A DNA stretch of 64,000 nt from a candidate division WOR-3 bacterium (GTDB taxonomy: Bacteria; Hydrothermota; Tepidihabitantia; SM23-42): NCBI GenBank assembly GCA_011052815.1, contig DRIG01000072.1:1-64000 (forward strand). Direction: 5' to 3'. The notes under the pieces are model-generated. The model was not told the origin of the DNA, made no database searches, and worked only from the letters and a program-made list of their open reading frames with translations. Positions 1-64,000 of this stretch are shown piece by piece. The position numbers were made by a program, and so were the translations under genes. The stretch's first letter is position 1. Every line of letters starts with the position of its first letter.

Positions 1-105
1 CAAGGCAGTTTGATTGAATTACATATTATTCCACATCCGGATAAAAAAGAAATCCGCATCTGGTGTAAAAACCGCGTTGTGAAAGTGATCTATTACAAAA
101 CCTGA
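1..105 (+). CDS. Transposase C-terminus (partial, cut by window edge)
   Basis: An open frame runs from the first base to a TGA at 103-105 and encodes 34 residues. The end, rich in beta-strand pattern (EIRIWCKNRVVKVIYYKT), resembles the C-terminal tail of DDE integrase-core transposases of the IS481/IS21 kind. The paired short direct repeats immediately downstream fit an IS end and support the reading. The rest of the protein lies outside the window, so the family is a tentative call from a short tail. Confidence 0.45.
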   Translation, partial: QGSLIELHIIPHPDKKEIRIWCKNRVVKVIYYKT

Positions 106-135
106 AAAACCAATATCTAAACGCTTAAAATACAA

Positions 136-266
136 AAAATAGTCCAGTTTTATCTTTTAATTCAGTCCAGTTTTATCTTTTGCTATGCTCAGCACACCTT
201 TTGTACCGTAATTTCAAAACAAAATAGTCCAGTTTTATCTTTTAACCCAGTCCAGTTTTATCTTTG
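136..266. repeat. Paired direct repeats at presumed IS end
   Basis: A 17-bp unit AGTCCAGTTTTATCTTT occurs four times, at 141-157, 164-180, 226-242 and 249-265. They form two pairs, each with a 23-bp internal period, and the pairs are 85 bp apart. Flanking bases are also shared, so a block of about 47 bp is duplicated (136-182 and 221-266). Multiple sub-terminal repeats are typical transposase binding sites at IS ends such as IS21. The last copy ends exactly where the coding sense of the interrupted ATPase gene resumes, so the element boundary is probably near 265. Confidence 0.6.
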
Positions 267-1024
267 AGTTAAATCACGTAGAGAATATCCACGATATCGA
301 GAGCATTAGTTTTGCTAAAGCTGTAATGTCTGCTTTCCGTGCCTTGTTGAACAAGCAAGAAGAAGATTTCACTAATATTTGTCAATGGCTTACGGTGGAG
401 GGTTACGTTCGTCGTATCCATGGGCGATATGGTATTCTCCAACGCATTGACCGAACCACGGCTTTTCCTTTGATTCGTTCATTGGTGCAATGGGTGCGAC
501 AAATAGGCTATTCAGGATTAGTGATATTGCTAGATGAAGCGGAACGTGTTCCCAGTCTCAGCACCAAACACAGAGAACAACATCTTAATAATTTGCGGGA
601 AGTGATTGATGAATGTGGACATACAGCCTTTCAAAGTGTGATGATTTTTTACGCAGTGCCTGATGAAAACTTCCTTGAAGGTCGATCCCAGGTTTATGAA
701 GCACTGAAACAACGTGTCACAACAGTGTTTGATACGTTAAATCCAACGGGAGTCAAGATCGAGCTGGAAAAACTCTCTATCGAACCCATTAAATTTCTGG
801 AAAAAGTTGGTAATAAGTTAAAGCATATTTACGAGGTAGCTTACGGTTATCGCTTTGACAGTGCGACATCTGAAAAAACTATACGCACAGTTGCAGAGGC
901 AGCGTATGAACATCGTTATGGTGACATCGGTTACAAGCGCCTATTTGTTCAGAAACTCATCCAGGGACTCCATTTTCTCAGACAAAAAAGGCAATCCCCT
1001 TCTCCCAAGGATCTTCAATTGTAA
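266..1024 (+). pseudogene. DUF2791-type P-loop ATPase, 5' end removed by IS insertion
   Basis: The frame is open from 212, but coding-like sequence (ELNHVENIHDIESISFAKAV) starts right after the last IS repeat. The first ATG, at 326, has no ribosome binding site. The remnant keeps a Walker B-like stretch (GLVILLDEAERVPS) and the following arginine-rich helix pattern (REQHLNNLREVIDECGH) of DUF2791 ATPases, the family that includes BREX BrxD and Shango SngB. The N-terminal half with the Walker A loop is missing. It sits 13 bp before a second ATPase of the same kind, so it was probably the partner subunit of a defence operon and is now inactive. The family call is from motif recognition. Confidence 0.65.
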
Positions 1025-1037
1025 AGGAGGTTAAATA

Positions 1038-2387
1038 ATGCTAGAACATGAGGTACATCATCCCCAATATGGGCGGGGCATAGTGAAACAGACTCGTCAT
1101 AAGGGTTTTGAAATATTGGTTGCTTTTGAAGATGGTCTGACTCGATGGGTTCGCTTAGACGAGTTGACGGAAACTGGAATTACCCAAATTACCAAGTCGC
1201 TTGTACCAGCACCGTCAGTTTTATCTTACGAGCATCTTAAGTCTCGACGAATGATCGAAGCCTTTCGACTGGGGATTGTCCCCTATGACTGTGTTGAGAA
1301 GTTTACTTTTGGACGCGATAGTGAAGCGAAAAAAATCATGAATTGGTTGAACTCCCCTAACGAAAGCAATTTCCTTATTATAGGTGAATACGGAACTGGT
1401 AAAACCCATCTCCTTCATTATGCCCTAGGAAACGCTTTACAAAATGGATTTGCAATTGCGTGGGTGGAGATGGATCCTAATGAAGCCCCTTTTTATAAGC
1501 CCAAGCGTGTTTACAACCACCTGATCAAAAATTTTAAATATCGTGACACGCAAACCGGGCAATTGAAAGGCTTTCGAGACTTTTTGAAATGTGCATTAGC
1601 AGCGGGGGTTTTTCAAAACCATATTTACTTTAAATATTTAATTAAGCGCAAGGACGAGATCTTTTGGGAATGGGTTGAAGGGTCTGAGTCAAGCCTCAGA
1701 CCAAGAAAGTGGATTGAAAATTACTGGGATTACTATCAATTCTTGCCTGGTCTTTACGACTATTCCACTGCTGCAAACATTTATTGCTATTTGCTCAGCA
1801 GTTTGGGATGGGCGGCAAAGCAGGTTTTAGGATTACAAGGATTATTACTCGTATTCGATGAAGCAGAAACTGTGAGTATAACTAAATATTCTTATCAAGA
1901 TGGAAAAGCAAAAAATTTTTTAAAAGGATTGATCCGTACAGCCAGTAATGATAAAAATCTTCTAGAAGAACCAATGAAGTCAGACCTTGACTATTGTGGC
2001 ACCGGAGAGGGTCCAAATGTGCCTTTTCTGTACAAGATACCCAGTGGGTTGAAACTTTTATTTGCGTTCACTTCTCTGGACTGGAATTACGAGTATATAT
2101 GGGATAGATCATATCGGAAAGTACCAAAAATCAGGGAGTTGGAGAGAATGCCAAAAATAGATTTAGAACCCCTTCCAGATGATACTCTCAAAGAAGTATT
2201 TGAACACATCTGTTTGCTTTATAACAGTTCCTATGACTTTTTAGAAGAAGACCTGACCGTTGACAAGCTTTTCCGAGAGGTCAACACACAAAGTGGGCGT
2301 ACGCGTTTGTTCGTAAAGGGCTCAGTCGAAGCATTGGACTTGGTTCGCTTTAATCCTGAAAAGGATTTGGACAAGGTTCTTCAATGA
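1038..2387 (+). CDS. DUF2791-type ATPase (BrxD/SngB-like), probable phage defence
   Basis: 449 aa. The first 50 residues form a small beta-rich, CarD/KOW-like module (HPQYGRGIVKQ...ILVAFEDG...RWVRLDEL). A P-loop follows near residues 113-121 (GEYGTGKTH), then a Walker B near 265-273 (LLLVFDEAE). The long insertion between them and the C-terminal RTRLFVKGSVEALD helix fit the DUF2791 family known from BREX (BrxD) and Shango (SngB). GGAGG lies 8 bp before the ATG. The gene overlaps the helicase ATG by 4 bp, so the two are translationally coupled. It follows the IS-truncated ATPase remnant. A role in phage defence is inferred from family and neighbour; no methylase, PglZ or TerB gene is visible. 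Confidence 0.7.
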   Translation: MLEHEVHHPQYGRGIVKQTRHKGFEILVAFEDGLTRWVRLDELTETGITQITKSLVPAPSVLSYEHLKSRRMIEAFRLGIVPYDCVEKFTFGRDSEAKKIMNWLNSPNESNFLIIGEYGTGKTHLLHYALGNALQNGFAIAWVEMDPNEAPFYKPKRVYNHLIKNFKYRDTQTGQLKGFRDFLKCALAAGVFQNHIYFKYLIKRKDEIFWEWVEGSESSLRPRKWIENYWDYYQFLPGLYDYSTAANIYCYLLSSLGWAAKQVLGLQGLLLVFDEAETVSITKYSYQDGKAKNFLKGLIRTASNDKNLLEEPMKSDLDYCGTGEGPNVPFLYKIPSGLKLLFAFTSLDWNYEYIWDRSYRKVPKIRELERMPKIDLEPLPDDTLKEVFEHICLLYNSSYDFLEEDLTVDKLFREVNTQSGRTRLFVKGSVEALDLVRFNPEKDLDKVLQ

Positions 2388-3982
2388 TGGATGTTCAGCA
2401 AGTAAGGATCATTCGCGAACGTTTGAAATACGCCTGGACGCCGTTCTTTACAAGGTTTGGCAGACTTACTCCCATTCAGGTAGCAACGATTCCACCAATA
2501 CTTGACGGCAGAAATGTTATCGTGGCATCTCCCACGGCCTCAGGAAAGACTGAGGCCATCATTGCTCCAGTTGCCGAGAGGTTTAGAAAAGAAGATTGGG
2601 AGGGGTTAGCTGTTTTATATATCGTTCCTACGCGTGCTCTGGCAAACGATACCCTCGCACGCATTGATGGTCCTTTACGGGATATGGGTATTAAAGTAGC
2701 AATTAAGCATGGTGACAAGCCTTATCTATCATCCAGCAAACTACCGAATGTCCTCATCACGACGCCTGAATCCCTCGATTCTCTGATCTGTCGTCGTCCC
2801 GAAGTATTTAGATTTTTACGAACTGTGATTCTGGACGAAATTCACTTGTTGGACAACACCTATCGAGGCGACCAACTACAACTTCTCCTTTGGCGACTAA
2901 AGAAATTAGTAACAGATAGTTCATATTCTGTTCACTTGCTATCAGCGACCTTATCCTCGCCCCATCAAATTGCCCAAAGATATGTCAGTGACTTTGAAGT
3001 CGTTACAACGCAAGGACAAAGAGATATTGATTACCGGCTCCTCAATTCCCACGAAGAAGTTCATCGTCTGGCACGGGAACAAGGGGTGAAAAAACTGCTC
3101 TGCTTTTGTAATCTTCGTGAATCCGTCGAGGTAGTGGCAGATGAACTTGCTAAGTTGTGGCACCCTTATTCGGTGGTAACTCATCATGGAAGCCTCTCTC
3201 GTCGAGTACGCGAGGAAGCAGAGGCCGTGATGAAGGGAGCAGATGTGGCTGTGTGTGTTGCTACTTCAACCCTCGAAGTTGGGATAGACATTGGTGATAT
3301 TGATCTTATTGTGCTTTCTGAGCCCCCCTGGAGCATCTCCTCGTTGCTCCAGCGCATTGGTCGTGGTAATCGTAGAAAACATATCGTTCACACGGCGGTA
3401 ATTATTAAATCTGATGAAGAAAAACTTCTGATGGATACAATGTTCAAAGTGGCTGCTTCTGGTGCAATACCTGAAGAACCTTATGAGGCTGAGCTATCTG
3501 TTGCGGTCCAGCAGGTTTTTTCTTTTCTTTATCAAAATCCTCAAGGTATATCTGAAACACTAATTTGGGAACTTCTATCCCCTTTATGTTCTGAGGATGA
3601 GGCTAAACTCATTTTGGGGCACCTGAGGAGAAATGAATGGATTGAACGACGAGCAGGTCAGTGGTTTGCATCAATAAAATTGATGGACTTGGGCGAAAAA
3701 GGGCGAATTCATTCCAATATTCCGGACTTACAGACTTATCGAGTGATAGACGTTGACTCAGGTAAGGAAATTGGAACCATCGCGGGAATATTCGATGAAG
3801 TATTTGTTCTCGCCGGAAGAATGTGGCGGGTTGTTTCTGTCGAAAATGATGTTATTAAGGCACGCCGTTTTACGGGAAAAGCATTAGCCCCTCTCTTCCA
3901 GAGATGCATAAGTGGTGGTGCCTTCTATTACCTATTGCCACCAGAACTGAAAGGTAGAAGGCTAAATAATAAGAGGAATTGA
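2384..3982 (+). CDS. Lhr-like DEAD/DEAH helicase (BrxHI/SngC-like)
   Basis: 532 aa superfamily 2 helicase. Visible motifs are I (SPTASGKTEA, about residues 47-56), Ia (VPTRALANDT), II (LDEIHLLDN), III (LSATLSSP), and in the second RecA lobe HHGSLSRR...ATSTLEVGIDIGDID and motif VI QRIGRGNRRK. The DEIH box and RIGRGNR signature are typical of Lhr-like helicases, including those paired with DUF2791 ATPases in BREX type 2 and Shango loci. About 150 C-terminal residues form a winged-helix and beta-rich tail. It starts at an ATGATGG overlapping the ATPase stop. Probably acts on DNA or RNA as the effector or sensor arm of the broken defence operon; function is inferred. Confidence 0.7.
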   Translation: MMDVQQVRIIRERLKYAWTPFFTRFGRLTPIQVATIPPILDGRNVIVASPTASGKTEAIIAPVAERFRKEDWEGLAVLYIVPTRALANDTLARIDGPLRDMGIKVAIKHGDKPYLSSSKLPNVLITTPESLDSLICRRPEVFRFLRTVILDEIHLLDNTYRGDQLQLLLWRLKKLVTDSSYSVHLLSATLSSPHQIAQRYVSDFEVVTTQGQRDIDYRLLNSHEEVHRLAREQGVKKLLCFCNLRESVEVVADELAKLWHPYSVVTHHGSLSRRVREEAEAVMKGADVAVCVATSTLEVGIDIGDIDLIVLSEPPWSISSLLQRIGRGNRRKHIVHTAVIIKSDEEKLLMDTMFKVAASGAIPEEPYEAELSVAVQQVFSFLYQNPQGISETLIWELLSPLCSEDEAKLILGHLRRNEWIERRAGQWFASIKLMDLGEKGRIHSNIPDLQTYRVIDVDSGKEIGTIAGIFDEVFVLAGRMWRVVSVENDVIKARRFTGKALAPLFQRCISGGAFYYLLPPELKGRRLNNKRN

Positions 3983-4002
3983 GAGATGGCAGCCGTAACT
4001 TC

Positions 4003-4074
4003 ATCTAACAATATGTTTGCGCTTCGGGCCAAGGCCAAATGCTTCGCGTTTCGCAAAGCCTGCAGCCGTTAAAT
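4003..4074 (+). other. attC-like recombination site (integron cassette type)
   Basis: Begins with ATCTAAC (4003-4009), matching RYYYAAC, and ends with GTTAAAT (4068-4074), matching GTTRRRY. The two boxes are inverted repeats of each other at 6 of 7 positions. Between them TTTGCG (4016-4021) and CGCAAA (4052-4057) form a second pair of arms, with GGCC-AA-GGCC in the middle. At 72 bp it is within the usual attC range, and it lies 20 bp after a stop codon, where cassettes carry attC. No integrase or second site is visible, so a chance palindrome remains possible. Confidence 0.4.
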
Positions 4075-4173
4075 CAAATTTCCCTTGATTTTTACTTGAA
4101 GATGCATAAAATAAAATCAGAGAATTAGAAATTAAAATCCCGAAGATAGAGAAAGAGGCTAACTCAAATGAAA

Positions 4174-4260
4174 AAAGGTATTCAGTTCGTCTATATCACC
4201 GAATTTAGAAAGGTATCCGAATCAAGTTCGGATACGAGCGATTTGAGCAGAAATACCTTT
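4174..4260. repeat. Nested inverted repeats
   Basis: Outer arms AAAGGTATT (4174-4182) and AATACCTTT (4252-4260) enclose inner arms GTATCCGAA (4213-4221) and TTCGGATAC (4227-4235), all perfect. This could be the relic of an IS end, a small non-autonomous element or a structured transcript. It lies in the 450-bp gene-free stretch between the helicase and the transposase remnant. Apart from these arms and the attC-like site that stretch shows no coding pattern. Confidence 0.5.
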
Positions 4261-4305
4261 CGGGACACGATGCCAGGGCAAGAGGTAAGATGAAAGGAAT
4301 CCTGA

Positions 4306-4479
4306 GAGGAGATCACTCACAGAGGCATTTTTCAAGGAAAAGTGTCCACCGGTCTTATTGAAGCAGAGAAAGAATTTCGGTGGGCCAGGGGATATAAAGA
4401 GATACCGAAGTTAATGGCGGCGTTAAAAAGGAGATTTGAATGTCTAATAAACAAAAATTTTTATTTGCATTTCTGCTAA
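4306..4479 (+). pseudogene. IS256/mutator-type transposase C-terminal remnant
   Basis: The frame encodes TGLIEAEKEFRWARGYKE followed by IPKLMAALKRRFE, the typical last segment of IS256-family transposases. Only about 45 codons survive; a TGA closes the frame upstream (4303-4305). The frame runs on into the next gene and stops at 4477-4479. Codons for KKAL-like basic residues near the end (AAA AGG AGA) now supply the Shine-Dalgarno of the secreted protein that starts at 4440. Confidence 0.65.
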
Positions 4480-5609
4480 TTGCTGTGGTGCCTTTGAAAG
4501 CCCAGAAGGTTATCTGGGATAAGATATATAAAAAGAATATGGGCACAGTCTTCGCGGTTGCCGAAACAAATGATGGAAGTTTCGTAATCGGAGGAATAAT
4601 AGACTACCAGGATGGACACGGGGAAGATGTTTATCTGGCAAGAATGGACAAAAATGGTAAAAAGCTATGGGAAAAACGATTTGGCGGGGATTATGACGAT
4701 AGATGTCATGCACTTTCCAAAACCAAAGATGGTGGTTTTATCCTTGCCGGAATGAAAACACCATACACAAAGAAGGATTTTTTTGGAAGTATTCCCGAAG
4801 AACCTGATGTTTATCTCATAAGGACTGATAAAGACGGTAACAAGCTATGGGAAAAGACATTCGGTGGTAAAGACTATGACATTGCCAGGGCAGTACTGGA
4901 GACCCAAAATGGCAATTTCGTAATTGCCGGGTATTCATATTCCTATGGAGCAGGTTATATTGATGTGTATGTTATAAAGACCGATAAGAACGGTAATAAG
5001 ATATGGGAAAAGACATTCGGTGGTAAGGAAAAGGATAAGGCAAATGCAATTATCCAGACCAAAGATGGCAATTTTATAATTGCAGGTGTAACAGAGTCTT
5101 TTGGTTCTGGAGAAGGTGATATCTACCTAATAAAAATCGACAGGAATGGGAAGAAAATCTGGTCAAAAACCTTTGGAGGCGAAAAAGATGACGAAGCGCA
5201 TGCAATCTTAGAAACTGAAGATGGAGGATTGATAATTGCCGGACGTAAAGGTTTAGGGGATCTTCTTTTGATAAAAACGGATAAAAATGGGAAGAAAATC
5301 TGGCAAAAAACCTTTGGAGGAGGAGACGGTGAGGAGGCTTATTCTATAATTGAAACAGAAGACGGTTTCATAACTGCGGGCTACACCAATTCCTATGGCA
5401 ATAAAGAAGATTTTTATCTCATAAAAGTTGATAAAAAAGGTAATAAGATATGGGAAAAAACGATAGGCACAAAAGAATATCAAGACATAGCTTATTCTAT
5501 TTCCAGGTGCCCGGATGGAGGTTTCATTATCGCTGGTTTCACCCACATTGTAGCCGGATTCCATGTTCCCCATATAGTAAGAATCAAGGATGAATCAGGG
5601 GAAAAATAA
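4440..5609 (+). CDS. Secreted beta-repeat protein
   Basis: 389 aa with an N-terminal signal peptide (about residues 1-20, ending LKAQ). The rest is about seven tandem repeats of roughly 50 residues. Each carries the pattern DGxFIIAG...DVYLIKTDKNGKKIWEKTFGG, a layout seen in secreted propeller-like repeat proteins of FCB-type bacteria. There is no C-terminal sorting domain. The ATG is preceded by AAGGAG with 6-bp spacing, embedded in the transposase remnant. No enzymatic motif is seen. Export and a binding or structural role outside the cytoplasm are inferred. Confidence 0.65.
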   Translation: MSNKQKFLFAFLLIAVVPLKAQKVIWDKIYKKNMGTVFAVAETNDGSFVIGGIIDYQDGHGEDVYLARMDKNGKKLWEKRFGGDYDDRCHALSKTKDGGFILAGMKTPYTKKDFFGSIPEEPDVYLIRTDKDGNKLWEKTFGGKDYDIARAVLETQNGNFVIAGYSYSYGAGYIDVYVIKTDKNGNKIWEKTFGGKEKDKANAIIQTKDGNFIIAGVTESFGSGEGDIYLIKIDRNGKKIWSKTFGGEKDDEAHAILETEDGGLIIAGRKGLGDLLLIKTDKNGKKIWQKTFGGGDGEEAYSIIETEDGFITAGYTNSYGNKEDFYLIKVDKKGNKIWEKTIGTKEYQDIAYSISRCPDGGFIIAGFTHIVAGFHVPHIVRIKDESGEK

Positions 5610-5650
5610 TGCATAACTTGAAGCAAACACTATAAACTACAGGAGGTTTT

Positions 5651-7126
5651 ATGTATGTTTTTTTTCTTTTAATTTTAATTTCCGTGCTCGCAAATCCTTG
5701 CGTGTTAAATGCGCAGGAGAGCCAGATTGTGGGCGAGTGGCATAGTGAGCCAAACCCTGCAATTTATTATGGAGAAGTATATATATTTTCTCCTCGTGGA
5801 GAATTTGTCAAAGTAACGAGCGATTTAGATAGAACTAATAGGATTCTTTTGAAATCTGGAACATGGCAAGCAAAAAAAGGGGGAATAGAATTGATATACA
5901 AACATCAAATTGTCCGCGTTGGAGGAGAACTTAAGACCGACCCAGAAACAGGAAGTTTTTTCCTTGAAGGAGGGAAACAGGTCCTAGAGATAATTGATGA
6001 TACTAATTTTGTTTCCCTTGAATATATTGATAAAAAACGCATTCTCATTGACGGGAAACGTTACTATTATATAAAAACACAAGGGGAAAAGGATTTTAAG
6101 TATTTGTTTGATTATGCAGAAACAAATATTCTCAAGGATGCTGAGATTCTCTTCGTATTAGGAGCGGATGCAAATTTATCAATGATGACTGGCTGGAGCC
6201 TTCTTCACCAGGCGTGTAAAAGTAACTCACTGGAGTTTGTAAAACTGCTTTTCAGCAGAGGTGCTGACCCGAATGTGAGCGAAGAAATAGGAGAAACCCC
6301 CCTTTCTCTTGCTGTTGCAAACGGGAATACAGAGATTGTAGAATATCTTATTAAAAATGGTGCCTTTGTTAATGTGCAAACCGAACCAGAAGGCAGTTGC
6401 ATTACTCCTCTTCATATTGCAATTAAAAATAATGATTTTGAAATGGTTAAACTGCTGATGCAAAGTGGAGCTTCGTGGAAGATGAAAACAGGAAGAGGGG
6501 AAACAGCACTCGACCTCGCTAAAGAAAGCGGTAATGCGAAGATTGAAAAATTAATCCTTGCATACTCGCAGAAACCTCCTTCTAAATTGCGTGTAGAGGG
6601 CAATTATGTCCGGATAGTTGATAGTAAAAAAAACAGAACAATTGGAAATCTTGCTTCATCAGATGCATTCCCTTTTGGTTTTTCTAAAATATACAAATTC
6701 TCGCCTGACTCTTCGTATATCGCTTTCGTTGAAAGCACAGAAAAAGGATACGACCTATTTCTTGTATCAAACACAGGAGAAAGAGGGCGCATCACCTGGG
6801 ATGGAAAAATTGATTCAAGAACGACAATAGCATGGGACAGGAAGGGAAAAGCGTTTCTTTTTAATGAAAATGGAAGAATAATATTCGTAAGCACCAAAGG
6901 TTACCGGCGAAAAACATTGACCAATCCTGAAGAAGGTTATGAAGATATCCTGCCCTCCTTTAAGGGAAAGGGTAAAGTAAAATTTTTCCGGGGTACAAGA
7001 TTTGAATATTCTTTTTCTGGCTCTGAGTATGAGGTTGAGATCACTGGTGGCGGCTGTCGCAAAATTCCTGACGGAGAGGTTATACAACCGGAAAACTTAG
7101 GCGGTGAAGAAGAGGGTGGATATTAA
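5651..7126 (+). CDS. Secreted ankyrin-repeat protein with TolB-like C-terminus
   Basis: 491 aa. A signal peptide covers about residues 1-21 (ending LNAQ). A lipocalin-like segment follows (VGEWHSEPNPA...GTWQAKKGG), then four ankyrin repeats between about residues 160 and 300 (for example GWSLLHQACKSNSLEFVKLL and TPLHIAIKNNDFEMVKLLMQ). The end carries WD40/TolB-like strands (KFSPDSSYIAFVES, TWDGKIDSRTTIAWD). AGGAGG precedes the ATG. It lies between two other exported proteins with 41- and 19-bp gaps, probably one transcription unit. Function unknown; the combination suggests a periplasmic protein-binding role. Confidence 0.65.
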   Translation: MYVFFLLILISVLANPCVLNAQESQIVGEWHSEPNPAIYYGEVYIFSPRGEFVKVTSDLDRTNRILLKSGTWQAKKGGIELIYKHQIVRVGGELKTDPETGSFFLEGGKQVLEIIDDTNFVSLEYIDKKRILIDGKRYYYIKTQGEKDFKYLFDYAETNILKDAEILFVLGADANLSMMTGWSLLHQACKSNSLEFVKLLFSRGADPNVSEEIGETPLSLAVANGNTEIVEYLIKNGAFVNVQTEPEGSCITPLHIAIKNNDFEMVKLLMQSGASWKMKTGRGETALDLAKESGNAKIEKLILAYSQKPPSKLRVEGNYVRIVDSKKNRTIGNLASSDAFPFGFSKIYKFSPDSSYIAFVESTEKGYDLFLVSNTGERGRITWDGKIDSRTTIAWDRKGKAFLFNENGRIIFVSTKGYRRKTLTNPEEGYEDILPSFKGKGKVKFFRGTRFEYSFSGSEYEVEITGGGCRKIPDGEVIQPENLGGEEEGGY

Positions 7127-7145
7127 ACCGTTGCACTAACACAAA

Positions 7146-7718
7146 ATGGTTAAAAATCTGAATTTTCTAATCATTTTATTGCTTTTTGCATCTTCAGTAG
7201 ACCTCAATGCCCAACACAAGGACAAATGGTTTCGTGTCAACTATCTGGGGTTCAAGATTGGTTATCGCAAATGGAGTGTAAATTTTATTGAAGTAGCTTA
7301 TGGAGACCTTTCTAATGGACTTGGTATAGGGGGCACACTTTTTGAGATTGAAAATTCCACTTATAACCTCCTGCCTGCTAAGTTGTTTATCGCTAAACCA
7401 CTTGGAAACACGACGGGACCTGTAGAAAATGGTTTCGGCGGCCCTTTACTTTTTCCCTGGGGCTATCAATATCCCGGTGCAATTTATCTCCAGATAAAAA
7501 TTTCTGTGCTGGGTATAAAACAATCTTCCTGGTGTTTATCCTCTGAAGTAGGTTTGGGATTTGAGAAATCAATTTACCAACAGGCCGGGTCAATAGGCGT
7601 AGAATTTGGTTATACCATTGATTTCCTTCCTCTAAGGGATGAGGAGGACAAATACCTGTATGCTGTTTTTCAGTACAACTTCTCCAGCTGGGCAAGGGTG
7701 GAAAAAAATTCAAGATAA
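7146..7718 (+). CDS. Predicted exported protein
   Basis: 190 aa with a hydrophobic signal peptide (about residues 5-21, ending LNAQ). Alternating aromatic strands (FRVNYLGFKIGYRKW, KYLYAVFQYNFSSWARV) resemble a small outer-membrane barrel or a periplasmic beta protein. It begins 19 bp after the ankyrin-repeat gene and ends the plus-strand unit; the next gene runs toward it from the other strand. I do not recognise a family and assign no function. Confidence 0.5.
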   Translation: MVKNLNFLIILLLFASSVDLNAQHKDKWFRVNYLGFKIGYRKWSVNFIEVAYGDLSNGLGIGGTLFEIENSTYNLLPAKLFIAKPLGNTTGPVENGFGGPLLFPWGYQYPGAIYLQIKISVLGIKQSSWCLSSEVGLGFEKSIYQQAGSIGVEFGYTIDFLPLRDEEDKYLYAVFQYNFSSWARVEKNSR

Positions 7719-7788
7719 TATCAAAAATATTAATACCCGAAATGGGCGATTTTTATTCTGCTGAAGAACCTTTCTGGTTTATTTTAAG

Positions 7789-10605
7789 TCAAGAGATACT
7801 GGTTTTCCGAATTATCTTTCCCTCTTTGTAGAAGACGAATTCTTTGCCCTGACGGACGACTTCGGCGGCGCCGAGCTCTTTTGCTTTCAGTCTGGTTTTT
7901 GACAGGAGAAAGAGATTCTTCACTTCTTCAGGGTATCGACCGAAACGGTCGACGATTTCTTCTTTGATGGATTTCAATTCAAAATATGATTCCACGTTCA
8001 GAAGTCTTTTATACAGGGCTGTTCTTTCATAGGCGCTTTCGATATAATCGCCCGGGAAGTATGCATCGAGCCGCAGATCAAGCACCGGTTCATAGACCAC
8101 TTTTTTCCCTCTCACTTCATTGATCGCCTCACTCAGGATCTTTATATAGAGATGATAACCGATTGCATTAATGTGGCCGGATTGTTCTTTACCGAGCAGA
8201 TTTCCCACGCCCCTGATTTCCATATCCCGAAGGGCGAGACGGAAGCCCGAACCGAGAGAGGTGTATGATGCCAGGGCGCTGAGTCTTTTATGTGCTTGTT
8301 CCGTCATCCTGTGGGTATGGGGTATGATGAAATAGGCATAGGCTTGAACCCCGCCGCGGCCGACCCTGCCGCGGAGTTGATGGAGGTCAGCGAGGCCGAA
8401 TTTGTGGGCGTTATCGACGATTATCGTGTTTACACGGGGCATATCCAGGCCGGATTCGACGATCGCCGTTGAGAGCAGCAGGTCATATTCACCGTTGATG
8501 AAATCGATCATTCTTCGTGCGGAGAGGTCTTCACGCATCTGTCCGTGCAGCAGACAGATTTTCAGTTCGGGAAGAATTTTCAGCAGCCTTGATTTTACTG
8601 TTTCGATCGTCTGGATGCGGTTGTGGATGAAAAAGACCTGGCCGCCTCTTTCTATTTCAAACCTGATGAGTTTCTTTAATTCTTCTTCATCATAATAGAT
8701 GATCTTTGTGATAATCTCTTTTCTGCCCGGCGGCGGTGTATGGATGGTGGATATCTTTTTCAATCCAGTGAGCGCCATATAGAGGGTGCGGGGAATCGGG
8801 GTCGCCGAGAGATAGAATGTATCGATGCCCGGTTTCAATTTTTTTATCTTCTCTTTCTGCACGACTCCGAAGCGCTGTTCTTCGTCAACGATCAAAAGCC
8901 CGAGGTCTTTGAATCGGACATCGGGCTGTAATAATCTGTGCGTGCCGATTACGATATCGATCTTTCCGCTGCCGATGGATTCCAGGATTTTTTTCAGTTC
9001 TTTTTTAGTGCGGAATCGTGAAACCATTTCGACATTGACCGGAAAGTTCTCCAATCTTTTCTTGAAGGTGTTGTAGTGTTGAAAGGCGAGCAGGGTGGTC
9101 GGACACAGGAGCAGGGTCTGTTTTCCGTCAAGCGCCGCCTTGAATGCCGCCCGAAGGGCGATTTCAGTCTTACCGTAGCCCACATCACCGCAGATCAGTC
9201 TTTCTGCAGGTTCTTCTGATTCCATGTCATTTGTAACGTCGTCTATCGCTTTTTGCTGGTCTTCAGTCTCTTCGTAAGGGAAGGATGCCGCCAATTCCCG
9301 CATCTCCAGCGTGTCCGGAGAAAAACTGAATCCCTTTTCCCGGGAACGGACAGTATAGAGATGCAACAGTTCTATTGCCAGCCGCTCGGTCGCTTTTTTT
9401 ACCTTTTTCTTGGCTTTGAGCCACACGTCGCTGCCCAGTCTTGAAAGCTTCGGAGCAGTCTCTTTTGTCGAAACATACCGTTCCAGGAGATTGAATTTCT
9501 CGACGGGCAGATAGACCCTGTCTTTCCCCGCATAATCGAGGCGCAGACATTCGACCTTTCGGTCGTCAACTTCGACAAAAGTCAACCCCTGGAATCGTCC
9601 GATGCCGTAATCTGAATGTACTACATAGTCCCCCGGTTTCAGACCGATGAGGTCGTCGATGAAGAGCCCGCGGAAAGGTTGTTTTTTCCTTTTTATTGTT
9701 CCGAAGAGCTCTGATTCAGTGAGAAAGATCAGCCTGTTGTTTTTGTCCTCGAACCCTTCCTGAAGAAAGATATTATAAGCCTCGATTTCACCGAATATCG
9801 ATTTCAATTTTTCAATGAGGGAAGGATATGGAGCTAAAAATATAAATCTGTGTTTCTGCTCGGATATTTCTTGTTTCAACCTTTTCAAATCACCGAAATA
9901 CTTCGGAGCGGGTTCAAAATTATATCTTATTTCTCCGTCGGTCGTGATGATGATGTGTGGTGATGACAGTCCTGTTTGTTCTTCGCTGATTACAACCGCA
10001 TCCTTACAAAGAAATTCACCGAGTGGTTTTTTTGTTTCCCGCCGGACGAGTTTCAGTGTGAATTTTTCAAGTTCTTCGTAAGATCTCTGACTTTGGGTGT
10101 GGAATTTCCTGATTGAAAATATCCTGTCTCCGTACAGTTCGATTCTTACAGGTGTATTACCCGGTTCAAAGACATCAAGGATTCCTCCCCGCAGGGCGTA
10201 TTCATATTCGTCTTCGACGATCTCTTCTCTCTTATAACCGGTGCGGTCTAATTTACGGAGTAATGCTTCGATCTCTATCTCTTTGTTCTTCATCAATCGG
10301 ACTTTTTCTTTTTTGAATAATGGTTGTGCCAGAAATTCTTTTGTGGTGATCAGTATCTTCGCCGGTATATAAAAAGGACTTTCTTCATTAATAACTTCCG
10401 TATCATTGAATGACGACTTCAATTCCCCGAGATACCTGTCGAGTTTCAGGGAAGTTGTGACCAGGAGCACCTGCGGAAGATGTTCAATGAGATGAAGGAC
10501 CAGCAGGGTGTCTGCGGAACCGCATAAGCCACTGACCGTAACAAATTTTTTTGATGCCAATTCATCAATTATATTTTTAATATTAAAAATATCGAACACC
10601 GGCAT
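7789..10605 (-). CDS. mfd: Transcription-repair coupling factor
   Basis: 938 aa. Mfd removes RNA polymerase stalled at DNA lesions and recruits UvrA. Visible parts are a UvrB-like module (about 120-190, ALRGGILDVFEPG), the RNA-polymerase interaction domain (about 315-380, GDYVVHSDYGIGRFQGL), motif I (ICGDVGYGKTE), DEEQRFGV, TFYLSATPIPRTL, QLRGRVGRGG and the C-terminal domain (RFGRYPEEVKNLF). It is about 200 residues shorter than the E. coli protein (1148), mainly at the N-terminus before the UvrB-like module. It lies 32 bp after ptb on the same strand, so hisC-ptb-mfd may be one transcript. The assignment is firm; the short N-terminus is the odd point. Confidence 0.93.
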   Translation of the reverse strand: MPVFDIFNIKNIIDELASKKFVTVSGLCGSADTLLVLHLIEHLPQVLLVTTSLKLDRYLGELKSSFNDTEVINEESPFYIPAKILITTKEFLAQPLFKKEKVRLMKNKEIEIEALLRKLDRTGYKREEIVEDEYEYALRGGILDVFEPGNTPVRIELYGDRIFSIRKFHTQSQRSYEELEKFTLKLVRRETKKPLGEFLCKDAVVISEEQTGLSSPHIIITTDGEIRYNFEPAPKYFGDLKRLKQEISEQKHRFIFLAPYPSLIEKLKSIFGEIEAYNIFLQEGFEDKNNRLIFLTESELFGTIKRKKQPFRGLFIDDLIGLKPGDYVVHSDYGIGRFQGLTFVEVDDRKVECLRLDYAGKDRVYLPVEKFNLLERYVSTKETAPKLSRLGSDVWLKAKKKVKKATERLAIELLHLYTVRSREKGFSFSPDTLEMRELAASFPYEETEDQQKAIDDVTNDMESEEPAERLICGDVGYGKTEIALRAAFKAALDGKQTLLLCPTTLLAFQHYNTFKKRLENFPVNVEMVSRFRTKKELKKILESIGSGKIDIVIGTHRLLQPDVRFKDLGLLIVDEEQRFGVVQKEKIKKLKPGIDTFYLSATPIPRTLYMALTGLKKISTIHTPPPGRKEIITKIIYYDEEELKKLIRFEIERGGQVFFIHNRIQTIETVKSRLLKILPELKICLLHGQMREDLSARRMIDFINGEYDLLLSTAIVESGLDMPRVNTIIVDNAHKFGLADLHQLRGRVGRGGVQAYAYFIIPHTHRMTEQAHKRLSALASYTSLGSGFRLALRDMEIRGVGNLLGKEQSGHINAIGYHLYIKILSEAINEVRGKKVVYEPVLDLRLDAYFPGDYIESAYERTALYKRLLNVESYFELKSIKEEIVDRFGRYPEEVKNLFLLSKTRLKAKELGAAEVVRQGKEFVFYKEGKIIRKTSIS

Positions 10606-10637
10606 GATGAGATATTACAGTAATTATCTGTTAAAGA

Positions 10638-11549
10638 CTACCCCGGGTCTTTTGTATCTTCCGCAATGGCTACACCGAGGGCGATTGAGTTTAATTTTGT
10701 CTCAGGCTTGTCGGTTCTCGACAGCATAATCACGGGTCTGGCGGCGCCGGCGACCATACCGGCCGCCTTTGCACCGGCAAAGAATATCAATCCCTTTGCC
10801 CAGATATTGCCTGATGATATATTGGGCATCAGTATGAAGTCGATATCGCCGGCGATGATACTGTCGATCTTTTTATGGTGTGCAGCCTCCTTTGAGATCG
10901 CTACGTCAAAGCCGAACGGCCCTTCAATGATACAACCCTCTATCTGACCCGCCTTATTCATCTCAACGATTTTGACGGCGTCTGTTGTTTCCGGCATATC
11001 AGGGTGGACTGTTTCACTCGCCGCAACAAGGGCGACCCCGGGGCGGTTGATCCCGAGGGATTTCAGTACTTTAACAGCGTTCTTTATTATACTGATTCTT
11101 AATTCAAGGTTCAATTTCGGGTTCATCCCGCCGTCAGACATAAAGACCAGTTTGTGATAACCCGGGATTTCCAGCACAGCTATGTGGCTCAGGATGTTAC
11201 CGGTTCTCAGCCCCCATTCTTTGTTCAGGACACCCTTTAAAAAGAGTGAACTTGAAATCATCCCCTTCATCAGAAAATCGCCTTTTTCTTTTACCTCTCT
11301 TATTGATTCCTCCAGTGCTTTTTGCGGGTCTTTGATATCTTTGATTTCCGTTTCTTTAAGGTCGATCCCCGTCTGTTCAGCGGTTTTTAAAATAGCTTCT
11401 CTGTCACCGATGAGCACCGGTTTTATCAGATTGAGCTCCAGCGCCATCTTGACACCTTCAAGCACCGGTCTGTCGGCTGCCGCCACGACCACACACCTTT
11501 TTTTGCCTCTTTTCTTCGCCAGTTCAATAAGTTCTTTGAAAGATTTCAT
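10638..11549 (-). CDS. ptb: Phosphate butyryltransferase/phosphotransacetylase family
   Basis: 303 aa of the PTA_PTB family (short type without the N-terminal P-loop domain). Typical stretches are LKGVLNKEWGLRTGNILSH, VFMSDGGMNPKLNLE and IEGPFGFDVAISKEAA. It exchanges CoA of butyryl-CoA or another acyl-CoA for phosphate, the first step to acyl phosphate and ATP by a kinase; no kinase gene is in the window. It overlaps the end of hisC by 4 bp (ATGA). The acyl-CoA genes of the rest of the window suggest branched or short acyl-CoA substrates, which is inference. Confidence 0.85.
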   Translation of the reverse strand: MKSFKELIELAKKRGKKRCVVVAAADRPVLEGVKMALELNLIKPVLIGDREAILKTAEQTGIDLKETEIKDIKDPQKALEESIREVKEKGDFLMKGMISSSLFLKGVLNKEWGLRTGNILSHIAVLEIPGYHKLVFMSDGGMNPKLNLELRISIIKNAVKVLKSLGINRPGVALVAASETVHPDMPETTDAVKIVEMNKAGQIEGCIIEGPFGFDVAISKEAAHHKKIDSIIAGDIDFILMPNISSGNIWAKGLIFFAGAKAAGMVAGAARPVIMLSRTDKPETKLNSIALGVAIAEDTKDPG

Positions 11550-12634
11550 TTAATGACCTCTTTGAGCACTGTAATCAATTTTCTGTTCTGTTCGGGCGTG
11601 CCGATCGTGATCCGTAAAGAATTGGGCAGTCCGTATTCATAGACGGTTCTCAGAACAACCCCTCTTTTCTGTGCGGCTTCAAAGATCTCTTTTGCCTCGG
11701 AGACGAAGTTGGTCAGGATGAAATTACCGTATGTCGGGATATATTCAAGGCCCAGTTTCTTGAATTCTTCATAAAGGAACCGTTTTCCTGTTTCATTGTT
11801 TTCCAGACTCTTCTTCACGAATTCCGTATCTTCCAGAGCGGCTTTCGCCGCGATCTGCGCTATTGAATTTACATTAAAGGGCAGCCGTACTTTCATCAGG
11901 GCGCTGATGATTTCTTTGCTTGAAAATCCATATCCGACCCTTAAAGCCGCCAGCCCGTAAATTTTGGAAAAGGTATGGAGGAGAATCAGGTTGGAGTGAC
12001 TGCGTAAATAGTCCATGGTGTCAGGATAATCTATATTGTCGATATATTCTTTATACGCCTCATCCACAACCAAGAGTACATTGTCAGGGATCTTTCGGAT
12101 AAAATAATCAAAGGCGTTCTTTTCGATGATCGTTCCGGTGGGATTGATCGGGTTGTCAACGATGATGATCTTCGTTTTATTTGTTATCGCCTTCAGCATC
12201 GTTTCGATGTCGTGGCTGTAGTTTTTTAATGGGACGGCTATCCTTTTGCCGCCGAAGATTTGACAGGCGATCTTGTACATTATGAACGAAGGTTCGCTCA
12301 TGATTATCTCATCGCCGGGATTGACATATGCCTTGAATATAAGTTCGATAAGCTCGACAGAACCGCTGCCCACGATTATATTCTCCATATCAATAGAGAA
12401 GACTTCGCTCATCTTCTTCTTGAGATAAAAACAGTTGTCATCAGGATAGAGATTTATCTCACCTATTTTATCTTTTATTGCCTGGATCGCCTTTGGAGAT
12501 GGTCCCAGGGGGTTTTCATTGCTCGCCAGTTTCACAACCTCATCTTTTAACCCCAGTTCCCTGATGACCTCTTCAATCGGTTTTCCAGGTTTATAAGGCT
12601 TTATATTTTTGACAAAATTTCTTAGTTCAATCAC
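11546..12634 (-). CDS. hisC: Histidinol-phosphate aminotransferase (class I/II PLP)
   Basis: 362 aa from a GTG at 12634, chosen because GGAGG lies 4 bp upstream of it. The in-frame ATG at 12676 lies upstream of the hisC promoter -10 box and has no such site. Fold-type I motifs are LASNENPLGPSP, VDNPINPTGT, VVDEAYKEYID and the PLP lysine in HTFSKIYGLAALRVGYG. It transfers an amino group to imidazole-acetol phosphate in histidine synthesis, or could serve aromatic amino acids. No other his gene is near, so the physiological substrate is uncertain although the family match is clear. Confidence 0.85.
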   Translation of the reverse strand: MIELRNFVKNIKPYKPGKPIEEVIRELGLKDEVVKLASNENPLGPSPKAIQAIKDKIGEINLYPDDNCFYLKKKMSEVFSIDMENIIVGSGSVELIELIFKAYVNPGDEIIMSEPSFIMYKIACQIFGGKRIAVPLKNYSHDIETMLKAITNKTKIIIVDNPINPTGTIIEKNAFDYFIRKIPDNVLLVVDEAYKEYIDNIDYPDTMDYLRSHSNLILLHTFSKIYGLAALRVGYGFSSKEIISALMKVRLPFNVNSIAQIAAKAALEDTEFVKKSLENNETGKRFLYEEFKKLGLEYIPTYGNFILTNFVSEAKEIFEAAQKRGVVLRTVYEYGLPNSLRITIGTPEQNRKLITVLKEVIK

Positions 12635-12656
12635 AGTGCCTCCACTTAAGTATATA

Positions 12657-12684
12657 AGTATATCCGAGATATTCAAAAATGCAA
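12657..12684 (-). promoter_or_regulatory. Probable sigma-70 promoter of hisC-ptb-mfd
   Basis: On the minus strand TTGCAT (12684-12679) and TATACT (12662-12657) are separated by 16 bp, followed by the Shine-Dalgarno GGAGG and the GTG at 12634. It is divergent from the plus-strand promoter at 12718-12745. Confidence 0.5.
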
Positions 12685-12717
12685 GTATGAAATTCGTTCC
12701 TGCAGAAAACTCGGGGC

Positions 12718-12745
12718 TTGACTGATTATTTTATTATGTTATAAT
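12718..12745 (+). promoter_or_regulatory. Near-consensus sigma-70 promoter of the TGA-interrupted small ORF
   Basis: TTGACT (12718-12723), 16-bp spacer, TATAAT (12740-12745). The expected start point, about 7 bp after the -10 box, coincides with the ATG at 12752, so the transcript would be leaderless. No Shine-Dalgarno is present, which agrees with that. Confidence 0.7.
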
Positions 12746-12751
12746 AAATTA

Positions 12752-13027
12752 ATGAGGTTTAAAGAAGACCTCGACATAAATAGTTACATCAAAGATGCTG
12801 TGCTTGACAGTATCGGTCCTATCTGAGACGGTTACTGGGACACATATCCGGCATCCACTATTTTGTTCCTTGATTTCATCGCCCGTTATCCTGAATCATT
12901 TCAGGCGATCAAGGCACAGGTCGATTTTGAGAAGTACTTCAAAGAAGAGCGGGCGAGAATGAATGAGAGATTGGGTGAGGAATCCGCAAAGACACTCATC
13001 AAACAGCTGGAAAAAACAGGGGAGTGA
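12752..13027 (+). pseudogene. Small ORF (91 codons) with in-frame TGA at codon 25
   Basis: Reading from ATG 12752 gives MRFKEDLDINSYIKDAVLDS and then GPI, a TGA at 12824-12826, and an open frame DGYWDTYPASTILFLDFIAR continuing to TGA 13025-13027. Both halves have coding-like composition and end in charged helices (EERARMNERLGEES, LIKQLEKTGE). A good promoter sits just upstream. The simplest reading is a recent Trp (TGG) to stop mutation. Recoding as selenocysteine is possible, but I see no convincing SECIS hairpin and no neighbouring selenium gene. TGA is a normal stop elsewhere in the window. No family recognised. Confidence 0.5.
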
Positions 13028-13064
13028 GCTGCCCGAATTCCATTGATTTTCAAGGAAAATATGA

Positions 13065-13092
13065 TTGACAGCAGTAAAAATCTACATATAAT
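13065..13092 (+). promoter_or_regulatory. Consensus sigma-70 promoter of the polysaccharide locus
   Basis: TTGACA (13065-13070), 16-bp spacer, TATAAT (13087-13092). It lies 38 bp after the small ORF and drives the ops-like leader and the receiver-PAS gene, presumably continuing into the flippase and glycosyltransferase genes. Confidence 0.8.
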
Positions 13093-13095
13093 TAC

Positions 13096-13155
13096 TTAGA
13101 TGTGGTTTTCCGGATGTCAGTGTGTAACTGACAAAGCGGTAGCTTAAGAGTCTAA
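13096..13155 (+). promoter_or_regulatory. ops/JUMPstart-like leader element 1
   Basis: Shortly after the promoter, TTAGA (13096-13100) and TCTAA (13151-13155) can close an outer stem. Inside are a hairpin GTCAGT-gtgta-ACTGAC (13116-13132) and, 2 nt later, AGC-GGTA-GCT (13135-13144), which contains GCGGTAGC. The enterobacterial ops element is GGCGGTAGCNT. It pauses RNA polymerase and recruits the NusG paralogue RfaH in leaders of long polysaccharide operons, exactly the context seen here. A second copy with compensating base changes lies at 28230-28304. No rfaH-like gene is in the window. Confidence 0.55.
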
Positions 13156-13228
13156 AAATGGCTTGTTGCATGCCGGGCGACAGGGTGAAAAGTCAAGATT
13201 TGATGCGGAATTAACAGGAGGCAGGAAG

Positions 13229-14350
13229 ATGAAGGCAAAAATTTTTGTTGTCAGTCAGGACAGCGATCTTGTGAAGGCAATAACCGAGACCCTTGAGGTT
13301 GAAGGCCATAATGTTACGCCGATCGACCTCCCTGATACAGCTCCCACAAAGTGTAAAGATGAAGGTGTTGATCTGGTGTTCCTGGATGTTTATATACGTG
13401 ATGTCCCCTATGACAGGTTGATAAAGGATATCAAGAAGGCATCTCCTGATACTGAAATCGTCGTGGTGACGACCTATGCCTTTCCTGAGAGTATGGCAAA
13501 AGGAGCGGTGCTCGATATTCAGGGATACCTTATTAAACCGTTGACTCAGGATAAGATCAGACACGTCGCCACCCGTGCTTTGCGTCAGGGTGAGCTTGCC
13601 CGGGAGAACCGACGTCTGCTCCTTGCCGTAACCGCGGCGAAAAAGGAATGGGAAGCAACAGTGGATGCAATCGAGGACCCGATCTTTGTCACTGATTTTG
13701 ACTATAATATCTTACGGGCAAATCTCGCGACTTTCCAGGCACTGGGTAAGGGCGTGAATGAGGTGATCGGCCATAAGTGCTATGAAATATTCCATTGTTC
13801 AGACCATGCGCTGGACTATTGTCCGGGAAAGGTCGCAAGGGACAGCGGTGAACCGGCGACCGAGACGATTGCTTTCCGGGGATTGAAAGAACGTTTTAAC
13901 TGCAGTGTTTATCCTCAGGTTTTTGCTTCGGGCGGAGGCCTGGTTCATTATCTGAGGGCACCGGCGGTCAATGCAGAACAGCAGGCAGAGACCATGACCA
14001 AATACGAACGTCTCTTTGACGACGCCCGTATTCCTATTCTTTTCATCACTTCAGAGGATTACAAGGTGACGGATGCGAATCAGAAGGCGATTGAACTTTT
14101 CGGCTATGAACCCGAGAAGATATTTGATATGGATCTGGAAAATCTCTTTGCTGCTTCGTTGCGCGAAAGCGTAATCAATAATATCATCCAGCAGACCGAG
14201 AATAACGAAGCGCCTCTGAAGACGAAAATTATCGACTGTAACGGAAAAGAGATAGACGCCTTTGTGGTCGCCAACCCGATCGAAATAAACAAGAATATGT
14301 TTATTCAGATATTCATAATCCCGACCGATTTGCTGAGCGGCGGCAGATAG
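13229..14350 (+). CDS. Receiver-PAS-PAS regulatory protein
   Basis: 373 aa from ATG 13229, chosen for AGGAGG 8 bp upstream; an earlier in-frame ATG (13163) lies inside the leader RNA. The receiver domain covers residues 1-115, with phospho-acceptor D53 (LVFLDVYIRD) and K103 (YLIKPLT). Two PAS domains follow, about 145-245 and 262-365. The first has a cysteine cluster (HKCYEIFHCSDHALDYCPG), possibly redox- or metal-responsive. There is no histidine kinase, GGDEF or DNA-binding output, so it probably acts through protein contact. As first gene after the ops-like leader it may tune the polysaccharide locus. Confidence 0.75.
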   Translation: MKAKIFVVSQDSDLVKAITETLEVEGHNVTPIDLPDTAPTKCKDEGVDLVFLDVYIRDVPYDRLIKDIKKASPDTEIVVVTTYAFPESMAKGAVLDIQGYLIKPLTQDKIRHVATRALRQGELARENRRLLLAVTAAKKEWEATVDAIEDPIFVTDFDYNILRANLATFQALGKGVNEVIGHKCYEIFHCSDHALDYCPGKVARDSGEPATETIAFRGLKERFNCSVYPQVFASGGGLVHYLRAPAVNAEQQAETMTKYERLFDDARIPILFITSEDYKVTDANQKAIELFGYEPEKIFDMDLENLFAASLRESVINNIIQQTENNEAPLKTKIIDCNGKEIDAFVVANPIEINKNMFIQIFIIPTDLLSGGR

Positions 14351-14395
14351 ATTCGAGTGAGGAGTGAAAAATTTAAGATTGTTTTTAAATAGAAG

Positions 14396-14422
14396 ATAGC
14401 TTTTTAAACTCAGAGAAGCTAT
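14396..14422. promoter_or_regulatory. Hairpin before the flippase gene
   Basis: ATAGCTT (14396-14402) and AAGCTAT (14416-14422) form a perfect 7-bp inverted repeat with a 13-nt loop in the 97-bp gap between the regulator and the flippase. No T-run follows, so it is not a typical terminator; it may attenuate or stabilise the message. Confidence 0.35.
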
Positions 14423-14447
14423 ATAGTGTCTCGGAATCCTTGATTGC

Positions 14448-15716
14448 ATGGAGTTAAGCGAAGATACGAGGAGAATAATTGGAAATTTCTTTAGTTTATC
14501 ACTTTTGGAATGTGCAAATTATATTCTCCCTCTCATTACTTTACCTTATTTGGTGAGGGTCTTAGGACCTTCAAATTTTGGTAAAGTCGCCTTTGCCCAA
14601 GCTTTTGTTCAATACTTTGTAATCACTACAGATTATGGCTTTTATCTTTTAGGACCCAAAAAAATTTCAATTAATCGTGAGAAATTGTCGGCTGTCTCAA
14701 AAATATTTAGTTCCATTATGGTAATTAAAACAATTCTGTTTTTCCTTTCTTTTTTGGTTTTGTTAAGCTTAATATTAGTAATCACGAAATTCGGTATAGA
14801 AAAACCTATTTTTATTTTTTCCTTTGGTTTGGTACTTGGTGATGTTCTATTCCCTACCTGGTTTTTTCAGGGAATGGAACGCATGAAATATATTACTGTG
14901 TTATATTTTGTTGCGAAGTTGTTTTTTTTAGTAACAATCTTTATTTTTATTAGATCGAAAAATCAATATATTTATGTTCCTTTACTACAGTCTTTGGGCA
15001 TTATATTTGCAGGTATTTTAAGTTTATTAATTATACGATTTAAATTTAATGTAAGATTTAAAATTCCCCCGTTTGTTAGAATCAAAGAATATTTGAAAGA
15101 AGGGTGGCATTTTTTTATTTCTACCTTGTCGATTAGTGTATACACATACAGTAATACTTTTATTCTTGGTTTATTGACCACCCCTGTGATTGTTGGTTAC
15201 TATAGTGCAGCTGAGAAGATAATCCGAGCTCTACAAAGAATGCAATGGGCGGTATCTCAAGCCGTATATCCTTATGTAAATAAGATCGCTTCTCAATCCG
15301 AAAAGAAAGCCCTTCGATTTTTGAAAAAACTTATAGTATTTGTCGGAGGTGGTTTTCTACTTATCTCTTTAACAATTTTTATTTTTGCAAAACTGATTGT
15401 TAATTTAATCTTAGGTGATCAATATATTCCATCTATTATCGTGTTACAAATTCTTGCTTTTCTTCCTTTTATAATATCCATAAGTAATATATTCGGTGTT
15501 CAAACAATGCTTGCTTTTAATATGAAAGAAGATTTTTCAAAGATTATGTTGAGTACCGCTTTAGTCAACATTGTCCTCGCTTCCGTCTTGGCATCAATGT
15601 ATAAACATATTGGTGTTTCTATAGCCGTAGTATTGACCGAGATATACGTGGCGCTTATTATGTGTTTTTACTTAAGGAAGCATGGAATTAGCTATCTTGA
15701 GTTGATACATAGTTAA
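14448..15716 (+). CDS. Wzx-type polysaccharide flippase
   Basis: 422 aa integral membrane protein with 12 or more hydrophobic segments. The N-terminus (FFSLSLLECANYILPLITLP then YLVRVLGPSNFGKVAFAQAF) is the hallmark of the Polysacc_synt/RfbX flippase family. It moves undecaprenyl-linked oligosaccharide across the inner membrane. The DNA is clearly more AT-rich than the flanking metabolic genes, as usual for horizontally exchanged antigen loci, and the AT-rich stretch continues through 18161. It is followed by glycosyltransferase and polymerase genes with gaps of 1-2 bp. Confidence 0.88.
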   Translation: MELSEDTRRIIGNFFSLSLLECANYILPLITLPYLVRVLGPSNFGKVAFAQAFVQYFVITTDYGFYLLGPKKISINREKLSAVSKIFSSIMVIKTILFFLSFLVLLSLILVITKFGIEKPIFIFSFGLVLGDVLFPTWFFQGMERMKYITVLYFVAKLFFLVTIFIFIRSKNQYIYVPLLQSLGIIFAGILSLLIIRFKFNVRFKIPPFVRIKEYLKEGWHFFISTLSISVYTYSNTFILGLLTTPVIVGYYSAAEKIIRALQRMQWAVSQAVYPYVNKIASQSEKKALRFLKKLIVFVGGGFLLISLTIFIFAKLIVNLILGDQYIPSIIVLQILAFLPFIISISNIFGVQTMLAFNMKEDFSKIMLSTALVNIVLASVLASMYKHIGVSIAVVLTEIYVALIMCFYLRKHGISYLELIHS

Positions 15717-15718
15717 CA

Positions 15719-16792
15719 ATGAGGATTCTTCTATTGGTTAATTGGGCGATTAATTATTTACTCGAAGATGACGATAGTATTCAACCACCAGATAAAATTG
15801 TTAAAGGGCAAAAATATTGGTTTTTTAAATATTGGCCTAACAACATTAAGGTAGATATACTGGATTATTCACGTATCCCATTTCTTCACTATTTTGAAAA
15901 AAAGGTATTAAAATTTTATATATGGCAGGCATTGCGGGCGTTTTTAAGAACACAAAAGTATGATTGTATCATATCGCATAATGCCCAAAGTGCTGTTTTG
16001 TTTGCTTTTTTGAGGACTCTCTTTGGCAAGAAACTTCCTCCGCATATTATTATTGATGCTGGTTGTTTTAATGGTGCAAGAGATAATATTGTGGAAATTC
16101 TGCCTATTAAATTCGCGCTCTCTTCTGTGTCTGGGATAATCTATCATGCAAGAGTTCAAAATAATTATTATCGACGTCATTTTCCTTTTTTAATAAATAG
16201 GACACAATTTGTCCCCTTCGGCGCCGATTATGATTACTTTTCACCGACAAGCTATAGCGTGAAAAATTATATTCTCTCATTCGGGTGTTTAAAAAGAGAT
16301 TATAAAACTCTTATCGACGCATGGCGTAATTTAGACCTCAGAGATCTTAAATTAAAGATTGTTGGTGTTGATAAAGCTGCAAATTTTGGTATAAAGAAAA
16401 TTCCAGAAGGCGTGGAGTTAATAAGAAGAGTTCCTACAGGGCATCTGAGGCAGATGATGGCTGATGCTAAATTGATCGTTATCCCTTTGCCTTATTACAA
16501 TTATTCAAATGGTCAAATGAGTTTGTTGCAGTCAATGAGTATGGCGAAGCCAGTAATAGTAACTAAAACTCCCGGAGTTATAGATTACATTATTGATGGT
16601 AAAAATGCCTTGTTGGTGGAACCTTACAGTGTGAAAGACATGCAGCTAAAGTTGAGATTTTTGCTGGATAATAATGAGTTTGCAGAAAATTTAGCCAAAG
16701 AGGCACGTAAAATAATTATAAGAAAATTTAATGAAAATACAATGGCGTTAAAAATACTGGAGTTTGTAAAAAAAATTTTGATGGGATGTTGA
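15719..16792 (+). CDS. Glycosyltransferase, GT4-like
   Basis: 357 aa GT-B fold. The donor-binding C-terminal half shows YILSFGCLKRDYKTLIDAW, then MSLLQSMSMAKPVIVTKTPG and VIDYIIDGKNALLVEP, the usual GT4 pattern (the first E of the EX7E motif is replaced around the GQMSLLQSMSM helix). It adds a sugar to the lipid-linked repeat unit on the cytoplasmic face. It starts 2 bp after the flippase and ends 1 bp before the polymerase gene. Donor and acceptor sugars cannot be read from sequence. Confidence 0.8.
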   Translation: MRILLLVNWAINYLLEDDDSIQPPDKIVKGQKYWFFKYWPNNIKVDILDYSRIPFLHYFEKKVLKFYIWQALRAFLRTQKYDCIISHNAQSAVLFAFLRTLFGKKLPPHIIIDAGCFNGARDNIVEILPIKFALSSVSGIIYHARVQNNYYRRHFPFLINRTQFVPFGADYDYFSPTSYSVKNYILSFGCLKRDYKTLIDAWRNLDLRDLKLKIVGVDKAANFGIKKIPEGVELIRRVPTGHLRQMMADAKLIVIPLPYYNYSNGQMSLLQSMSMAKPVIVTKTPGVIDYIIDGKNALLVEPYSVKDMQLKLRFLLDNNEFAENLAKEARKIIIRKFNENTMALKILEFVKKILMGC

Positions 16793-16793
16793 G

Positions 16794-18161
16794 ATGTTTG
16801 ACAACATATTGTTAATATCTGTTATATCAACAGCGTGTTTGTGTTTTCTGATTATTCTTATTAAACAATGGGATTGGCTACCCCTAATTCTCTTGCCTGT
16901 GTTATGGTATATCCCTCGTCAGACTGTCCCCGGTGGGGTATTAGAACACTACGTTCTTCTTCGGTGGCTTACAGTGTTATTAATCCCAGTCATTATCGCA
17001 GTCCAATTTTTAAAGATGGCAATTAAGGGCAGTACAATTAAACTGACTAATATTATAGTTCCACTGACATTATATCTTGGTATTTCATTATATTCGACCA
17101 TGATAAATGGAGCCGATATTCTTCCTTCATTTGGAAGTATAATTCTTTATACCAGATATCCACTCTTGTTTATCGCTCTTGTGAATATGGATTTGAAAGA
17201 GAAAGTAATTGGAAAATTTATCCTATTGTTTCTGCTCCTTATTATCTTACAAATACCTGAATGTACCTTACGATATCTATTAGGTGGTGTTTACGGTGAT
17301 CATATTTCCTGGTCATTAGGGCCCTGGGGACAATTTGATCTTGGGATTTATGCGATGTATACACTCTGTTTATCTGTTGCCAATGGTGTTGTGAAGGGAT
17401 TTAAGATAATGCACTTAATTTTTATTGGCTTTTTGTTTATTCTTGCCCTATTAGGTGAAATTAAAGCCTTTCTTTTGGCTTCCCCGATTGTTGTTATAAT
17501 AACAATCTATTTTTCTTTACGACAAAAAAAAGCTAAGGGTCGTTTATTGGCGGTAGTTTTACCTCTGTTGTCAGTGGTGATTCTTTACTATGCAATTCAT
17601 GTTTGGGGCTATGTCCATAGAGAAAGCAGCGATATGCTGGCTGTTTATTTTGAGAAGGTTACCCAAATATTTAAAAATCCGACAATATTTTTTCACACTG
17701 AAGAAGTTGATGCTACTTCTTCCAGAATATTTGGCAGTGCATATATCTGGGGGTATTTACGGCGTGACTGGAAAATGATTCTCTTTGGTGCTGGACCAGG
17801 AAGCCTTCTGGCCGGAAATTTTCTCGGCAATCCTGGAAAGATTTTTGATGTTGTACCATATTTGAACCAACTTTCTGTAACACTCGGCGAAACAGGTGTT
17901 GTAGGGCTCGTAATTTACCTTTGGATGCTGATAAACATTTTCAGAAAAATTATTTTTGTTAATAAAACGGCACTTAGTGATAAAAATCACATTCTATCTG
18001 CAGCCTTGATCGGAATGTGGTTTTTCTATACAATTTTAGGACCTATTTATGACCTCGTGTGGCGTCACGATTCACCCAATTTTATCTTCTATGTGCTTAT
18101 TGCATATCTATATTCCAGTTTTGTTTATAAAACAAATTCCCCTAAGAATGTTCCGGTATGA
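16794..18161 (+). CDS. O-antigen polymerase/ligase-like membrane protein (Wzy-type)
   Basis: 455 aa with about 11-12 hydrophobic segments and a large extracytoplasmic loop (about 250-320). GPGSLLAGNFLGNPG and QLSVTLGETGVVGLVIYL resemble the Wzy_C pattern of O-antigen ligases and polymerases. It probably polymerises the repeat units delivered by the flippase. It overlaps the next glycosyltransferase by 4 bp (ATGA). Polymerase versus ligase cannot be decided; position beside the flippase favours polymerase. Confidence 0.75.
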   Translation: MFDNILLISVISTACLCFLIILIKQWDWLPLILLPVLWYIPRQTVPGGVLEHYVLLRWLTVLLIPVIIAVQFLKMAIKGSTIKLTNIIVPLTLYLGISLYSTMINGADILPSFGSIILYTRYPLLFIALVNMDLKEKVIGKFILLFLLLIILQIPECTLRYLLGGVYGDHISWSLGPWGQFDLGIYAMYTLCLSVANGVVKGFKIMHLIFIGFLFILALLGEIKAFLLASPIVVIITIYFSLRQKKAKGRLLAVVLPLLSVVILYYAIHVWGYVHRESSDMLAVYFEKVTQIFKNPTIFFHTEEVDATSSRIFGSAYIWGYLRRDWKMILFGAGPGSLLAGNFLGNPGKIFDVVPYLNQLSVTLGETGVVGLVIYLWMLINIFRKIIFVNKTALSDKNHILSAALIGMWFFYTILGPIYDLVWRHDSPNFIFYVLIAYLYSSFVYKTNSPKNVPV

Positions 18162-19405
18162 ATATTCTCTTAGTCAATACCTTTCATTACAACCGTGGTG
18201 GTGATTGCGTATATACCTTTGAACTTGCCAATTTACTCGGGAGTAAGAGACATAAAGTTGTGCATTTCGCAATGGAACACCCCTTCAATTTTACAAGCGA
18301 ATATTCCGGATATTTTGTTCCAGAAATCGACCTTGCCGAAGAACTGAAAAAGAAAAGTTTCGGCGCGGGCGTGCGAGTTCTGAAAAGGACGATCTATTCG
18401 AACCTCGCGAAGAAAAAGTTGAGTGGGCTGCTCGACAATCACCGCGTGGATATCGCCCACATCCAGAACATTCACGGCCATATTACGCCTTCGATCTTTC
18501 ATGTCTTAAAAAAGAAAAATATCCCCATTGTATGGACGCTTCATGATTATTTTCTATTATGCCCTAACAGCAGTTTTTATTCAAAAAACAGAGTTTGTGA
18601 AGCCTGTAAAGGAAATAAATTCTATAATGTCGTGATAAATAAATGCCGAAAAAATTCTTTCGCCGCAAGCTTTATTGTTATGTTTGAAGAGTATATTCAC
18701 AGGCTGTTGGGTCTTTTGAAAATAGTTGATTATTTTATTACTCCCAGCAGGTTTATGCGTGATAAATTTATTCAATACGGTTTTCCGGTAGATAAGATTA
18801 TGCATATTCCTAATTTTATTAATATAAATAAAAATAACGAAACAGAACAAGATGGAGAAGAGACATATATTCTTTATGGAGGTCGTCTTTCGTATGAGAA
18901 AGGACTGAAGACTTTAATCCGAGCTTTTTCATTGGTGAAAGGAACAAGGTTACTGATTGCTGGTGATGGCCCATTGAGGCAAAAGCTTGAAGAGGAAGTT
19001 GACGAAAATCGGTGGTCAAGGATAGAGTTTACTGGCCATCAGAATCGAGAAACCCTTTTGAAACTCATTCGAGACGCAATCTTTGTTACTCTACCATCTG
19101 AATGTTATGAAAACTTTCCGTATACTATCCTTGAGGCATTTGCAGAGGCGAAGCCAGTTTTAGGTTCACAAATAGGAGGCATTCCTGAGTTGGTCAAACA
19201 TCGCGAGACCGGTTTGCTTTTTGAACCGGGCAATGCCCATGATCTGGCCGAGAAGATTAAATGGCTGCTTGACCATCCTGAAGAGAGAAGAGAGATGGGA
19301 ATGAGGGCGCGGGAATTGGTTTTGGAAAAGTATAACCCGCACTTACATTACAAACAGTTAATCAAAATTTATAAAAAGGCTCTTGAAAGACACAAAACAC
19401 TTTGA
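18158..19405 (+). CDS. Glycosyltransferase family 4
   Basis: 415 aa. The N-terminal domain has NTFHYNRGGDCVYTFELANL and IVWTLHDYFLLCPNS. A Cys-rich segment (CEACKGNKFYNVVINKC, about 148-164) is typical of a GT4 subgroup. The C-terminal domain has ILYGGRLSYEKGLKTLIRAF, then LPSECYENFPYTILEAFAEA and KPVLGSQIGGIPELVKHRETGLLFEPG, with the EX7E motif. It starts within the stop of the polymerase gene. The first third is more GC-rich than the middle, a mosaic pattern common in antigen loci. Role: assembly of the cell-surface repeat unit. Confidence 0.85.
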   Translation: MNILLVNTFHYNRGGDCVYTFELANLLGSKRHKVVHFAMEHPFNFTSEYSGYFVPEIDLAEELKKKSFGAGVRVLKRTIYSNLAKKKLSGLLDNHRVDIAHIQNIHGHITPSIFHVLKKKNIPIVWTLHDYFLLCPNSSFYSKNRVCEACKGNKFYNVVINKCRKNSFAASFIVMFEEYIHRLLGLLKIVDYFITPSRFMRDKFIQYGFPVDKIMHIPNFININKNNETEQDGEETYILYGGRLSYEKGLKTLIRAFSLVKGTRLLIAGDGPLRQKLEEEVDENRWSRIEFTGHQNRETLLKLIRDAIFVTLPSECYENFPYTILEAFAEAKPVLGSQIGGIPELVKHRETGLLFEPGNAHDLAEKIKWLLDHPEERREMGMRARELVLEKYNPHLHYKQLIKIYKKALERHKTL

Positions 19406-19409
19406 TTTA

Positions 19410-19437
19410 TTGACATTCCGGGGAAATTTATTATAAT
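19410..19437 (+). promoter_or_regulatory. Consensus sigma-70 promoter inside the polysaccharide locus
   Basis: TTGACA (19410-19415), 16-bp spacer, TATAAT (19432-19437). It closely resembles the promoter at 21641-21668 (both TTGACATTCC, then ...TTATTATAATA, then AAAG/AAGA before ATGAATGTT), as if one were copied from the other. Confidence 0.8.
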
Positions 19438-19455
19438 AAAAATTAAGAAAAAGCA

Positions 19456-19548
19456 ATGAATGTTATGATCATCAACGGAGGTTCTATCTTCTACACAACC
19501 GTTTCCATCCTGACTGAATGCAGTAACTTCATGAAAAACAAGGGCTGA
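19456..19548 (+). CDS. Possible 30-residue leader peptide
   Basis: ATG at 19456, about 12 bp after the expected transcription start, opens 30 codons (MNVMIINGGSIFYTTVSILT then ECSNFMKNKG) ending at TGA 19546-19548, one base before the radical SAM start codon. The position between a consensus promoter and the next gene suits translational coupling. The opening ATGAATGTT also matches the start of the oxidoreductase gene at 21687, so it could be a relic of a duplicated gene start. No attenuator pattern is evident. Confidence 0.35.
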   Translation: MNVMIINGGSIFYTTVSILTECSNFMKNKG

Positions 19549-19549
19549 T

Positions 19550-20545
19550 ATGGAGTGTGCAGTCATTACCACATACCGGTGCAATGCCCGTTGCCAGATG
19601 TGTAATTCCTGGAAGTCACCGAGTAAACCTTCTGAAGAGTTTGATCCGAAAATTTTGGAAAAGATACCCGGCGGGATGAAACGTCTTAATATCACCGGAG
19701 GTGAACCTCTTTTAAGACAGGACTTACTGAAGATCGTCGAAATTCTCCGTAAGAAAACAGGCAGGCTCGAGATAAGCACCAATGGATATTTTACCGACAA
19801 GATTATCGACATCGCAAGGAAGTTTCCTGATATCACGATCAGAATCAGTGTTGAGGGTTTGCCGGAAAAGAATGATATGTTGAGAGGTATAAAGAATGGT
19901 TTTGACCACGCCTTAAGGACGCTGCTTGAATTGAAAAATCTGGGCGTGAAAGATATCGGCTTTGCTATCGTCATTTCGCATAATAATATTTCTGAACTCC
20001 TGATGCTCTACGAGTTGACTGCAGGGCTCGATGTCGAGTTTTCGCAGTCCACGATGCATAATTCCTTTTATTTCCATAAATTCGACAACCGTATCGAACA
20101 GATTGAATATGTCGCTGAGGTGATGAATAGATTCATAAAGCGGCTTTTGACTTCAAAGAGAAAGAACCTGAGGATGCGGGTTAAGGATTGGTTCCGGGCA
20201 TACATTAATATGGGATTACTCGGATATATGGAGGGTAAAGCGAGGCCTATCCCTTGTGGAGCCGGAACCGACAGTTTCTTTGTCGACCCCTGGGGCAGGG
20301 TGCTTGCCTGTAATGGTTCTGATGAGCCCTGGGTGATGGGGGATTTGAGGACGCAGAGTTTCGAAGAGATATGGTATTCTGAACAGGCGGAAAAAGTCCG
20401 CGGATTTGTCCGTGATTGTCAGAAGAACTGCTGGATGATCGGTACTTCGGTGCCGGCGATGCGTAAGAAGTTCTGGGTTCCGTTTTATTGGGTGATGAAA
20501 AATCGTCTCCGGCTTTTATTGGGAAAAGGGATCGTTCTTGAGTGA
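19550..20545 (+). CDS. Radical SAM/SPASM domain protein
   Basis: 331 aa. The CxxxCxxC motif near the N-terminus (CNARCQMC, residues 12-19) binds the SAM-cleaving 4Fe-4S cluster; LNITGGEPLLR is the GGEP motif. The C-terminus has a SPASM-like Cys set (PCGAGTDSFFVDPWGRVLAC, DCQKNCW) for an auxiliary cluster. Such proteins modify peptides or sugars by radical chemistry, and some occur in surface polysaccharide loci. The start is chosen at ATG 19550 because the motif spacing is right, although the Shine-Dalgarno is weak. It overlaps the next gene's ATG by one base. Substrate unknown. Confidence 0.82.
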   Translation: MECAVITTYRCNARCQMCNSWKSPSKPSEEFDPKILEKIPGGMKRLNITGGEPLLRQDLLKIVEILRKKTGRLEISTNGYFTDKIIDIARKFPDITIRISVEGLPEKNDMLRGIKNGFDHALRTLLELKNLGVKDIGFAIVISHNNISELLMLYELTAGLDVEFSQSTMHNSFYFHKFDNRIEQIEYVAEVMNRFIKRLLTSKRKNLRMRVKDWFRAYINMGLLGYMEGKARPIPCGAGTDSFFVDPWGRVLACNGSDEPWVMGDLRTQSFEEIWYSEQAEKVRGFVRDCQKNCWMIGTSVPAMRKKFWVPFYWVMKNRLRLLLGKGIVLE

Positions 20546-21636
20546 TGAAGATTGTTTTTGTGGGACAGAAAGGTGTACCGGCGAAATTCGGAGGTATCGA
20601 AAGACATGTCGAGGAATTGGGCTGGCGGCTTGCCGAGAGAGGCCATTCGGTAATCGTATACAGCCGCCGCCATTATAATTGTTTCAGCGGAATTTATAGA
20701 AATATGCGGGTCGTTTCTCTGCCCGCCATAAAACAGAAACATACCGAAATGATTTCCCACACCTTCTTGTCCCTGTTTGATCTTCTTGATAAGAAGGTTG
20801 ATATAATCCACATCCATGGTGTTGACCCGGCGTTGATCTCTTTTATTCCGCGGTTGAAAACAAAGGTGGTCGTTACTTCACATGATCGGGCGTATCGTCG
20901 GGAGAAGTGGGGACCGATCGCCAAGAAATTTTCACGGATGGCGGAGCGGGTCTTCATCGTTTCCCCCCATAAGAAGATAGTCGTATCACAGACCTTGAAA
21001 AAATATTATGAAGAGAAATATGATTGCGAGGTCGTGTATATCCCCAATGGTGTCGAGATTCCTAAAGAGCAGGGAAGTGCAGAGCTCGGGAAATTCGGAC
21101 TTTCCAAGGGTGAATATTTTCTCTTTGTGGGAAGGATCGTTCCTACCAAGGGATGTGAGATATTGATCGAGGCGTTTAAAAGGATGAAGACCGACAAAAA
21201 ATTGGTGTTCGCCGGCGGCAGTTCTTATACTGACAGTTATTACGAAAGGCTGAGGCGTAAAGCCGACAAACGGGTGCTCTTCCTGGGTTATCGTTACGGC
21301 AAAGAATTGGCTCAATTGTATGCCAATGCCTACTGTTTTGTTATGCCTTCTGAAGTCGAGGGATTGGCGTTGACGCTTCTCGAGGCGATGTCGTATAAGA
21401 GGTGCGTTATATATTCAGACATTCCGGAGAACGTCGAAGCCGCCCGTGATGCAGGTATAGCCTTCAGGAACAAAGATGTTGACGACCTGGCGGCTAAGAT
21501 CGATCTTGCGTTGCAGAATCCTTCTTTATGCCGGGAGCTTGGAGCAAAGGCGAGGAAGAGGGTGGAGAATGAATATGATTGGGACCGGGTCGTGGATCAA
21601 ACTGAAGAACTCTATCAAACTCTATTGGAGGAATGA
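20545..21636 (+). CDS. Glycosyltransferase family 4
   Basis: 363 aa. The N-terminal GQKGVPAKFGGIERHVEELG is the glycine-rich acceptor-side motif of GT4 enzymes (PimA/WsaF-like group). The C-terminal domain has FLFVGRIVPTKGCEILIEAF and MPSEVEGLALTLLEAMSYKR with the EX7E motif. The ATG at 20545 overlaps the radical SAM stop (TGATG); a GTG at 20542 is possible. It ends just before a new promoter. It probably adds a sugar of the surface glycan; specificity not readable. Confidence 0.87.
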   Translation: MKIVFVGQKGVPAKFGGIERHVEELGWRLAERGHSVIVYSRRHYNCFSGIYRNMRVVSLPAIKQKHTEMISHTFLSLFDLLDKKVDIIHIHGVDPALISFIPRLKTKVVVTSHDRAYRREKWGPIAKKFSRMAERVFIVSPHKKIVVSQTLKKYYEEKYDCEVVYIPNGVEIPKEQGSAELGKFGLSKGEYFLFVGRIVPTKGCEILIEAFKRMKTDKKLVFAGGSSYTDSYYERLRRKADKRVLFLGYRYGKELAQLYANAYCFVMPSEVEGLALTLLEAMSYKRCVIYSDIPENVEAARDAGIAFRNKDVDDLAAKIDLALQNPSLCRELGAKARKRVENEYDWDRVVDQTEELYQTLLEE

Positions 21637-21640
21637 TTTG

Positions 21641-21668
21641 TTGACATTCCCGAAAAACTTATTATAAT
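21641..21668 (+). promoter_or_regulatory. Consensus sigma-70 promoter of the amino-sugar genes
   Basis: TTGACA (21641-21646), 16-bp spacer, TATAAT (21663-21668). The ATG at 21687 would lie about 12 nt into the message. The sequence is a near copy of the 19410-19437 promoter. Confidence 0.8.
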
Positions 21669-21686
21669 ATCGATTAAAGAGAAATT

Positions 21687-22691
21687 ATGAATGTTGCGGT
21701 TGTCGGCGTTGGTTATTGGGGGCCGAATCTGGTGCGGAATTTTTTTAATCATTCGGCGGTTGATAAACTTTATTGCTTTGACGTCAATAAAGACCAGACA
21801 AAGAAGATTTGTGAAAGATACCCGGGAGTGGAGTGTGTAGACAGTTATAATGAGATACTCAGGAACGAAAATATCAGCGGGGTGGTCCTGGCTACCCCGG
21901 TGGCGACCCATTTCCCACTTGCCAGACAGGCTCTGGAGTACAATAAAAACGTATTTGTCGAAAAACCGCTGACTTCGAATACGGCTGAAGCACAGATGCT
22001 TGTAGAACTGGCGCGAAAGAAATCCCTTGTTCTCATGGTGGATCATATTTTCGTCTATAACGGAGCGGTGCGAAAGATAAAAGAGCTTATCGACGTCGGT
22101 GAGGTCGGTGAGATCATGTATTTTGATGCGGTTCGAATAAATCTCGGTCTCTTCCAGAAAGACGTGAATGTATTGTGGGACCTGGCACCCCATGATCTTT
22201 CGATCATGGATTATCTTCTCAAAGAGAAACCAAGGGCAGTGGCGGCAGTGGGCCAGAGCCATTACACTGAACTTGAGGATATCGCTTATTTAACCCTCTT
22301 TTTTGATAATCACTGTATCGCGCATATTCATGTGAGCTGGCTGGCTCCGATAAAGGTCCGAAGAGTTATAATCGGCGGTACGAAAAAGATGATTTTACTT
22401 GATGACGGTGAACCTGTGGAAAAAATAAGAATTTATGATAAGGGGATAGAGACGACGGCGAAAGACGGTGCTTCAGAAACACTTATTCAGTACCGCTCCG
22501 GTGGTGTTTCTTCGCCGAAGTATGATACAACAGAACCACTGGCAAGGGTCGTTGATGAGTTCATCCGGGCGATTGAGAAAAAAGCGGATCCCTTAAGCGA
22601 CGGTGTTGCGGGATTGAATATCGTTAAGATTCTGGAAGCGGCTGAGGAGTCCATCAGAGGTAAAGGGAAGCTAATAGAACTGCGTGGATGA
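21687..22691 (+). CDS. Gfo/Idh/MocA oxidoreductase (WlbA-like)
   Basis: 334 aa. The N-terminal Rossmann fold starts VAVVGVGYWGPNLVRNF; the family motif EKP is at VFVEKPLTSN. HDLSIMDYL supplies the catalytic-region His and Asp. It resembles the UDP-N-acetylglucosamine 3-dehydrogenase group. The next gene is a DegT aminotransferase, so the pair can oxidise and aminate a nucleotide sugar at C3. The product would feed the glycosyltransferases of this locus; the exact sugar is inferred. Confidence 0.85.
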   Translation: MNVAVVGVGYWGPNLVRNFFNHSAVDKLYCFDVNKDQTKKICERYPGVECVDSYNEILRNENISGVVLATPVATHFPLARQALEYNKNVFVEKPLTSNTAEAQMLVELARKKSLVLMVDHIFVYNGAVRKIKELIDVGEVGEIMYFDAVRINLGLFQKDVNVLWDLAPHDLSIMDYLLKEKPRAVAAVGQSHYTELEDIAYLTLFFDNHCIAHIHVSWLAPIKVRRVIIGGTKKMILLDDGEPVEKIRIYDKGIETTAKDGASETLIQYRSGGVSSPKYDTTEPLARVVDEFIRAIEKKADPLSDGVAGLNIVKILEAAEESIRGKGKLIELRG

Positions 22692-22773
22692 AAAATTTCA
22701 GAATCAGTGGGAGGTGCAGTTTTCATGAATTATTTTTTGCAAGAGTGATGACGGATTCTTGAAAGGAGAAGGG

Positions 22774-23940
22774 ATGGAAGTTCCGTTCATGGATTTGAAG
22801 AGGCAGTATGAGAATATAAAGGAAGAGATCGACGACGCCATCCAGCAGACGATCGATTCCTGTGCTTTTGTTTCGGGAAAGATGGTTCAGAGGTTCGAAG
22901 AGAATTTCGCCCGCTACTGTGGTTTGAAATACGCCGTCTGTGTTTCAAACGGTACGAGTGCCTTATATGCTGCATTGAAAGCGCTGGATATCGGAAAGGG
23001 TGACGGAGTTGTTACGGTTCCCTTTACATTCATCGCGACGGTTGAGGCGATAAGGATGACCGGCGCACGGCCTTTGTTCGTCGATATCGACAGAGAGTCA
23101 TACAATATGTCGACCACGGCGCTTAATCGATATATTGAAGATTCCTGCTCCTGGGATGGAGTGCGTAAAGTATTGATCGATAAGAAGAATAATGTGTTGA
23201 TCAGAGCCATTATACCGGTGCATCTTTACGGCCAGATGTGTGATATGGAACCGATTATGAAAATCGCCCGCAAATATAATCTCTGCGTACTGGAGGATGC
23301 CGCTCAGGCACACGGCGCTTCCTATAAGAACAGGAAAGCCGGTTCGATCGGCGATCTCGGTTGTTTTTCTTTTTATCCGAGTAAAAATCTGGGGGCGTTC
23401 GGTCAGGGCGGAGCGGTTGTGACGAACGACGATAAACTCGCCGGACAAGTACGGATGATCATCGACCACGGGCAGAAGGCGAGGTACCAGCATATTATTG
23501 AGGGATGGAATTTCAAGATGGACGGTTTTCAGGCGGCGGTTCTCAATGTGAAATTGAAGTATCTTGATGAATGGAATGAAGCGAGGCGTACGAAGGCAGG
23601 GCTCTATAGTGTACTGCTTAAAGAAGTTCCGGATGTTCAGCTGCCTTCCGAGCTATCGGATAGAAACCATATTTATCATCAGTATGTCATACACACGGAT
23701 GATCGTGAGGGACTGCAGGGATATCTGAGGGATCATGGAGTGGGTTCGTCGATTCATTACCCGATTCCGGTTTATCTCCAGAGTGCCTATGAACATCTTG
23801 GATACAAGAAGGGTGATTTCCCGACAGCGGAGAATTGCGCTTCAGGGGTTCTATCGCTTCCAATGTTTCCCGAATTGACACAGGAAGAGATTGAATATGT
23901 GTGCAGGAAAGTCAAGGATTGGCGTAATCGAAAGAGTTAA
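22774..23940 (+). CDS. DegT/DnrJ/EryC1/StrS sugar aminotransferase
   Basis: 388 aa from ATG 22774 (GGAG 7 bp upstream; a TTG at 22759 is in frame but lies at that site). PLP enzyme with VPFMDLKRQYENIKEEID, SNGTSALYAALKAL, VVTVPFTFIAT, EDAAQAHGA, and the internal-aldimine lysine in FYPSKNLGAFGQGGAVVT. It aminates a keto nucleotide sugar, most likely the 3-keto product of the upstream oxidoreductase. It ends 6 bp before the phosphoglycosyl transferase gene. Confidence 0.9.
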   Translation: MEVPFMDLKRQYENIKEEIDDAIQQTIDSCAFVSGKMVQRFEENFARYCGLKYAVCVSNGTSALYAALKALDIGKGDGVVTVPFTFIATVEAIRMTGARPLFVDIDRESYNMSTTALNRYIEDSCSWDGVRKVLIDKKNNVLIRAIIPVHLYGQMCDMEPIMKIARKYNLCVLEDAAQAHGASYKNRKAGSIGDLGCFSFYPSKNLGAFGQGGAVVTNDDKLAGQVRMIIDHGQKARYQHIIEGWNFKMDGFQAAVLNVKLKYLDEWNEARRTKAGLYSVLLKEVPDVQLPSELSDRNHIYHQYVIHTDDREGLQGYLRDHGVGSSIHYPIPVYLQSAYEHLGYKKGDFPTAENCASGVLSLPMFPELTQEEIEYVCRKVKDWRNRKS

Positions 23941-23946
23941 CTTAAA

Positions 23947-25266
23947 TTGATATTTTTATTAACTGATATCATCGTAATTCTATTATCATTCATTCTCGCT
24001 TTATCGTTCAGATTCGGCGGGTTCGTCGAGGTCGTTCAACATCAACATTCGACTCTTGCTTTTCTTCTGGGCACAACTATTTTATTGTCATACTTCAATA
24101 ATCTGTACGAACGTTATGTCTATGTATTGAAGGTGAAACTTTTTTTCAAAATTATAAAATTGTGGCTATCAGTCTTCCTGGTCTATTTGATAACGGCATT
24201 CTTCACAAAATACAGTTTTTTGTTCGACAGCCGTGCTTCGATTATATTATATCATCTTTTTCTTTTGATCTTCCTGCTGATCTTCAAACTGTTGATAGTC
24301 CCGAGATTGCTCGGCATCCGCTACCGGAAAGATACACGGAAGATTCCCTGTCGGTTCATCGGTTCTTCAAAGTATTTGGATTCGATAAAAGGGTTTTTCA
24401 AAGAAAATTCTCTCCTCGGTTTCCGCTTACATAACAACCCTGGTGATAAGGCCGAGGATGGTGAGCCGAGAGAATATTTTTTATACAGTGAAGCGACGGA
24501 TTTCGAAAAACTATATAGAGAAGTGAAGAAATTTATAGTAGCCGGAAAACCGCTGCACGTGGCGTCAAAACTTTTTAATACTTTGAATCTGAATTGGGAA
24601 TGGGGATATTTTGAAGGAATCCCGATATACACTTTCCGACTGAAAAACAACGGTGTGGTCCGGAATTCCTGCAGAAGGTGTCTCGACATTATCGGAGCTT
24701 TGATTTCAATCATTATTCTGGCACCGTTGTTTATAATCATCGCACTGGCGATCAAACTCGATTCCAGGGGTCCGATCATCTATACACAAAAAAGATGCGG
24801 TGTGGACGGGAAGGAATTCGTGATGTATAAATTCCGTTCGATGATCGATTCCCGGGATAAAGAGAGAGACAGAGAACTTATCTGCAGGAGATATCTTGAA
24901 CAGGAGGTCAATAAGGAGAAACTGATAGACAAAAAAGAGATAACCTTTGTCGGCTCCATTCTCAGGCGGACGTCTCTGGATGAACTTCCACAGTTTATAA
25001 ATATCTTGAAGAGTGATATGAGCCTTGTCGGTCCCCGGCCGCCTCTTCTGTATGAGGTGAAATATTACAAAGATTGGCATCGGGATAGACTTCTGGTGAA
25101 GCCGGGATTGACCGGTTTGTGGCAGGTCTATGGTCGGGGAACCATGCCCTGTGATTTATCCATCTTTCTTGATCTGATATATGTGATCAACCGTTCTCTG
25201 AGTCTGGATTTGAAGATGATATTGAGGACCATCCCGGTCGTCATTCTGGGGAAAGGGGCGTATTGA
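23947..25266 (+). CDS. Polyprenyl-phosphate glycosyl-1-phosphate transferase (first copy)
   Basis: 439 aa. Four N-terminal membrane segments (to about residue 120), a soluble middle domain and a C-terminal bacterial sugar transferase domain with a fifth hydrophobic helix (IIGALISIIILAPLFIIIAL). Catalytic motifs are KRCGVDGKEFVMYKFRSM and DELPQFINILKSDMSLVGPR. It loads the first sugar phosphate onto undecaprenyl phosphate. The start is a TTG with no clear ribosome binding site; the true start may differ slightly. A diverged second copy follows directly. Confidence 0.88.
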   Translation: MIFLLTDIIVILLSFILALSFRFGGFVEVVQHQHSTLAFLLGTTILLSYFNNLYERYVYVLKVKLFFKIIKLWLSVFLVYLITAFFTKYSFLFDSRASIILYHLFLLIFLLIFKLLIVPRLLGIRYRKDTRKIPCRFIGSSKYLDSIKGFFKENSLLGFRLHNNPGDKAEDGEPREYFLYSEATDFEKLYREVKKFIVAGKPLHVASKLFNTLNLNWEWGYFEGIPIYTFRLKNNGVVRNSCRRCLDIIGALISIIILAPLFIIIALAIKLDSRGPIIYTQKRCGVDGKEFVMYKFRSMIDSRDKERDRELICRRYLEQEVNKEKLIDKKEITFVGSILRRTSLDELPQFINILKSDMSLVGPRPPLLYEVKYYKDWHRDRLLVKPGLTGLWQVYGRGTMPCDLSIFLDLIYVINRSLSLDLKMILRTIPVVILGKGAY

Positions 25267-25314
25267 TTATTCGATTCAAGAAAACAACTTTTCTAATCAT
25301 AACGGTTGATAGCG

Positions 25315-26643
25315 ATGCATAAATTGATTTTATATTTAATCGACCTCATAACCATCTGCGCTGCCTACATCTTCGCCATGCTGTTGCGTTTTCATGGATT
25401 GGTGGACACCGCCCATAATCAATGGATGACTTTATTCTTTTTGTTGATTATGATCCCGATTGTCTTCTATTTCTACGATCTGTATAATCATCTGCTCTAC
25501 ACTCAGCGTCCGCGTATTTTCTTCAAGTTTATGAAGGCATGGTTGGTTACTCTTCTGCTCTATGTGGTTGTCGGATTTCTGACAAAATATTATTTTTTGA
25601 TCGAGAGTCGTATTTTCATCACTTTCTTTTATATCTTCGCTTTGATTCTTTTCTTTTTCATAAGAATAATATGCGCGAAGAAAATTCTGGAGTATTATTT
25701 CAAATACACCGGAAGAATTCTTTGTTGTAAGTATATCGGTGCACCTGAATTGTTCAAACCTCTGGAGAGGTTTTTCAAAAACAACGGTGTGACGGGTTTG
25801 AAACTCGTATGCCGCGAAGAAACCGATACTGAGCACAACACACAACAGGAGATCTTTCTTTACAGCGAAGCGGAAACGTTCGAAAGACTCTACAACGAAA
25901 TAAAAGAGAATACCAGACACGGTATGGTGGTCCACGTCGCCTCACTTCTCTTTAAAGAGCTCGATTTGAAATGGGAATGGTGTTCTTTCAACGGCGCCCC
26001 TGTGTATACCTTTCATCAGAAAGAAAACCAGTTCTGGAGGGAACGGATAAAAAGATGCATCGATTTCTTCGGCGCGTTGTTCTGCCTTTTTATCCTCGCT
26101 CCCTTTTTCCTTTTGATCAGTATCGCAATCAAGCTGGATTCACGTGGCCCGGTCATCTATAAACAGAAAAGATGCGGGAAAGGAGGTAAGACATTTACTT
26201 TCTATAAATTCAGGTCAATGTATGAGCATGAAAAACCGGAGACCGTACTCGAGGCGGAGTTTAATCATTACCGGAATTCGCGGGTTTCCAAAATGGAGAT
26301 ACTCGACAGCGAATATATCACTCCGATAGGGAAGATTTTAAGAAAGACCTCAATCGATGAATGGCCGCAGTTTATAAATATTTTAAAGGGTGAGATGAGC
26401 TTGATCGGCCCGAGACCCCACCGTCCCCATGAGGTGAAGTATTATAAAGAATGGCACAGGGACCGTTTAAGCGTGAACCAGGGACTTACCGGTTTATGGC
26501 AGATCTACGGTCGCGGTGAAATCCCTTCTGACCGCTCCATCTTTCTCGATCTGATATATGTGATCAACCGTTCTTTATCCCTTGATATCAAACTCCTTTT
26601 TCAAACCATCCCGGCGGTCGTCCTGGGGAAAGGGGCGTATTAG
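25315..26643 (+). CDS. Polyprenyl-phosphate glycosyl-1-phosphate transferase (second copy)
   Basis: 442 aa from ATG 25315 (an in-frame TTG at 25306 is an alternative). Same layout as the preceding gene: four membrane segments, middle domain, then KRCGKGGKTFTFYKFRSM and DEWPQFINILKGEMSLIGPR. The last 45 residues (GLTGLWQIYGRGEIPSDRSI, LDLIYVINRSLSLD) are nearly identical to the first copy, while the membrane part has diverged. Both keep the catalytic residues, so the pair may prime two different glycans or alternative first sugars. Confidence 0.87.
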   Translation: MHKLILYLIDLITICAAYIFAMLLRFHGLVDTAHNQWMTLFFLLIMIPIVFYFYDLYNHLLYTQRPRIFFKFMKAWLVTLLLYVVVGFLTKYYFLIESRIFITFFYIFALILFFFIRIICAKKILEYYFKYTGRILCCKYIGAPELFKPLERFFKNNGVTGLKLVCREETDTEHNTQQEIFLYSEAETFERLYNEIKENTRHGMVVHVASLLFKELDLKWEWCSFNGAPVYTFHQKENQFWRERIKRCIDFFGALFCLFILAPFFLLISIAIKLDSRGPVIYKQKRCGKGGKTFTFYKFRSMYEHEKPETVLEAEFNHYRNSRVSKMEILDSEYITPIGKILRKTSIDEWPQFINILKGEMSLIGPRPHRPHEVKYYKEWHRDRLSVNQGLTGLWQIYGRGEIPSDRSIFLDLIYVINRSLSLDIKLLFQTIPAVVLGKGAY

Positions 26644-26685
26644 GATGGATGTCGGTTCAGTTGATCTTCTGTTTTTGGAGAAGAG

Positions 26686-28074
26686 ATGAACATTATTCTT
26701 CTGACACTCTTTGCCGTCTATCTGCCGCATACCCTCCGGCAGAACGAAATACTGGAAGAACTCCAGGTACGCGGAGCAGCTGCAGTCGAGTTTGTCGGGA
26801 TACGGCCCTATGATACAAAAGAGATAAAACTGCCCGCTGATGATTCTCTGACAAAAAGATTGCGGATACCGGTCTTTGCTGCGGACTATAAATACGATAC
26901 CGTCTCTGTGCTGCGTGTTTATCCCTGCCTCTCTTATGATTACTCAAGGGTTTCCCTTCTTGTTCAACCGGTGGTCAAGTTCGGCGAAGACAGCCTGCCG
27001 CCCTATCGGGTTTTTATGGAACTCTTCTCAGCCGATTACGAACGGGGTTATTTGAGTTATAGAACCGGCGGGCTTTCTTTGTTCATCGGCAGGGAACGTT
27101 TTTCTGTGGGCCCTTCACCACGTTATAATCTCCTGCTCTCCGGCTGCTCGGCGCCGATGGATTGGCTGCACTATTCATTGAGAATGGAGAAGGTAAGATT
27201 GTCTTTCTTTTTGAGCCGTCTGAATGATTTATATGATAAACCCCTGGAATTCATCGGAGATACCATCACCCGATATATAAATGCTGAGCGCTACCTTACT
27301 TTGAAACGGCTTGATCTCACAGTAGGTGACTGGTTAAATTTGGGATTGTCCGAAGGAGCGGTCTTCGGTGGTGAAAACTATTCCTTAGAGATCTACCATT
27401 TCAATCCTGTCGTTTTTATTCAGGCATACCAATATAACTGGAATAAAGACGTCAATTTCTTCCTGGAATTCGATACGAAGCTGTTTTTTAATAATTTAGG
27501 TGTTTATGCTTCACTGTTGCTCGATGATTTTCAACTTGAGCCTGATCCCAACGGTGAACCCAATCATATAGGGTTTAATATCGGCTTTGAAGTAGCAGAC
27601 CCTTTTGCAATACGAAGAACCTTCTGGATGACTGAATACACCGCGGTTTCAAGATATACATATTGCCATTTTATTCCTTTTCAGCGTTATCAATACCTGG
27701 GGACGCCCATCGGTGCACCGTTCGGTCCTGATTACGATGAACTGTACACCAAGTTCATTTACCATATGAAACCGGCGTTTGACATCTACACCCGGCTTTC
27801 TTATTTGAGAAAAGGAGAGACAGAAATCGAGGCATTATGGCCTATTCCGGAATGTCCGCGACAGGAAGGCATTTTCTTTCCGAAGAATAATTTTTTGTCG
27901 GGTATAGTGCAAAAGAATTCTACCATTGAAACGGGAATTCGTTTCTATTTTAATAAATACTGCAGTGCGGATGTCCGGGTCGGTTATTTCCACGCAAAGA
28001 ATTTCCGCCACGAACGCGGAAGGGTGGAGAACTCCTTTGTCGGCGGTTGCTGTTTTACCTTGCTCTATTGGTGA
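26686..28074 (+). CDS. Wzi-like outer-membrane capsule assembly protein
   Basis: 462 aa. A hydrophobic start (about 1-15) is a weak signal peptide. The body is beta-barrel-like with alternating strands and aromatic ends. The segment SLFIGRERFSVGPSPRYNLL and MDWLHYSLR matches the layout of Wzi-family proteins (GRE..S.GP....L), which anchor capsule at the surface. Being the last gene of the polysaccharide locus fits. Assignment by motif and context only. Confidence 0.6.
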   Translation: MNIILLTLFAVYLPHTLRQNEILEELQVRGAAAVEFVGIRPYDTKEIKLPADDSLTKRLRIPVFAADYKYDTVSVLRVYPCLSYDYSRVSLLVQPVVKFGEDSLPPYRVFMELFSADYERGYLSYRTGGLSLFIGRERFSVGPSPRYNLLLSGCSAPMDWLHYSLRMEKVRLSFFLSRLNDLYDKPLEFIGDTITRYINAERYLTLKRLDLTVGDWLNLGLSEGAVFGGENYSLEIYHFNPVVFIQAYQYNWNKDVNFFLEFDTKLFFNNLGVYASLLLDDFQLEPDPNGEPNHIGFNIGFEVADPFAIRRTFWMTEYTAVSRYTYCHFIPFQRYQYLGTPIGAPFGPDYDELYTKFIYHMKPAFDIYTRLSYLRKGETEIEALWPIPECPRQEGIFFPKNNFLSGIVQKNSTIETGIRFYFNKYCSADVRVGYFHAKNFRHERGRVENSFVGGCCFTLLYW

Positions 28075-28176
28075 TGTCTATTTGGTTAAACCAAAACTTT
28101 AATATAATAGAGATATATCTTTATATATAATGACTTGATTTTGTTGATTCATATATAAAATTTTCATTGATAATTA
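28075..28176. other. AT-rich spacer with palindrome
   Basis: Just after the Wzi-like gene a palindrome TTTGGTT-A-AACCAAA (28081-28095) precedes a very AT-rich stretch. It may terminate the polysaccharide transcript, but there is no clean T-run. No coding pattern seen up to the next promoter. Confidence 0.35.
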
Positions 28177-28205
28177 TTGACAACCACGTGAAAAATGGCT
28201 ATAAT
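28177..28205 (+). promoter_or_regulatory. Consensus sigma-70 promoter of the acyl-CoA dehydrogenase/ETF operon
   Basis: TTGACA (28177-28182), 17-bp spacer, TATAAT (28200-28205), followed by a leader of about 165 nt with the second ops-like element before the ATG at 28377. Confidence 0.8.
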
Positions 28206-28229
28206 TAATGGCTTGCTGAATATCTATCT

Positions 28230-28304
28230 AACCAATCACAATGGTCAGCTGGTCTTGGTTGTTTCAATGTAGCTGACAACGGCGGTAGCCTGCCCGGATT
28301 GGTT
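28230..28304 (+). promoter_or_regulatory. ops/JUMPstart-like leader element 2
   Basis: AACCAATC (28230-28237) and GATTGGTT (28297-28304) close an 8-bp outer stem. Inside, GTCAGCT (28244-28250) pairs with AGCTGAC (28271-28277). Three nucleotides later comes GGC-GGTA-GCC (28281-28290), containing GGCGGTAGC, identical to the core of the enterobacterial ops element. Compared with element 1 at 13096-13155, the inner stem and the GGTA-loop stem differ by compensating changes (GGC/GCC versus AGC/GCT), which argues for a conserved nucleic-acid structure. It heads a metabolic operon, not a polysaccharide one. Confidence 0.55.
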
Positions 28305-28376
28305 GATTATTCTGTTGTATTTTTCACTTCTCTGTAATTCATAATTTAATAACTAAATCACTGGCAAAGGAGGTTT

Positions 28377-29486
28377 ATGGCATTAATCAATTTCAACAAC
28401 GAGCAGAAACTTATCGAGAATGAGATAAGAAAATTCGCTCAAAACGAACTTGAGCCTTTATCAGCCGAGATTGATAAAGAAGGAGTATTCCCGGCGGAAC
28501 TTATAAAGAAGTTATTCGATCTGGGATTTTTTAATCCATCCATTCCGGAAAAATACGGCGGTGCCGGTCTTGACGCCACGAGTCTCTGTATCATTCTTGA
28601 AGAGTTATCCAGAGTATGTGCCTCGATCGGGACGATCATCGTGGCGAACAACTGTTTGGTTTCTTACCCGTTAATGAAGTACGCGCCGCTTGAAAAGAAG
28701 GAGCATTATCTCGGCAGGCTCGGCAGGGGAGAGATCGGCGCTTATTCAACGCTGCCCCAATTCGATTCTGAAAACAATGAGATGGAATTAAAAAAGGCGA
28801 ATGAAAGTGTCGTAATCAGAGGGAAGAGGAGTTTTGTTTTGAACGGCGAAGCCGGTGATATTTTTGTTCTTCCTTTTTCCTCGGCGGAGAAAATTTCGCT
28901 CTGCATATTCAACAAGACGGACGGTGTTGAGTTGAATAAACAGAATATTCTTGGTTTAAGGGCGGCGGGTATCACCACTTTTGAAACAGCGGGGATTGAG
29001 CTGTCGTTGACCGATTGCGTCTGCTGCGATGTAACTGTCGAGGATTTCTTCAAAGAAGTGCAGGCGTTTGCGAGTATCGGTTTTTCCGCTGTGCTTCTTG
29101 GAATCGCCGAGGCGGCGTATGACAACTCGGTGAAGTATTCAAAAGAGCGTAAACAATTCAAACGCGCAATTTGTGAATTCCCCATGGTGCAGCAGATGCT
29201 TGTCGATATGAAGACCAGAATCACTGCATTGAGATTGATGGTGTATGAAGCCGCAAAGAAATTTGATTGTGGAGAACCTTATGTAATGGCGGCTTATCTT
29301 GCGAGACTCTACGCAGGAGAAGCCGCGGTCTTCGCCGGAACCAATTCGATCCAGATCCACGGCGGCTACGGATATACAAAAGACTATCCTGTAGAGCGTT
29401 TTCTTCGGGATGCCAAATCACTACAGGTGCTGGAGCTGCTGCCTATGGAAGCGGTTACCAGGAGCGTAAAGGAGATTTTAGCATGA
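28377..29486 (+). CDS. Acyl-CoA dehydrogenase-like subunit without catalytic base
   Basis: 369 aa. The N-terminal helices (FNNEQKLIENEIRKFAQNEL, PEKYGGAGLD) and C-terminal HGGYGYTKDYPVERFLRDAK are typical of the family. The usual TEPNAGSD segment is replaced by TLPQFDSENN, and the catalytic EGTSEIQK motif by ELLPMEAVTR. The alternative base position used by isovaleryl-CoA dehydrogenases is also not conserved (VQAFASIGF where the siblings have LDVSR). AAAGGAGG precedes the ATG, and the gene overlaps the next dehydrogenase by 4 bp. This suggests a structural or FAD/CoA-binding partner in a heteromeric enzyme. Confidence 0.8.
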   Translation: MALINFNNEQKLIENEIRKFAQNELEPLSAEIDKEGVFPAELIKKLFDLGFFNPSIPEKYGGAGLDATSLCIILEELSRVCASIGTIIVANNCLVSYPLMKYAPLEKKEHYLGRLGRGEIGAYSTLPQFDSENNEMELKKANESVVIRGKRSFVLNGEAGDIFVLPFSSAEKISLCIFNKTDGVELNKQNILGLRAAGITTFETAGIELSLTDCVCCDVTVEDFFKEVQAFASIGFSAVLLGIAEAAYDNSVKYSKERKQFKRAICEFPMVQQMLVDMKTRITALRLMVYEAAKKFDCGEPYVMAAYLARLYAGEAAVFAGTNSIQIHGGYGYTKDYPVERFLRDAKSLQVLELLPMEAVTRSVKEILA

Positions 29487-30619
29487 TACTGGACGAGAAA
29501 TATATTAAATTCAGAGAGTCGGTGAGGGATTTCGCCGAGAAGGAAGTGGCACCCCGGGCAAAAGAGCTTGATATGAAAGATCAATTCCCCTGGGACCTGG
29601 TTAAGCGAATGGCGGAGTTAAAACTTCTTGCCCTTTACGTGCCTGAAGAATACGGCGGTGCAGGGCTTGATGTACTTTCTTATGCACTTGCGGTCGAGGA
29701 GATCGGCCGTATCTGCGGTTCAACCGGGATCTTTCTCGCCGCCCATTCTTCACTCGGGGTTTATCCTCTGTTTGTTGCCGGTTCTGAAGAGCAGAAACAG
29801 AAATATCTTATTCCCTTGGCGCGCGGTGAAAAAATCGGTTCGTTCGGCCTTACTGAGCCGAATGCAGGAAGCGATGCCGCAGGGACCCAGACCACGGCGA
29901 AACTGGTGGGCGATCATTATGTTGTCAATGGAACAAAACGGTTTATCACTTCCGGTGGGGTTGCGGATATCATCGTTTTCACCGCGACAAAGGATCCTGC
30001 AATGGGATATGCCGGAATCTCTGCTTTTATCGTGGAAAAGGGCACCCCTGGTTTTTCAGCGGGCAAAGAAGAGGACAAACTCGGTTTACGCGGTTCAATT
30101 ACCTCTGAACTTATTTTTGAAGACTGTAAGATACCTCGTGAGAATCTTCTCGGTAAAGAGGGTGAGGGTTTTAAGGTTTTTATGCAGACCCTTGACGGCG
30201 GCAGAATTTCCATCGGGGCGCTTGCCCTTGGAATCGCCCAGGGAGCGCTTGACGCTTCAACGGATTTTGTCAGGAAACATACAAAGAACGGAAAACCGCT
30301 TTACAAAATGCAGGCGGTTCAGGATATGATCGCTCAAATCGCGACCGAGATAGAAGCGGCGCGGCTGCTTATTTACAAAGCGGCGATGCTCAAAGACCGC
30401 GGGTTACCTTACACCAAAGAAGCGGCGATGGGAAAATATTATGCTTCGCATATCGGTATGCGGGCGACCAGTACGGCGATCACCATTCACGGGATGATGG
30501 GATTGACCAAGGATTATCCTGTTGAGCGATTTATGCGTGACGAAAAACTGATGGAGATCGGAGAAGGAACATCGGAGATTCAGAAGATCGTTATCGCAAG
30601 GCAGATTTTAGGAAAGTGA
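29483..30619 (+). CDS. Acyl-CoA dehydrogenase (catalytic partner)
   Basis: 378 aa from ATG 29483, which overlaps the previous stop (ATGA) and has AAAGGAG upstream; the longer frame from 29267 is not needed. It keeps FGLTEPNAGSDAAG, KRFITSGG, the FAD-region HGMMGLTKDYPVERFMRD and the catalytic glutamate in GEGTSEIQKIVIARQ. It oxidises an acyl-CoA to the 2-enoyl-CoA, passing electrons to ETF. Coupling to the catalytically incomplete gene upstream suggests a heteromer. The substrate cannot be read from sequence. Confidence 0.9.
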   Translation: MILDEKYIKFRESVRDFAEKEVAPRAKELDMKDQFPWDLVKRMAELKLLALYVPEEYGGAGLDVLSYALAVEEIGRICGSTGIFLAAHSSLGVYPLFVAGSEEQKQKYLIPLARGEKIGSFGLTEPNAGSDAAGTQTTAKLVGDHYVVNGTKRFITSGGVADIIVFTATKDPAMGYAGISAFIVEKGTPGFSAGKEEDKLGLRGSITSELIFEDCKIPRENLLGKEGEGFKVFMQTLDGGRISIGALALGIAQGALDASTDFVRKHTKNGKPLYKMQAVQDMIAQIATEIEAARLLIYKAAMLKDRGLPYTKEAAMGKYYASHIGMRATSTAITIHGMMGLTKDYPVERFMRDEKLMEIGEGTSEIQKIVIARQILGK

Positions 30620-30635
30620 AAGGGGTAAAAGGCAT

Positions 30636-30665
30636 TTCGGAATTCGGATTTCGGATTTCGGAATT
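30636..30665. repeat. Short TTCGGAWT tandem repeat
   Basis: About four imperfect copies of TTCGGAAT/TTCGGATT lie in the 155-bp gap between the second and third dehydrogenase genes. The gap holds no ORF. The repeat is of the simple-sequence kind and may be a remnant of a dispersed palindrome. Confidence 0.5.
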
Positions 30666-30774
30666 AGACCAGAAAAACCAGAACTCTGTCCGCCGAAAAG
30701 AGCAGAGAATAGTGAGTGTTATGTAAGGAAGAGTATTGAGAATTTAAAAAAAAGTTTAAAATCAAGGAGGTAAG

Positions 30775-31917
30775 ATGAACTTTGATTTAACCAATGATCA
30801 GAAGATGCTGCAGGATCAGGTAAAGAAGTTTGCTGAAGCGGAATTGGCTCCTGTAGCTCCTGAAATTGATAAATCAGGTGAATTTCCCTGGAAGAATATC
30901 AAGAAGATGGCTGAACTGGGGCTTCTCGGTATCATTGTTCCTGAAGAATACGGTGGTGCAGGATTTGATTTTGTATCTCTGGCGATCGCGATTGAAGAGA
31001 TTTCACGGGTTTGTGCAAGTACCGGCGTGATTGTCGCGGTGAACAATTCCCTGGTTTCATATCCGATTCTTCAGTTCGGAACCGAGGAACAGAAGAAAAA
31101 ATATCTTCCCCTGCTGTGCAGCGGAGAAAAGTTGGGAGCAATGGGAATTACCGAACCGAACGCCGGTTCAAATGTCGCCGGGATGGAAAGTTTCGCCCGC
31201 CTGGAAGGCGACCACTATATACTGAACGGCACCAAACGTTTCATTACCAACGGCGGTGAAGCGGGTATCTTTGTGGTATTTGCATATACAAACAAAGAGA
31301 TGAAGCACAAAGGAATCAGTGCCTTTATCCTTGAACGGGATATGCCCGGTTTTACACTTGGAAAGCATGAAGACCTGATGGGGATAAGGGCGACCGCGAA
31401 TTGCGAATTGATCTTTGAAGATGTTAAAGTGCCGAAAGAGAATCTTCTCGGTAAAGAGGGTGATGGTTTTAAGATCTGTATGAATACCCTGGATGTATCA
31501 CGTATCGACATCGGTGCTCAGGCAGTGGGAATCGCTCAGGGTGCATTTGAGGAAGCGATAAAGTATTCCAAAGAGCGGCAGGCATTCGGACAGCCGATAT
31601 GTAATTTTGAGATGATTCAGTCGATGCTTGCGGAGATGGCTACCCAGATTCAGGCGGCACGGCTGTTGGTGTATTATGCAGGGTATTGCAAGGATAAAGG
31701 GCTGCCGAGATTTTCCAAAGAGTCGGCGATGTCGAAATATTATGCGGCTACCATGGCCGTTGATGTTACACGTAAAGCGGTTCAGATCCACGGCGGCTAT
31801 GGGTATACAAAGGATTATCCTGTGGAAAGGATGTATCGCGACGCCAAAATCCTTGAACTCTATGAAGGAACATCAGAAATCCAGAAGATTGTCATTGCTC
31901 GGGATCTGGTGAGATAA
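30775..31917 (+). CDS. Acyl-CoA dehydrogenase (butyryl/short-chain type)
   Basis: 380 aa with all family marks: MGITEPNAGSNVAG, KRFITNGGEAG, HGGYGYTKDYPVERMYRDAK and the catalytic glutamate in YEGTSEIQKIVIARDLVR. AAGGAGG lies 5 bp before the ATG. It resembles the short-chain Bcd-like enzymes that use an adjacent ETF, and etfB starts 57 bp downstream. With three dehydrogenases the operon can treat several acyl-CoAs (butyryl, isobutyryl, isovaleryl); which enzyme does what is not resolved. Confidence 0.92.
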   Translation: MNFDLTNDQKMLQDQVKKFAEAELAPVAPEIDKSGEFPWKNIKKMAELGLLGIIVPEEYGGAGFDFVSLAIAIEEISRVCASTGVIVAVNNSLVSYPILQFGTEEQKKKYLPLLCSGEKLGAMGITEPNAGSNVAGMESFARLEGDHYILNGTKRFITNGGEAGIFVVFAYTNKEMKHKGISAFILERDMPGFTLGKHEDLMGIRATANCELIFEDVKVPKENLLGKEGDGFKICMNTLDVSRIDIGAQAVGIAQGAFEEAIKYSKERQAFGQPICNFEMIQSMLAEMATQIQAARLLVYYAGYCKDKGLPRFSKESAMSKYYAATMAVDVTRKAVQIHGGYGYTKDYPVERMYRDAKILELYEGTSEIQKIVIARDLVR

Positions 31918-31974
31918 ATTTTTTAAATCCGCTGCGGCGGAGCGTAGAAAAGAAAGACCAACAAGGAGGTTATC

Positions 31975-32748
31975 TTGGAGATTGTTGTCTGCATAAAGAG
32001 GGTGGCTCAAACAGCTGAAGCCGATCTTAAGGTCGATGACACCGGCAAGGATATTATAAAAGACCGTTTAACATTTGATATGAATGAATCAGACACCTAT
32101 GCCCTTGAAGAGGCGATTCTTTTGAAGGAAAAACACGGCGGTAAGGTGACGGTTGTTTCTCTGGGTTCTGTAGATGCTGAGGATACACTGCGGATAGCTC
32201 TGGCAAAAGGTGCGGACCAGGCGATCCGAATCAAAGAAGAGGATTTCGGAGACCTCGATGGTTATAAGACGGCGCAGCTCTTGAGCTCTGTGATAAAAGG
32301 GCTTACATTTGACATCGTCCTTACAGGTTGTATCGCCACTGATGATTATTATTCACAGGTCGGCGTGGCTCTTGCCGAACTGCTCGGCATTCCACACGCC
32401 ACCCTGGTTACAAAGCTGGAATTCACTGACGGAAAAATCGATGCCTATCGCGAACTTGAAGGAGGATTGCTTGAACACCTTGAAATCAAACCACCTGCTC
32501 TGTTCACGATTCAAACCGGAATTAATGAGCCACGCTATGCTTCCCTGATCGCCATCAGAAGAGCCGCCAAAAAAGAGATCGAGGTTAGGGGGAAGAACGA
32601 AATTCCGGTTGAAGGTATAGCGGCGCAGTCGATACTTGAAGAGCTTTACACACCGCCGGTCGGAAAACGGGCTGAGATGCTTACTGGAACCCTGGATGAG
32701 ATTGCGGCGAAATTCGGCAGTATCATAAAAGAAAAAGGGCTGCTTTAA
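31975..32748 (+). CDS. etfB: Electron transfer flavoprotein beta subunit
   Basis: 257 aa, starting at TTG 31975 with AAGGAGG 5 bp upstream. Family marks are EIVVCIKRVAQTAEADLKVD, DMNESDTYALEEAILLKEKH, VVSLGSVDAEDTLRIALAKG and the signature TGCIATDDYYSQVGVALAEL. It forms the soluble ETF with the following alpha subunit (14-bp gap) and accepts electrons from the acyl-CoA dehydrogenases encoded upstream. Confidence 0.95.
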   Translation: MEIVVCIKRVAQTAEADLKVDDTGKDIIKDRLTFDMNESDTYALEEAILLKEKHGGKVTVVSLGSVDAEDTLRIALAKGADQAIRIKEEDFGDLDGYKTAQLLSSVIKGLTFDIVLTGCIATDDYYSQVGVALAELLGIPHATLVTKLEFTDGKIDAYRELEGGLLEHLEIKPPALFTIQTGINEPRYASLIAIRRAAKKEIEVRGKNEIPVEGIAAQSILEELYTPPVGKRAEMLTGTLDEIAAKFGSIIKEKGLL

Positions 32749-32762
32749 GAGAGGAGGTTGAG

Positions 32763-33746
32763 ATGGCTGATGTTTTCGCACTGGTTGAGCACCGGCAGGG
32801 GAGTATCAGGGATATAACCTATGAACTGCTTACCTGCGGCAGAAAAGCGGCGGCAGACGTCGGTGGTAAACTTACCGCAGTTGTACTGGGATACCAGACC
32901 GAGAAGTTTATTGAAAGCTTGAAGACCAGGGCAGACCGTATCCTTGTTGTTGACAATGAGGTCTTTAAAGAATTTAACGCCGAGACATATCAGATAACAC
33001 TCGCTGAAATTTTAAAGAGATATAACCCTCTTATCACCTTGATCGGACACACTGCTTCTGGTATGGATATCTGTCCGTCACTCGCTGTTCAGATGAATCT
33101 GCCTTTTACCACTGATTGCCTTGGCCTTGAGGTGAAGGGGCAGGAGCTTTGGGTGACCCGTCAGATGTATGACGGAAAATTGAATGCGCGCGTACGCCTG
33201 CAGGAGAGCGGTTCTTACATTCTTACCATACGCAGCGGATGTTTCCCCGCTGAGGATTCTGGTTTGAGTGCGGAGATAGAGAGGTTTGAACCACCGATTA
33301 CTGCTCAACCTGAATACCGTAAGTTCATTGAGTATGTCGAGGCCGCGGTTGGTGAGGTCGATATTACAAAGGCGGACATTGTCGTGAGTGTGGGGAGAGG
33401 AATTAAAGAGCAGTCGAATCTTCCGGTAATAGAAGATTTCGCTTCGGCGATCGGCGGAGTCCTGGCGTGTTCAAGGCCGATCGTTGACGCCGGCTGGCTT
33501 CCCAAAGACAGGCAGGTGGGTTCTTCGGGAAAGACGGTGAAACCAAAGGTATATATTGCCCTGGGTATTTCAGGTGCATTTCAACACCTTGTGGGAATGA
33601 AGGGTTCTGATACCATCATTGCGGTCAATAAAGACCCCAATGCTCCGATATTCAATGAAGCCGATTACGGGATTGTCGATGATCTCTTTAAAGTCGTCCC
33701 TGTACTGAAGAACAAAATCATGGAATTGAAGGAAATGAAAGGATAG
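32763..33746 (+). CDS. etfA: Electron transfer flavoprotein alpha subunit
   Basis: 327 aa. The C-terminal FAD domain has SVGRGIKEQSNLPVIEDFAS, SRPIVDAGWLPKDRQVGSSG, YIALGISGAFQHLVGMK and AVNKDPNAPIFNEADYGIV. The start follows AGGAGG. No ferredoxin-like N-terminal extension is seen. It passes electrons on, probably to the FeS oxidoreductase encoded 5 bp downstream. Confidence 0.95.
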   Translation: MADVFALVEHRQGSIRDITYELLTCGRKAAADVGGKLTAVVLGYQTEKFIESLKTRADRILVVDNEVFKEFNAETYQITLAEILKRYNPLITLIGHTASGMDICPSLAVQMNLPFTTDCLGLEVKGQELWVTRQMYDGKLNARVRLQESGSYILTIRSGCFPAEDSGLSAEIERFEPPITAQPEYRKFIEYVEAAVGEVDITKADIVVSVGRGIKEQSNLPVIEDFASAIGGVLACSRPIVDAGWLPKDRQVGSSGKTVKPKVYIALGISGAFQHLVGMKGSDTIIAVNKDPNAPIFNEADYGIVDDLFKVVPVLKNKIMELKEMKG

Positions 33747-33751
33747 AAATA

Positions 33752-34930
33752 ATGGGCAGTTCAATAAGAATAAATCCTGAGATTCGGGATACAATCATCG
33801 AGTCAGGTGGGGAAGACGTTGTCAAATGTTATCAATGCGGGCGGTGTATGCCGGCATGCCCGTGGAATCTTCTCGACAACCTGAATTATACTACCTACCG
33901 TTTCTGTCAGCGAATAAAGCTCGGTGCGATAATCGACGGCGAGAAGAAAGAGGATGTGGCTACAGACACCATAGAGGTATTCAGATGCGTGGGGTGTGAC
34001 AGTTGTCTTCATGAATGTCCGCGTGGTATAAATCTGTCTGATATCCTGCGCGCCGTGCGCAGAATCTTGGTCGATTACGATTCATATCCGGCAGAGTTGA
34101 AGAGTGTGGTATCACGACTTTACAGTTCAGGTAACCCCCTCGGAGAACCGGCAGAGAATCGGGGGGATTGGGCAGAGGGATTGGGTCTTGTCCGGTTTGA
34201 TGAATCATGCGAGTATTTGTATTTTCCCTGCTGTATTCCCTGTTATGACGCCCGCGCCCGTAAGGTCGCTCAGGCTACTGCCCGAATTCTGAAACAGGCT
34301 AATGTCAGGTTCGGCATAATCGGTGAGCAGGAATTTTGCTGTGGTGAGGCGGTAAGAAGGGTCGGTGCTGAAAAAGTTTATCAAACCGCGCGCGACACCA
34401 ACCTGAAGTTGTTCAAAAAATTCTCAGTGAAGAAAGTGCTGACGACTTCACCGCATTGTTATAAAGTATTCAAGGAAGATTATCAGGAAGAGGACGGCGA
34501 ACTCGAGGTATTACATATTTCCCAGCTCTTTTATCGATTGATTAAGGAAAAAAGATTGACTCCTGAAAAGGAATTCAATAAGACAGTGGTATATCACGAC
34601 CCCTGCACACTCGGCAGACAGATGAGTGTCTTTGATGAACCCCGGGAAGTGCTGAAGAGCATCCCCGGTTTAAAACTCGTTGAGATCCCGGTCTTCAACC
34701 GGGAATTCAGTGTATGCTGCGGCGCCGGTGCTATGGGTCTATGGCGTGATTGGCCTCAGGATGAGCGGTTGACCAATCTGCGGATAGAACAGATTCTGCG
34801 TACCGGTGCAGAGGTGCTTGCCGTTGCCTGCCCTTATTGTCTTCAGATGTTTGAAGAGACTCTGAAGTCAATGAAGATAGAGATGCCGGTGATGGATATC
34901 GCAGAGATCCTTATGCAGTCAACATTGTAA
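33752..34930 (+). CDS. ETF-linked FeS oxidoreductase with CCG domains (HdrD/GlpC-like)
   Basis: 392 aa soluble protein. Two 4Fe-4S motifs (CYQCGRCMPACPW, CVGCDSCLHECPRG) lie in the first 110 residues. Two CCG domains follow: CCIPCYDARARK with FCCGEAVRR, and HDPCTLGRQ with CCGAGAMG and CPYC. CCG domains bind noncubane clusters in heterodisulfide reductase and relatives. It is last in the operon after etfA, so it is the likely electron outlet of ETF, toward quinone, a disulfide or another FeS partner. There is no membrane segment, so any membrane coupling needs another protein. Confidence 0.85.
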   Translation: MGSSIRINPEIRDTIIESGGEDVVKCYQCGRCMPACPWNLLDNLNYTTYRFCQRIKLGAIIDGEKKEDVATDTIEVFRCVGCDSCLHECPRGINLSDILRAVRRILVDYDSYPAELKSVVSRLYSSGNPLGEPAENRGDWAEGLGLVRFDESCEYLYFPCCIPCYDARARKVAQATARILKQANVRFGIIGEQEFCCGEAVRRVGAEKVYQTARDTNLKLFKKFSVKKVLTTSPHCYKVFKEDYQEEDGELEVLHISQLFYRLIKEKRLTPEKEFNKTVVYHDPCTLGRQMSVFDEPREVLKSIPGLKLVEIPVFNREFSVCCGAGAMGLWRDWPQDERLTNLRIEQILRTGAEVLAVACPYCLQMFEETLKSMKIEMPVMDIAEILMQSTL

Positions 34931-35038
34931 AATTTTTCAAGTTTCGAGATTTGACCCCACACGCCCCTCCAGTTGGGGTATTCCGGACGGCTTTTCGCAA
35001 ACTCTATACAGTGCCTTTAAATACGCTTATCAGAGTAA

Positions 35039-35622
35039 TGTTATGACTGGTGGCCAGTAAACAAATGGGTACCAGTCGATCCCTATATGATACCGATGAA
35101 ATATACAGTTATTGGTCGAAGACTGATAGATGGGCCAACAGACTTAAAAGCGACTGCATTACCTAATAGTAATAATATTAAACTTACTTGGTCTGATAAT
35201 TCTCAAAATGAATTAAAATTTATTATTGAAAGGCGTATTGAAAGTCAAACCTGGTTTGAGCCCTATGATAGTGTTGGCAGAAATGTTACTCAGTTTGCTG
35301 ATGATGTTCAATTTGGACATAAATATACTTATATGGTGCGGTGTTATGAGGCAGGTTATCAGCATTTATCATCGTGGTCTAATGAAGCACAGAATGTTTG
35401 TGGTGCCCTTGCCCAATCTTCCTATCCCAGGATGTCGGCGTTTAACAATTTGTTGGATTTTTACTGAACAATTCATTCCAATCTTCTCCTACAACTATAG
35501 TTAATACATCATCAATAACACAATATTCTTCAATTGGTTATGACCCTGGGGGTCGGCTTGTGGTGTTGGTTCAGGAATCTGCTTGGGGTCCGTTGCGATT
35601 ATATACCCTGTTCACCCCTTGA
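35039..35622 (+). pseudogene. Broken fibronectin type III-like surface protein fragment
   Basis: A frame open from 35039 (ATG at 35087) encodes a fibronectin-type module (GPTDLKATALPNSNNIKLTW, YTYMVRCYEAGYQHLSSWSN) and stops at 35465-35467. Coding-like sequence continues in another frame from 35461 to TGA 35620-35622 (SSITQYSSIGYDPGGRL...). There is no signal peptide, ribosome site or upstream start. It looks like the remnant of a larger secreted protein. The rest of 34931-35656 holds nothing but the glnS promoter. Confidence 0.5.
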
Positions 35623-35646
35623 CAGGTAAAGATTTTTCATTATAAA
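35619..35646 (+). promoter_or_regulatory. Sigma-70 promoter of glnS
   Basis: TTGACA (35619-35624), 16-bp spacer, TATAAA (35641-35646). The ATG at 35657 lies only about 4 nt after the expected start point, so the message would be almost leaderless; no Shine-Dalgarno is visible. Confidence 0.7.
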
Positions 35647-35656
35647 CAATAACTGA

Positions 35657-37351
35657 ATGGAAAACAGTTCCGCCAAAAAGGATTTTATCCGGGAAATTAT
35701 CCAGAATGACCTGGCTACGGGTAAACACAAGTCAATCCACACACGCTTTCCACCGGAGCCGAACGGCTATCTCCATATCGGTCATGCCAAGGCGATCTGT
35801 CTTAATTTCAGTATCGCCGAGGAGTTCGGCGGACTCTGCAATCTACGTTTTGACGATACAAATCCCCTGAAAGAAGAGCAGGAATATATCGACGCAATCA
35901 AAGAAGATATCCGCTGGCTCGGTTTTGATTGGGGGGAGCGTGAATATTATGCTTCTGATTATTTTGATCAGCTCTATGAATGGGCGGTGAAACTTATCAA
36001 AGACGGAAAGGCGTATGTGGATGACCTGAGTGCCGACCAGATCCGTGAATATCGCGGAACCCTGACCAGACCCGGAAAAGAGAGTCCTTTTCGGAATCGG
36101 AGTATTGAGGAGAATCTTGAGCTTTTTGAACGGATGAAGGCGGGAGAGTTCCCCGACGGTTCAAAGGTGCTGCGCGCCAGGATCGATATGGCTTCACCCA
36201 ATCTCAATATGCGTGACCCGGTTATGTATCGGATTCTTCATAGATCTCATCACCGACAGGGTGACAAATGGTGCATTTATCCGACCTATGATTGGACACA
36301 TGGCCAGTCTGATTCGATCGAGCGCATCACCCATTCCCTGTGCTCGCTTGAGTTCGAGGATCACCGTCCGCTTTATAACTGGTTCCTTGAGCAGCTCGGG
36401 ATTTACCATCCCCGTCAGATCGAGTTCGCCCGACTCAACCTCACTTACACTGTTTTGAGCAAACGGAAATTGCTCCAACTTGTGGAGGGCGGCTATGTGG
36501 AAGGCTGGGATGATCCGCGTATGCCCACACTTTCCGGGCTGCGCAGGCGTGGTTACACCCCGGAGTCGATCAGGGATTTTTGTGCACGTATCGGGGTGGC
36601 GAAAACAAACAGTGTAATAGACATTTCTTTACTCGAACACTGCCTGCGCGAGGACCTCAACAGGCGTGCCCAGCGTGTTATGGTTGTCCTGCGTCCCCTG
36701 CGGGTGGTTATTGATAATTATCCGGAAGATAAAGTGGAAGAACTGGACTGCATTAATAATCCCGAGGACCCGGGTATGGGTACCCGCAAAGTTCCTTTTT
36801 CACGGGTTCTTTATATTGAAGAGGATGACTTTCGGGAAGAGCCTCCGAAAAAATTCTACCGCCTGGCACCGGGTAGAGAAGTCCGGCTCCGTTATGCATA
36901 CTTCATCACCTGCAACAGGGTGGTCAAAGATCAGACCGGTAAGGTCGTTGAGTTGCACTGCACTTATGATCCTGCGACCCGCGGCGGTGATGCCCCGGAT
37001 GGGCGGCGTCCCAAAGCGACACTCCACTGGGTTTCGGCAAAACACAGTGTAAGGGCTGAAGTGCGGTTGTATGACCGCCTCTTTACAAAGCCGAATCCTG
37101 ATGATGTTGAAGAAGGAAGAGATTTTAAGGATAATATAAATCCGGATTCACTGGTGGTTCTAACTCAGTCTCGTATAGAGCCGAGTCTGGCACATGCAAA
37201 ACCCGGTGAACGTTATCAATTTGAACGGCAGGGCTATTTTTGTGTGGACCCGGATTCGTCAGGCAATAAACTTGTTTTCAATCGAACCGTTCCGCTGCGC
37301 GATACCTGGGCAAAGATCGAGAAAGCCCTACAGAAGGCGGGTAAGCAGTGA
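35657..37351 (+). CDS. glnS: Glutaminyl-tRNA synthetase
   Basis: 564 aa class I aminoacyl-tRNA synthetase. The HIGH motif is in [20 protein letters not shown], the KMSKS equivalent is VLSKRKL, and the C-terminal anticodon-binding beta barrels carry [20 protein letters not shown]. Length and motifs match bacterial GlnRS. It charges tRNA-Gln directly, so the organism need not rely on GatCAB for glutamine. Its stop overlaps the GTG start of meaB by 4 bp, tying a housekeeping gene to the methylmalonyl-CoA cluster. Confidence 0.96.
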
Positions 37352-38289
37352 TTTCCCTGAAAAAATTATTAAAGGGTGACAAAAGGACCGTTGCGCAAGC
37401 CATCAGTGCGGTCGAAAACAACAGTATCCCGCAAATCCTGGAGAAGATCTTTCCATACACGGGTAAGGCATATCATATCGGCATCACCGGTCCACCGGGG
37501 GCGGGTAAGTCCACTCTGGTTAATTCAATCGCAAAGAATCTGCTTCGGTTGAATAAAAAAATAGGTATCATCGCAGTGGACCCGACTTCACCGTTTTCCG
37601 GAGGAGCTCTGCTCGGCGACCGCATCAGGATGACTGAACTGGCGCTTCATAAGAACATTTTCATCAGGAGTATGGCGTCGCGCGGCAGTCTCGGCGGTCT
37701 CGCCCGTAAAACCAAAGATGTTATCTGGATACTCGATGCTTCAGGTGTGGATTATATTCTTATTGAGACGATCGGTGTGGGCCAGGTGGAACTGGATATT
37801 GCCCAGGTGTGTGACACCACAGTGGTCGTTTTGGTGCCTGAATCAGGTGATTCAATCCAGGCGATGAAGGCAGGCCTCCTGGAGATCGCGGATATTATGG
37901 TTGTTAATAAAGGTGACCGAGAGGGGGCTGAACGTCTGACAATGGAGTTGAAGTTCGCCTTTGAGTTAAAGGATCAAAATGTCGGCTGGCATTTCCCGAT
38001 TCTTACAACAATCGCCACTGAAGATAAAGGTATTGAAGAGCTTGTCGCGAAGATTCAGGAACACAGGGAGTATCTGGAAAAGAGCGGTGCACTTGAGCGG
38101 GAGCGAAAGAATAAACTTATGCACAGAATAAACGAGTTGATTGAAGAGAAGATCCGTCTCCATCTTATGGAACATATTATTCCTGAACCAGAACTGAAAA
38201 AGATTGTCGATAAGGTCTATCAACGGACCCTCAATCCCTATTCCATAGCAAGAGAGATTACCGATAAGATCCTAAAAATTAAAAGTTAG
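37348..38289 (+). CDS. meaB: Methylmalonyl-CoA mutase-associated GTPase
   Basis: 313 aa G3E GTPase. Walker [15 protein letters not shown], switch region [31 protein letters not shown] and the guanine motif NKGD are visible. MeaB chaperones B12 loading and protects the mutase. GTG start overlapping the glnS stop. The mutase large subunit begins 9 bp downstream, as expected for its partner. Confidence 0.95.
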
Positions 38290-38298
38290 GAGGGTATT

Positions 38299-39930
38299 AT
38301 GAAAAGAGATATTTGGGAAGAAAAAATCAAAACCTGCAAGGAAAGAGATTTCAAGTTTACCACAGTTTCTGGTTTGCCGGTGAAAGCACTGTATACTCCT
38401 GATGATCTCAAAGATTTTGATTATGACCGGGACCTTGGTTATCCCGGTGAATTTCCTTTTGTTCGGGGTGTTTATACCAATATGTACCGGGGTCGGCTCT
38501 GGACCATGCGGCAGTTTTCTGGTTTTGGAACGCCCCGAGATACAAACAAGAGATACAAATATCTTTTAAAACACGGGCAGACGGGTCTTTCCGTCGCCTT
38601 TGATTTCCCCACACTTTATGGCCGTGATTCAGATGATCCTTTTTCCCGGGGTGAGGTCGGTAAATGCGGGGTTGCGATTGATACACTCAGAGATATGGAG
38701 ATTCTCTTCGACGGAATTCCTCTGGAACAGATATCGACTTCGATGACCATAAATCCACCGGCGGCGATGCTTCTGGCGATGTATCTCGTCGTGGGTGAAA
38801 AACAGGGAGTTCCGAAAAAAGTATTGACCGGCACCATTCAAAATGATATGTTGAAAGAGTATCAAGCCCAGAAAACATGGATCTATCCGCCTGAACCGTC
38901 CATGCGGATAATCACCGATATCATGGCGTATTGTGCCGAGAAAGTACCCAAGTGGAATACGATTTCCATATCAGGATACCACATAAGAGAAGCGGGGTCA
39001 ACCGCTTTGCAGGAACTGGCTTTCACCCTGAAGAACGGGTTTACCTATGTGGAATACGGGATACGGGCGGGTCTCTCCGTTGATAAATTCGCTCCGCGTC
39101 TTTCTTTTTTCTTCAACTCCCATCTTGATTTCTTTGAAGAGATCGCGAAATACCGTGCCGCCAGAAGAATCTGGGCGCGCCTTATGCAGGATAAATACAA
39201 TGCCCAGAATCCCCGTTCTTATTTAATGCGGTTCCATACCCAGACCGCGGGATGCACCCTGACCGCCCAACAACCTGAGAACAACATTATGCGTACGGCA
39301 TTCCAGGCACTCGCTGCAGTGCTCGGCGGCACCCAGTCGCTCCATACCAATTCAATGGATGAGACCTATGCGTTACCAACGGAGAAGGCAGTGAAGATCG
39401 CTCTGCGCACCCAGCAGCTGATTGCCTATGAGACCGGTGTTCCCAATACCATTGATCCCTTGGGTGGTTCTTATTATGTTGAAAAACTGACCAATGAACT
39501 GGAAAAAGGGGCTTACGAGTATTTCGAGAAGATTGATAAATTGGGTGGTGTGGTCAAGGCGATAGAAAAAGGCTTTTTTCAGAAAGAGATTTCGCGGAGT
39601 GCTTATGAATACCAGAAAAAGTTGGAGAGAAAAGAAAAATACCATGTAGGAGTCAATATCTTCGAAGAAGATGAAAAACCGGATATTGAAATTCTCAAGA
39701 TTCCCAAAGAGGTGGAGCGGGCTCAGATCAAGGCGGTGAAAAAGGTCAGAAGGGAACGCAACAACAGGAAAGTGAAGGAAGCCTTGAAAGACCTCAGAAA
39801 AGCGGCGGCAAGCGGTGAAAACCTGATGCCCAGGATTCTCGAGTGCGTCCGTGTTTATGCGACACTCGGCGAGATGTGTAATACCCTGAAAGAAGAATTC
39901 GGTGAGTATCACGAACCGATTATCTTTTGA
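38299..39930 (+). CDS. mutB: Methylmalonyl-CoA mutase large (catalytic) subunit, first copy
   Basis: 543 aa TIM-barrel subunit without the B12 domain, as in archaea and many anaerobes. Substrate motifs are [50 protein letters not shown] (catalytic His), [19 protein letters not shown] and [10 protein letters not shown]. It interconverts succinyl-CoA and (R)-methylmalonyl-CoA. AGGAGG lies before the ATG. The B12-binding subunit is 58 bp downstream. Methylmalonyl- rather than isobutyryl-CoA is supported by the epimerase and carboxylase nearby. Confidence 0.92.
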
Positions 39931-39988
39931 ACCGTAACGGGCATATGCGTTTTGCGAATCATTTGAATTATTTATCAGGAGGATATTT

Positions 39989-40474
39989 ATGGGTAGAAAA
40001 ATAAGAGTCCTTGTCGGTAAACCGGGCCTTGACGGTCATGATCGTGGCGCCAAGGTGGTCGCCGCGGCATTACGTGACGCCGGGATGGAGGTGATATATA
40101 CCGGTTTACACCAGACCTGTGAAAGTATTGTGGAGGCTGCGATCCAGGAGGACGTTGACATAATCGGTCTTTCGATTCTCTCCGGCGCTCATATGACTTT
40201 ATTCCCCAGGGTACTGGAATTATTAAAGAAGAAACGCGCCACAGATATCATCGTCATCGGCGGCGGCATAATTCCTGCTGACGATATGAAGAGGCTTGAA
40301 AAGAAAGGTGTAAAGAAGCTCTTCGGGCCGGGAACGCCGACGGCCGAGATCGTCGCCTGGATAAAAGAAAATGCGGCAGCCAGGGCAAAGAAAGAGAGCC
40401 GCAGAAAGGTTTCAAAGAGGACAAAAAAGAAGACTTCGAAAAAAAGTAAGAAGAAGAGCGGAAAGAGGAAATAG
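39989..40474 (+). CDS. mutA: Methylmalonyl-CoA mutase B12-binding subunit with lysine-rich tail
   Basis: 161 aa. The cobalamin domain has [16 protein letters not shown] (the DxHxxG histidine ligand), [15 protein letters not shown] and [13 protein letters not shown], complete by about residue 130. The last 30 residues are almost all Lys/Arg with Ser and Thr. Such a tail is not part of the usual small subunit and could aid binding to RNA, acidic partners or the large subunits. It has a good Shine-Dalgarno (AGGAGG). As the only B12 subunit seen it may serve both large subunits of the window. Confidence 0.9.
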
Positions 40475-40491
40475 GGGAAAAGGACAGCCTT

Positions 40492-41322
40492 ATGAAATTA
40501 GGAAAATTTGAAATTTCCATTATCTCTGACGGCCTGTTCTGGCTCGACGGTGGAGCGATGTTCGGTGTTGTACCGAAAGTCTTATGGAATAAATTGACCC
40601 CTGCTGATGAATTGAATCGTATCAAACTGGCTCTGAATTGTTTACTTATCAAGACTCCGGATAAGAAAATAATTGTTGATACAGGGATCGGAGATAAATT
40701 GAAGGACAGATTCAAAGAGATGTATCGGATTGAGCGCGAGCAAGGTTTGCTCGGTGCCCTGAAGAATCTCGGCATAAGGCCTGAAGAGATTGATTTTGTT
40801 ATAAACACCCATCTCCATTTTGACCACTGTGGAGGGAATACATATAAGAAAGACGGGGATATCGTACCTACTTTTCCTGCTGCGGTCTATATTATTCAGA
40901 AACAGGAGTGGGATGATGCACTGCACCCGAATGAACGCACCCGGGCGAGTTATCTGTCTGAGAATTTTCTGCCCATTGAGAAGACAGGGCAGCTTAAACT
41001 CGTGGAAGGTGATTATGAGGTCGTGCCCGGCATCAAAGCCATTTCAACCAGTGGACACACAAAAGGTCATCAATCAGTCTTTATTGAATCAGAGGATAAA
41101 AAGGCGATATATTTCGGTGATTTAATCCCGACTGCATCCCATATAAAGATTCCCTATGTGATGGGTTATGACCTTTTCCCGCTTGAGGTGATTGAGAATA
41201 AGAAAAGACTTTTGCAGAAGGCGGAACAGGAGGGCTGGCTGTTGATCTTTGAACATGATCCGAAAAAGACATTCGGTTATCTGGAACAAAAAGATGGCAG
41301 ACCTGTTTTCAAACCATTGTGA
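40492..41322 (+). CDS. MBL-fold metallo-hydrolase
   Basis: 276 aa. The metal motif HLHFDH (NTHLHFDHCGG) and later STSGHTKGHQSVFIE and YFGDLIPTASHI give a complete binuclear zinc site of the quorum-quencher/AttM-like group. It starts 17 bp after the B12 subunit and stands before the carboxyltransferase. A thioesterase or lactonase-like role on an acyl metabolite is plausible from context but unproven. Confidence 0.8.
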   Translation: MKLGKFEISIISDGLFWLDGGAMFGVVPKVLWNKLTPADELNRIKLALNCLLIKTPDKKIIVDTGIGDKLKDRFKEMYRIEREQGLLGALKNLGIRPEEIDFVINTHLHFDHCGGNTYKKDGDIVPTFPAAVYIIQKQEWDDALHPNERTRASYLSENFLPIEKTGQLKLVEGDYEVVPGIKAISTSGHTKGHQSVFIESEDKKAIYFGDLIPTASHIKIPYVMGYDLFPLEVIENKKRLLQKAEQEGWLLIFEHDPKKTFGYLEQKDGRPVFKPL

Positions 41323-41361
41323 GACAGTGGAGGGTGAGGGTAGAGACATACGGAGGTATTG

Positions 41362-42909
41362 ATGAAGATTAAGGATAAGCTGAAACACCTTGAAGAACTT
41401 GAGAAACAAGCAGAACTCGGCGGCGGTGAGAAACGAATAAAAGCCCAGCATGATAAAGGTAGACTCACTGCCCGGGAACGCATCGAGTTGCTGCTTGATA
41501 AAGGGACTTTTTCTGAAACCGATAAGTTCGTCACACATCGCTGCATTGATTTTAATATGGCTGAAAAGAAGATACTGGGTGACGGCGTGGTAACCGGGTA
41601 TGGAAGAATCAACGGTCGGTCAGTATGTGTCTTTGCTGAAGATTTCACCGTATTCGGCGGTTCTCTGTCAAAGGCATACGCGGAAAAGATTTGTAAACTT
41701 CAGGATATGGCTTTGAAGATGGGATGTCCGGTGATCGGGCTGAAGGATTCCGGCGGTGCGAGGATCCAGGAAGGGGTTGACAGCCTTGCTGGTTATACTG
41801 ATGTCTTTTTACGGAACGTCCTCTCCGCAGGTGTGGTTCCCCAGATTTCCGCAATTATGGGTCCCTGTGCCGGAGGAGCAGTCTATTCTCCGGCAATGAC
41901 CGATTTTATAATAATGGTGCAGGGTTCTTTTATGTTCTTGACCGGGCCTGATGTGGTTAAAGCGGCAACCCATGAAGAAGTCACTTTTGAAGAGCTCGGC
42001 GGTGCGATGGTCCACAATGAGAAATCAGGAGTGGCGCACTTCGCGGTTGAATCAGAGCTCGAATGCATCGAGTTGATAAAGAATCTTCTCTCTTTCATCC
42101 CCCAGAATAATCTGGAGGATCCGTCGGTGGTCGATTGCCAGGATGATATCAATCGGATGGACAAAAGTCTGGATACACTCATTCCGGACAGCCCCAATAA
42201 ACCTTATGATATGCACGAGGTGATAAAGGCGGTGGTCGATAACGGAGATTTTCTGGAGGTGCACAAGTATTTTGCTCAGAATTTGATTGTCGGATTTGCA
42301 CGATTCAACGGTCGTCCTGTGGGGATTGTTGCGAATCAACCGGCTGTGCTCGCCGGTGTTCTGGACATCAATTCGTCAATGAAGGGTGCCCGTTTTGTTC
42401 GGTTCTGCGACTGCTTCAATATTCCGATTGTGACATTTGTTGATGTGCCGGGGTTCTTACCCGGTACTGCCCAGGAATGGGGCGGTGTGATAAAGAACGG
42501 GGCGAAACTTCTTTATGCATTCTGTGAGGCGACCGTACCCCGCGTGACGATAATAACCCGTAAGGCGTACGGCGGTGCCTACTGTGTGATGAGTTCAAAA
42601 CATACCCGTGCCGACATAAACTTCGCCTGGCCCAGTGCCGAGATCGCCGTGATGGGGCCTGACGGTGCAGTAAGGATTCTCTATCGAAAAGAACTCAAGG
42701 AGGCAGAGGATCCGAAGGTACTGGAAAAAAAGTTGATCGATGAATATACTGAAAAGTTCGCCAATCCTTTTGTGACGGCGAGCAAGGGATATATCGATGC
42801 GATAATAAGACCTTCTGAGACAAGACCGAGAGTCATTGAAGCACTTGAGTTGATCGAAAATAAACGCGACACAAATCCTCCACGCAAGCATGGGAATATA
42901 CCGTTGTGA
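41362..42909 (+). CDS. Propionyl/methylmalonyl-CoA carboxyltransferase subunit
   Basis: 515 aa from ATG 41362 (GGAGG 6 bp upstream). Crotonase-like double carboxyltransferase with [40 protein letters not shown] and, in the second half, [20 protein letters not shown] and [18 protein letters not shown]. It matches PccB and the alpha subunit of methylmalonyl-CoA decarboxylase (MmdA). A biotin carboxylase and carrier follow, so carboxylation of propionyl-CoA is likely. No membrane decarboxylase subunits are present. Its last codons are the start of the duplicated leader segment. Confidence 0.9.
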
Positions 42910-43014
42910 GGATCGTTTTAGGTTATACGGTGTTGCTGTGCGTATCGTCTTTCGACACCGTACAACCAACAACCATCTTTCATAAATGTTTAAGAAAATC
43001 TTAATCGCCAATCG
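42902..43014 (+). promoter_or_regulatory. Duplicated hairpin leader of biotin carboxylase, copy 1
   Basis: This 113-bp segment, running from the carboxyltransferase stop to the first 29 bases of the biotin carboxylase gene, is repeated at 58236-58348 with few changes. Arms 42921-42935 (GGTTATACGGTGTTG) and 42953-42967 (CGACACCGTACAACC) form a strong stem with one A-C mismatch and a 17-nt loop. The loop differs between copies while the stem is kept. No Shine-Dalgarno precedes the ATG at 42986, so this structure may govern translation. Confidence 0.6.
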
Positions 43015-44488
43015 AGGCGAAATCGCAGTACGTGTGATCAGGGCATGTAAAGAGATGGGGATCAAATCAGTGGGGGTCTTTTCTGATGCTGATAAATCCG
43101 CCCTGCACACGAAATATGCAGATGAGGTCTATTATCTGGGCGCGGCTCCGGCAAGAGAGAGTTATTTAAGGATTGATAAAATTATTGAGATCGCCAGAAG
43201 TTCTCATGCCGAGGCAATTCATCCGGGTTATGGTTTTCTCGCGGAGAATATCGAATTTGCAAAAGCCTGTGAGGATGCCGGGATTGTCTTTATCGGTCCG
43301 ACGTCAAAGGCGATTGAATTGCTCGGTGACAAGATTGCTTCAAAAAAGACGATGCGTGACGCCGGCATACCGGTTATTCCGGGAAGTGAGGATGCAGTCA
43401 GTGAAGAAGGAGAGGCTGTGGACCTTGCCGAGAAGATAGGATACCCTGTTTTGATCAAAGCGGCGGGCGGCGGCGGCGGTAAAGGAATGCGGGTGGTTAA
43501 AGAGAGAGAAGAACTGATCGATGCCATGAAACAGGCGAGGAGTGAAGCTCAGTCCGCATTCGGAAATCCGACGATATTCATTGAAAAATTCCTTGAGGCT
43601 CCACGCCATATCGAATTTCAAATTCTTGCAGACAATTATGGTAATGTCGTGCACCTCTTTGAACGGGAGTGCTCGATCCAGCGCCGTCATCAAAAGCTGA
43701 TCGAAGAATCACCTTCTGCGATTATGACTCCCCAGCTGCGTTCTAAAATGGGAGTTGCCGCAGTGAAGGCGGTCAAGGCATCCAATTACTGTAATGCCGG
43801 AACCGTGGAGTTTATGATCGATAAAAATAGGAATTTTTATTTTCTGGAAATGAATACACGATTACAGGTCGAACATCCGGTGACCGAGTTGATTACAGGT
43901 GTTGATATCGTGAAAGAGCAGTTCAGGATCGCCGCCGGAGAAAGATTGTCCCTGGATCAGGACACCATTAAGATGTCGGGTGCCGCCATTGAATGCCGTA
44001 TTTCCGCTGAAGATCCTGAAAACAACTTTGCACCATCCACCGGTAAAATAATTGAATATAAACTACCCGGCGGCATCGGTATACGGGTGGACAGCGGAGT
44101 GTATGAAGGCTTTGAGGTTCCGATATATTATGACCCGCTCATCGCCAAACTCCTGGTCTGGGCGCCGACGCGGCAGGAGGCGATTATCAGAATGAAGAGG
44201 GCGCTCAATGAATATATAATAAGAGGAATTAAAAGTTCCATACCCTTTCATAAACTGGTTATGGATAACCCCAGATTCCTGGACGGTGACTATGATACTA
44301 CATTCATCGATAATGTGCTGGGAAAGATCGAGTATAAGAAACAACATTATGATATAGCGGCGATCGCTGCGGCGATAAGAAAGTCACAGGCTGCAAAACG
44401 TGCGGTCTTGGTACACGGAAAACAGAGGAAGTCGTATGTCAACCCGTGGAAAATGGCGGGCCGTAAAGCAGGAATGAGGGATAGATAA
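42986..44488 (+). CDS. Biotin carboxylase subunit of acyl-CoA carboxylase (propionyl module)
   Basis: 500 aa. ATP-grasp enzyme with FKKILIANRGEIAVRVIRAC, GYGFLAENIEFA, KAAGGGGGKGMRVV, HLFERECSIQRRHQKLIEES, NFYFLEMNTRLQVEHPVTE and the biotin carboxylase C-domain. It carboxylates biotin on the carrier encoded 2 bp downstream. A short basic tail of about 50 residues follows the canonical end. There is no Shine-Dalgarno, only the conserved hairpin leader. A 49-bp stretch (43638-43686) is identical to the second biotin carboxylase gene. Confidence 0.93.
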   Translation: MFKKILIANRGEIAVRVIRACKEMGIKSVGVFSDADKSALHTKYADEVYYLGAAPARESYLRIDKIIEIARSSHAEAIHPGYGFLAENIEFAKACEDAGIVFIGPTSKAIELLGDKIASKKTMRDAGIPVIPGSEDAVSEEGEAVDLAEKIGYPVLIKAAGGGGGKGMRVVKEREELIDAMKQARSEAQSAFGNPTIFIEKFLEAPRHIEFQILADNYGNVVHLFERECSIQRRHQKLIEESPSAIMTPQLRSKMGVAAVKAVKASNYCNAGTVEFMIDKNRNFYFLEMNTRLQVEHPVTELITGVDIVKEQFRIAAGERLSLDQDTIKMSGAAIECRISAEDPENNFAPSTGKIIEYKLPGGIGIRVDSGVYEGFEVPIYYDPLIAKLLVWAPTRQEAIIRMKRALNEYIIRGIKSSIPFHKLVMDNPRFLDGDYDTTFIDNVLGKIEYKKQHYDIAAIAAAIRKSQAAKRAVLVHGKQRKSYVNPWKMAGRKAGMRDR

Positions 44489-44489
44489 G

Positions 44490-44987
44490 ATGGCTTATAT
44501 CGTCAGAGTTGATGATAAAGAATTTAAAGTGGAACTGAAAAAAGAGGGCAAAGATTATAAAGTGCTGATCAACGGTCTTGAAAAGAATGTCGGATTTGTA
44601 GCCGGCGGAGAAAGAAGGTTGAGTTTTGTGGTTGATAATAAACCGTTTGACGTCGTCTTTGAGTCGGACGGGCGGGTTACAGTCGCAGATCAAGGATACA
44701 GTGTAGAGATCTTTGATGAACAGATTCAGAAGTTGATAAAAGTCGGTCCTGAAAAGAAGCATAAAAAAGAATTCGTGCTCAAGGCATTGATGCCCGGTTT
44801 GATAATCCGGGTCGAGGTTAAAGAAGGTGAAGAGGTGGTTGAGGGTCAGGGGCTTCTTGTCATCGAAGCGATGAAGATGCAGAACGAACTGAAGGCCCCG
44901 GGAAAAGGAGTCGTGAAAAAGATCTTTATCAAAGAGGGGCAGACCGTGAACAGCGGCGACACCCTGTTGGTAGTTGACAGATATTAA
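44490..44987 (+). CDS. Biotin carboxyl carrier protein (propionyl module)
   Basis: 165 aa. The C-terminal 75 residues are a biotinyl domain with the target lysine in VIEAMKMQNELKAPGKG. The N-terminal 90 residues are beta-rich and probably bind the carboxylase subunits. It begins 2 bp after the biotin carboxylase stop and completes a three-gene carboxylase (41362-44987). Confidence 0.92.
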   Translation: MAYIVRVDDKEFKVELKKEGKDYKVLINGLEKNVGFVAGGERRLSFVVDNKPFDVVFESDGRVTVADQGYSVEIFDEQIQKLIKVGPEKKHKKEFVLKALMPGLIIRVEVKEGEEVVEGQGLLVIEAMKMQNELKAPGKGVVKKIFIKEGQTVNSGDTLLVVDRY

Positions 44988-45065
44988 AATATGTGTAAAA
45001 TTTACCACGGGAATTTCGCTGCTGTAAAGTTTGGTGGACAAAACTATACTAAAGAGGAGGTATAG

Positions 45066-46817
45066 ATGAGTTATATATTACATAGACCAAGGGCCATCAG
45101 ATATATGATAATGAGCATTTTTTTAGTTATTTTTTTGCCATATCTGAGCCCGGCGAAAACTGTTGAGGTTATCAATCCAGCATTTGGAGACATATACTTT
45201 ATCAATGATATCCAGACTGTCCAATGGCAGTCAGATTATCTTTTTGATAATGCTCGGATTGAATTGTATAAGGGAAAAGAGTATCTATGCACACTGGCAG
45301 CACTGTGTGAAAATGTGGAAACGTTTGAATGGACAGTATCGCAAGGGCTGGTTTCTGGAGAAGATTATCAAATCAAGGTTATTGATACGCAGGATGAAAA
45401 CAACTATGGTTTCAGCCGGTACTTCAGAATTGCCGCCCACAATCCTATAGATGAAGCCGATTATCCTATGCCAGTTACATATTCCCGTCAGTGGGAAATA
45501 CATACTGTTGACAATGTTGCTGATGTAGGCTATTTCACAGGCATTGATGTTGATAGCCAGAACCATCCGCATATCAGTTATTATGATGACAGCAATGATG
45601 ATTTAAAACACGCATATTGGGATGGTTCAGTATGGCATACTGAGGTTGTGGACGCTACGGGTAATGTCGGGACGTGGACCTCGCTTGCTGTCAATAGAAA
45701 CGACGACAATATTCACATAAGTTATTGCGATGAAAGTAATCGCGATTTAAAATATGCCAGATGGAATGGTTCATCTTGGTCTGTTCAGACCATTGATGGA
45801 TCGGGTAATCGGGGTGAATATACCTGCATAGCCCTTGATTCAAATGGTAGCCCACATATCAGCTATATCTATGGCGGTTCAGGGGATCTTATGTATGCAT
45901 TCTGGACAGGAACCATTTGGGGAACTATGTGTGTTGATGATGAAGACGATACTGGACGGTATACCGGAATTGCTATCGACAATAACAATTATCCGCACTT
46001 CAGTTACCATGATTACACCTGGAACCTTTGGACTCATCGACATTGGGCAAAATATGCTTATTATACTGGTTCTGGATGGGTCAGGCAATGGGTCGATCAG
46101 AGATATTATACAGGATACTACACCTCCATTGCTGTGGATTCGACCAATGTGCCACATATCAGTTATCAGGGTGCCAGTCATTGTGATTATGCGGTGCGCA
46201 CAGGCGGAAGCTGGTCGCTTACAGCCGTTGATCCACATGTCGGCGATCTATATATTGCTGGTACATCTATGCTGATTGGTAACGACGGAACTCCGATGGT
46301 TGCGTATTATCGAGCGAGTTCAACATTTGAAGGTTGTCTTGCTTTTGCTTTTTATGATGGCGCGAATTGGGTGATTGAGTATGTTGATACTGTCGGCAGT
46401 GTTGGCGGTTTTCCATCAATGGTTATGGATGGCAACGGTTATCTACACATCAGCTATGTGGATTATACAAATACTGCGTTAAAATATGCAAAGGTACTCT
46501 TCACCAGTATCCAAGAAGAACACGATGCGCAACAGATGATTGGTCAAAGATTGTGCCTGAGACCAAATCCATCTAATAATGGAATAGTTACTATAAGTTA
46601 TAAATTGTCGGTTAGTGGTTTGGTGCGCCTTAGTGTGTACGATGCGCTTGGCAGAGAGGTTAAGACACTGGTAAATGGAATAAAGTCAGCTGGTGAACAC
46701 AGCACGACATGGAACAGTTGTGATAAAGATGGTGTGAAGGTTGCGGCAGGTATTTATTTCGTACAGTACACCACCTTGGACAATATTCAAACCAAGAAGT
46801 TACTACTTTTGAGATAA
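45066..46817 (+). CDS. Secreted propeller-type protein with C-terminal sorting domain
   Basis: 583 aa. Signal peptide (about 10-33, IMSIFLVIFLPYLSPAK). An Ig-like Kre9/KNH-type domain follows (NPAFGDIYFINDIQTVQWQS). Then come about seven repeats of 40-50 residues of the kind IDVDSQNHPHISYYDDSNDD, suggesting a beta propeller. The last 75 residues (LRPNPSNNGIVTISYKL, LSVYDALGREVKTLVNG, AAGIYFVQYTT) are a T9SS-type or FlgD-like sorting domain common in FCB and WOR-3 genomes. AGGAGG precedes the ATG. It interrupts the metabolic cluster; ligand unknown. Confidence 0.8.
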   Translation: MSYILHRPRAIRYMIMSIFLVIFLPYLSPAKTVEVINPAFGDIYFINDIQTVQWQSDYLFDNARIELYKGKEYLCTLAALCENVETFEWTVSQGLVSGEDYQIKVIDTQDENNYGFSRYFRIAAHNPIDEADYPMPVTYSRQWEIHTVDNVADVGYFTGIDVDSQNHPHISYYDDSNDDLKHAYWDGSVWHTEVVDATGNVGTWTSLAVNRNDDNIHISYCDESNRDLKYARWNGSSWSVQTIDGSGNRGEYTCIALDSNGSPHISYIYGGSGDLMYAFWTGTIWGTMCVDDEDDTGRYTGIAIDNNNYPHFSYHDYTWNLWTHRHWAKYAYYTGSGWVRQWVDQRYYTGYYTSIAVDSTNVPHISYQGASHCDYAVRTGGSWSLTAVDPHVGDLYIAGTSMLIGNDGTPMVAYYRASSTFEGCLAFAFYDGANWVIEYVDTVGSVGGFPSMVMDGNGYLHISYVDYTNTALKYAKVLFTSIQEEHDAQQMIGQRLCLRPNPSNNGIVTISYKLSVSGLVRLSVYDALGREVKTLVNGIKSAGEHSTTWNSCDKDGVKVAAGIYFVQYTTLDNIQTKKLLLLR

Positions 46818-47091
46818 AGTGAGGATAAACCGAGCAGGGTAAAAAAGGAGGGAAATTTTAGAAAGCGCATCAGAGATTAACTTCAGAATCAATCCTATCT
46901 TGATTTTGAATAAAGTCTGCTGCCGAGAGAGGTAGTGGGTAGACCCGCAGAATAGAACAGATTGAAATTTTGAGTAGCCTAACCAAAAAATATAAAAACC
47001 AGAACATTTCCCTCTTTTTTTGAAAGGGAATTAAGGAGGTTTTTAATAAGACCATATGAAATTGATTTTATTCATTTTTTAGGCTGCGGCG
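46818..47091. other. Non-coding gap before the second mutase gene
   Basis: 274 bp without a coding pattern on the plus strand. It holds a small inverted repeat TTCCCT/AGGGAA around 47010-47030 and an AAGGAGG at 47033-47039 that faces only an 8-codon frame (ATG 47056 to TAG). The missing N-terminal codons of the following mutase would be expected in this gap but are not there. Confidence 0.45.
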
Positions 47092-48642
47092 ATGCTTTTT
47101 TCTCCTGATGATATAAAAAAGTTGGATTATGAAAAGGACCTGGGAGACCCGGGTGAGTTTCCTTTTACACGCGGGGTGTATTCTTCGATGTATACGGGTC
47201 GGCTCTGGACCATGCGTCAGTATGCCGGTTATGCAACAGCCGAAGAATCGAATCGCCGATACAAATATCTGTTGAAACAGGGACAGACCGGTTTGTCTGT
47301 CGCCTTTGATCTACCGACCCAGATGGGTTATGATTCTGACAGTCCTTTGGCTGAAGGAGAGGTGGGAAAGACCGGAGTCGCAATCGATACTCTTCAGGAT
47401 ATGGAGATTCTTTTCGACGGTATTCCTCTGGATAAAGTAAGCACCTCGATGACGATCAATGCCACCGCGGCGATTCTTCTGGCGATGTATATCGCGGTTG
47501 CGGAAAAACAGGGAGTACCGAAGTCGATTCTGCGTGGTACGGTCCAGAATGATATTTTAAAAGAATATATTGCACGCGGCACATATATTTATCCGCCTGT
47601 TCCTTCAATGAAGATTACAATTGATATAATAGAATACTGCAGTGAATATCTGCCCAAATGGAATACGATTTCTGTTTCCGGCTATCACATCAGAGAAGCC
47701 GGTGCAACGGCTGTGCAGGAACTTGCTTTCACGATCGCTAACGGCATTACTTATGTGAAATATGCGGTTGAGCGGGAAAAACTCGAAGTGGATACATTTG
47801 CTCCGCGTATCTCTTTCTTCTTCAACGCACATAATAATTTCTTTGAAGAGATTGCAAAATTCAGGGCGGCACGCCGTCTCTGGGCGAGGTTGATCAAAGA
47901 AAAATTCAATGCAAAGGCTCCCAAGTCAATGATGCTCAGATTTCATACCCAGACCGCGGGATGCACCCTGACCGCCCAGGAGCCTCAGAACAATGCGATC
48001 AGGGTCGCCTTTCAGGCGCTTGCGGCTGTCCTGGGCGGCACCCAGAGTCTCCATACCAACTCGTACGACGAGGCGTTGTCACTCCCCACTGAGGAGTCGG
48101 TGAAACTGGCGCTGCGTACCCAGCAGCTCATTGCCTATGAGACTAAGATTCCCGAGATTATTGATCCTCTGGGAGGGAGTTACTGCATCGAGTCTTTGAC
48201 AGACAGATTAGAAAAGGGTGCCCTGGAATATCTTGAGAAGATAGAAGAACTCGGCGGCGCCCTTAACGCGATTGAAAAAGGTTATTTCCAGCGGGAGATA
48301 CACAGAAGTGCGTATGAGTATCAAAAGGCAGTGGAAAAGGGAGAGATCAATGTGGTGGGGGTGAACAAGTTCGCCACGGAATCTTCCAGAAGACATTTTT
48401 CCATACTCAGGGTTTCTCCGCAGGTGGTGAAGAAACAACTCAGAAGAACACAGAAGATAAAAAAGGAGAGAGACAACAAAAAAGTCAGGGCGGCTCTGGA
48501 GAGATTGAAACGGGCAGCGGTCAAGGGATCGAATTTGATGGAGCCGATCCTGGAGTGTGTCAAGGCATACGCCAGTGTCGGAGAGATTTCAGATACCCTG
48601 AGAAGGGTCTATGGTGAATATAAAGAAGAAAAGATATTTTAG
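47092..48642 (+). CDS. Methylmalonyl-CoA mutase-type large subunit, second copy (short N-terminus)
   Basis: 516 aa. Collinear with the copy at 38299 from [20 protein letters not shown] onward, with the catalytic-region motifs [40 protein letters not shown] and [19 protein letters not shown] intact. About 29 N-terminal residues present in the first copy are missing; a TAG stands four codons upstream of the ATG, and no Shine-Dalgarno is at useful distance. It may be a damaged gene, or a paralogue for another acyl-CoA (for example isobutyryl-CoA) sharing the single B12 subunit. Confidence 0.8.
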
Positions 48643-48682
48643 TATTTGATTGATTCAGGATTCATAAAAAAAGGAGGTTTTA

Positions 48683-49771
48683 GTGATTTTCGGTATACCC
48701 AAGGAATTAGCTCCTTTCAAACAGACGCCTGAGTATCGGGTGGGATTCTCACCAATGGGCGTGCGGGAATTGATGCTCTATGGAGCGAAATTTTATGTCG
48801 AGACCAAGGCAGGGGAAGGAGCGGGATTTTCCGATGCTGATTATGAAAAGGCCGGAGCCACAGTCGTCTATTCCAAAGAAGAGGCGTACAAAAGGGCTGA
48901 TATTGTTTTAAAGGTACGCAGGCCCCAGCAGGAGGAATATTCCTATATCAAGGAAGGACAGACGATAATGGGGTTTATCCATCTGGTCACAGCAAAGAAA
49001 GAGTTCTATCAGCTCATCAATGAAAAGAAGATTACTCTGATCGGTTATGAAATCATTCAGCGGGATGACGGAAGATTACCCGTAGTCATTCCGATGAGTG
49101 AGATGGCGGGTAAGCTGTCCGTGCAGATCGCCGGTCGATTACTGGAATCGCCGAACCGCGGTCGGGGCATTCTGCTCGGCGGTATTCCCGGTATCCCACC
49201 CGCCGAGGTCGTGATTCTCGGCGCCGGAACACTGGGTTGCAACGCTGCAAAGTCATTCGCCGGCATAGGAGCGAATGTCTATGTACTGGATATAAACAGG
49301 GATAGATTGGATGAGATCGCCTGCCAGACCGCCGGTTCAAAGGTCACCACGATGTTCGCGACAAAACATAATATCGAGAAACTCGTTAAATTCGCCGATG
49401 TGGTGATCTGCGCTGTACTGGTACCGGGAAAGAGGTCGCCGATTCTGATCACCAGGGAGATGGTTAGATCAATGCGCCGCGGTTCCGTGCTCATCGATTT
49501 CTCGATCGACCAGGGCGGTTGTTCTGAGACCTCAAAGATCGCACCGAGCGGACAATTTATTTACACGATCGACGGTGTTATACATTTCTGTATGCCCAAT
49601 GCAACGACCCTTGTGGCACGAACCGCAACCCACACCATAACTTCGGGAATCTTCCCTTATCTGCGTATAATAACCGAATCCGGTCTGGAACAGACACTTA
49701 ATACGAATCCGGATTTAAGGCGGGGCATCTATGCGGCGGACGGTGTGATAAAAGAGGAGTACCGATTATGA
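48683..49771 (+). CDS. ald: Alanine dehydrogenase
   Basis: 362 aa. IFGIPKELAPFKQTPEYRVG and KADIV-like pattern RADIVLKVRRPQ, MGFIHLVTAKKE and the NAD-binding VVILGAGTLGCNAAKSFAGI place it in the AlaDH/PNT family. It converts alanine to pyruvate with NAD. GTG start with GGAGG upstream. It overlaps the CoA-transferase gene by 4 bp, so amino acid deamination is coupled with acyl-CoA use. Confidence 0.9.
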   Translation: MIFGIPKELAPFKQTPEYRVGFSPMGVRELMLYGAKFYVETKAGEGAGFSDADYEKAGATVVYSKEEAYKRADIVLKVRRPQQEEYSYIKEGQTIMGFIHLVTAKKEFYQLINEKKITLIGYEIIQRDDGRLPVVIPMSEMAGKLSVQIAGRLLESPNRGRGILLGGIPGIPPAEVVILGAGTLGCNAAKSFAGIGANVYVLDINRDRLDEIACQTAGSKVTTMFATKHNIEKLVKFADVVICAVLVPGKRSPILITREMVRSMRRGSVLIDFSIDQGGCSETSKIAPSGQFIYTIDGVIHFCMPNATTLVARTATHTITSGIFPYLRIITESGLEQTLNTNPDLRRGIYAADGVIKEEYRL

Positions 49772-51063
49772 GTTGGTTTGATAATTACAAAAAGAAAAAG
49801 TGTTCCATTGAGGAAGCGGTTTCAGTGGTGAAGAGTAATGATCGGGTGTATATCAGCGGAAATGCAGCGACTCCGTTCAGACTTATGGAGGCCCTGGCTC
49901 AGAGAAAGGATGAATTGAAGAATGTAGAGATCGCACATGTGCTCTTGTTCGGTGACGATCCTTTATCAAAACCGGGTATGGAAGGGCATTTCAGACACAA
50001 TTCACTTTTTGTCGGTCCTGCAGACCGGGCGGCGGTGAATGAAGGCAAAGCAGATTACATTCCAGTATTCCTGTATGAGATACCGCAGTTGTTCTATTCC
50101 GGCGAATTACCGATCGATGTTGCTTTTATGCACCTGTCACCGCCTGATGAACATGGTTTTATGAGTTATGGAGTGGAGTGTCTGGCGTCGAAGGCGGCGG
50201 CAGAGACTGCTAAGACGGTCATCGCTCAGGTTAATGAAAAGATGCCGCGTACCCTGGGAGATTCTTTCATCCATGTATCACGGGTGGCGAAGATCGTCGA
50301 AATTTCCGAGGAACTGCCAGAACTGGAACCTATTCCATTCACCGAGGTCGAAAAGAGAATCGGTTTGAATATCGCCGGGCTCGTTGAAGACGGCTCCACG
50401 CTTCAGCTCGGTATCGGTGGTATCCCAAACGCCGCCCTCAAGGCGATGTTCGACAAAAAAGATCTGGGAGTCCATACTGAGATGGTTTCAGACAGTATCA
50501 TGGAAGCGATTGAAGCCGGTGTGATCACCGGTGCGAAGAAGACCCTGCATCACGGTAAGATCATTGCGACCTTTTATCTCGGAACAAAGCAGTTATACGA
50601 ATTCATCGACAACAATCCAATTTTTGAAACACACCCTACAGAGTATACAAACCATCCTTTTATCATAAGACAGAACGAAAAGATGGTGGCGATCAACTCC
50701 GCTATTGAGGTCGATCTGACCGGTCAGGTCTGCTCAGACTCCATAGGAACCAGAATATATTCCGGATTCGGAGGGCAGGTTGATTTTATCCGCGGCGCCG
50801 CCCAGTCAAAAGGCGGAAAACCGATTATTGCATTGCCTTCAACCGCAAAAGGAGGAAAGATTTCGAAGATCGTACCTACTCTCCAGATCGGTGCCGGTGT
50901 GGTAACCACAAGAGCCGATGTTCACTATATCGTGACTGAATACGGAGTCGCCTATCTCCACGGTAAAAATTTACGGCAACGTGCAGAGGCGTTGATAAGT
51001 ATCGCGCATCCTGATTTCCGGGAGATGCTTGAACAGGAAGCGAAGAAGAGGAGGTTGTTATGA
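49768..51063 (+). CDS. Acetyl-CoA hydrolase/CoA-transferase family protein
   Basis: 431 aa of the acetate/4-hydroxybutyrate CoA-transferase family: LQLGIGGIPNAALKAMFDKK, HTEMVSDSIMEAIEAGVITG, SDSIGTRIYSGFGGQVDFIR and TEYGVAYLHGKNLRQRAEAL. A glutamate of the family, probably in the HTEM region, forms the CoA ester. It likely moves CoA between acetate, propionate or succinate. Overlaps ald (ATGA) and the epimerase (4 bp), so the three are co-translated. Confidence 0.88.
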   Translation: MSWFDNYKKKKCSIEEAVSVVKSNDRVYISGNAATPFRLMEALAQRKDELKNVEIAHVLLFGDDPLSKPGMEGHFRHNSLFVGPADRAAVNEGKADYIPVFLYEIPQLFYSGELPIDVAFMHLSPPDEHGFMSYGVECLASKAAAETAKTVIAQVNEKMPRTLGDSFIHVSRVAKIVEISEELPELEPIPFTEVEKRIGLNIAGLVEDGSTLQLGIGGIPNAALKAMFDKKDLGVHTEMVSDSIMEAIEAGVITGAKKTLHHGKIIATFYLGTKQLYEFIDNNPIFETHPTEYTNHPFIIRQNEKMVAINSAIEVDLTGQVCSDSIGTRIYSGFGGQVDFIRGAAQSKGGKPIIALPSTAKGGKISKIVPTLQIGAGVVTTRADVHYIVTEYGVAYLHGKNLRQRAEALISIAHPDFREMLEQEAKKRRLL

Positions 51064-51452
51064 AGCTCGCCCACATTGCAGTGGCGGTGAAGAAGATCAA
51101 CGAACGTATTGAAGTCTGGCAGAAGATTTTCGGATTCAACCTGAAGACGACCACTGAGGTTGCAGACCAGAAGGTTAAGGTCGCGGTCCTTGAAGGAGAC
51201 GGCTTTCACCTTGAACTGCTGGAACCGTTGAATGAAGAGAGTTCCGTGGATAAATTTATCAAGAAACGGGGTGAGGGATTACATCACCTCTGTTTTGAAG
51301 TGGAGGATCTGGAAGGTGTTCTTGCTTCACTGCGTTCAAATAACATCGAGTTAATCGATCAGAAACCCAGGATGGGTGCTGTAGGTAAAAAGATTGCATT
51401 TCTCCATCCGAGAAGCATGGGAGGGGTTCTGATTGAATTGGTGCAGAAGTGA
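51060..51452 (+). CDS. mce: Methylmalonyl-CoA epimerase
   Basis: 130 aa VOC-fold enzyme. LAHIAVAVKKINERIEVW supplies the first metal-binding His, GEGLHHLCFEVEDLEGV the second, and GVLIELVQK the glutamate. Length and pattern are those of methylmalonyl-CoA epimerases, which link the carboxylase (S-isomer) to the mutase (R-isomer). It overlaps the CoA-transferase stop by 4 bp. Confidence 0.93.
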   Translation: MKLAHIAVAVKKINERIEVWQKIFGFNLKTTTEVADQKVKVAVLEGDGFHLELLEPLNEESSVDKFIKKRGEGLHHLCFEVEDLEGVLASLRSNNIELIDQKPRMGAVGKKIAFLHPRSMGGVLIELVQK

Positions 51453-51492
51453 ATTTTTATATGATTGCAGTTTAACAAATTAAGGAGGAACG

Positions 51493-52659
51493 ATGCATAT
51501 CGAGTCAAAAATAGTGCACGGTGGGCAACATCCGGATAAAGAGACCGGTGCGCTTTCGCCGCCGATTTATCAGACATCAACATTTGCATTTCGTGATGCC
51601 GACCACGGTGCACGCCTTTTTAAACAGGAAGAAGAGGGTCATATTTACACCCGGTTGAGTAATCCGACGATTGACCTGCTGGCGAGCAAAATTGCGCTTC
51701 TGGAATCGGCTGAAGCCGGGTTGATATTCTCTTCAGGCCTTGCCGCGGTCTTTAATGTCGTCGTCACCCTGATAAAGAGCGGCGGGCATATCGTCTCTGA
51801 TGATACCATCTACGGCGGCACCTTCGCGCTCTTGAAGAACGTTCTGCCGAATCTCGGGATAGACGTGACATTTATCGATGCTTCAGATACTGATAAGCTT
51901 GCTTCAGCGATTACTGATAAGACAAAACTTATCTTCATCGAAACGCCGGCGAATCCTACCTTGAAGATCATTGATATCAGCGCCTGTGCTGAAATCGCCC
52001 GCACCAGAAAGATCCCGCTCTGTGTTGATAATACTTTCGCCACCCCTTATCTGCAGAGGCCGATTGAGCTCGGTGCAGATATTGTCGTCCATTCAGCAAC
52101 CAAATATTTCGGGGGACACGGTGATATTATCGGCGGTGTTGTGGTCGGGAAGAAGGATTTCATCCATGAATTATGGGATGTGGCGAAAGAGATCGGAGCC
52201 TGCAATTCACCGTTTAACGCCTGGCTTATTTTAAGGGGATTGAAAACCCTCGCCGTGCGTATGGATCGGCACTGTGATAATGCAATGAAGATCGCCGAGT
52301 ATCTTTCCGGACATAAGAAGGTTGAACGGGTTTATTATCCAGGGTTGAGTACGCATCCGGGATATGAGATCGCCAGAAAACAGATGAGTAAATTCGGCGG
52401 GATGGTCGGTTTTGACCTTAAAGGCGGAAAAGAAGCCGGTAAGATCGTTATGAACTCGGTCAAGCTCTGTATCCTGGCGGTCAGCCTCGGTGATGTCGAT
52501 ACCTTGATTGAACATCCGGCTTCAATGACGCATTCCACTTACAGCGAGGAGGAGTTGAGGGACTGCGGTATAAAACCCGGCTTTGTCAGATTATCGGTCG
52601 GGCTTGAACACTGTGATGATTTGATTGCCGATCTGGAACAGGCGTTTGAGAACATATAG
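51493..52659 (+). CDS. Methionine gamma-lyase/cystathionine gamma-lyase-like PLP enzyme
   Basis: 388 aa Cys/Met-metabolism PLP enzyme. IVHGGQHPDKETGALSPPIY, HIYTRLSNPT, the PLP lysine in HSATKYFGGHGDIIGGVVVG and STYSEEELRDCGI are visible. GHGD after the lysine favours methionine gamma-lyase. The active-site Cys of classical lyases (YGCTFA) is Gly here (YGGTFA), so specificity may differ. 2-oxobutyrate from methionine would feed propionyl-CoA, matching the neighbours. AAGGAGG precedes the ATG. Confidence 0.85.
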   Translation: MHIESKIVHGGQHPDKETGALSPPIYQTSTFAFRDADHGARLFKQEEEGHIYTRLSNPTIDLLASKIALLESAEAGLIFSSGLAAVFNVVVTLIKSGGHIVSDDTIYGGTFALLKNVLPNLGIDVTFIDASDTDKLASAITDKTKLIFIETPANPTLKIIDISACAEIARTRKIPLCVDNTFATPYLQRPIELGADIVVHSATKYFGGHGDIIGGVVVGKKDFIHELWDVAKEIGACNSPFNAWLILRGLKTLAVRMDRHCDNAMKIAEYLSGHKKVERVYYPGLSTHPGYEIARKQMSKFGGMVGFDLKGGKEAGKIVMNSVKLCILAVSLGDVDTLIEHPASMTHSTYSEEELRDCGIKPGFVRLSVGLEHCDDLIADLEQAFENI

Positions 52660-52700
52660 CCTGTTAAAACCGGGATGCTAGTTTTTAACAAGGAGGTTTA

Positions 52701-53747
52701 ATGGTTGGAATTATTGGCTATGGATCTTATCTCCCCCGTTACAGAATCAAGGTCGAAGATATCGCTCATCAGTGGGGCAGGGATCCTGAAACCATCAAAA
52801 GAGGACTTCTGCTTAAAGAGAAGACAGTACCGGGGATGGATGAGGATACGATTACGATTTCAGTGGAAGCGGGCCGCAATGCCCTGAAACGCGCCGGGAT
52901 CGACCCGGTGGAGATCGGAGCACTTTACATCGGCTCTGAATCCCATCCCTACGCGGTAAAACCTTCAGGAACAGTTGTGGCTGAAGCCCTGGGGATTGTT
53001 CCTGAAGTTCATATCGCTGATTATGAATTCGCCTGTAAAGCCGGCACCGAGGCGATGTTCGTCGCCCACGCACTGGTAAAAGCCGGTCTGGTTAAGTATG
53101 CAATGGGTATCGGTGCTGACACTTCTCAAGGAGCACCCGGCGACGCCCTGGAATTTTCAGCTTCTGCCGGTGGTTCGGCGTTCATCTTCGGAAAGGAGAA
53201 TATAATCGCTGAGGTTCTCGCTACTTATTCTTATACTACAGATACTCCTGACTTCTGGCGCAGAGAAGGTGCATTTTACCCGCTCCACGGCGGCCGATTT
53301 ACCGGTGAACCGGCGTACTTTAAGCACATCCTTGGTGCAGGAAGGGCGATTCTCGAGAGATCAGGATATAAGGCGTCGGACTTTGCCTATGCAATCTTTC
53401 ATATGCCCAACGGCAAATTTCCTCTGACCGCCGGCAAAAAATTGGGGTTTACCAAAGAACAGATGGAGCCGGGCTGGATTGTTCCTCTTATGGGCAATAC
53501 CTATTCAGGTTCCTCTCCCACTGGTTTTTCCGCTACCCTCGATGTCGCGAAACCCGGTGATCTGATTCTTCTGGTTTCATTCGGTTCAGGCGCCGGCAGC
53601 GACGCATTCATCTTCAAGATAACCGACCGGATTAATGAAGTCCGTGACCGGGCGGACAGGCTGCAGGATATGCTGGAGAAGAATCGGATATATCTCGATT
53701 ACGGCCAATATGCAAAATACCGCGGTAAGATTATAATGAATGAATAA
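52701..53747 (+). CDS. Hydroxymethylglutaryl-CoA synthase, archaeal type
   Basis: 348 aa. Thiolase-fold enzyme with IGYGSYLPRYRIKVEDIAHQ, the nucleophilic Cys in DYEFACKAGTEAMFVAH, the general-base region ALYIGSESHPYAVKP, and FHMPNGKFP with the His. The short archaeal-type HMG-CoA synthase is followed by the thiolase (9-bp gap) and a DUF35 protein. In archaea these three form one complex that channels acetoacetyl-CoA. Here it stands beside methylcrotonyl-CoA carboxylase genes and not with mevalonate genes. Confidence 0.88.
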   Translation: MVGIIGYGSYLPRYRIKVEDIAHQWGRDPETIKRGLLLKEKTVPGMDEDTITISVEAGRNALKRAGIDPVEIGALYIGSESHPYAVKPSGTVVAEALGIVPEVHIADYEFACKAGTEAMFVAHALVKAGLVKYAMGIGADTSQGAPGDALEFSASAGGSAFIFGKENIIAEVLATYSYTTDTPDFWRREGAFYPLHGGRFTGEPAYFKHILGAGRAILERSGYKASDFAYAIFHMPNGKFPLTAGKKLGFTKEQMEPGWIVPLMGNTYSGSSPTGFSATLDVAKPGDLILLVSFGSGAGSDAFIFKITDRINEVRDRADRLQDMLEKNRIYLDYGQYAKYRGKIIMNE

Positions 53748-53756
53748 GGAGGCAAG

Positions 53757-54905
53757 ATGCGTGATGTTTATATAATCGGCGTTGGAATGACCAAATTCGG
53801 TGAACTCTGGTCAAAATCACTGAGAGACATTTTCGTCGAGGCGGCACTCGCCGCGATCGACGACGCCGGAGTTGAACATATTGATTCCATGTATGTCGGC
53901 TCGATGACTCCCGGCCTTTTTGTGGGGCAGGAACATATCGGTGCCCTGATGGCGGATTATCTCGGTGTTGCTCCGATTCCTGCAGTGCGTGTCGAATCGG
54001 CATGCTGCTCCGGTGGTATGGCGCTCAGACTTGGTTTCTTTGAGGTTGCAGCGGGAAACAGTGAAATCGTTCTCGTCGGCGGAGTCGAGAAGATGAATGA
54101 CGGCGCCGATGTTACTTATGCCCTCGCGACTGCGGCTGACCAGGAATATGAGGTATACCAGGGTGTTACATTTCCCGGATTATACGCCCTGATAGCACGG
54201 GCGCATATGGTACATTACGGTACAACCAGGAAACAACTCGCCGCCGTTTCAGTGAAGAACCATCGCAATGGAGCATTGAATCCGAATGCACAATTTCCCA
54301 AAGAAGTCACCATTGACCAGGTCATTAATGCGACATTGGTCGCCGATCCCCTTACAGTACTTGACAGCTCACCGGTATCTGATGGAGCCGCCTGTGTTAT
54401 CTTAGCGTCGGCAGATGCAGCCAAAGGTCTGCAGAAACCACTTGTGAAGATAATCGGTTCAGGTGCGGCGACCGATACAATAGCTCTGCATGCAAGGGAG
54501 GATATCACCACCCTGAAGGCGGTGAAGGTTTCCGGAGAACGGGCATATAAGATGGCGGGGATAAAGCCTTCAGATGTCGGTTTTGCCGAGGTCCATGACT
54601 GTTTCAGTATCGCCGAGATTTGCATAATCGAAGATCTGGGATTTGTGGAGAAAGGCCAGGGTGGTCCTTTTACCGAGCAGGGACATACGGCACTGGACGG
54701 AAAGATTCCGATCAATACTTCGGGCGGATTGAAATCAAAGGGACATCCGGTCGGAGCCACGGGTGTTGCTCAGGCCGTTGAGGTTGTGGAACAGTTGAGA
54801 GGAGAAGCAGGCAAACGCCAGATAAAGGGTCCCAAGATCGGTCTGGCTCAGAATATGGGTGGTTCAGGTGCGTCATCAGTCGTTCATATATTTAAAGCAG
54901 AATAG
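53757..54905 (+). CDS. Thiolase (archaeal acetyl-CoA C-acetyltransferase type)
   Basis: 382 aa of the SCP2/archaeal thiolase group. The nucleophile is in [17 protein letters not shown], and the C-terminal His motif is [17 protein letters not shown]. Cys of the usual CGSG loop is not apparent, as in this group. It condenses two acetyl-CoA, or cleaves acetoacetyl-CoA, inside the complex with the HMG-CoA synthase and DUF35 protein. AGGAGG just before the ATG. Confidence 0.9.
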
Positions 54906-54913
54906 GAGGTAGT

Positions 54914-55303
54914 ATGCCGTCACCGAGATATAGAAGAGAAATGCCCCAGAGATACAGACTTGAGGCAGGGAAATGTAAAAAATGCGGCAAAATTTCTTTT
55001 CCGCCGCGTCTGATATGCCCGGCATGCGGGTCAAAGGATTTTGAAAAGACCAAACTGACGGATTACGGTAAGATAGTTTCCTATACAACGATTCGTGTCG
55101 CACCTTCGGATTTCGCCACTCAGGTTCCCTACAACATCGCAATAGTGGAATCAGATAACGGGGTGCGGGTTACCACACAGGTCGTGGATTGTAAACCTGA
55201 AGATCTGGAGATCGGAAAGAGGGTGAAGTTCGTTTTCAGGAAACTCTCTGCAGAAGGCCATACCGGAATCATCTGTTACGGATATAAGGCAGTACCCGTA
55301 TAA
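54914..55303 (+). CDS. Zn-ribbon OB-fold protein (DUF35), complex bridge
   Basis: 129 aa. The zinc ribbon CKKCGKISFPPRLICPACGS (residues about 19-38) is followed by an OB fold (YGKIVSYTTIRV...GVRVTTQVVDC...GKRVKFVFRK). In archaea this protein bridges thiolase and HMG-CoA synthase and shares a pantetheine site. It starts 8 bp after the thiolase stop, completing the trio. Confidence 0.92.
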   Translation: MPSPRYRREMPQRYRLEAGKCKKCGKISFPPRLICPACGSKDFEKTKLTDYGKIVSYTTIRVAPSDFATQVPYNIAIVESDNGVRVTTQVVDCKPEDLEIGKRVKFVFRKLSAEGHTGIICYGYKAVPV

Positions 55304-55360
55304 TCAAGGACAGGCGGTTGTCACCCGTCGGGTTCCTAACATCAAAAATAAAAGGAGATT

Positions 55361-56968
55361 ATGTATCAGATCAAATCAAAGATAGAGACGAACAGCGCTG
55401 ATTTTAAAGAGAACAAGAAAAGAATGAAAGAGGCTGTGCAGTTGTTAAAGGAGCGGCTCGCATTGATTAAAAAAGGCGGTCCTGAATATATGCACAAAAA
55501 GCATGCCAAAAGGGGTAAGTTGTTTGTGCGGGAGCGTTTGCGGTTGCTGCTGGATCCGGATACACCTTTTCTTGAGTTGAGTCCGCTCGCGGCCTGGGAT
55601 ATGTATAACAACGAGCATCCCTCAGCCGCGATCATTACAGGGATCGGCGTCGTCCACAATCGCGAGGTTATGGTCATCGCCCACGACGCTACTGTGAAAG
55701 GCGGCACCTATATTCCCGAGACGATAAAGAAACATATACGGGCGCAGGAGATCGCTCTGGAGAACAGACTTCCCTGTGTCTATCTCGTCGATTCCGGAGG
55801 TATCTTCCTGCCGCTACAGGTCGGTACCTTTCCTGATAAGTTCCACTTCGGCAGAATCTTCTATAATCAGGCGCAGATGTCGGCGCGGAACATTCCCCAG
55901 ATTTCCGTAGTAATGGGTTTCTGCACTGCCGGAGGTGCGTATCAACCCGCAATGAGTGATGAAGTGGTTATTGTAAAGGGTGCGGGTACGATTTATATCG
56001 GAGGACCTCCGCTGGTAAAGGCGGCGACCGGTGAAGTCGTCACTGAAGAAGAACTCGGCGGTGCGGATGTTCATTGTCGGATCTCAGGGGTTGCGGACCA
56101 TTATGCAGTGAGTGATGAGCAGGCGATAGAGATAACACGCAATATCATTGAAAATCTCGGTTCCTGGCCCAAATACCCTCTGGAAAGGCATGAACCCGAA
56201 GAGCCTGCTTATGACCCTGAAGAATTATACGGAATCATACCTGCGGATTTGAAAAAATCATTCGATATGAGAGAGGTCATCGCCCGGATCGTCGACCGGA
56301 GTGAATTCCATGAGTTCAAAGAGCTTTACGGTCCGACGATCGTCTGTGGGTTTGCCCGTATTATGGGTTATCCTGTGGGAATTCTGGCGAATAACGGTGT
56401 ACTCTTTTCAGAGTCGTCCCAGAAAGGCGCCCATTTTGTAACCATGTGTTCAGTGAGGAAGATTCCGATTCTCTTTTTACAGAATATTACCGGTTTTATT
56501 GTGGGAAAGCGTTATGAGCACGGCGGTATTGCAAAGGACGGAGCAAAACTGGTCCACGCCGTTGCGAACGCCCAGGTACCAAAGTTCACCATTATCGTCG
56601 GTGGTTCGTATGGCGCCGGGAATTACGGTATGTGCGGCAGGGCTTATGACCCGCGGCTCTTATGGATGTGGCCCACCGCAAGGATCTGCGTGATGGGTGG
56701 AGAACAGGCTGCCGGTGTGTTGACCGATATCAAGGTCAGGGCGTTGATCAAAGAGGGCAAAAAACCGACTGATGAGGAGATCGAAGAGATACGCAAACCC
56801 ATTCTCGCTAAATATGAGAACGAGTCGAGTGCTTATTATTCGACAGCCCGATTATGGGACGACGGAATCATCGATCCACTGGATACAAGAAAGGTGCTGG
56901 GGCTCGCCATTTCGATGTCGTTGAATGCACCGATTCCCGACCACAGGTTCGGAGTTTTCAGAATGTAA
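55361..56968 (+). CDS. Methylcrotonyl-CoA carboxylase carboxyltransferase subunit (beta type)
   Basis: 535 aa. GLSP-like start of the core ([20 protein letters not shown]), [79 protein letters not shown] and [20 protein letters not shown] are typical of the MCC beta and geranyl-CoA carboxylase branch. It transfers CO2 from biotin to 3-methylcrotonyl-CoA in leucine degradation. Partner biotin carboxylase and carrier follow at 58320-60353, separated by a cupin and a hydratase. Confidence 0.9.
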
Positions 56969-57032
56969 TGTCAATGCAGGTTTGCATAAGTGACCTGCGG
57001 ATGGACTTTTCAGGTAAGTGACTGGAGGTTGA

Positions 57033-57356
57033 ATGAACAAAATCACTTTCAAAGATTTCATAGAAAAGATAAAAGAACCATGGCAGCCGAAAGACATCGC
57101 CTATATCAATGATACCGCATTGAGGGTTGCCAGGATTGATGGAACCTATCACTGGCACACCCACCGGGATGAGGATGAGTTTTTCCTGGTTCTGAAAGGC
57201 AAGATATCGATCGATACTGAAGAAACTTCTGTCGAGCTTGCAGAAAATGAAGGTTGTCTGGTGAAGAGAGGAACGAGACATCGTTCGCGGTCAGACGGTC
57301 CTGCCTGGATACTGCTGATTGAACCGATAAAGACAAAGACAAAGGGAGAGGAATAG
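57033..57356 (+). CDS. Small cupin-domain protein
   Basis: 107 aa single cupin. The metal motif is YHWHTHRDEDEFFLVLKGKI with two His and Glu, and GCLVKRGTRHRSRS gives the third His. Such proteins are metal-binding enzymes or sensors of small molecules. It sits between methylcrotonyl-CoA carboxylase and the hydratase, 64 bp from the first and 29 bp from the second. Function not known. Confidence 0.8.
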   Translation: MNKITFKDFIEKIKEPWQPKDIAYINDTALRVARIDGTYHWHTHRDEDEFFLVLKGKISIDTEETSVELAENEGCLVKRGTRHRSRSDGPAWILLIEPIKTKTKGEE

Positions 57357-57385
57357 GGTCGTTGTTTTTAAGAAAGAGGTGAGGT

Positions 57386-58189
57386 ATGTCAGATAAAGAG
57401 TTAAAGACGATTTTATATGAAACAGAAGATAAGGTCGCAAGGGTTGTACTCAATCGACCTGAGGTGCATAATGCCTTCAATGATATAATGATTCAGGAAC
57501 TCAGAATGATTTTTGACGAGATCGCCGTAAATAAAGAGATCCGGGTGGTTGTCCTGACCGGTAAAGGAAAATCCTTTTGCGCCGGTGCGGATTTAAACTG
57601 GATGAAGAGGGTGAAAGATTATTCTTACGAAGAGAATCTCAAGGAATCACTTGACCTCGCCGAAATGTTGTATAGAATATACTCTTCACCGAAGCCGACT
57701 ATTGCACGGGTGAACGGAGCCGCGATCGGCGGCGGTACTGGGCTGGTTGCTGTTTGTGATATCGCAATAGCCGCGACAAAGGCGAAATTCAGTTTCAGTG
57801 AGGTGAAACTCGGGCTTATTCCCGCCTGCATTTCACCTTATGTCATTAAAAAATGCGGTGAGGGCAGATGCCGGGAGTTTTTTCTCACCGGTGAGAGATT
57901 GACTGCGGAAAAGGCTTTGAATGCAGGTTTGATTAATGCAGTCGCTGAATTAGAGAATATTGATGAGATTATCAATGAACTGGTCGGGAAATTGATTTCA
58001 AGTGGTCCAGAGGCGATCAGAAGCTGTAAGGAATTGTTGAGGAATGTGGCTGAGATGTCGTTTGAAAAAGCAAGGCCGTATACAGCCGAGGTGATCGCCC
58101 GATTGAGAATTTCCGATGAAGGACAGGAAGGAATGAATGCTTTTCTGGAAAAACGGAAACCGAGATGGGTTTTAAATTCAGACGGATGA
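57386..58189 (+). CDS. Methylglutaconyl-CoA hydratase-like (LiuC type)
   Basis: 267 aa crotonase-fold protein. GKGKSFCAGADLNWMKR and NGAAIGGGTGLVAVCDIAIA form the oxyanion region. SFSEVKLGLIPACISPYVIK with FLTGERLTAEKALNAGLINA is the signature of methylglutaconyl-CoA hydratases. It interconverts 3-methylglutaconyl-CoA and HMG-CoA, linking the carboxylase to the HMG-CoA synthase trio upstream. GAGGT before the ATG. Confidence 0.85.
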   Translation: MSDKELKTILYETEDKVARVVLNRPEVHNAFNDIMIQELRMIFDEIAVNKEIRVVVLTGKGKSFCAGADLNWMKRVKDYSYEENLKESLDLAEMLYRIYSSPKPTIARVNGAAIGGGTGLVAVCDIAIAATKAKFSFSEVKLGLIPACISPYVIKKCGEGRCREFFLTGERLTAEKALNAGLINAVAELENIDEIINELVGKLISSGPEAIRSCKELLRNVAEMSFEKARPYTAEVIARLRISDEGQEGMNAFLEKRKPRWVLNSDG

Positions 58190-58212
58190 AGAGTATGATT
58201 ATGTTTTTGTTT

Positions 58213-58348
58213 GATCGTTGGGCGTTATACGGTGTCGTTGTGAGGATCGTTTTAGGTTATACGGTGTCGCTGCCGGTATTGTCTTTCGACACCGTACAAC
58301 CAACAACCATCTTTCATAAATGTTTAAGAAAATCTTAATCGCCAATCG
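58213..58348 (+). promoter_or_regulatory. Duplicated hairpin leader of biotin carboxylase, copy 2
   Basis: 58236-58348 repeats the 113-bp leader at 42902-43014. Arms 58255-58269 (GGTTATACGGTGTCG) and 58287-58301 (CGACACCGTACAACC) pair, with C-G where copy 1 has T-G. A partial extra unit lies just upstream with a 32-bp period (GATCGTT at 58213 and 58245; TTATACGGTGTCG at 58225 and 58257). As in copy 1, no Shine-Dalgarno precedes the ATG at 58320. Confidence 0.6.
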
Positions 58349-59816
58349 GGGAGAGATTGCAATCCGGATTGCACGGGCTTGCAAAGAACTGGGGATTTCA
58401 ACGGTCGGTGTTTATTCTACAGTGGATAAGGATTCTCTTCATCTGCGCCATGTGGATGATGCGATATGGATCGGTGAATCACCTCCCCAGTCGAGTTATT
58501 TAAATATTGAGAGAATTATAGAATGTGCAAAAGAAACCGGGGTCGACGCAATCCATCCGGGATATGGATTCCTTGCGGAAAACGCTCAGTTCGCCAGGGC
58601 GTGCGAAGGTGCCGGGATTGTCTTTATCGGCCCTGACTCCAGGGCACTTGCTTTGGTCGGCGACAAGGTGGCTTCGAGGAATACGGTGAAACAGGTGGGT
58701 GTACCGATCATCCCGGGTATGGAAGGAGCAGCTGAAGAGACCGACTTTTTCAAGAAGATGGCTGCTGAGGTGGGTTATCCTGTTATCGTGAAGGCATCCA
58801 TGGGCGGCGGCGGTAAAGGAATGCGTATTGTTCACAGTGAGGCAGAACTCGAAGCGAGTGTTGCTGCCGGGCGTCGGGAAGCGGAGAGTGCTTTTGGTGA
58901 TGATACCGTGTATCTGGAAAAATATATTGACCGGCCGCGACATATCGAATTTCAGGTGCTGCGGGATAATCATGGTAATGTCGTGCACCTCTTTGAACGG
59001 GAGTGCTCGATCCAGCGCCGACATCAGAAGATCATCGAAGAGACCCCTTCTCCGATACTGGACAACGCCCTGCGTGAGAAGATGGGCGAGTCTGCCAAGA
59101 AAGTTATTGAAGCCGCCGGTTACACGAACGCCGGAACCGTTGAATTCCTTGTTGATAATGACAGGAATTTCTACTTTCTTGAAGTCAATGCCCGGATTCA
59201 GGTCGAACACCCGATCACCGAGGTGGTTACAGGCGTTGATCTTGTCAGACAACAGTTGCTCATTGCCTCAGGAGAAAGAATTGAATTTACACAGGAAGAT
59301 ATCACCCAGCGCGGCCATGCGATCGAAGCCCGGATATATGCCGAAGACCCGGAAAATAATTTTCTGCCGTCGCCGGGGACTATTCTCTTCTTGAATGAAC
59401 CGAGCGGTCCCGGCGTGAGGGTTGATTCGGGAATCTATCAGGACTGGAACGTCCCACCGCATTATGATCCTATTCTTGCAAAATTGATCGTCGGTGCCGA
59501 AACCAGGGAACATTCAATAGCACGCCTGGCTGATTCACTATGCAACTACATCATTCTGGGGATAAAGACAAATATCGGGTTTTTGAAACGAATCATCGAA
59601 ACGAAGAAATTCCGTGAAGGCAGATTTCATACCCACTTCATAGATGAGAATGAAGAGCAGTTGCTTCCTGTACACACTGAAGTTCATAAAGCACTTATCG
59701 CAGCGGCGCTGCTCAAAGAATCAACACCACGGGGATATAGAACAGAACATCCCGGAACAGAGAGTCGAACCAATCCCTGGTTGGAGATCGGAGAATGGGA
59801 GATATGCAGCCGTTGA
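58320..59816 (+). CDS. Biotin carboxylase subunit (methylcrotonyl module)
   Basis: 498 aa. FKKILIANRGEIAIRIARAC, KASMGGGGKGMRIVHSE, HLFERECSIQRRHQKIIEET, NFYFLEVNARIQVEHPITEV and GHAIEARIYAEDPENNFLPS mark a complete biotin carboxylase. Paralogue of the gene at 42986 with an almost identical leader and first codons, and a 49-bp identical stretch (58972-59020). The carrier follows 48 bp downstream. It serves the carboxyltransferase at 55361. Confidence 0.92.
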   Translation: MFKKILIANRGEIAIRIARACKELGISTVGVYSTVDKDSLHLRHVDDAIWIGESPPQSSYLNIERIIECAKETGVDAIHPGYGFLAENAQFARACEGAGIVFIGPDSRALALVGDKVASRNTVKQVGVPIIPGMEGAAEETDFFKKMAAEVGYPVIVKASMGGGGKGMRIVHSEAELEASVAAGRREAESAFGDDTVYLEKYIDRPRHIEFQVLRDNHGNVVHLFERECSIQRRHQKIIEETPSPILDNALREKMGESAKKVIEAAGYTNAGTVEFLVDNDRNFYFLEVNARIQVEHPITEVVTGVDLVRQQLLIASGERIEFTQEDITQRGHAIEARIYAEDPENNFLPSPGTILFLNEPSGPGVRVDSGIYQDWNVPPHYDPILAKLIVGAETREHSIARLADSLCNYIILGIKTNIGFLKRIIETKKFREGRFHTHFIDENEEQLLPVHTEVHKALIAAALLKESTPRGYRTEHPGTESRTNPWLEIGEWEICSR

Positions 59817-59864
59817 AGGTAAAATCAGAGGGGTGTATCAAAGAAATGTTGCGGGGTTTAATTT

Positions 59865-60353
59865 GTGAACCATAATTTCATCCATCTGGGTAAAAATTAT
59901 TCTGTGAAGACCGAGAAGATCGATGATGAATATAAAGTGATCATCGGTGATGAGATTTTCAAGATTACTGATTTTGAGAAGAGAGGAAACCTTATTCTCT
60001 TTCGTATAGACAAAAAACCTTTCAGTTTCTTCTTTGCCCGGGACAGAGAAAGAATATACTTAACGGCAGACGGTGAATATTTTGTGATTGAAGAATCAAA
60101 AGGAAGTTCTTTTAAAGACGGCGCCGCTGCGATCGAAAAAGGAGACAGTGTGAGTTCACCCATGCCCGGTCTGATAGTGAAGATCCCTGTTACCGTCGGT
60201 AAGGAGGTGGAAAAAGGCGAGACCCTGGCGATCGTGGAGGCGATGAAGATGCAGAACGAACTGCGGTCGCCGCGCAGTGGTGTGGTGAAGAAGATAAATT
60301 TCAAAGAGGGTGAGCAGATCGATGCCCTGCAGCCGATTGTAGAACTGGAATAA
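59865..60353 (+). CDS. Biotin carboxyl carrier protein (methylcrotonyl module)
   Basis: 162 aa starting at GTG 59865. The biotinyl lysine is in IVEAMKMQNELRSPRSG near residue 125; the first 80 residues are beta-rich and lack a clear known domain. Paralogue of the carrier at 44490. It ends 1 bp before the next start codon, so it is probably co-translated with the flavoprotein. Confidence 0.9.
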   Translation: MNHNFIHLGKNYSVKTEKIDDEYKVIIGDEIFKITDFEKRGNLILFRIDKKPFSFFFARDRERIYLTADGEYFVIEESKGSSFKDGAAAIEKGDSVSSPMPGLIVKIPVTVGKEVEKGETLAIVEAMKMQNELRSPRSGVVKKINFKEGEQIDALQPIVELE

Positions 60354-60354
60354 T

Positions 60355-61176
60355 ATGCATTTTGTATCCCTTGTTGCATCGGAGCGGAAGAACGGCAATT
60401 GTGACATCCTTGGTCGTCTCGCCGTCAGGCATGCGCTGAAGGCGGGAGCCGATTCAGGAGAGGTCGTCTATCTTAAAAATTTCGATATAAAAGAATGTCG
60501 GGGCTGTCTTCACTGTGTGTTTAATAATGAAGAGTGTCGAATAGATGATGATCTTTATCAACTGCTCGAAATTTTAAAGGATGCGGATAAACTTTTTCTG
60601 GTCGCGCCGGTGTATGTATTAACCATTCCCGGAAAGTTGAAACTTCTGCTTGACCGTTTTCTCACGATTGCAGGTGCTGTGAAAGATAAGCCGGAACATT
60701 ATGCCCTCAGTATAGGTGTCGCCGGCATCAATGATTGGCATCAGTTCCAATTACCCCTTATGAATCTCTTTTTGCTCGTTTTGGGCTATCGCATCATCGA
60801 CAGTAAGATATTTTACGGAGCCGGTCCTGGAGAGGTTTTACTCGGAAAAGAGATGGATGGTTTTCCCGAACAGTTGTACCGGCTCATTAATTATCCGGGG
60901 GGTCCCTTTAGATCAGGGGTTTCAAACACCTGTCCGGTTGATTTCTGCAGTGTCTTTGAGCGCATTGATGACAAACACTATCGTTGTCCTGTCTGTCTCA
61001 CTCCGGCTGAGAGGGTTGAAAACGGCTATTATTTCGATGCCCGTGATTTGAATAATCATCGCTGGACAAGAGAGAGGCTTAAAGACCATTTCAACGGTTG
61101 GATACTGAAGACAAAACCGCGTTTCAGAGCGATGTTAAGAGAGATCTCCGCGAAAAAACGCGAGTTAGGTATTTAA
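60355..61176 (+). CDS. NADPH-dependent FMN reductase/FeS flavoprotein-like
   Basis: 273 aa. The first 150 residues are a flavodoxin-like fold (SERKNGNCDILGRLAVRHAL, FLVAPVYVLTIPGKLKLLLD). The Cys cluster ECRGCLHCVFNNEEC is as in iron-sulfur flavoproteins. A second Cys pair (CPVCLTP) lies in the C-terminal part. It may shuttle electrons from reduced cofactors to the local FeS proteins. ATG one base after the carrier gene. Confidence 0.8.
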   Translation: MHFVSLVASERKNGNCDILGRLAVRHALKAGADSGEVVYLKNFDIKECRGCLHCVFNNEECRIDDDLYQLLEILKDADKLFLVAPVYVLTIPGKLKLLLDRFLTIAGAVKDKPEHYALSIGVAGINDWHQFQLPLMNLFLLVLGYRIIDSKIFYGAGPGEVLLGKEMDGFPEQLYRLINYPGGPFRSGVSNTCPVDFCSVFERIDDKHYRCPVCLTPAERVENGYYFDARDLNNHRWTRERLKDHFNGWILKTKPRFRAMLREISAKKRELGI

Positions 61177-61187
61177 GGAGAATTGAT

Positions 61188-61565
61188 ATGTACAGTGAAA
61201 AAGTAATGGACCATTTTATGCATCCCAGAAACGTCGGTGAGATCGAAGATGCGGATGGTGTCGGAGAGGTAGGTAATCCCGTGTGCGGTGACGTGATGAC
61301 TTTCTACATCAAAGTCAAAGACGATGTCATCACCGACGTCAAATTCAAGACCTTTGGCTGCGGCGCCGCAATCGCCGTTTCCAGTATCGTGAGTGAAATG
61401 GCGAAGGGAAAGACGATCCAGGAAGCGATGAAGATTACCAACCGGGTCGTTGTTGATGAACTCGGCGGCTTACCGTCGCAGAAACTCCATTGTTCGAATC
61501 TCGGAGCCGATGCACTCCACAAGGCGATTGAAAATTATCTTGAGAAGAAGAAAAGGAGAACTTAG
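61188..61565 (+). CDS. iscU: IscU-like FeS cluster scaffold
   Basis: 125 aa from ATG 61188 (AAGGAG upstream; the longer frame lacks a site). The three scaffold cysteines are in VGNPVCGDVMTF, TFGCGAAIAV and KLHCSNLGADAL, with the Asp after the first Cys-Gly. It builds FeS clusters with a cysteine desulfurase, which is not in the window. It lies among genes for FeS enzymes. Confidence 0.92.
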   Translation: MYSEKVMDHFMHPRNVGEIEDADGVGEVGNPVCGDVMTFYIKVKDDVITDVKFKTFGCGAAIAVSSIVSEMAKGKTIQEAMKITNRVVVDELGGLPSQKLHCSNLGADALHKAIENYLEKKKRRT

Positions 61566-61566
61566 G

Positions 61567-62033
61567 ATGTATTATACAGGAAAAGATATTGGAAAATACA
61601 TCAAAACGGTGAAATCAATTGTAAAAGGTAAAGGGACGAGAGATGAAAAACTGAAAGCCGTCTGTGAACTACTTCGGGATAATGTATCATACTATGACTG
61701 GGTGGGGTTCTATCTGGCAGATGAAGATAAAAGAGAACTTATTCTCGGTCCTTTTGTCGGTGAGCCGACCGAACATACCAGGATTTCCTTTGGTCAGGGT
61801 ATCTGTGGTCAGGCCGCCGAGATAAAAAACCTTTTGTTGTTCAGGATGTGAGAAAAGAAACGAATTATTTATCCTGCAGTGTGAAGGTTATGTCTGAAAT
61901 CGTCGTGCCCGTTTTGAAGAAGGGCAGGATTGTGGGTGAACTTGATATTGATTCCCATACGATTTCTCCGTTTACTGATAAAGATACAACACTGCTGGAG
62001 AGAATATGCGAAGTTGTGGTGGAATTGTTTTAA
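61567..62033 (+). pseudogene. GAF-domain protein (free methionine-R-sulfoxide reductase-like) with frameshift
   Basis: Frame 0 from ATG 61567 gives 94 residues to 61851 (YYDWVGFYLADEDKRELILG, ISFGQGICGQAAEIK). The family sequence continues in the -1 frame to 62033 (PFVVQDVRKETNYLSCSVKV, SEIVVPVLKKGRIVGELDID). The break lies at 61824-61830, where codons ATA AAA AAC form the slippery heptamer A-AAA-AAC. A -1 slip there restores a 155-residue protein of normal length, with Cys in GICGQ and YLSCS. Either a one-base deletion in the A run, an assembly error, or programmed frameshifting. Confidence 0.75.
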
Positions 62034-62060
62034 AAACAGTTTGTTCTTAAAGGAGGTATG

Positions 62061-62837
62061 ATGGCGTACAATAACTTGATTTTTGAAAAAGACGGTAATA
62101 TCGGTTTGGTAAAAATTAATCGACCAGAAGTGCTGAATGCTGTTAATATCGAGACCATTATTGAGCTGGAAAAGGCATTGAACGAATTTTATGGAGACAA
62201 GGATATTTTTGTGATCATCATAACCGGCGAGGGTAAATCCTTTGTATCCGGGTCTGATATATCACGGTTGGCGAAGATGAACTCCCTTGAAGCGAGAGAA
62301 TACAGCCGAATCGGCCAGCGGGTTTTATCTTTTATTGAACAGATGGAAAAGCCGGTCATCGCCGCGGTCAATGGCTATGCACTCGGCTCGGGTTGTGAAC
62401 TGGCTATGGCGTGCGATGTCAGGATAGTATCTGAAAAAGCGAAATTCGGTCAGCCTGAAGTGAAGCTCGGATTGATTCCCGGACACGCCGGCACCCAGCG
62501 GTTGGCGCGGCTCGTCGGTATGGGAAAGGCGAAGGAATTGATCTTCACCGGGGATCTGATCGACGCCCAGGAGGCATTAAGGATCGGTCTGGTCAATAAG
62601 GTCGTGCCTGCTGATAAATTGATGGAAGAGGTGAAGAACTTCGCCACCAAGATTATTGAGGTCGGACAGACAGCGCTCCATTTAGCCAAGACCGTTATTA
62701 ACCGCGGCCTGGACGCCAACATGGCGACCGGTCAATCCTATGAAATGGAGGCATTCAGTATTCTGTTTTCAACGGAAGAAGCCAAAGAAGGGATGACTGC
62801 ATTTTTAGAAAAGAGAAAACCGAAGTGGAATAAGTAA
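62061..62837 (+). CDS. Enoyl-CoA hydratase
   Basis: 258 aa from ATG 62061 (AGGAGG with 4-bp spacing; the in-frame ATG at 62058 is too close). Crotonase motifs are GEGKSFVSGSDISRLAKM, NGYALGSGCELAMACDVRIV, the catalytic Glu in FGQPEVKLGLIPGHAGTQRL and FTGDLIDAQEALRIGLVNKV. It hydrates crotonyl-CoA or another 2-enoyl-CoA. The dehydrogenase for the next step starts 16 bp downstream. Confidence 0.92.
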   Translation: MAYNNLIFEKDGNIGLVKINRPEVLNAVNIETIIELEKALNEFYGDKDIFVIIITGEGKSFVSGSDISRLAKMNSLEAREYSRIGQRVLSFIEQMEKPVIAAVNGYALGSGCELAMACDVRIVSEKAKFGQPEVKLGLIPGHAGTQRLARLVGMGKAKELIFTGDLIDAQEALRIGLVNKVVPADKLMEEVKNFATKIIEVGQTALHLAKTVINRGLDANMATGQSYEMEAFSILFSTEEAKEGMTAFLEKRKPKWNK

Positions 62838-62853
62838 AGGAAGGAGGTTTTTG

Positions 62854-64000
62854 ATGACCCTGGATGAGAGGTTGCAAAATGTGGCAGTGATCGGTGCTGC
62901 CGGCAAGATGGGCAGTGGTATCGGTGTTTTGATCGCCCAGGAGATGGCTAAGTTGAAATTGCAGAAAGAGAATAGAGATAAGGTATATCGATTGGTGCTT
63001 ATCGATATCAGTGAGAAGGCATTGGACGGTCTGCGTGCTTATATGCGGACTCAATTGACAAAGGTGGCTGAAAAATCCACCGTGCTTTTGAGAAAACTCT
63101 ATGAAGACCGAGATGACCTTATTGAGAACGCCGACATCATAAACACATTTGTCGATGATGCGACTTCGGTCCTTAATTTCACCACGGATATTGATGTCGC
63201 AAAAGACGCCCACCTTGTCTTTGAAGCGATTGTTGAAAACGAAAAGATAAAGATAAAGATTTACAAGAAGTTGAAAAAGATATGTTCGGATACCACATTC
63301 TTTTTAACCAATACCTCGAGTATCCCGATTTCGTATCTTGACGACAAAGCCGGGCTTGACGGCAGGTTGATCGGTTACCACTTTTATAATCCTCCGGTGG
63401 TTCAGCGTCTGGTAGAGGTGATCAGCGCGAAGACGACCACCGAAGAACTGCGTAATCTTGGGCAGGAACTGGGTAAACGTTTACGCAAAAAACTGGTGCC
63501 TTCCAATGATATTTCCGGATTCATCGGCAACGGTCATTTTATGCGCGACGGTCTTTATGCAATCAGTGAGGTGGAACGGCTGAAAGGCAAATTCAGGTTT
63601 CCAGGTGCTGTTTATATAATGAACCGTATCACCCAGGATTTTCTTATCAGACCCATGGGGATTTTCCAGCTCATCGACTATGTCGGTATCGACGTGTTTC
63701 AATGTATTCTCAAGGTCATGCGTACCCATCTCGGTGATAAAACATTGAAGAGTCGGGTCATCGACCGGCTGGTCAAGGATGGTGTGCTCGGTGGGCAGTA
63801 TCCTGATGGTTCTCAAAAGGACGGTTTTTTGAAATATGAGAAGAATCGACCTGTAGGGATATATAACTTCCGCAAAAAAGAGTACTTTATGCTCAATGAC
63901 AAATGGCGAAAGAAGGTTGATGAGAAGATCGGTCCTCTTCCTGAAGCCACTTTACCCTGGCGGGCACTGCTTGGTGCTCCGAACAGGGAGGATCTACTAA
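62854..64000 (+). CDS. 3-Hydroxyacyl-CoA dehydrogenase (partial, runs off the window)
   Basis: At least 382 codons, open to the last base, with AGGAGG before the ATG. The NAD-binding loop is VAVIGAAGKMGSGIG. LVFEAIVENEKIKIKIYKKL, NTSSIPISYL and the catalytic His region IGYHFYNPPVVQRLVEVI mark the 3HCDH family. A C-terminal domain with NGHFMRDGLYAISEVE is present in part. It oxidises 3-hydroxyacyl-CoA with NAD after the hydratase. The N-terminal domain has an extra helical insertion of about 25 residues (LRKLYEDRDDLIENADII). Confidence 0.88.
   Translation, partial: MTLDERLQNVAVIGAAGKMGSGIGVLIAQEMAKLKLQKENRDKVYRLVLIDISEKALDGLRAYMRTQLTKVAEKSTVLLRKLYEDRDDLIENADIINTFVDDATSVLNFTTDIDVAKDAHLVFEAIVENEKIKIKIYKKLKKICSDTTFFLTNTSSIPISYLDDKAGLDGRLIGYHFYNPPVVQRLVEVISAKTTTEELRNLGQELGKRLRKKLVPSNDISGFIGNGHFMRDGLYAISEVERLKGKFRFPGAVYIMNRITQDFLIRPMGIFQLIDYVGIDVFQCILKVMRTHLGDKTLKSRVIDRLVKDGVLGGQYPDGSQKDGFLKYEKNRPVGIYNFRKKEYFMLNDKWRKKVDEKIGPLPEATLPWRALLGAPNREDLL

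Follow-up and report, generated by a model that had tools for sequence, protein, structure and literature searches.

We found that the acyl-CoA dehydrogenase/ETF/FeS operon of a candidate division WOR-3 bacterium is preceded by a leader which is probably, judging from its sequence, a JUMPstart/ops-type control element that would load an UpxY-family NusG paralogue for transcription through long operons. The leader lies in a stretch of 64,000 nucleotides, which is called the window here. In its general form it consists of a consensus promoter, a GTCAG[T/C]...[A/G]CTGAC hairpin and then AANGGCGGTAGCNT, and the motif recurs among 41 related genomes. Our analysis established the element itself and how far it is conserved, the covariation of its inner stem, the operons it precedes, the clade to which it is limited and the presence of a paralogue. 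The parts of the leader are as follows.

28177-28205, + strand: sigma-70-type promoter of the acyl-CoA dehydrogenase operon, TTGACA-N17-TATAAT, with 12/12 consensus matches (TTGACA at 28177-28182, TATAAT at 28200-28205)
28244-28251, + strand: 5′ arm of the conserved hairpin (GTCAGCTG), from the sequence and from a stem that covaries in 50 aligned sites
28270-28277, + strand: 3′ arm of the conserved hairpin (TAGCTGAC), from the sequence and the covarying stem
28278-28291, + strand: AAC-GGCGGTAGCCT, spacer and putative ops-like pause/recruitment core, conserved in 51 sites of the order
28366-28373, + strand: ribosome-binding site AAAGGAGG of the first acyl-CoA dehydrogenase gene, read from the sequence

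Transcription is predicted to start at about 28212. The 3′ arm is followed by AACGGCGGTAGCCT, with the core at 28281-28289 and the ATG of the first gene 87 nt further; GGCGGTAGCC is read at 28281-28290, and in the numbering of ops G1 is 28281 and T11 is 28291. The core of this leader matched our covariance model with 45.6 bits, and no intrinsic terminator was recognised on the + strand of 28177-28376.

The first-pass annotation had described this leader as repeating the layout of another one about 13 kb into the window, and this was confirmed: the parts at about 13065-13146, upstream of a polysaccharide locus, stand in the same order as those at 28177-28376.

13065-13092, + strand: promoter TTGACA-N16-TATAAT of the polysaccharide locus leader
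13116-13132, + strand: first copy of the hairpin, GTCAGT-GTGTA-ACTGAC
13133-13145, + strand: first copy of the ops-like core, AAAGCGGTAGCTT, matching the covariance model with 43.5 bits

This copy of the core precedes a response-regulator/PAS gene and polysaccharide genes. The pattern CTGACAAN(1-2)GCGGTAGC has two matches in the window, while about 7e-5 are expected when both strands and both spacers are summed. A match at C30:11615 of the same genome, where the hairpin is absent, was set aside as a chance match.

The phylum-wide sample comprised 147 WOR-3 genomes, in all of which a reversed-pattern control gave zero matches. The exact motif was present in 27/27 genomes of the window's order (families f1 and f2) and in 0/120 of the others, at only 1-4 sites per order genome. 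Scores of at least 31 bits with the covariance model, which was built from 42 sites, were obtained solely within the order, and the best score outside it was 18.9 bits. An 18-base version of the motif gave 25 matches among 84,980 bacterial and archaeal species, 23 of them in WOR-3. The matches in Pseudomonas flavescens and in a Verrucomicrobiales genome, where a comparable context is absent, look like chance; a collection of this size, 257 billion bases, should yield a few such matches. At most sites in the relatives the upstream promoter has 11-12/12 consensus matches, and its distance to the hairpin differs between sites. A literature search on WOR-3 and antiterminators found nothing.

The inner GTCAG..CTGAC hairpin is part of the layout that had been proposed as a selected structure, and its stem does covary over the related genomes. 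Among 44 distinct rows, changes on both sides were found at 4/7 pairs, and 23 cells were changed on both sides versus 13.6 after shuffling, in a count for which the arms were excised and joined with the loops omitted and the 5′ arm was taken to be whichever stretch paired best with the 3′ arm, a choice that biases toward pairing. The covariation score was 0.165 versus 0.108 for shuffled rows (0/500 shuffles as high), and covariation was lost when the partners were slid. The 5′ arm is GTCAG or a one-step variant at nearly all sites. Of the distinct rows, 20 have U-A and 15 have C-G at pair 6; in the leaders of orthologous acyl-CoA dehydrogenase operons this pair is U-A in genera g3, g5, g12 and g13, and C-G in genera g1, g2, g4, g6 and g11. 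Moreover, in two orthologous leaders not found by the exact search the stem is preserved by double changes, GTTAGC/GCTAAC in G003 and GTCAAT/ATTGAC in G025. Taken together, the inner hairpin is real and carries genuine compensating changes.

The hairpin loops are variable, and their range of 3-40 nt favours RNA over a protein operator. With their inverted arrangement close to a strong promoter, the repeats might also be the half-sites of an operator to which a dimeric repressor or activator binds, the GTCAG...CTGAC dyad forming its two halves and GGCGGTAGC belonging to it. However, a spacing of 3 to 40 bp between half-sites is hardly tolerable for a dimeric operator, the changes in the stem are compensatory and the promoter distance varies, and we regard such an operator as highly improbable.

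In 48/51 sites, a hairpin of at least 5 bp is separated from G1 of the core by 3 nt, or rarely by 2. Core positions 2-9 are identical across sites, which is partly due to the choice of search pattern, and the identity extends to the two leaders that were recovered through their orthologous operons. Most sites have G at position 1, position 10 varies, T11 is present in 50/51 sites and a purine (A/G) occupies position 12 in 45/51, G12 being found in 13. The core is fixed where the flanking leader sequence has diverged, and the region 3′ of it is unconserved. A conserved core adjoining a conserved hairpin in 5′ leaders, one class of whose targets is metabolic, would also be compatible with a riboswitch or another ligand-binding RNA, in which the core GGGCGGUAGC senses a metabolite common to acyl-CoA and polysaccharide metabolism. 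Nevertheless, the unconserved region 3′ of the core leaves no common expression platform, the RNA has a single short conserved helix with an unconserved outer stem, a relevant Rfam match is absent, and the core equals a known pause/recruitment element, all of which makes a riboswitch very unlikely.

Other structural claims of the annotation did not extend to the relatives. Around GCGGTAGC, the two copies in the window do differ by the paired change from A-T to G-C (AGC/GCT to GGC/GCC), but core positions 1 and 10 pair in 40/51 sites versus 38.8 after shuffling (p=0.32). Zuber et al. (PMC5995543) held that the C3:G8 pair of ops may form in a real complex and took the outer G2:C10 pair for a probable crystal artefact; therefore, the absent 1-10 covariation is not evidence against an ops function. 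The outer stem AACCAATC/GATTGGTT, also taken for a selected feature, is present at the 28 kb leader and unconserved elsewhere: the best outer pairing over 50 sites has a mean of 7.24 bp versus 7.34 bp with shuffled flanks, which is the level of chance.

We classified 48 sites automatically by their downstream genes. The orthologous acyl-CoA dehydrogenase 1-2-3/EtfB/EtfA/FeS-CCG operon follows 21 of them; 12 lie at polysaccharide synthesis loci, nine of which are headed by a response-regulator/PAS gene as at 13163; and 2/48 are in other contexts. The remaining 13 lie at polysaccharide export operons, which encode an OmpA/carboxypeptidase-regulatory outer-membrane protein and Wza-like and Wzc-like proteins, the Wzx-, Wza- and Wzc-like names in relatives being based on Pfam hits in the window and on reading of the sequences rather than on scans of each relative. 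The response-regulator/PAS gene (13163-14350) and its orthologues often head polysaccharide loci in this order, and it is an unusual first gene there.

The ops-like leader was found upstream of orthologous acyl-CoA dehydrogenase operons in 20 genomes besides the window, which together represent 10 genera and the two families that make up the order, and an independent motif search and a protein search agree on this association. In genus g10 (G009 and G013) the operon is present and the leader is absent within 450 bp, and in G007 the contig ends too early. Four genomes that are more than 90% complete (G012, G016, G018 and G019) have a single convincing site, which is at this operon; in G018 a masked gap inside the first operon gene cuts the sequence off. 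The acyl-CoA dehydrogenase/ETF/FeS operon is the most consistent target of the leader. In the window it immediately follows the polysaccharide locus, and the leaders of both resemble each other, as they would if shared ancestry alone had carried an old polysaccharide-locus leader along to a place where it is functionless. This explanation has, in our view, scarcely any probability, since the leader is kept at the operon throughout those genera and families with paired stem changes, is the only convincing one in the four genomes above, and retains a fixed core within diverged flanks.

The operon comprises the following genes.

28377-29486, + strand: acyl-CoA dehydrogenase homologue 1, the first gene, with its ATG at 28377 (Pfam PF02771, PF00441)
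29483-30619, + strand: acyl-CoA dehydrogenase 2, whose start overlaps the stop of gene 1 (Pfam and sequence)
30775-31917, + strand: acyl-CoA dehydrogenase 3 (Pfam)
31975-32748, + strand: electron transfer flavoprotein beta subunit, EtfB (PF01012)
32763-33746, + strand: electron transfer flavoprotein alpha subunit, EtfA (PF00766, PF01012)
33752-34930, + strand: iron-sulphur/CCG-domain protein, an HdrD/GlpC-like electron carrier (PF02754, Fer4)

In a C-terminal alignment, homologue 1 lacks the EGT(S/N)EIQ motif bearing the catalytic glutamate, which is present in acyl-CoA dehydrogenases 2 and 3 of all genomes aligned, and it may be a non-dehydrogenase partner. The nearest NCBIfam family of acyl-CoA dehydrogenase 3 is acryloyl-CoA reductase AcrC, with a score below the cut-off. 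Genus g6 (L101, L104, L106, L109 and L099) has an extra gene between EtfA and the FeS gene; its product, of 650-1110 aa, reads like an HdrA/glutamate-synthase-type flavoprotein with ferredoxin domains, which suggests a different electron exit in that genus.

In the window, genes for glutamyl-tRNA synthetase, MeaB, methylmalonyl-CoA mutase and carboxyltransferase lie 3′ of the FeS gene, and the stretch behind the operon ends with TTGACA-N16-TAAAAT at 44974-45001, the next site that resembles a strong forward promoter. This gene order and the position of that site are compatible with a transcription unit as long as 17 kb, which would be a long operon of the kind served by factors of the NusG paralogue type. 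Typical RfaH targets are without a good ribosome-binding site; the first acyl-CoA dehydrogenase gene has a good one, which counts against RfaH-like control.

A candidate reader of the leader is encoded in the same genomes. Order genomes have a housekeeping NusG and a second NusG-type protein, and the class relatives searched have one NusG at most, except G027. The second protein is a stand-alone UpxY-family paralogue, found at or above the UpxY cut-off in 24/27 order genomes, and the three genomes without it are at most 89% complete. Two members scored 117.4 and 112.3 bits against the UpxY model (NCBIfam NF033644, cut-off 100 bits), and 76.9 and 80.0 bits against the RfaH model (NCBIfam TIGR01955), below its cut-off of 144.5. 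Neither NusG-type protein of the window's genome passes the RfaH cut-off, and the paralogue is also below the LoaP cut-off. The first-pass annotation had raised a dependence of the leader on a NusG paralogue, which would fit the presence of this protein, yet the co-occurrence of motif and paralogue is not independent proof, because both are clade-wide and amount to one evolutionary event. The paralogue is highly conserved in the order. In most genomes its gene is beside trpS, away from the sites and with no motif nearby, and a protein encoded alone in this way would need a signal to find its targets. In G000, G003 and G027 the gene adjoins an outer-membrane/envelope protein gene related to cluster c4, the family heading the export operons.

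We compared the paralogue with RfaH at the residues that matter for ops reading. Position 10 is basic (R/K) in 19/21 members, as is K10 of RfaH, and I93 is kept, while L/I, D/E and P stand in place of the ops-contact residues H20, R23 and R73; Q24 is replaced as well, K24 being conserved. Where RfaH depends on E48 and F130 for its autoinhibition, the paralogue has R and L. It has conserved basic residues of its own (R/K10, K24, K68 and R71) on the face used by RfaH, and K68 and R71 are absent from the housekeeping NusG. The paralogue might read ops DNA differently, or might read an RNA hairpin as LoaP does. A structure prediction, aimed at whether the C-terminal domain forms a helical hairpin as in free RfaH, gave a poor model (pLDDT 44.9) in which this domain hints at strands only.

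Outside the order, 17 WOR-3 genomes (e.g. G055, G052 and G142) also have UpxY-family paralogues but no leader motif, so the UpxY family as a whole does not imply the leader signal. The ops core as a phylum-wide signal for UpxY paralogues was likewise rejected: outside the order, AAGGGCGGTAGC is not enriched and is rarer than the reversed control. The leader could be the same general pause/antitermination signal but recruit the housekeeping NusG/NusA or another protein, with the UpxY-family paralogue working elsewhere, for example on envelope genes near its own locus. The 17 genomes would agree with this, as would the replacement of most ops-reading residues of RfaH and the c4-related neighbour of the paralogue gene in three genomes. 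However, the motif is absent from class-level relatives that have the housekeeping NusG only, and the stand-alone, highly conserved paralogue keeps its four basic positions on the RfaH-used face, which leads us to consider recruitment of another factor unlikely.

For loading of the UpxY-family paralogue we propose the following course, in which pausing, paralogue binding and antitermination are inferred from likeness and association. RNA polymerase would start at the strong promoter, and the leader RNA, which is about 80 nt long ahead of the acyl-CoA dehydrogenase operon and about 47 nt long ahead of the polysaccharide locus, would form the small hairpin. On reaching the ops-like GGCGGTAGCNT the polymerase would be expected to pause, and the paused polymerase would be loaded with the stand-alone paralogue, guided by the hairpin, by the non-template ops bases or by both. 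The paralogue would then travel with the polymerase and prevent early termination over the long operon. The regulon would have 1-4 members, drawn from polysaccharide synthesis, polysaccharide export and the acyl-CoA dehydrogenase/ETF/FeS operon.

We put forward more tentatively, at somewhat under even chances, that a composite signal of RNA hairpin and ops pause recruits an UpxY-family paralogue in WOR-3, and that, among its targets, an acyl-CoA dehydrogenase/ETF electron-transfer operon, rather than an envelope or antibiotic operon, is the most conserved. If this were true, the LoaP mode (RNA hairpin) and the RfaH mode (ops), known separately, would be combined, and ops recognition would either be much older than RfaH or have evolved twice. 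A 2019 review stated that no recruitment mechanism was known for NusG paralogues other than RfaH (PMC6391919), and a 2020 review that the recruitment modes of paralogues encoded inside their own operons, such as UpxY, were unknown (PMC7593976); the work on LoaP and its RNA hairpin came after those reviews (PMC12691694). The leader offers a candidate signal for an UpxY-family protein that is defined to the base, occurs in 1-4 copies per genome and shows natural covariation, which makes UpxY-family recruitment directly testable. To our knowledge, control of this kind has so far been tied to capsules, adhesins, toxins, conjugation and antibiotics. Here, a metabolic operon would be placed under capsule-type control, and the ops core is found in a phylum far from Proteobacteria, beside a non-RfaH paralogue. 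The earlier claim that an ops-like leader is attached to this operon stands, as related genomes carry the motif upstream of the orthologous operon and the inner hairpin covaries, and it falls as regards the closing-pair argument and the outer stem. The architecture is known from RfaH and JUMPstart; the novelty lies in the lineage and the paralogue family, and most of all in the metabolic target.

The ops element of E. coli is GGCGGTAGCGTG, a 12-mer in which G4, G5, A7 and G8 serve recruitment and T11-G12 pausing. The WOR-3 core AANGGCGGTAGCNT matches it at 10 of the first 11 positions: GGCGGTAGC and T11 are identical, position 12 is a purine, and the genome also encodes a stand-alone NusG paralogue. 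The polymerase of E. coli pauses at U11, and TG at positions 11-12 is common to the validated RfaH targets (PMC5995543); T11 and the purine at 12 in WOR-3 agree with this. In contrast to RfaH, the WOR-3 paralogue is placed in the UpxY family by curated models and is without most of the ops-contact and autoinhibition residues.

The JUMPstart RNA (RF01707) of enterobacterial polysaccharide operons is a promoter-proximal 5′ leader of the same kind, with a hairpin, then GGGCGGUAGC and a downstream T, and polysaccharide operons follow it as they do at the WOR-3 polysaccharide sites. In the Rfam scan the E. coli rfb leader, our positive control, matched JUMPstart with 60 bits and showed the hairpin and then GGGCGGUAGCGUG, whereas neither leader of the window matched RF01707 at the gathering threshold or at E up to 10, nor anything else relevant. 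The JUMPstart stem is CUGGU/GCCAG and the WOR-3 stem GTCAG/CTGAC; the distance from stem to GGCGGTAG is 1 nt in JUMPstart and 3 nt in WOR-3; and the WOR-3 leader differs further in its variable loop, in its phylum and in standing also on a metabolic operon.

With the UpxY family of Bacteroides capsule operons the WOR-3 system shares a paralogue above the NF033644 cut-off, with polysaccharide operons among its likely targets. However, the WOR-3 gene is on its own, mostly beside trpS, and not inside a target operon, and WOR-3 adds a candidate recruitment site with a defined sequence. The LoaP/dfn system of Bacillus velezensis likewise involves a small leader RNA hairpin, a downstream pause, a NusG paralogue and long operons (PMC12691694). 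Its hairpin is UNCG-type and that of WOR-3 is not; in the WOR-3 leader, where no intrinsic terminator was recognised on the + strand, the hairpin directly adjoins the predicted pause element, which is ops-like.
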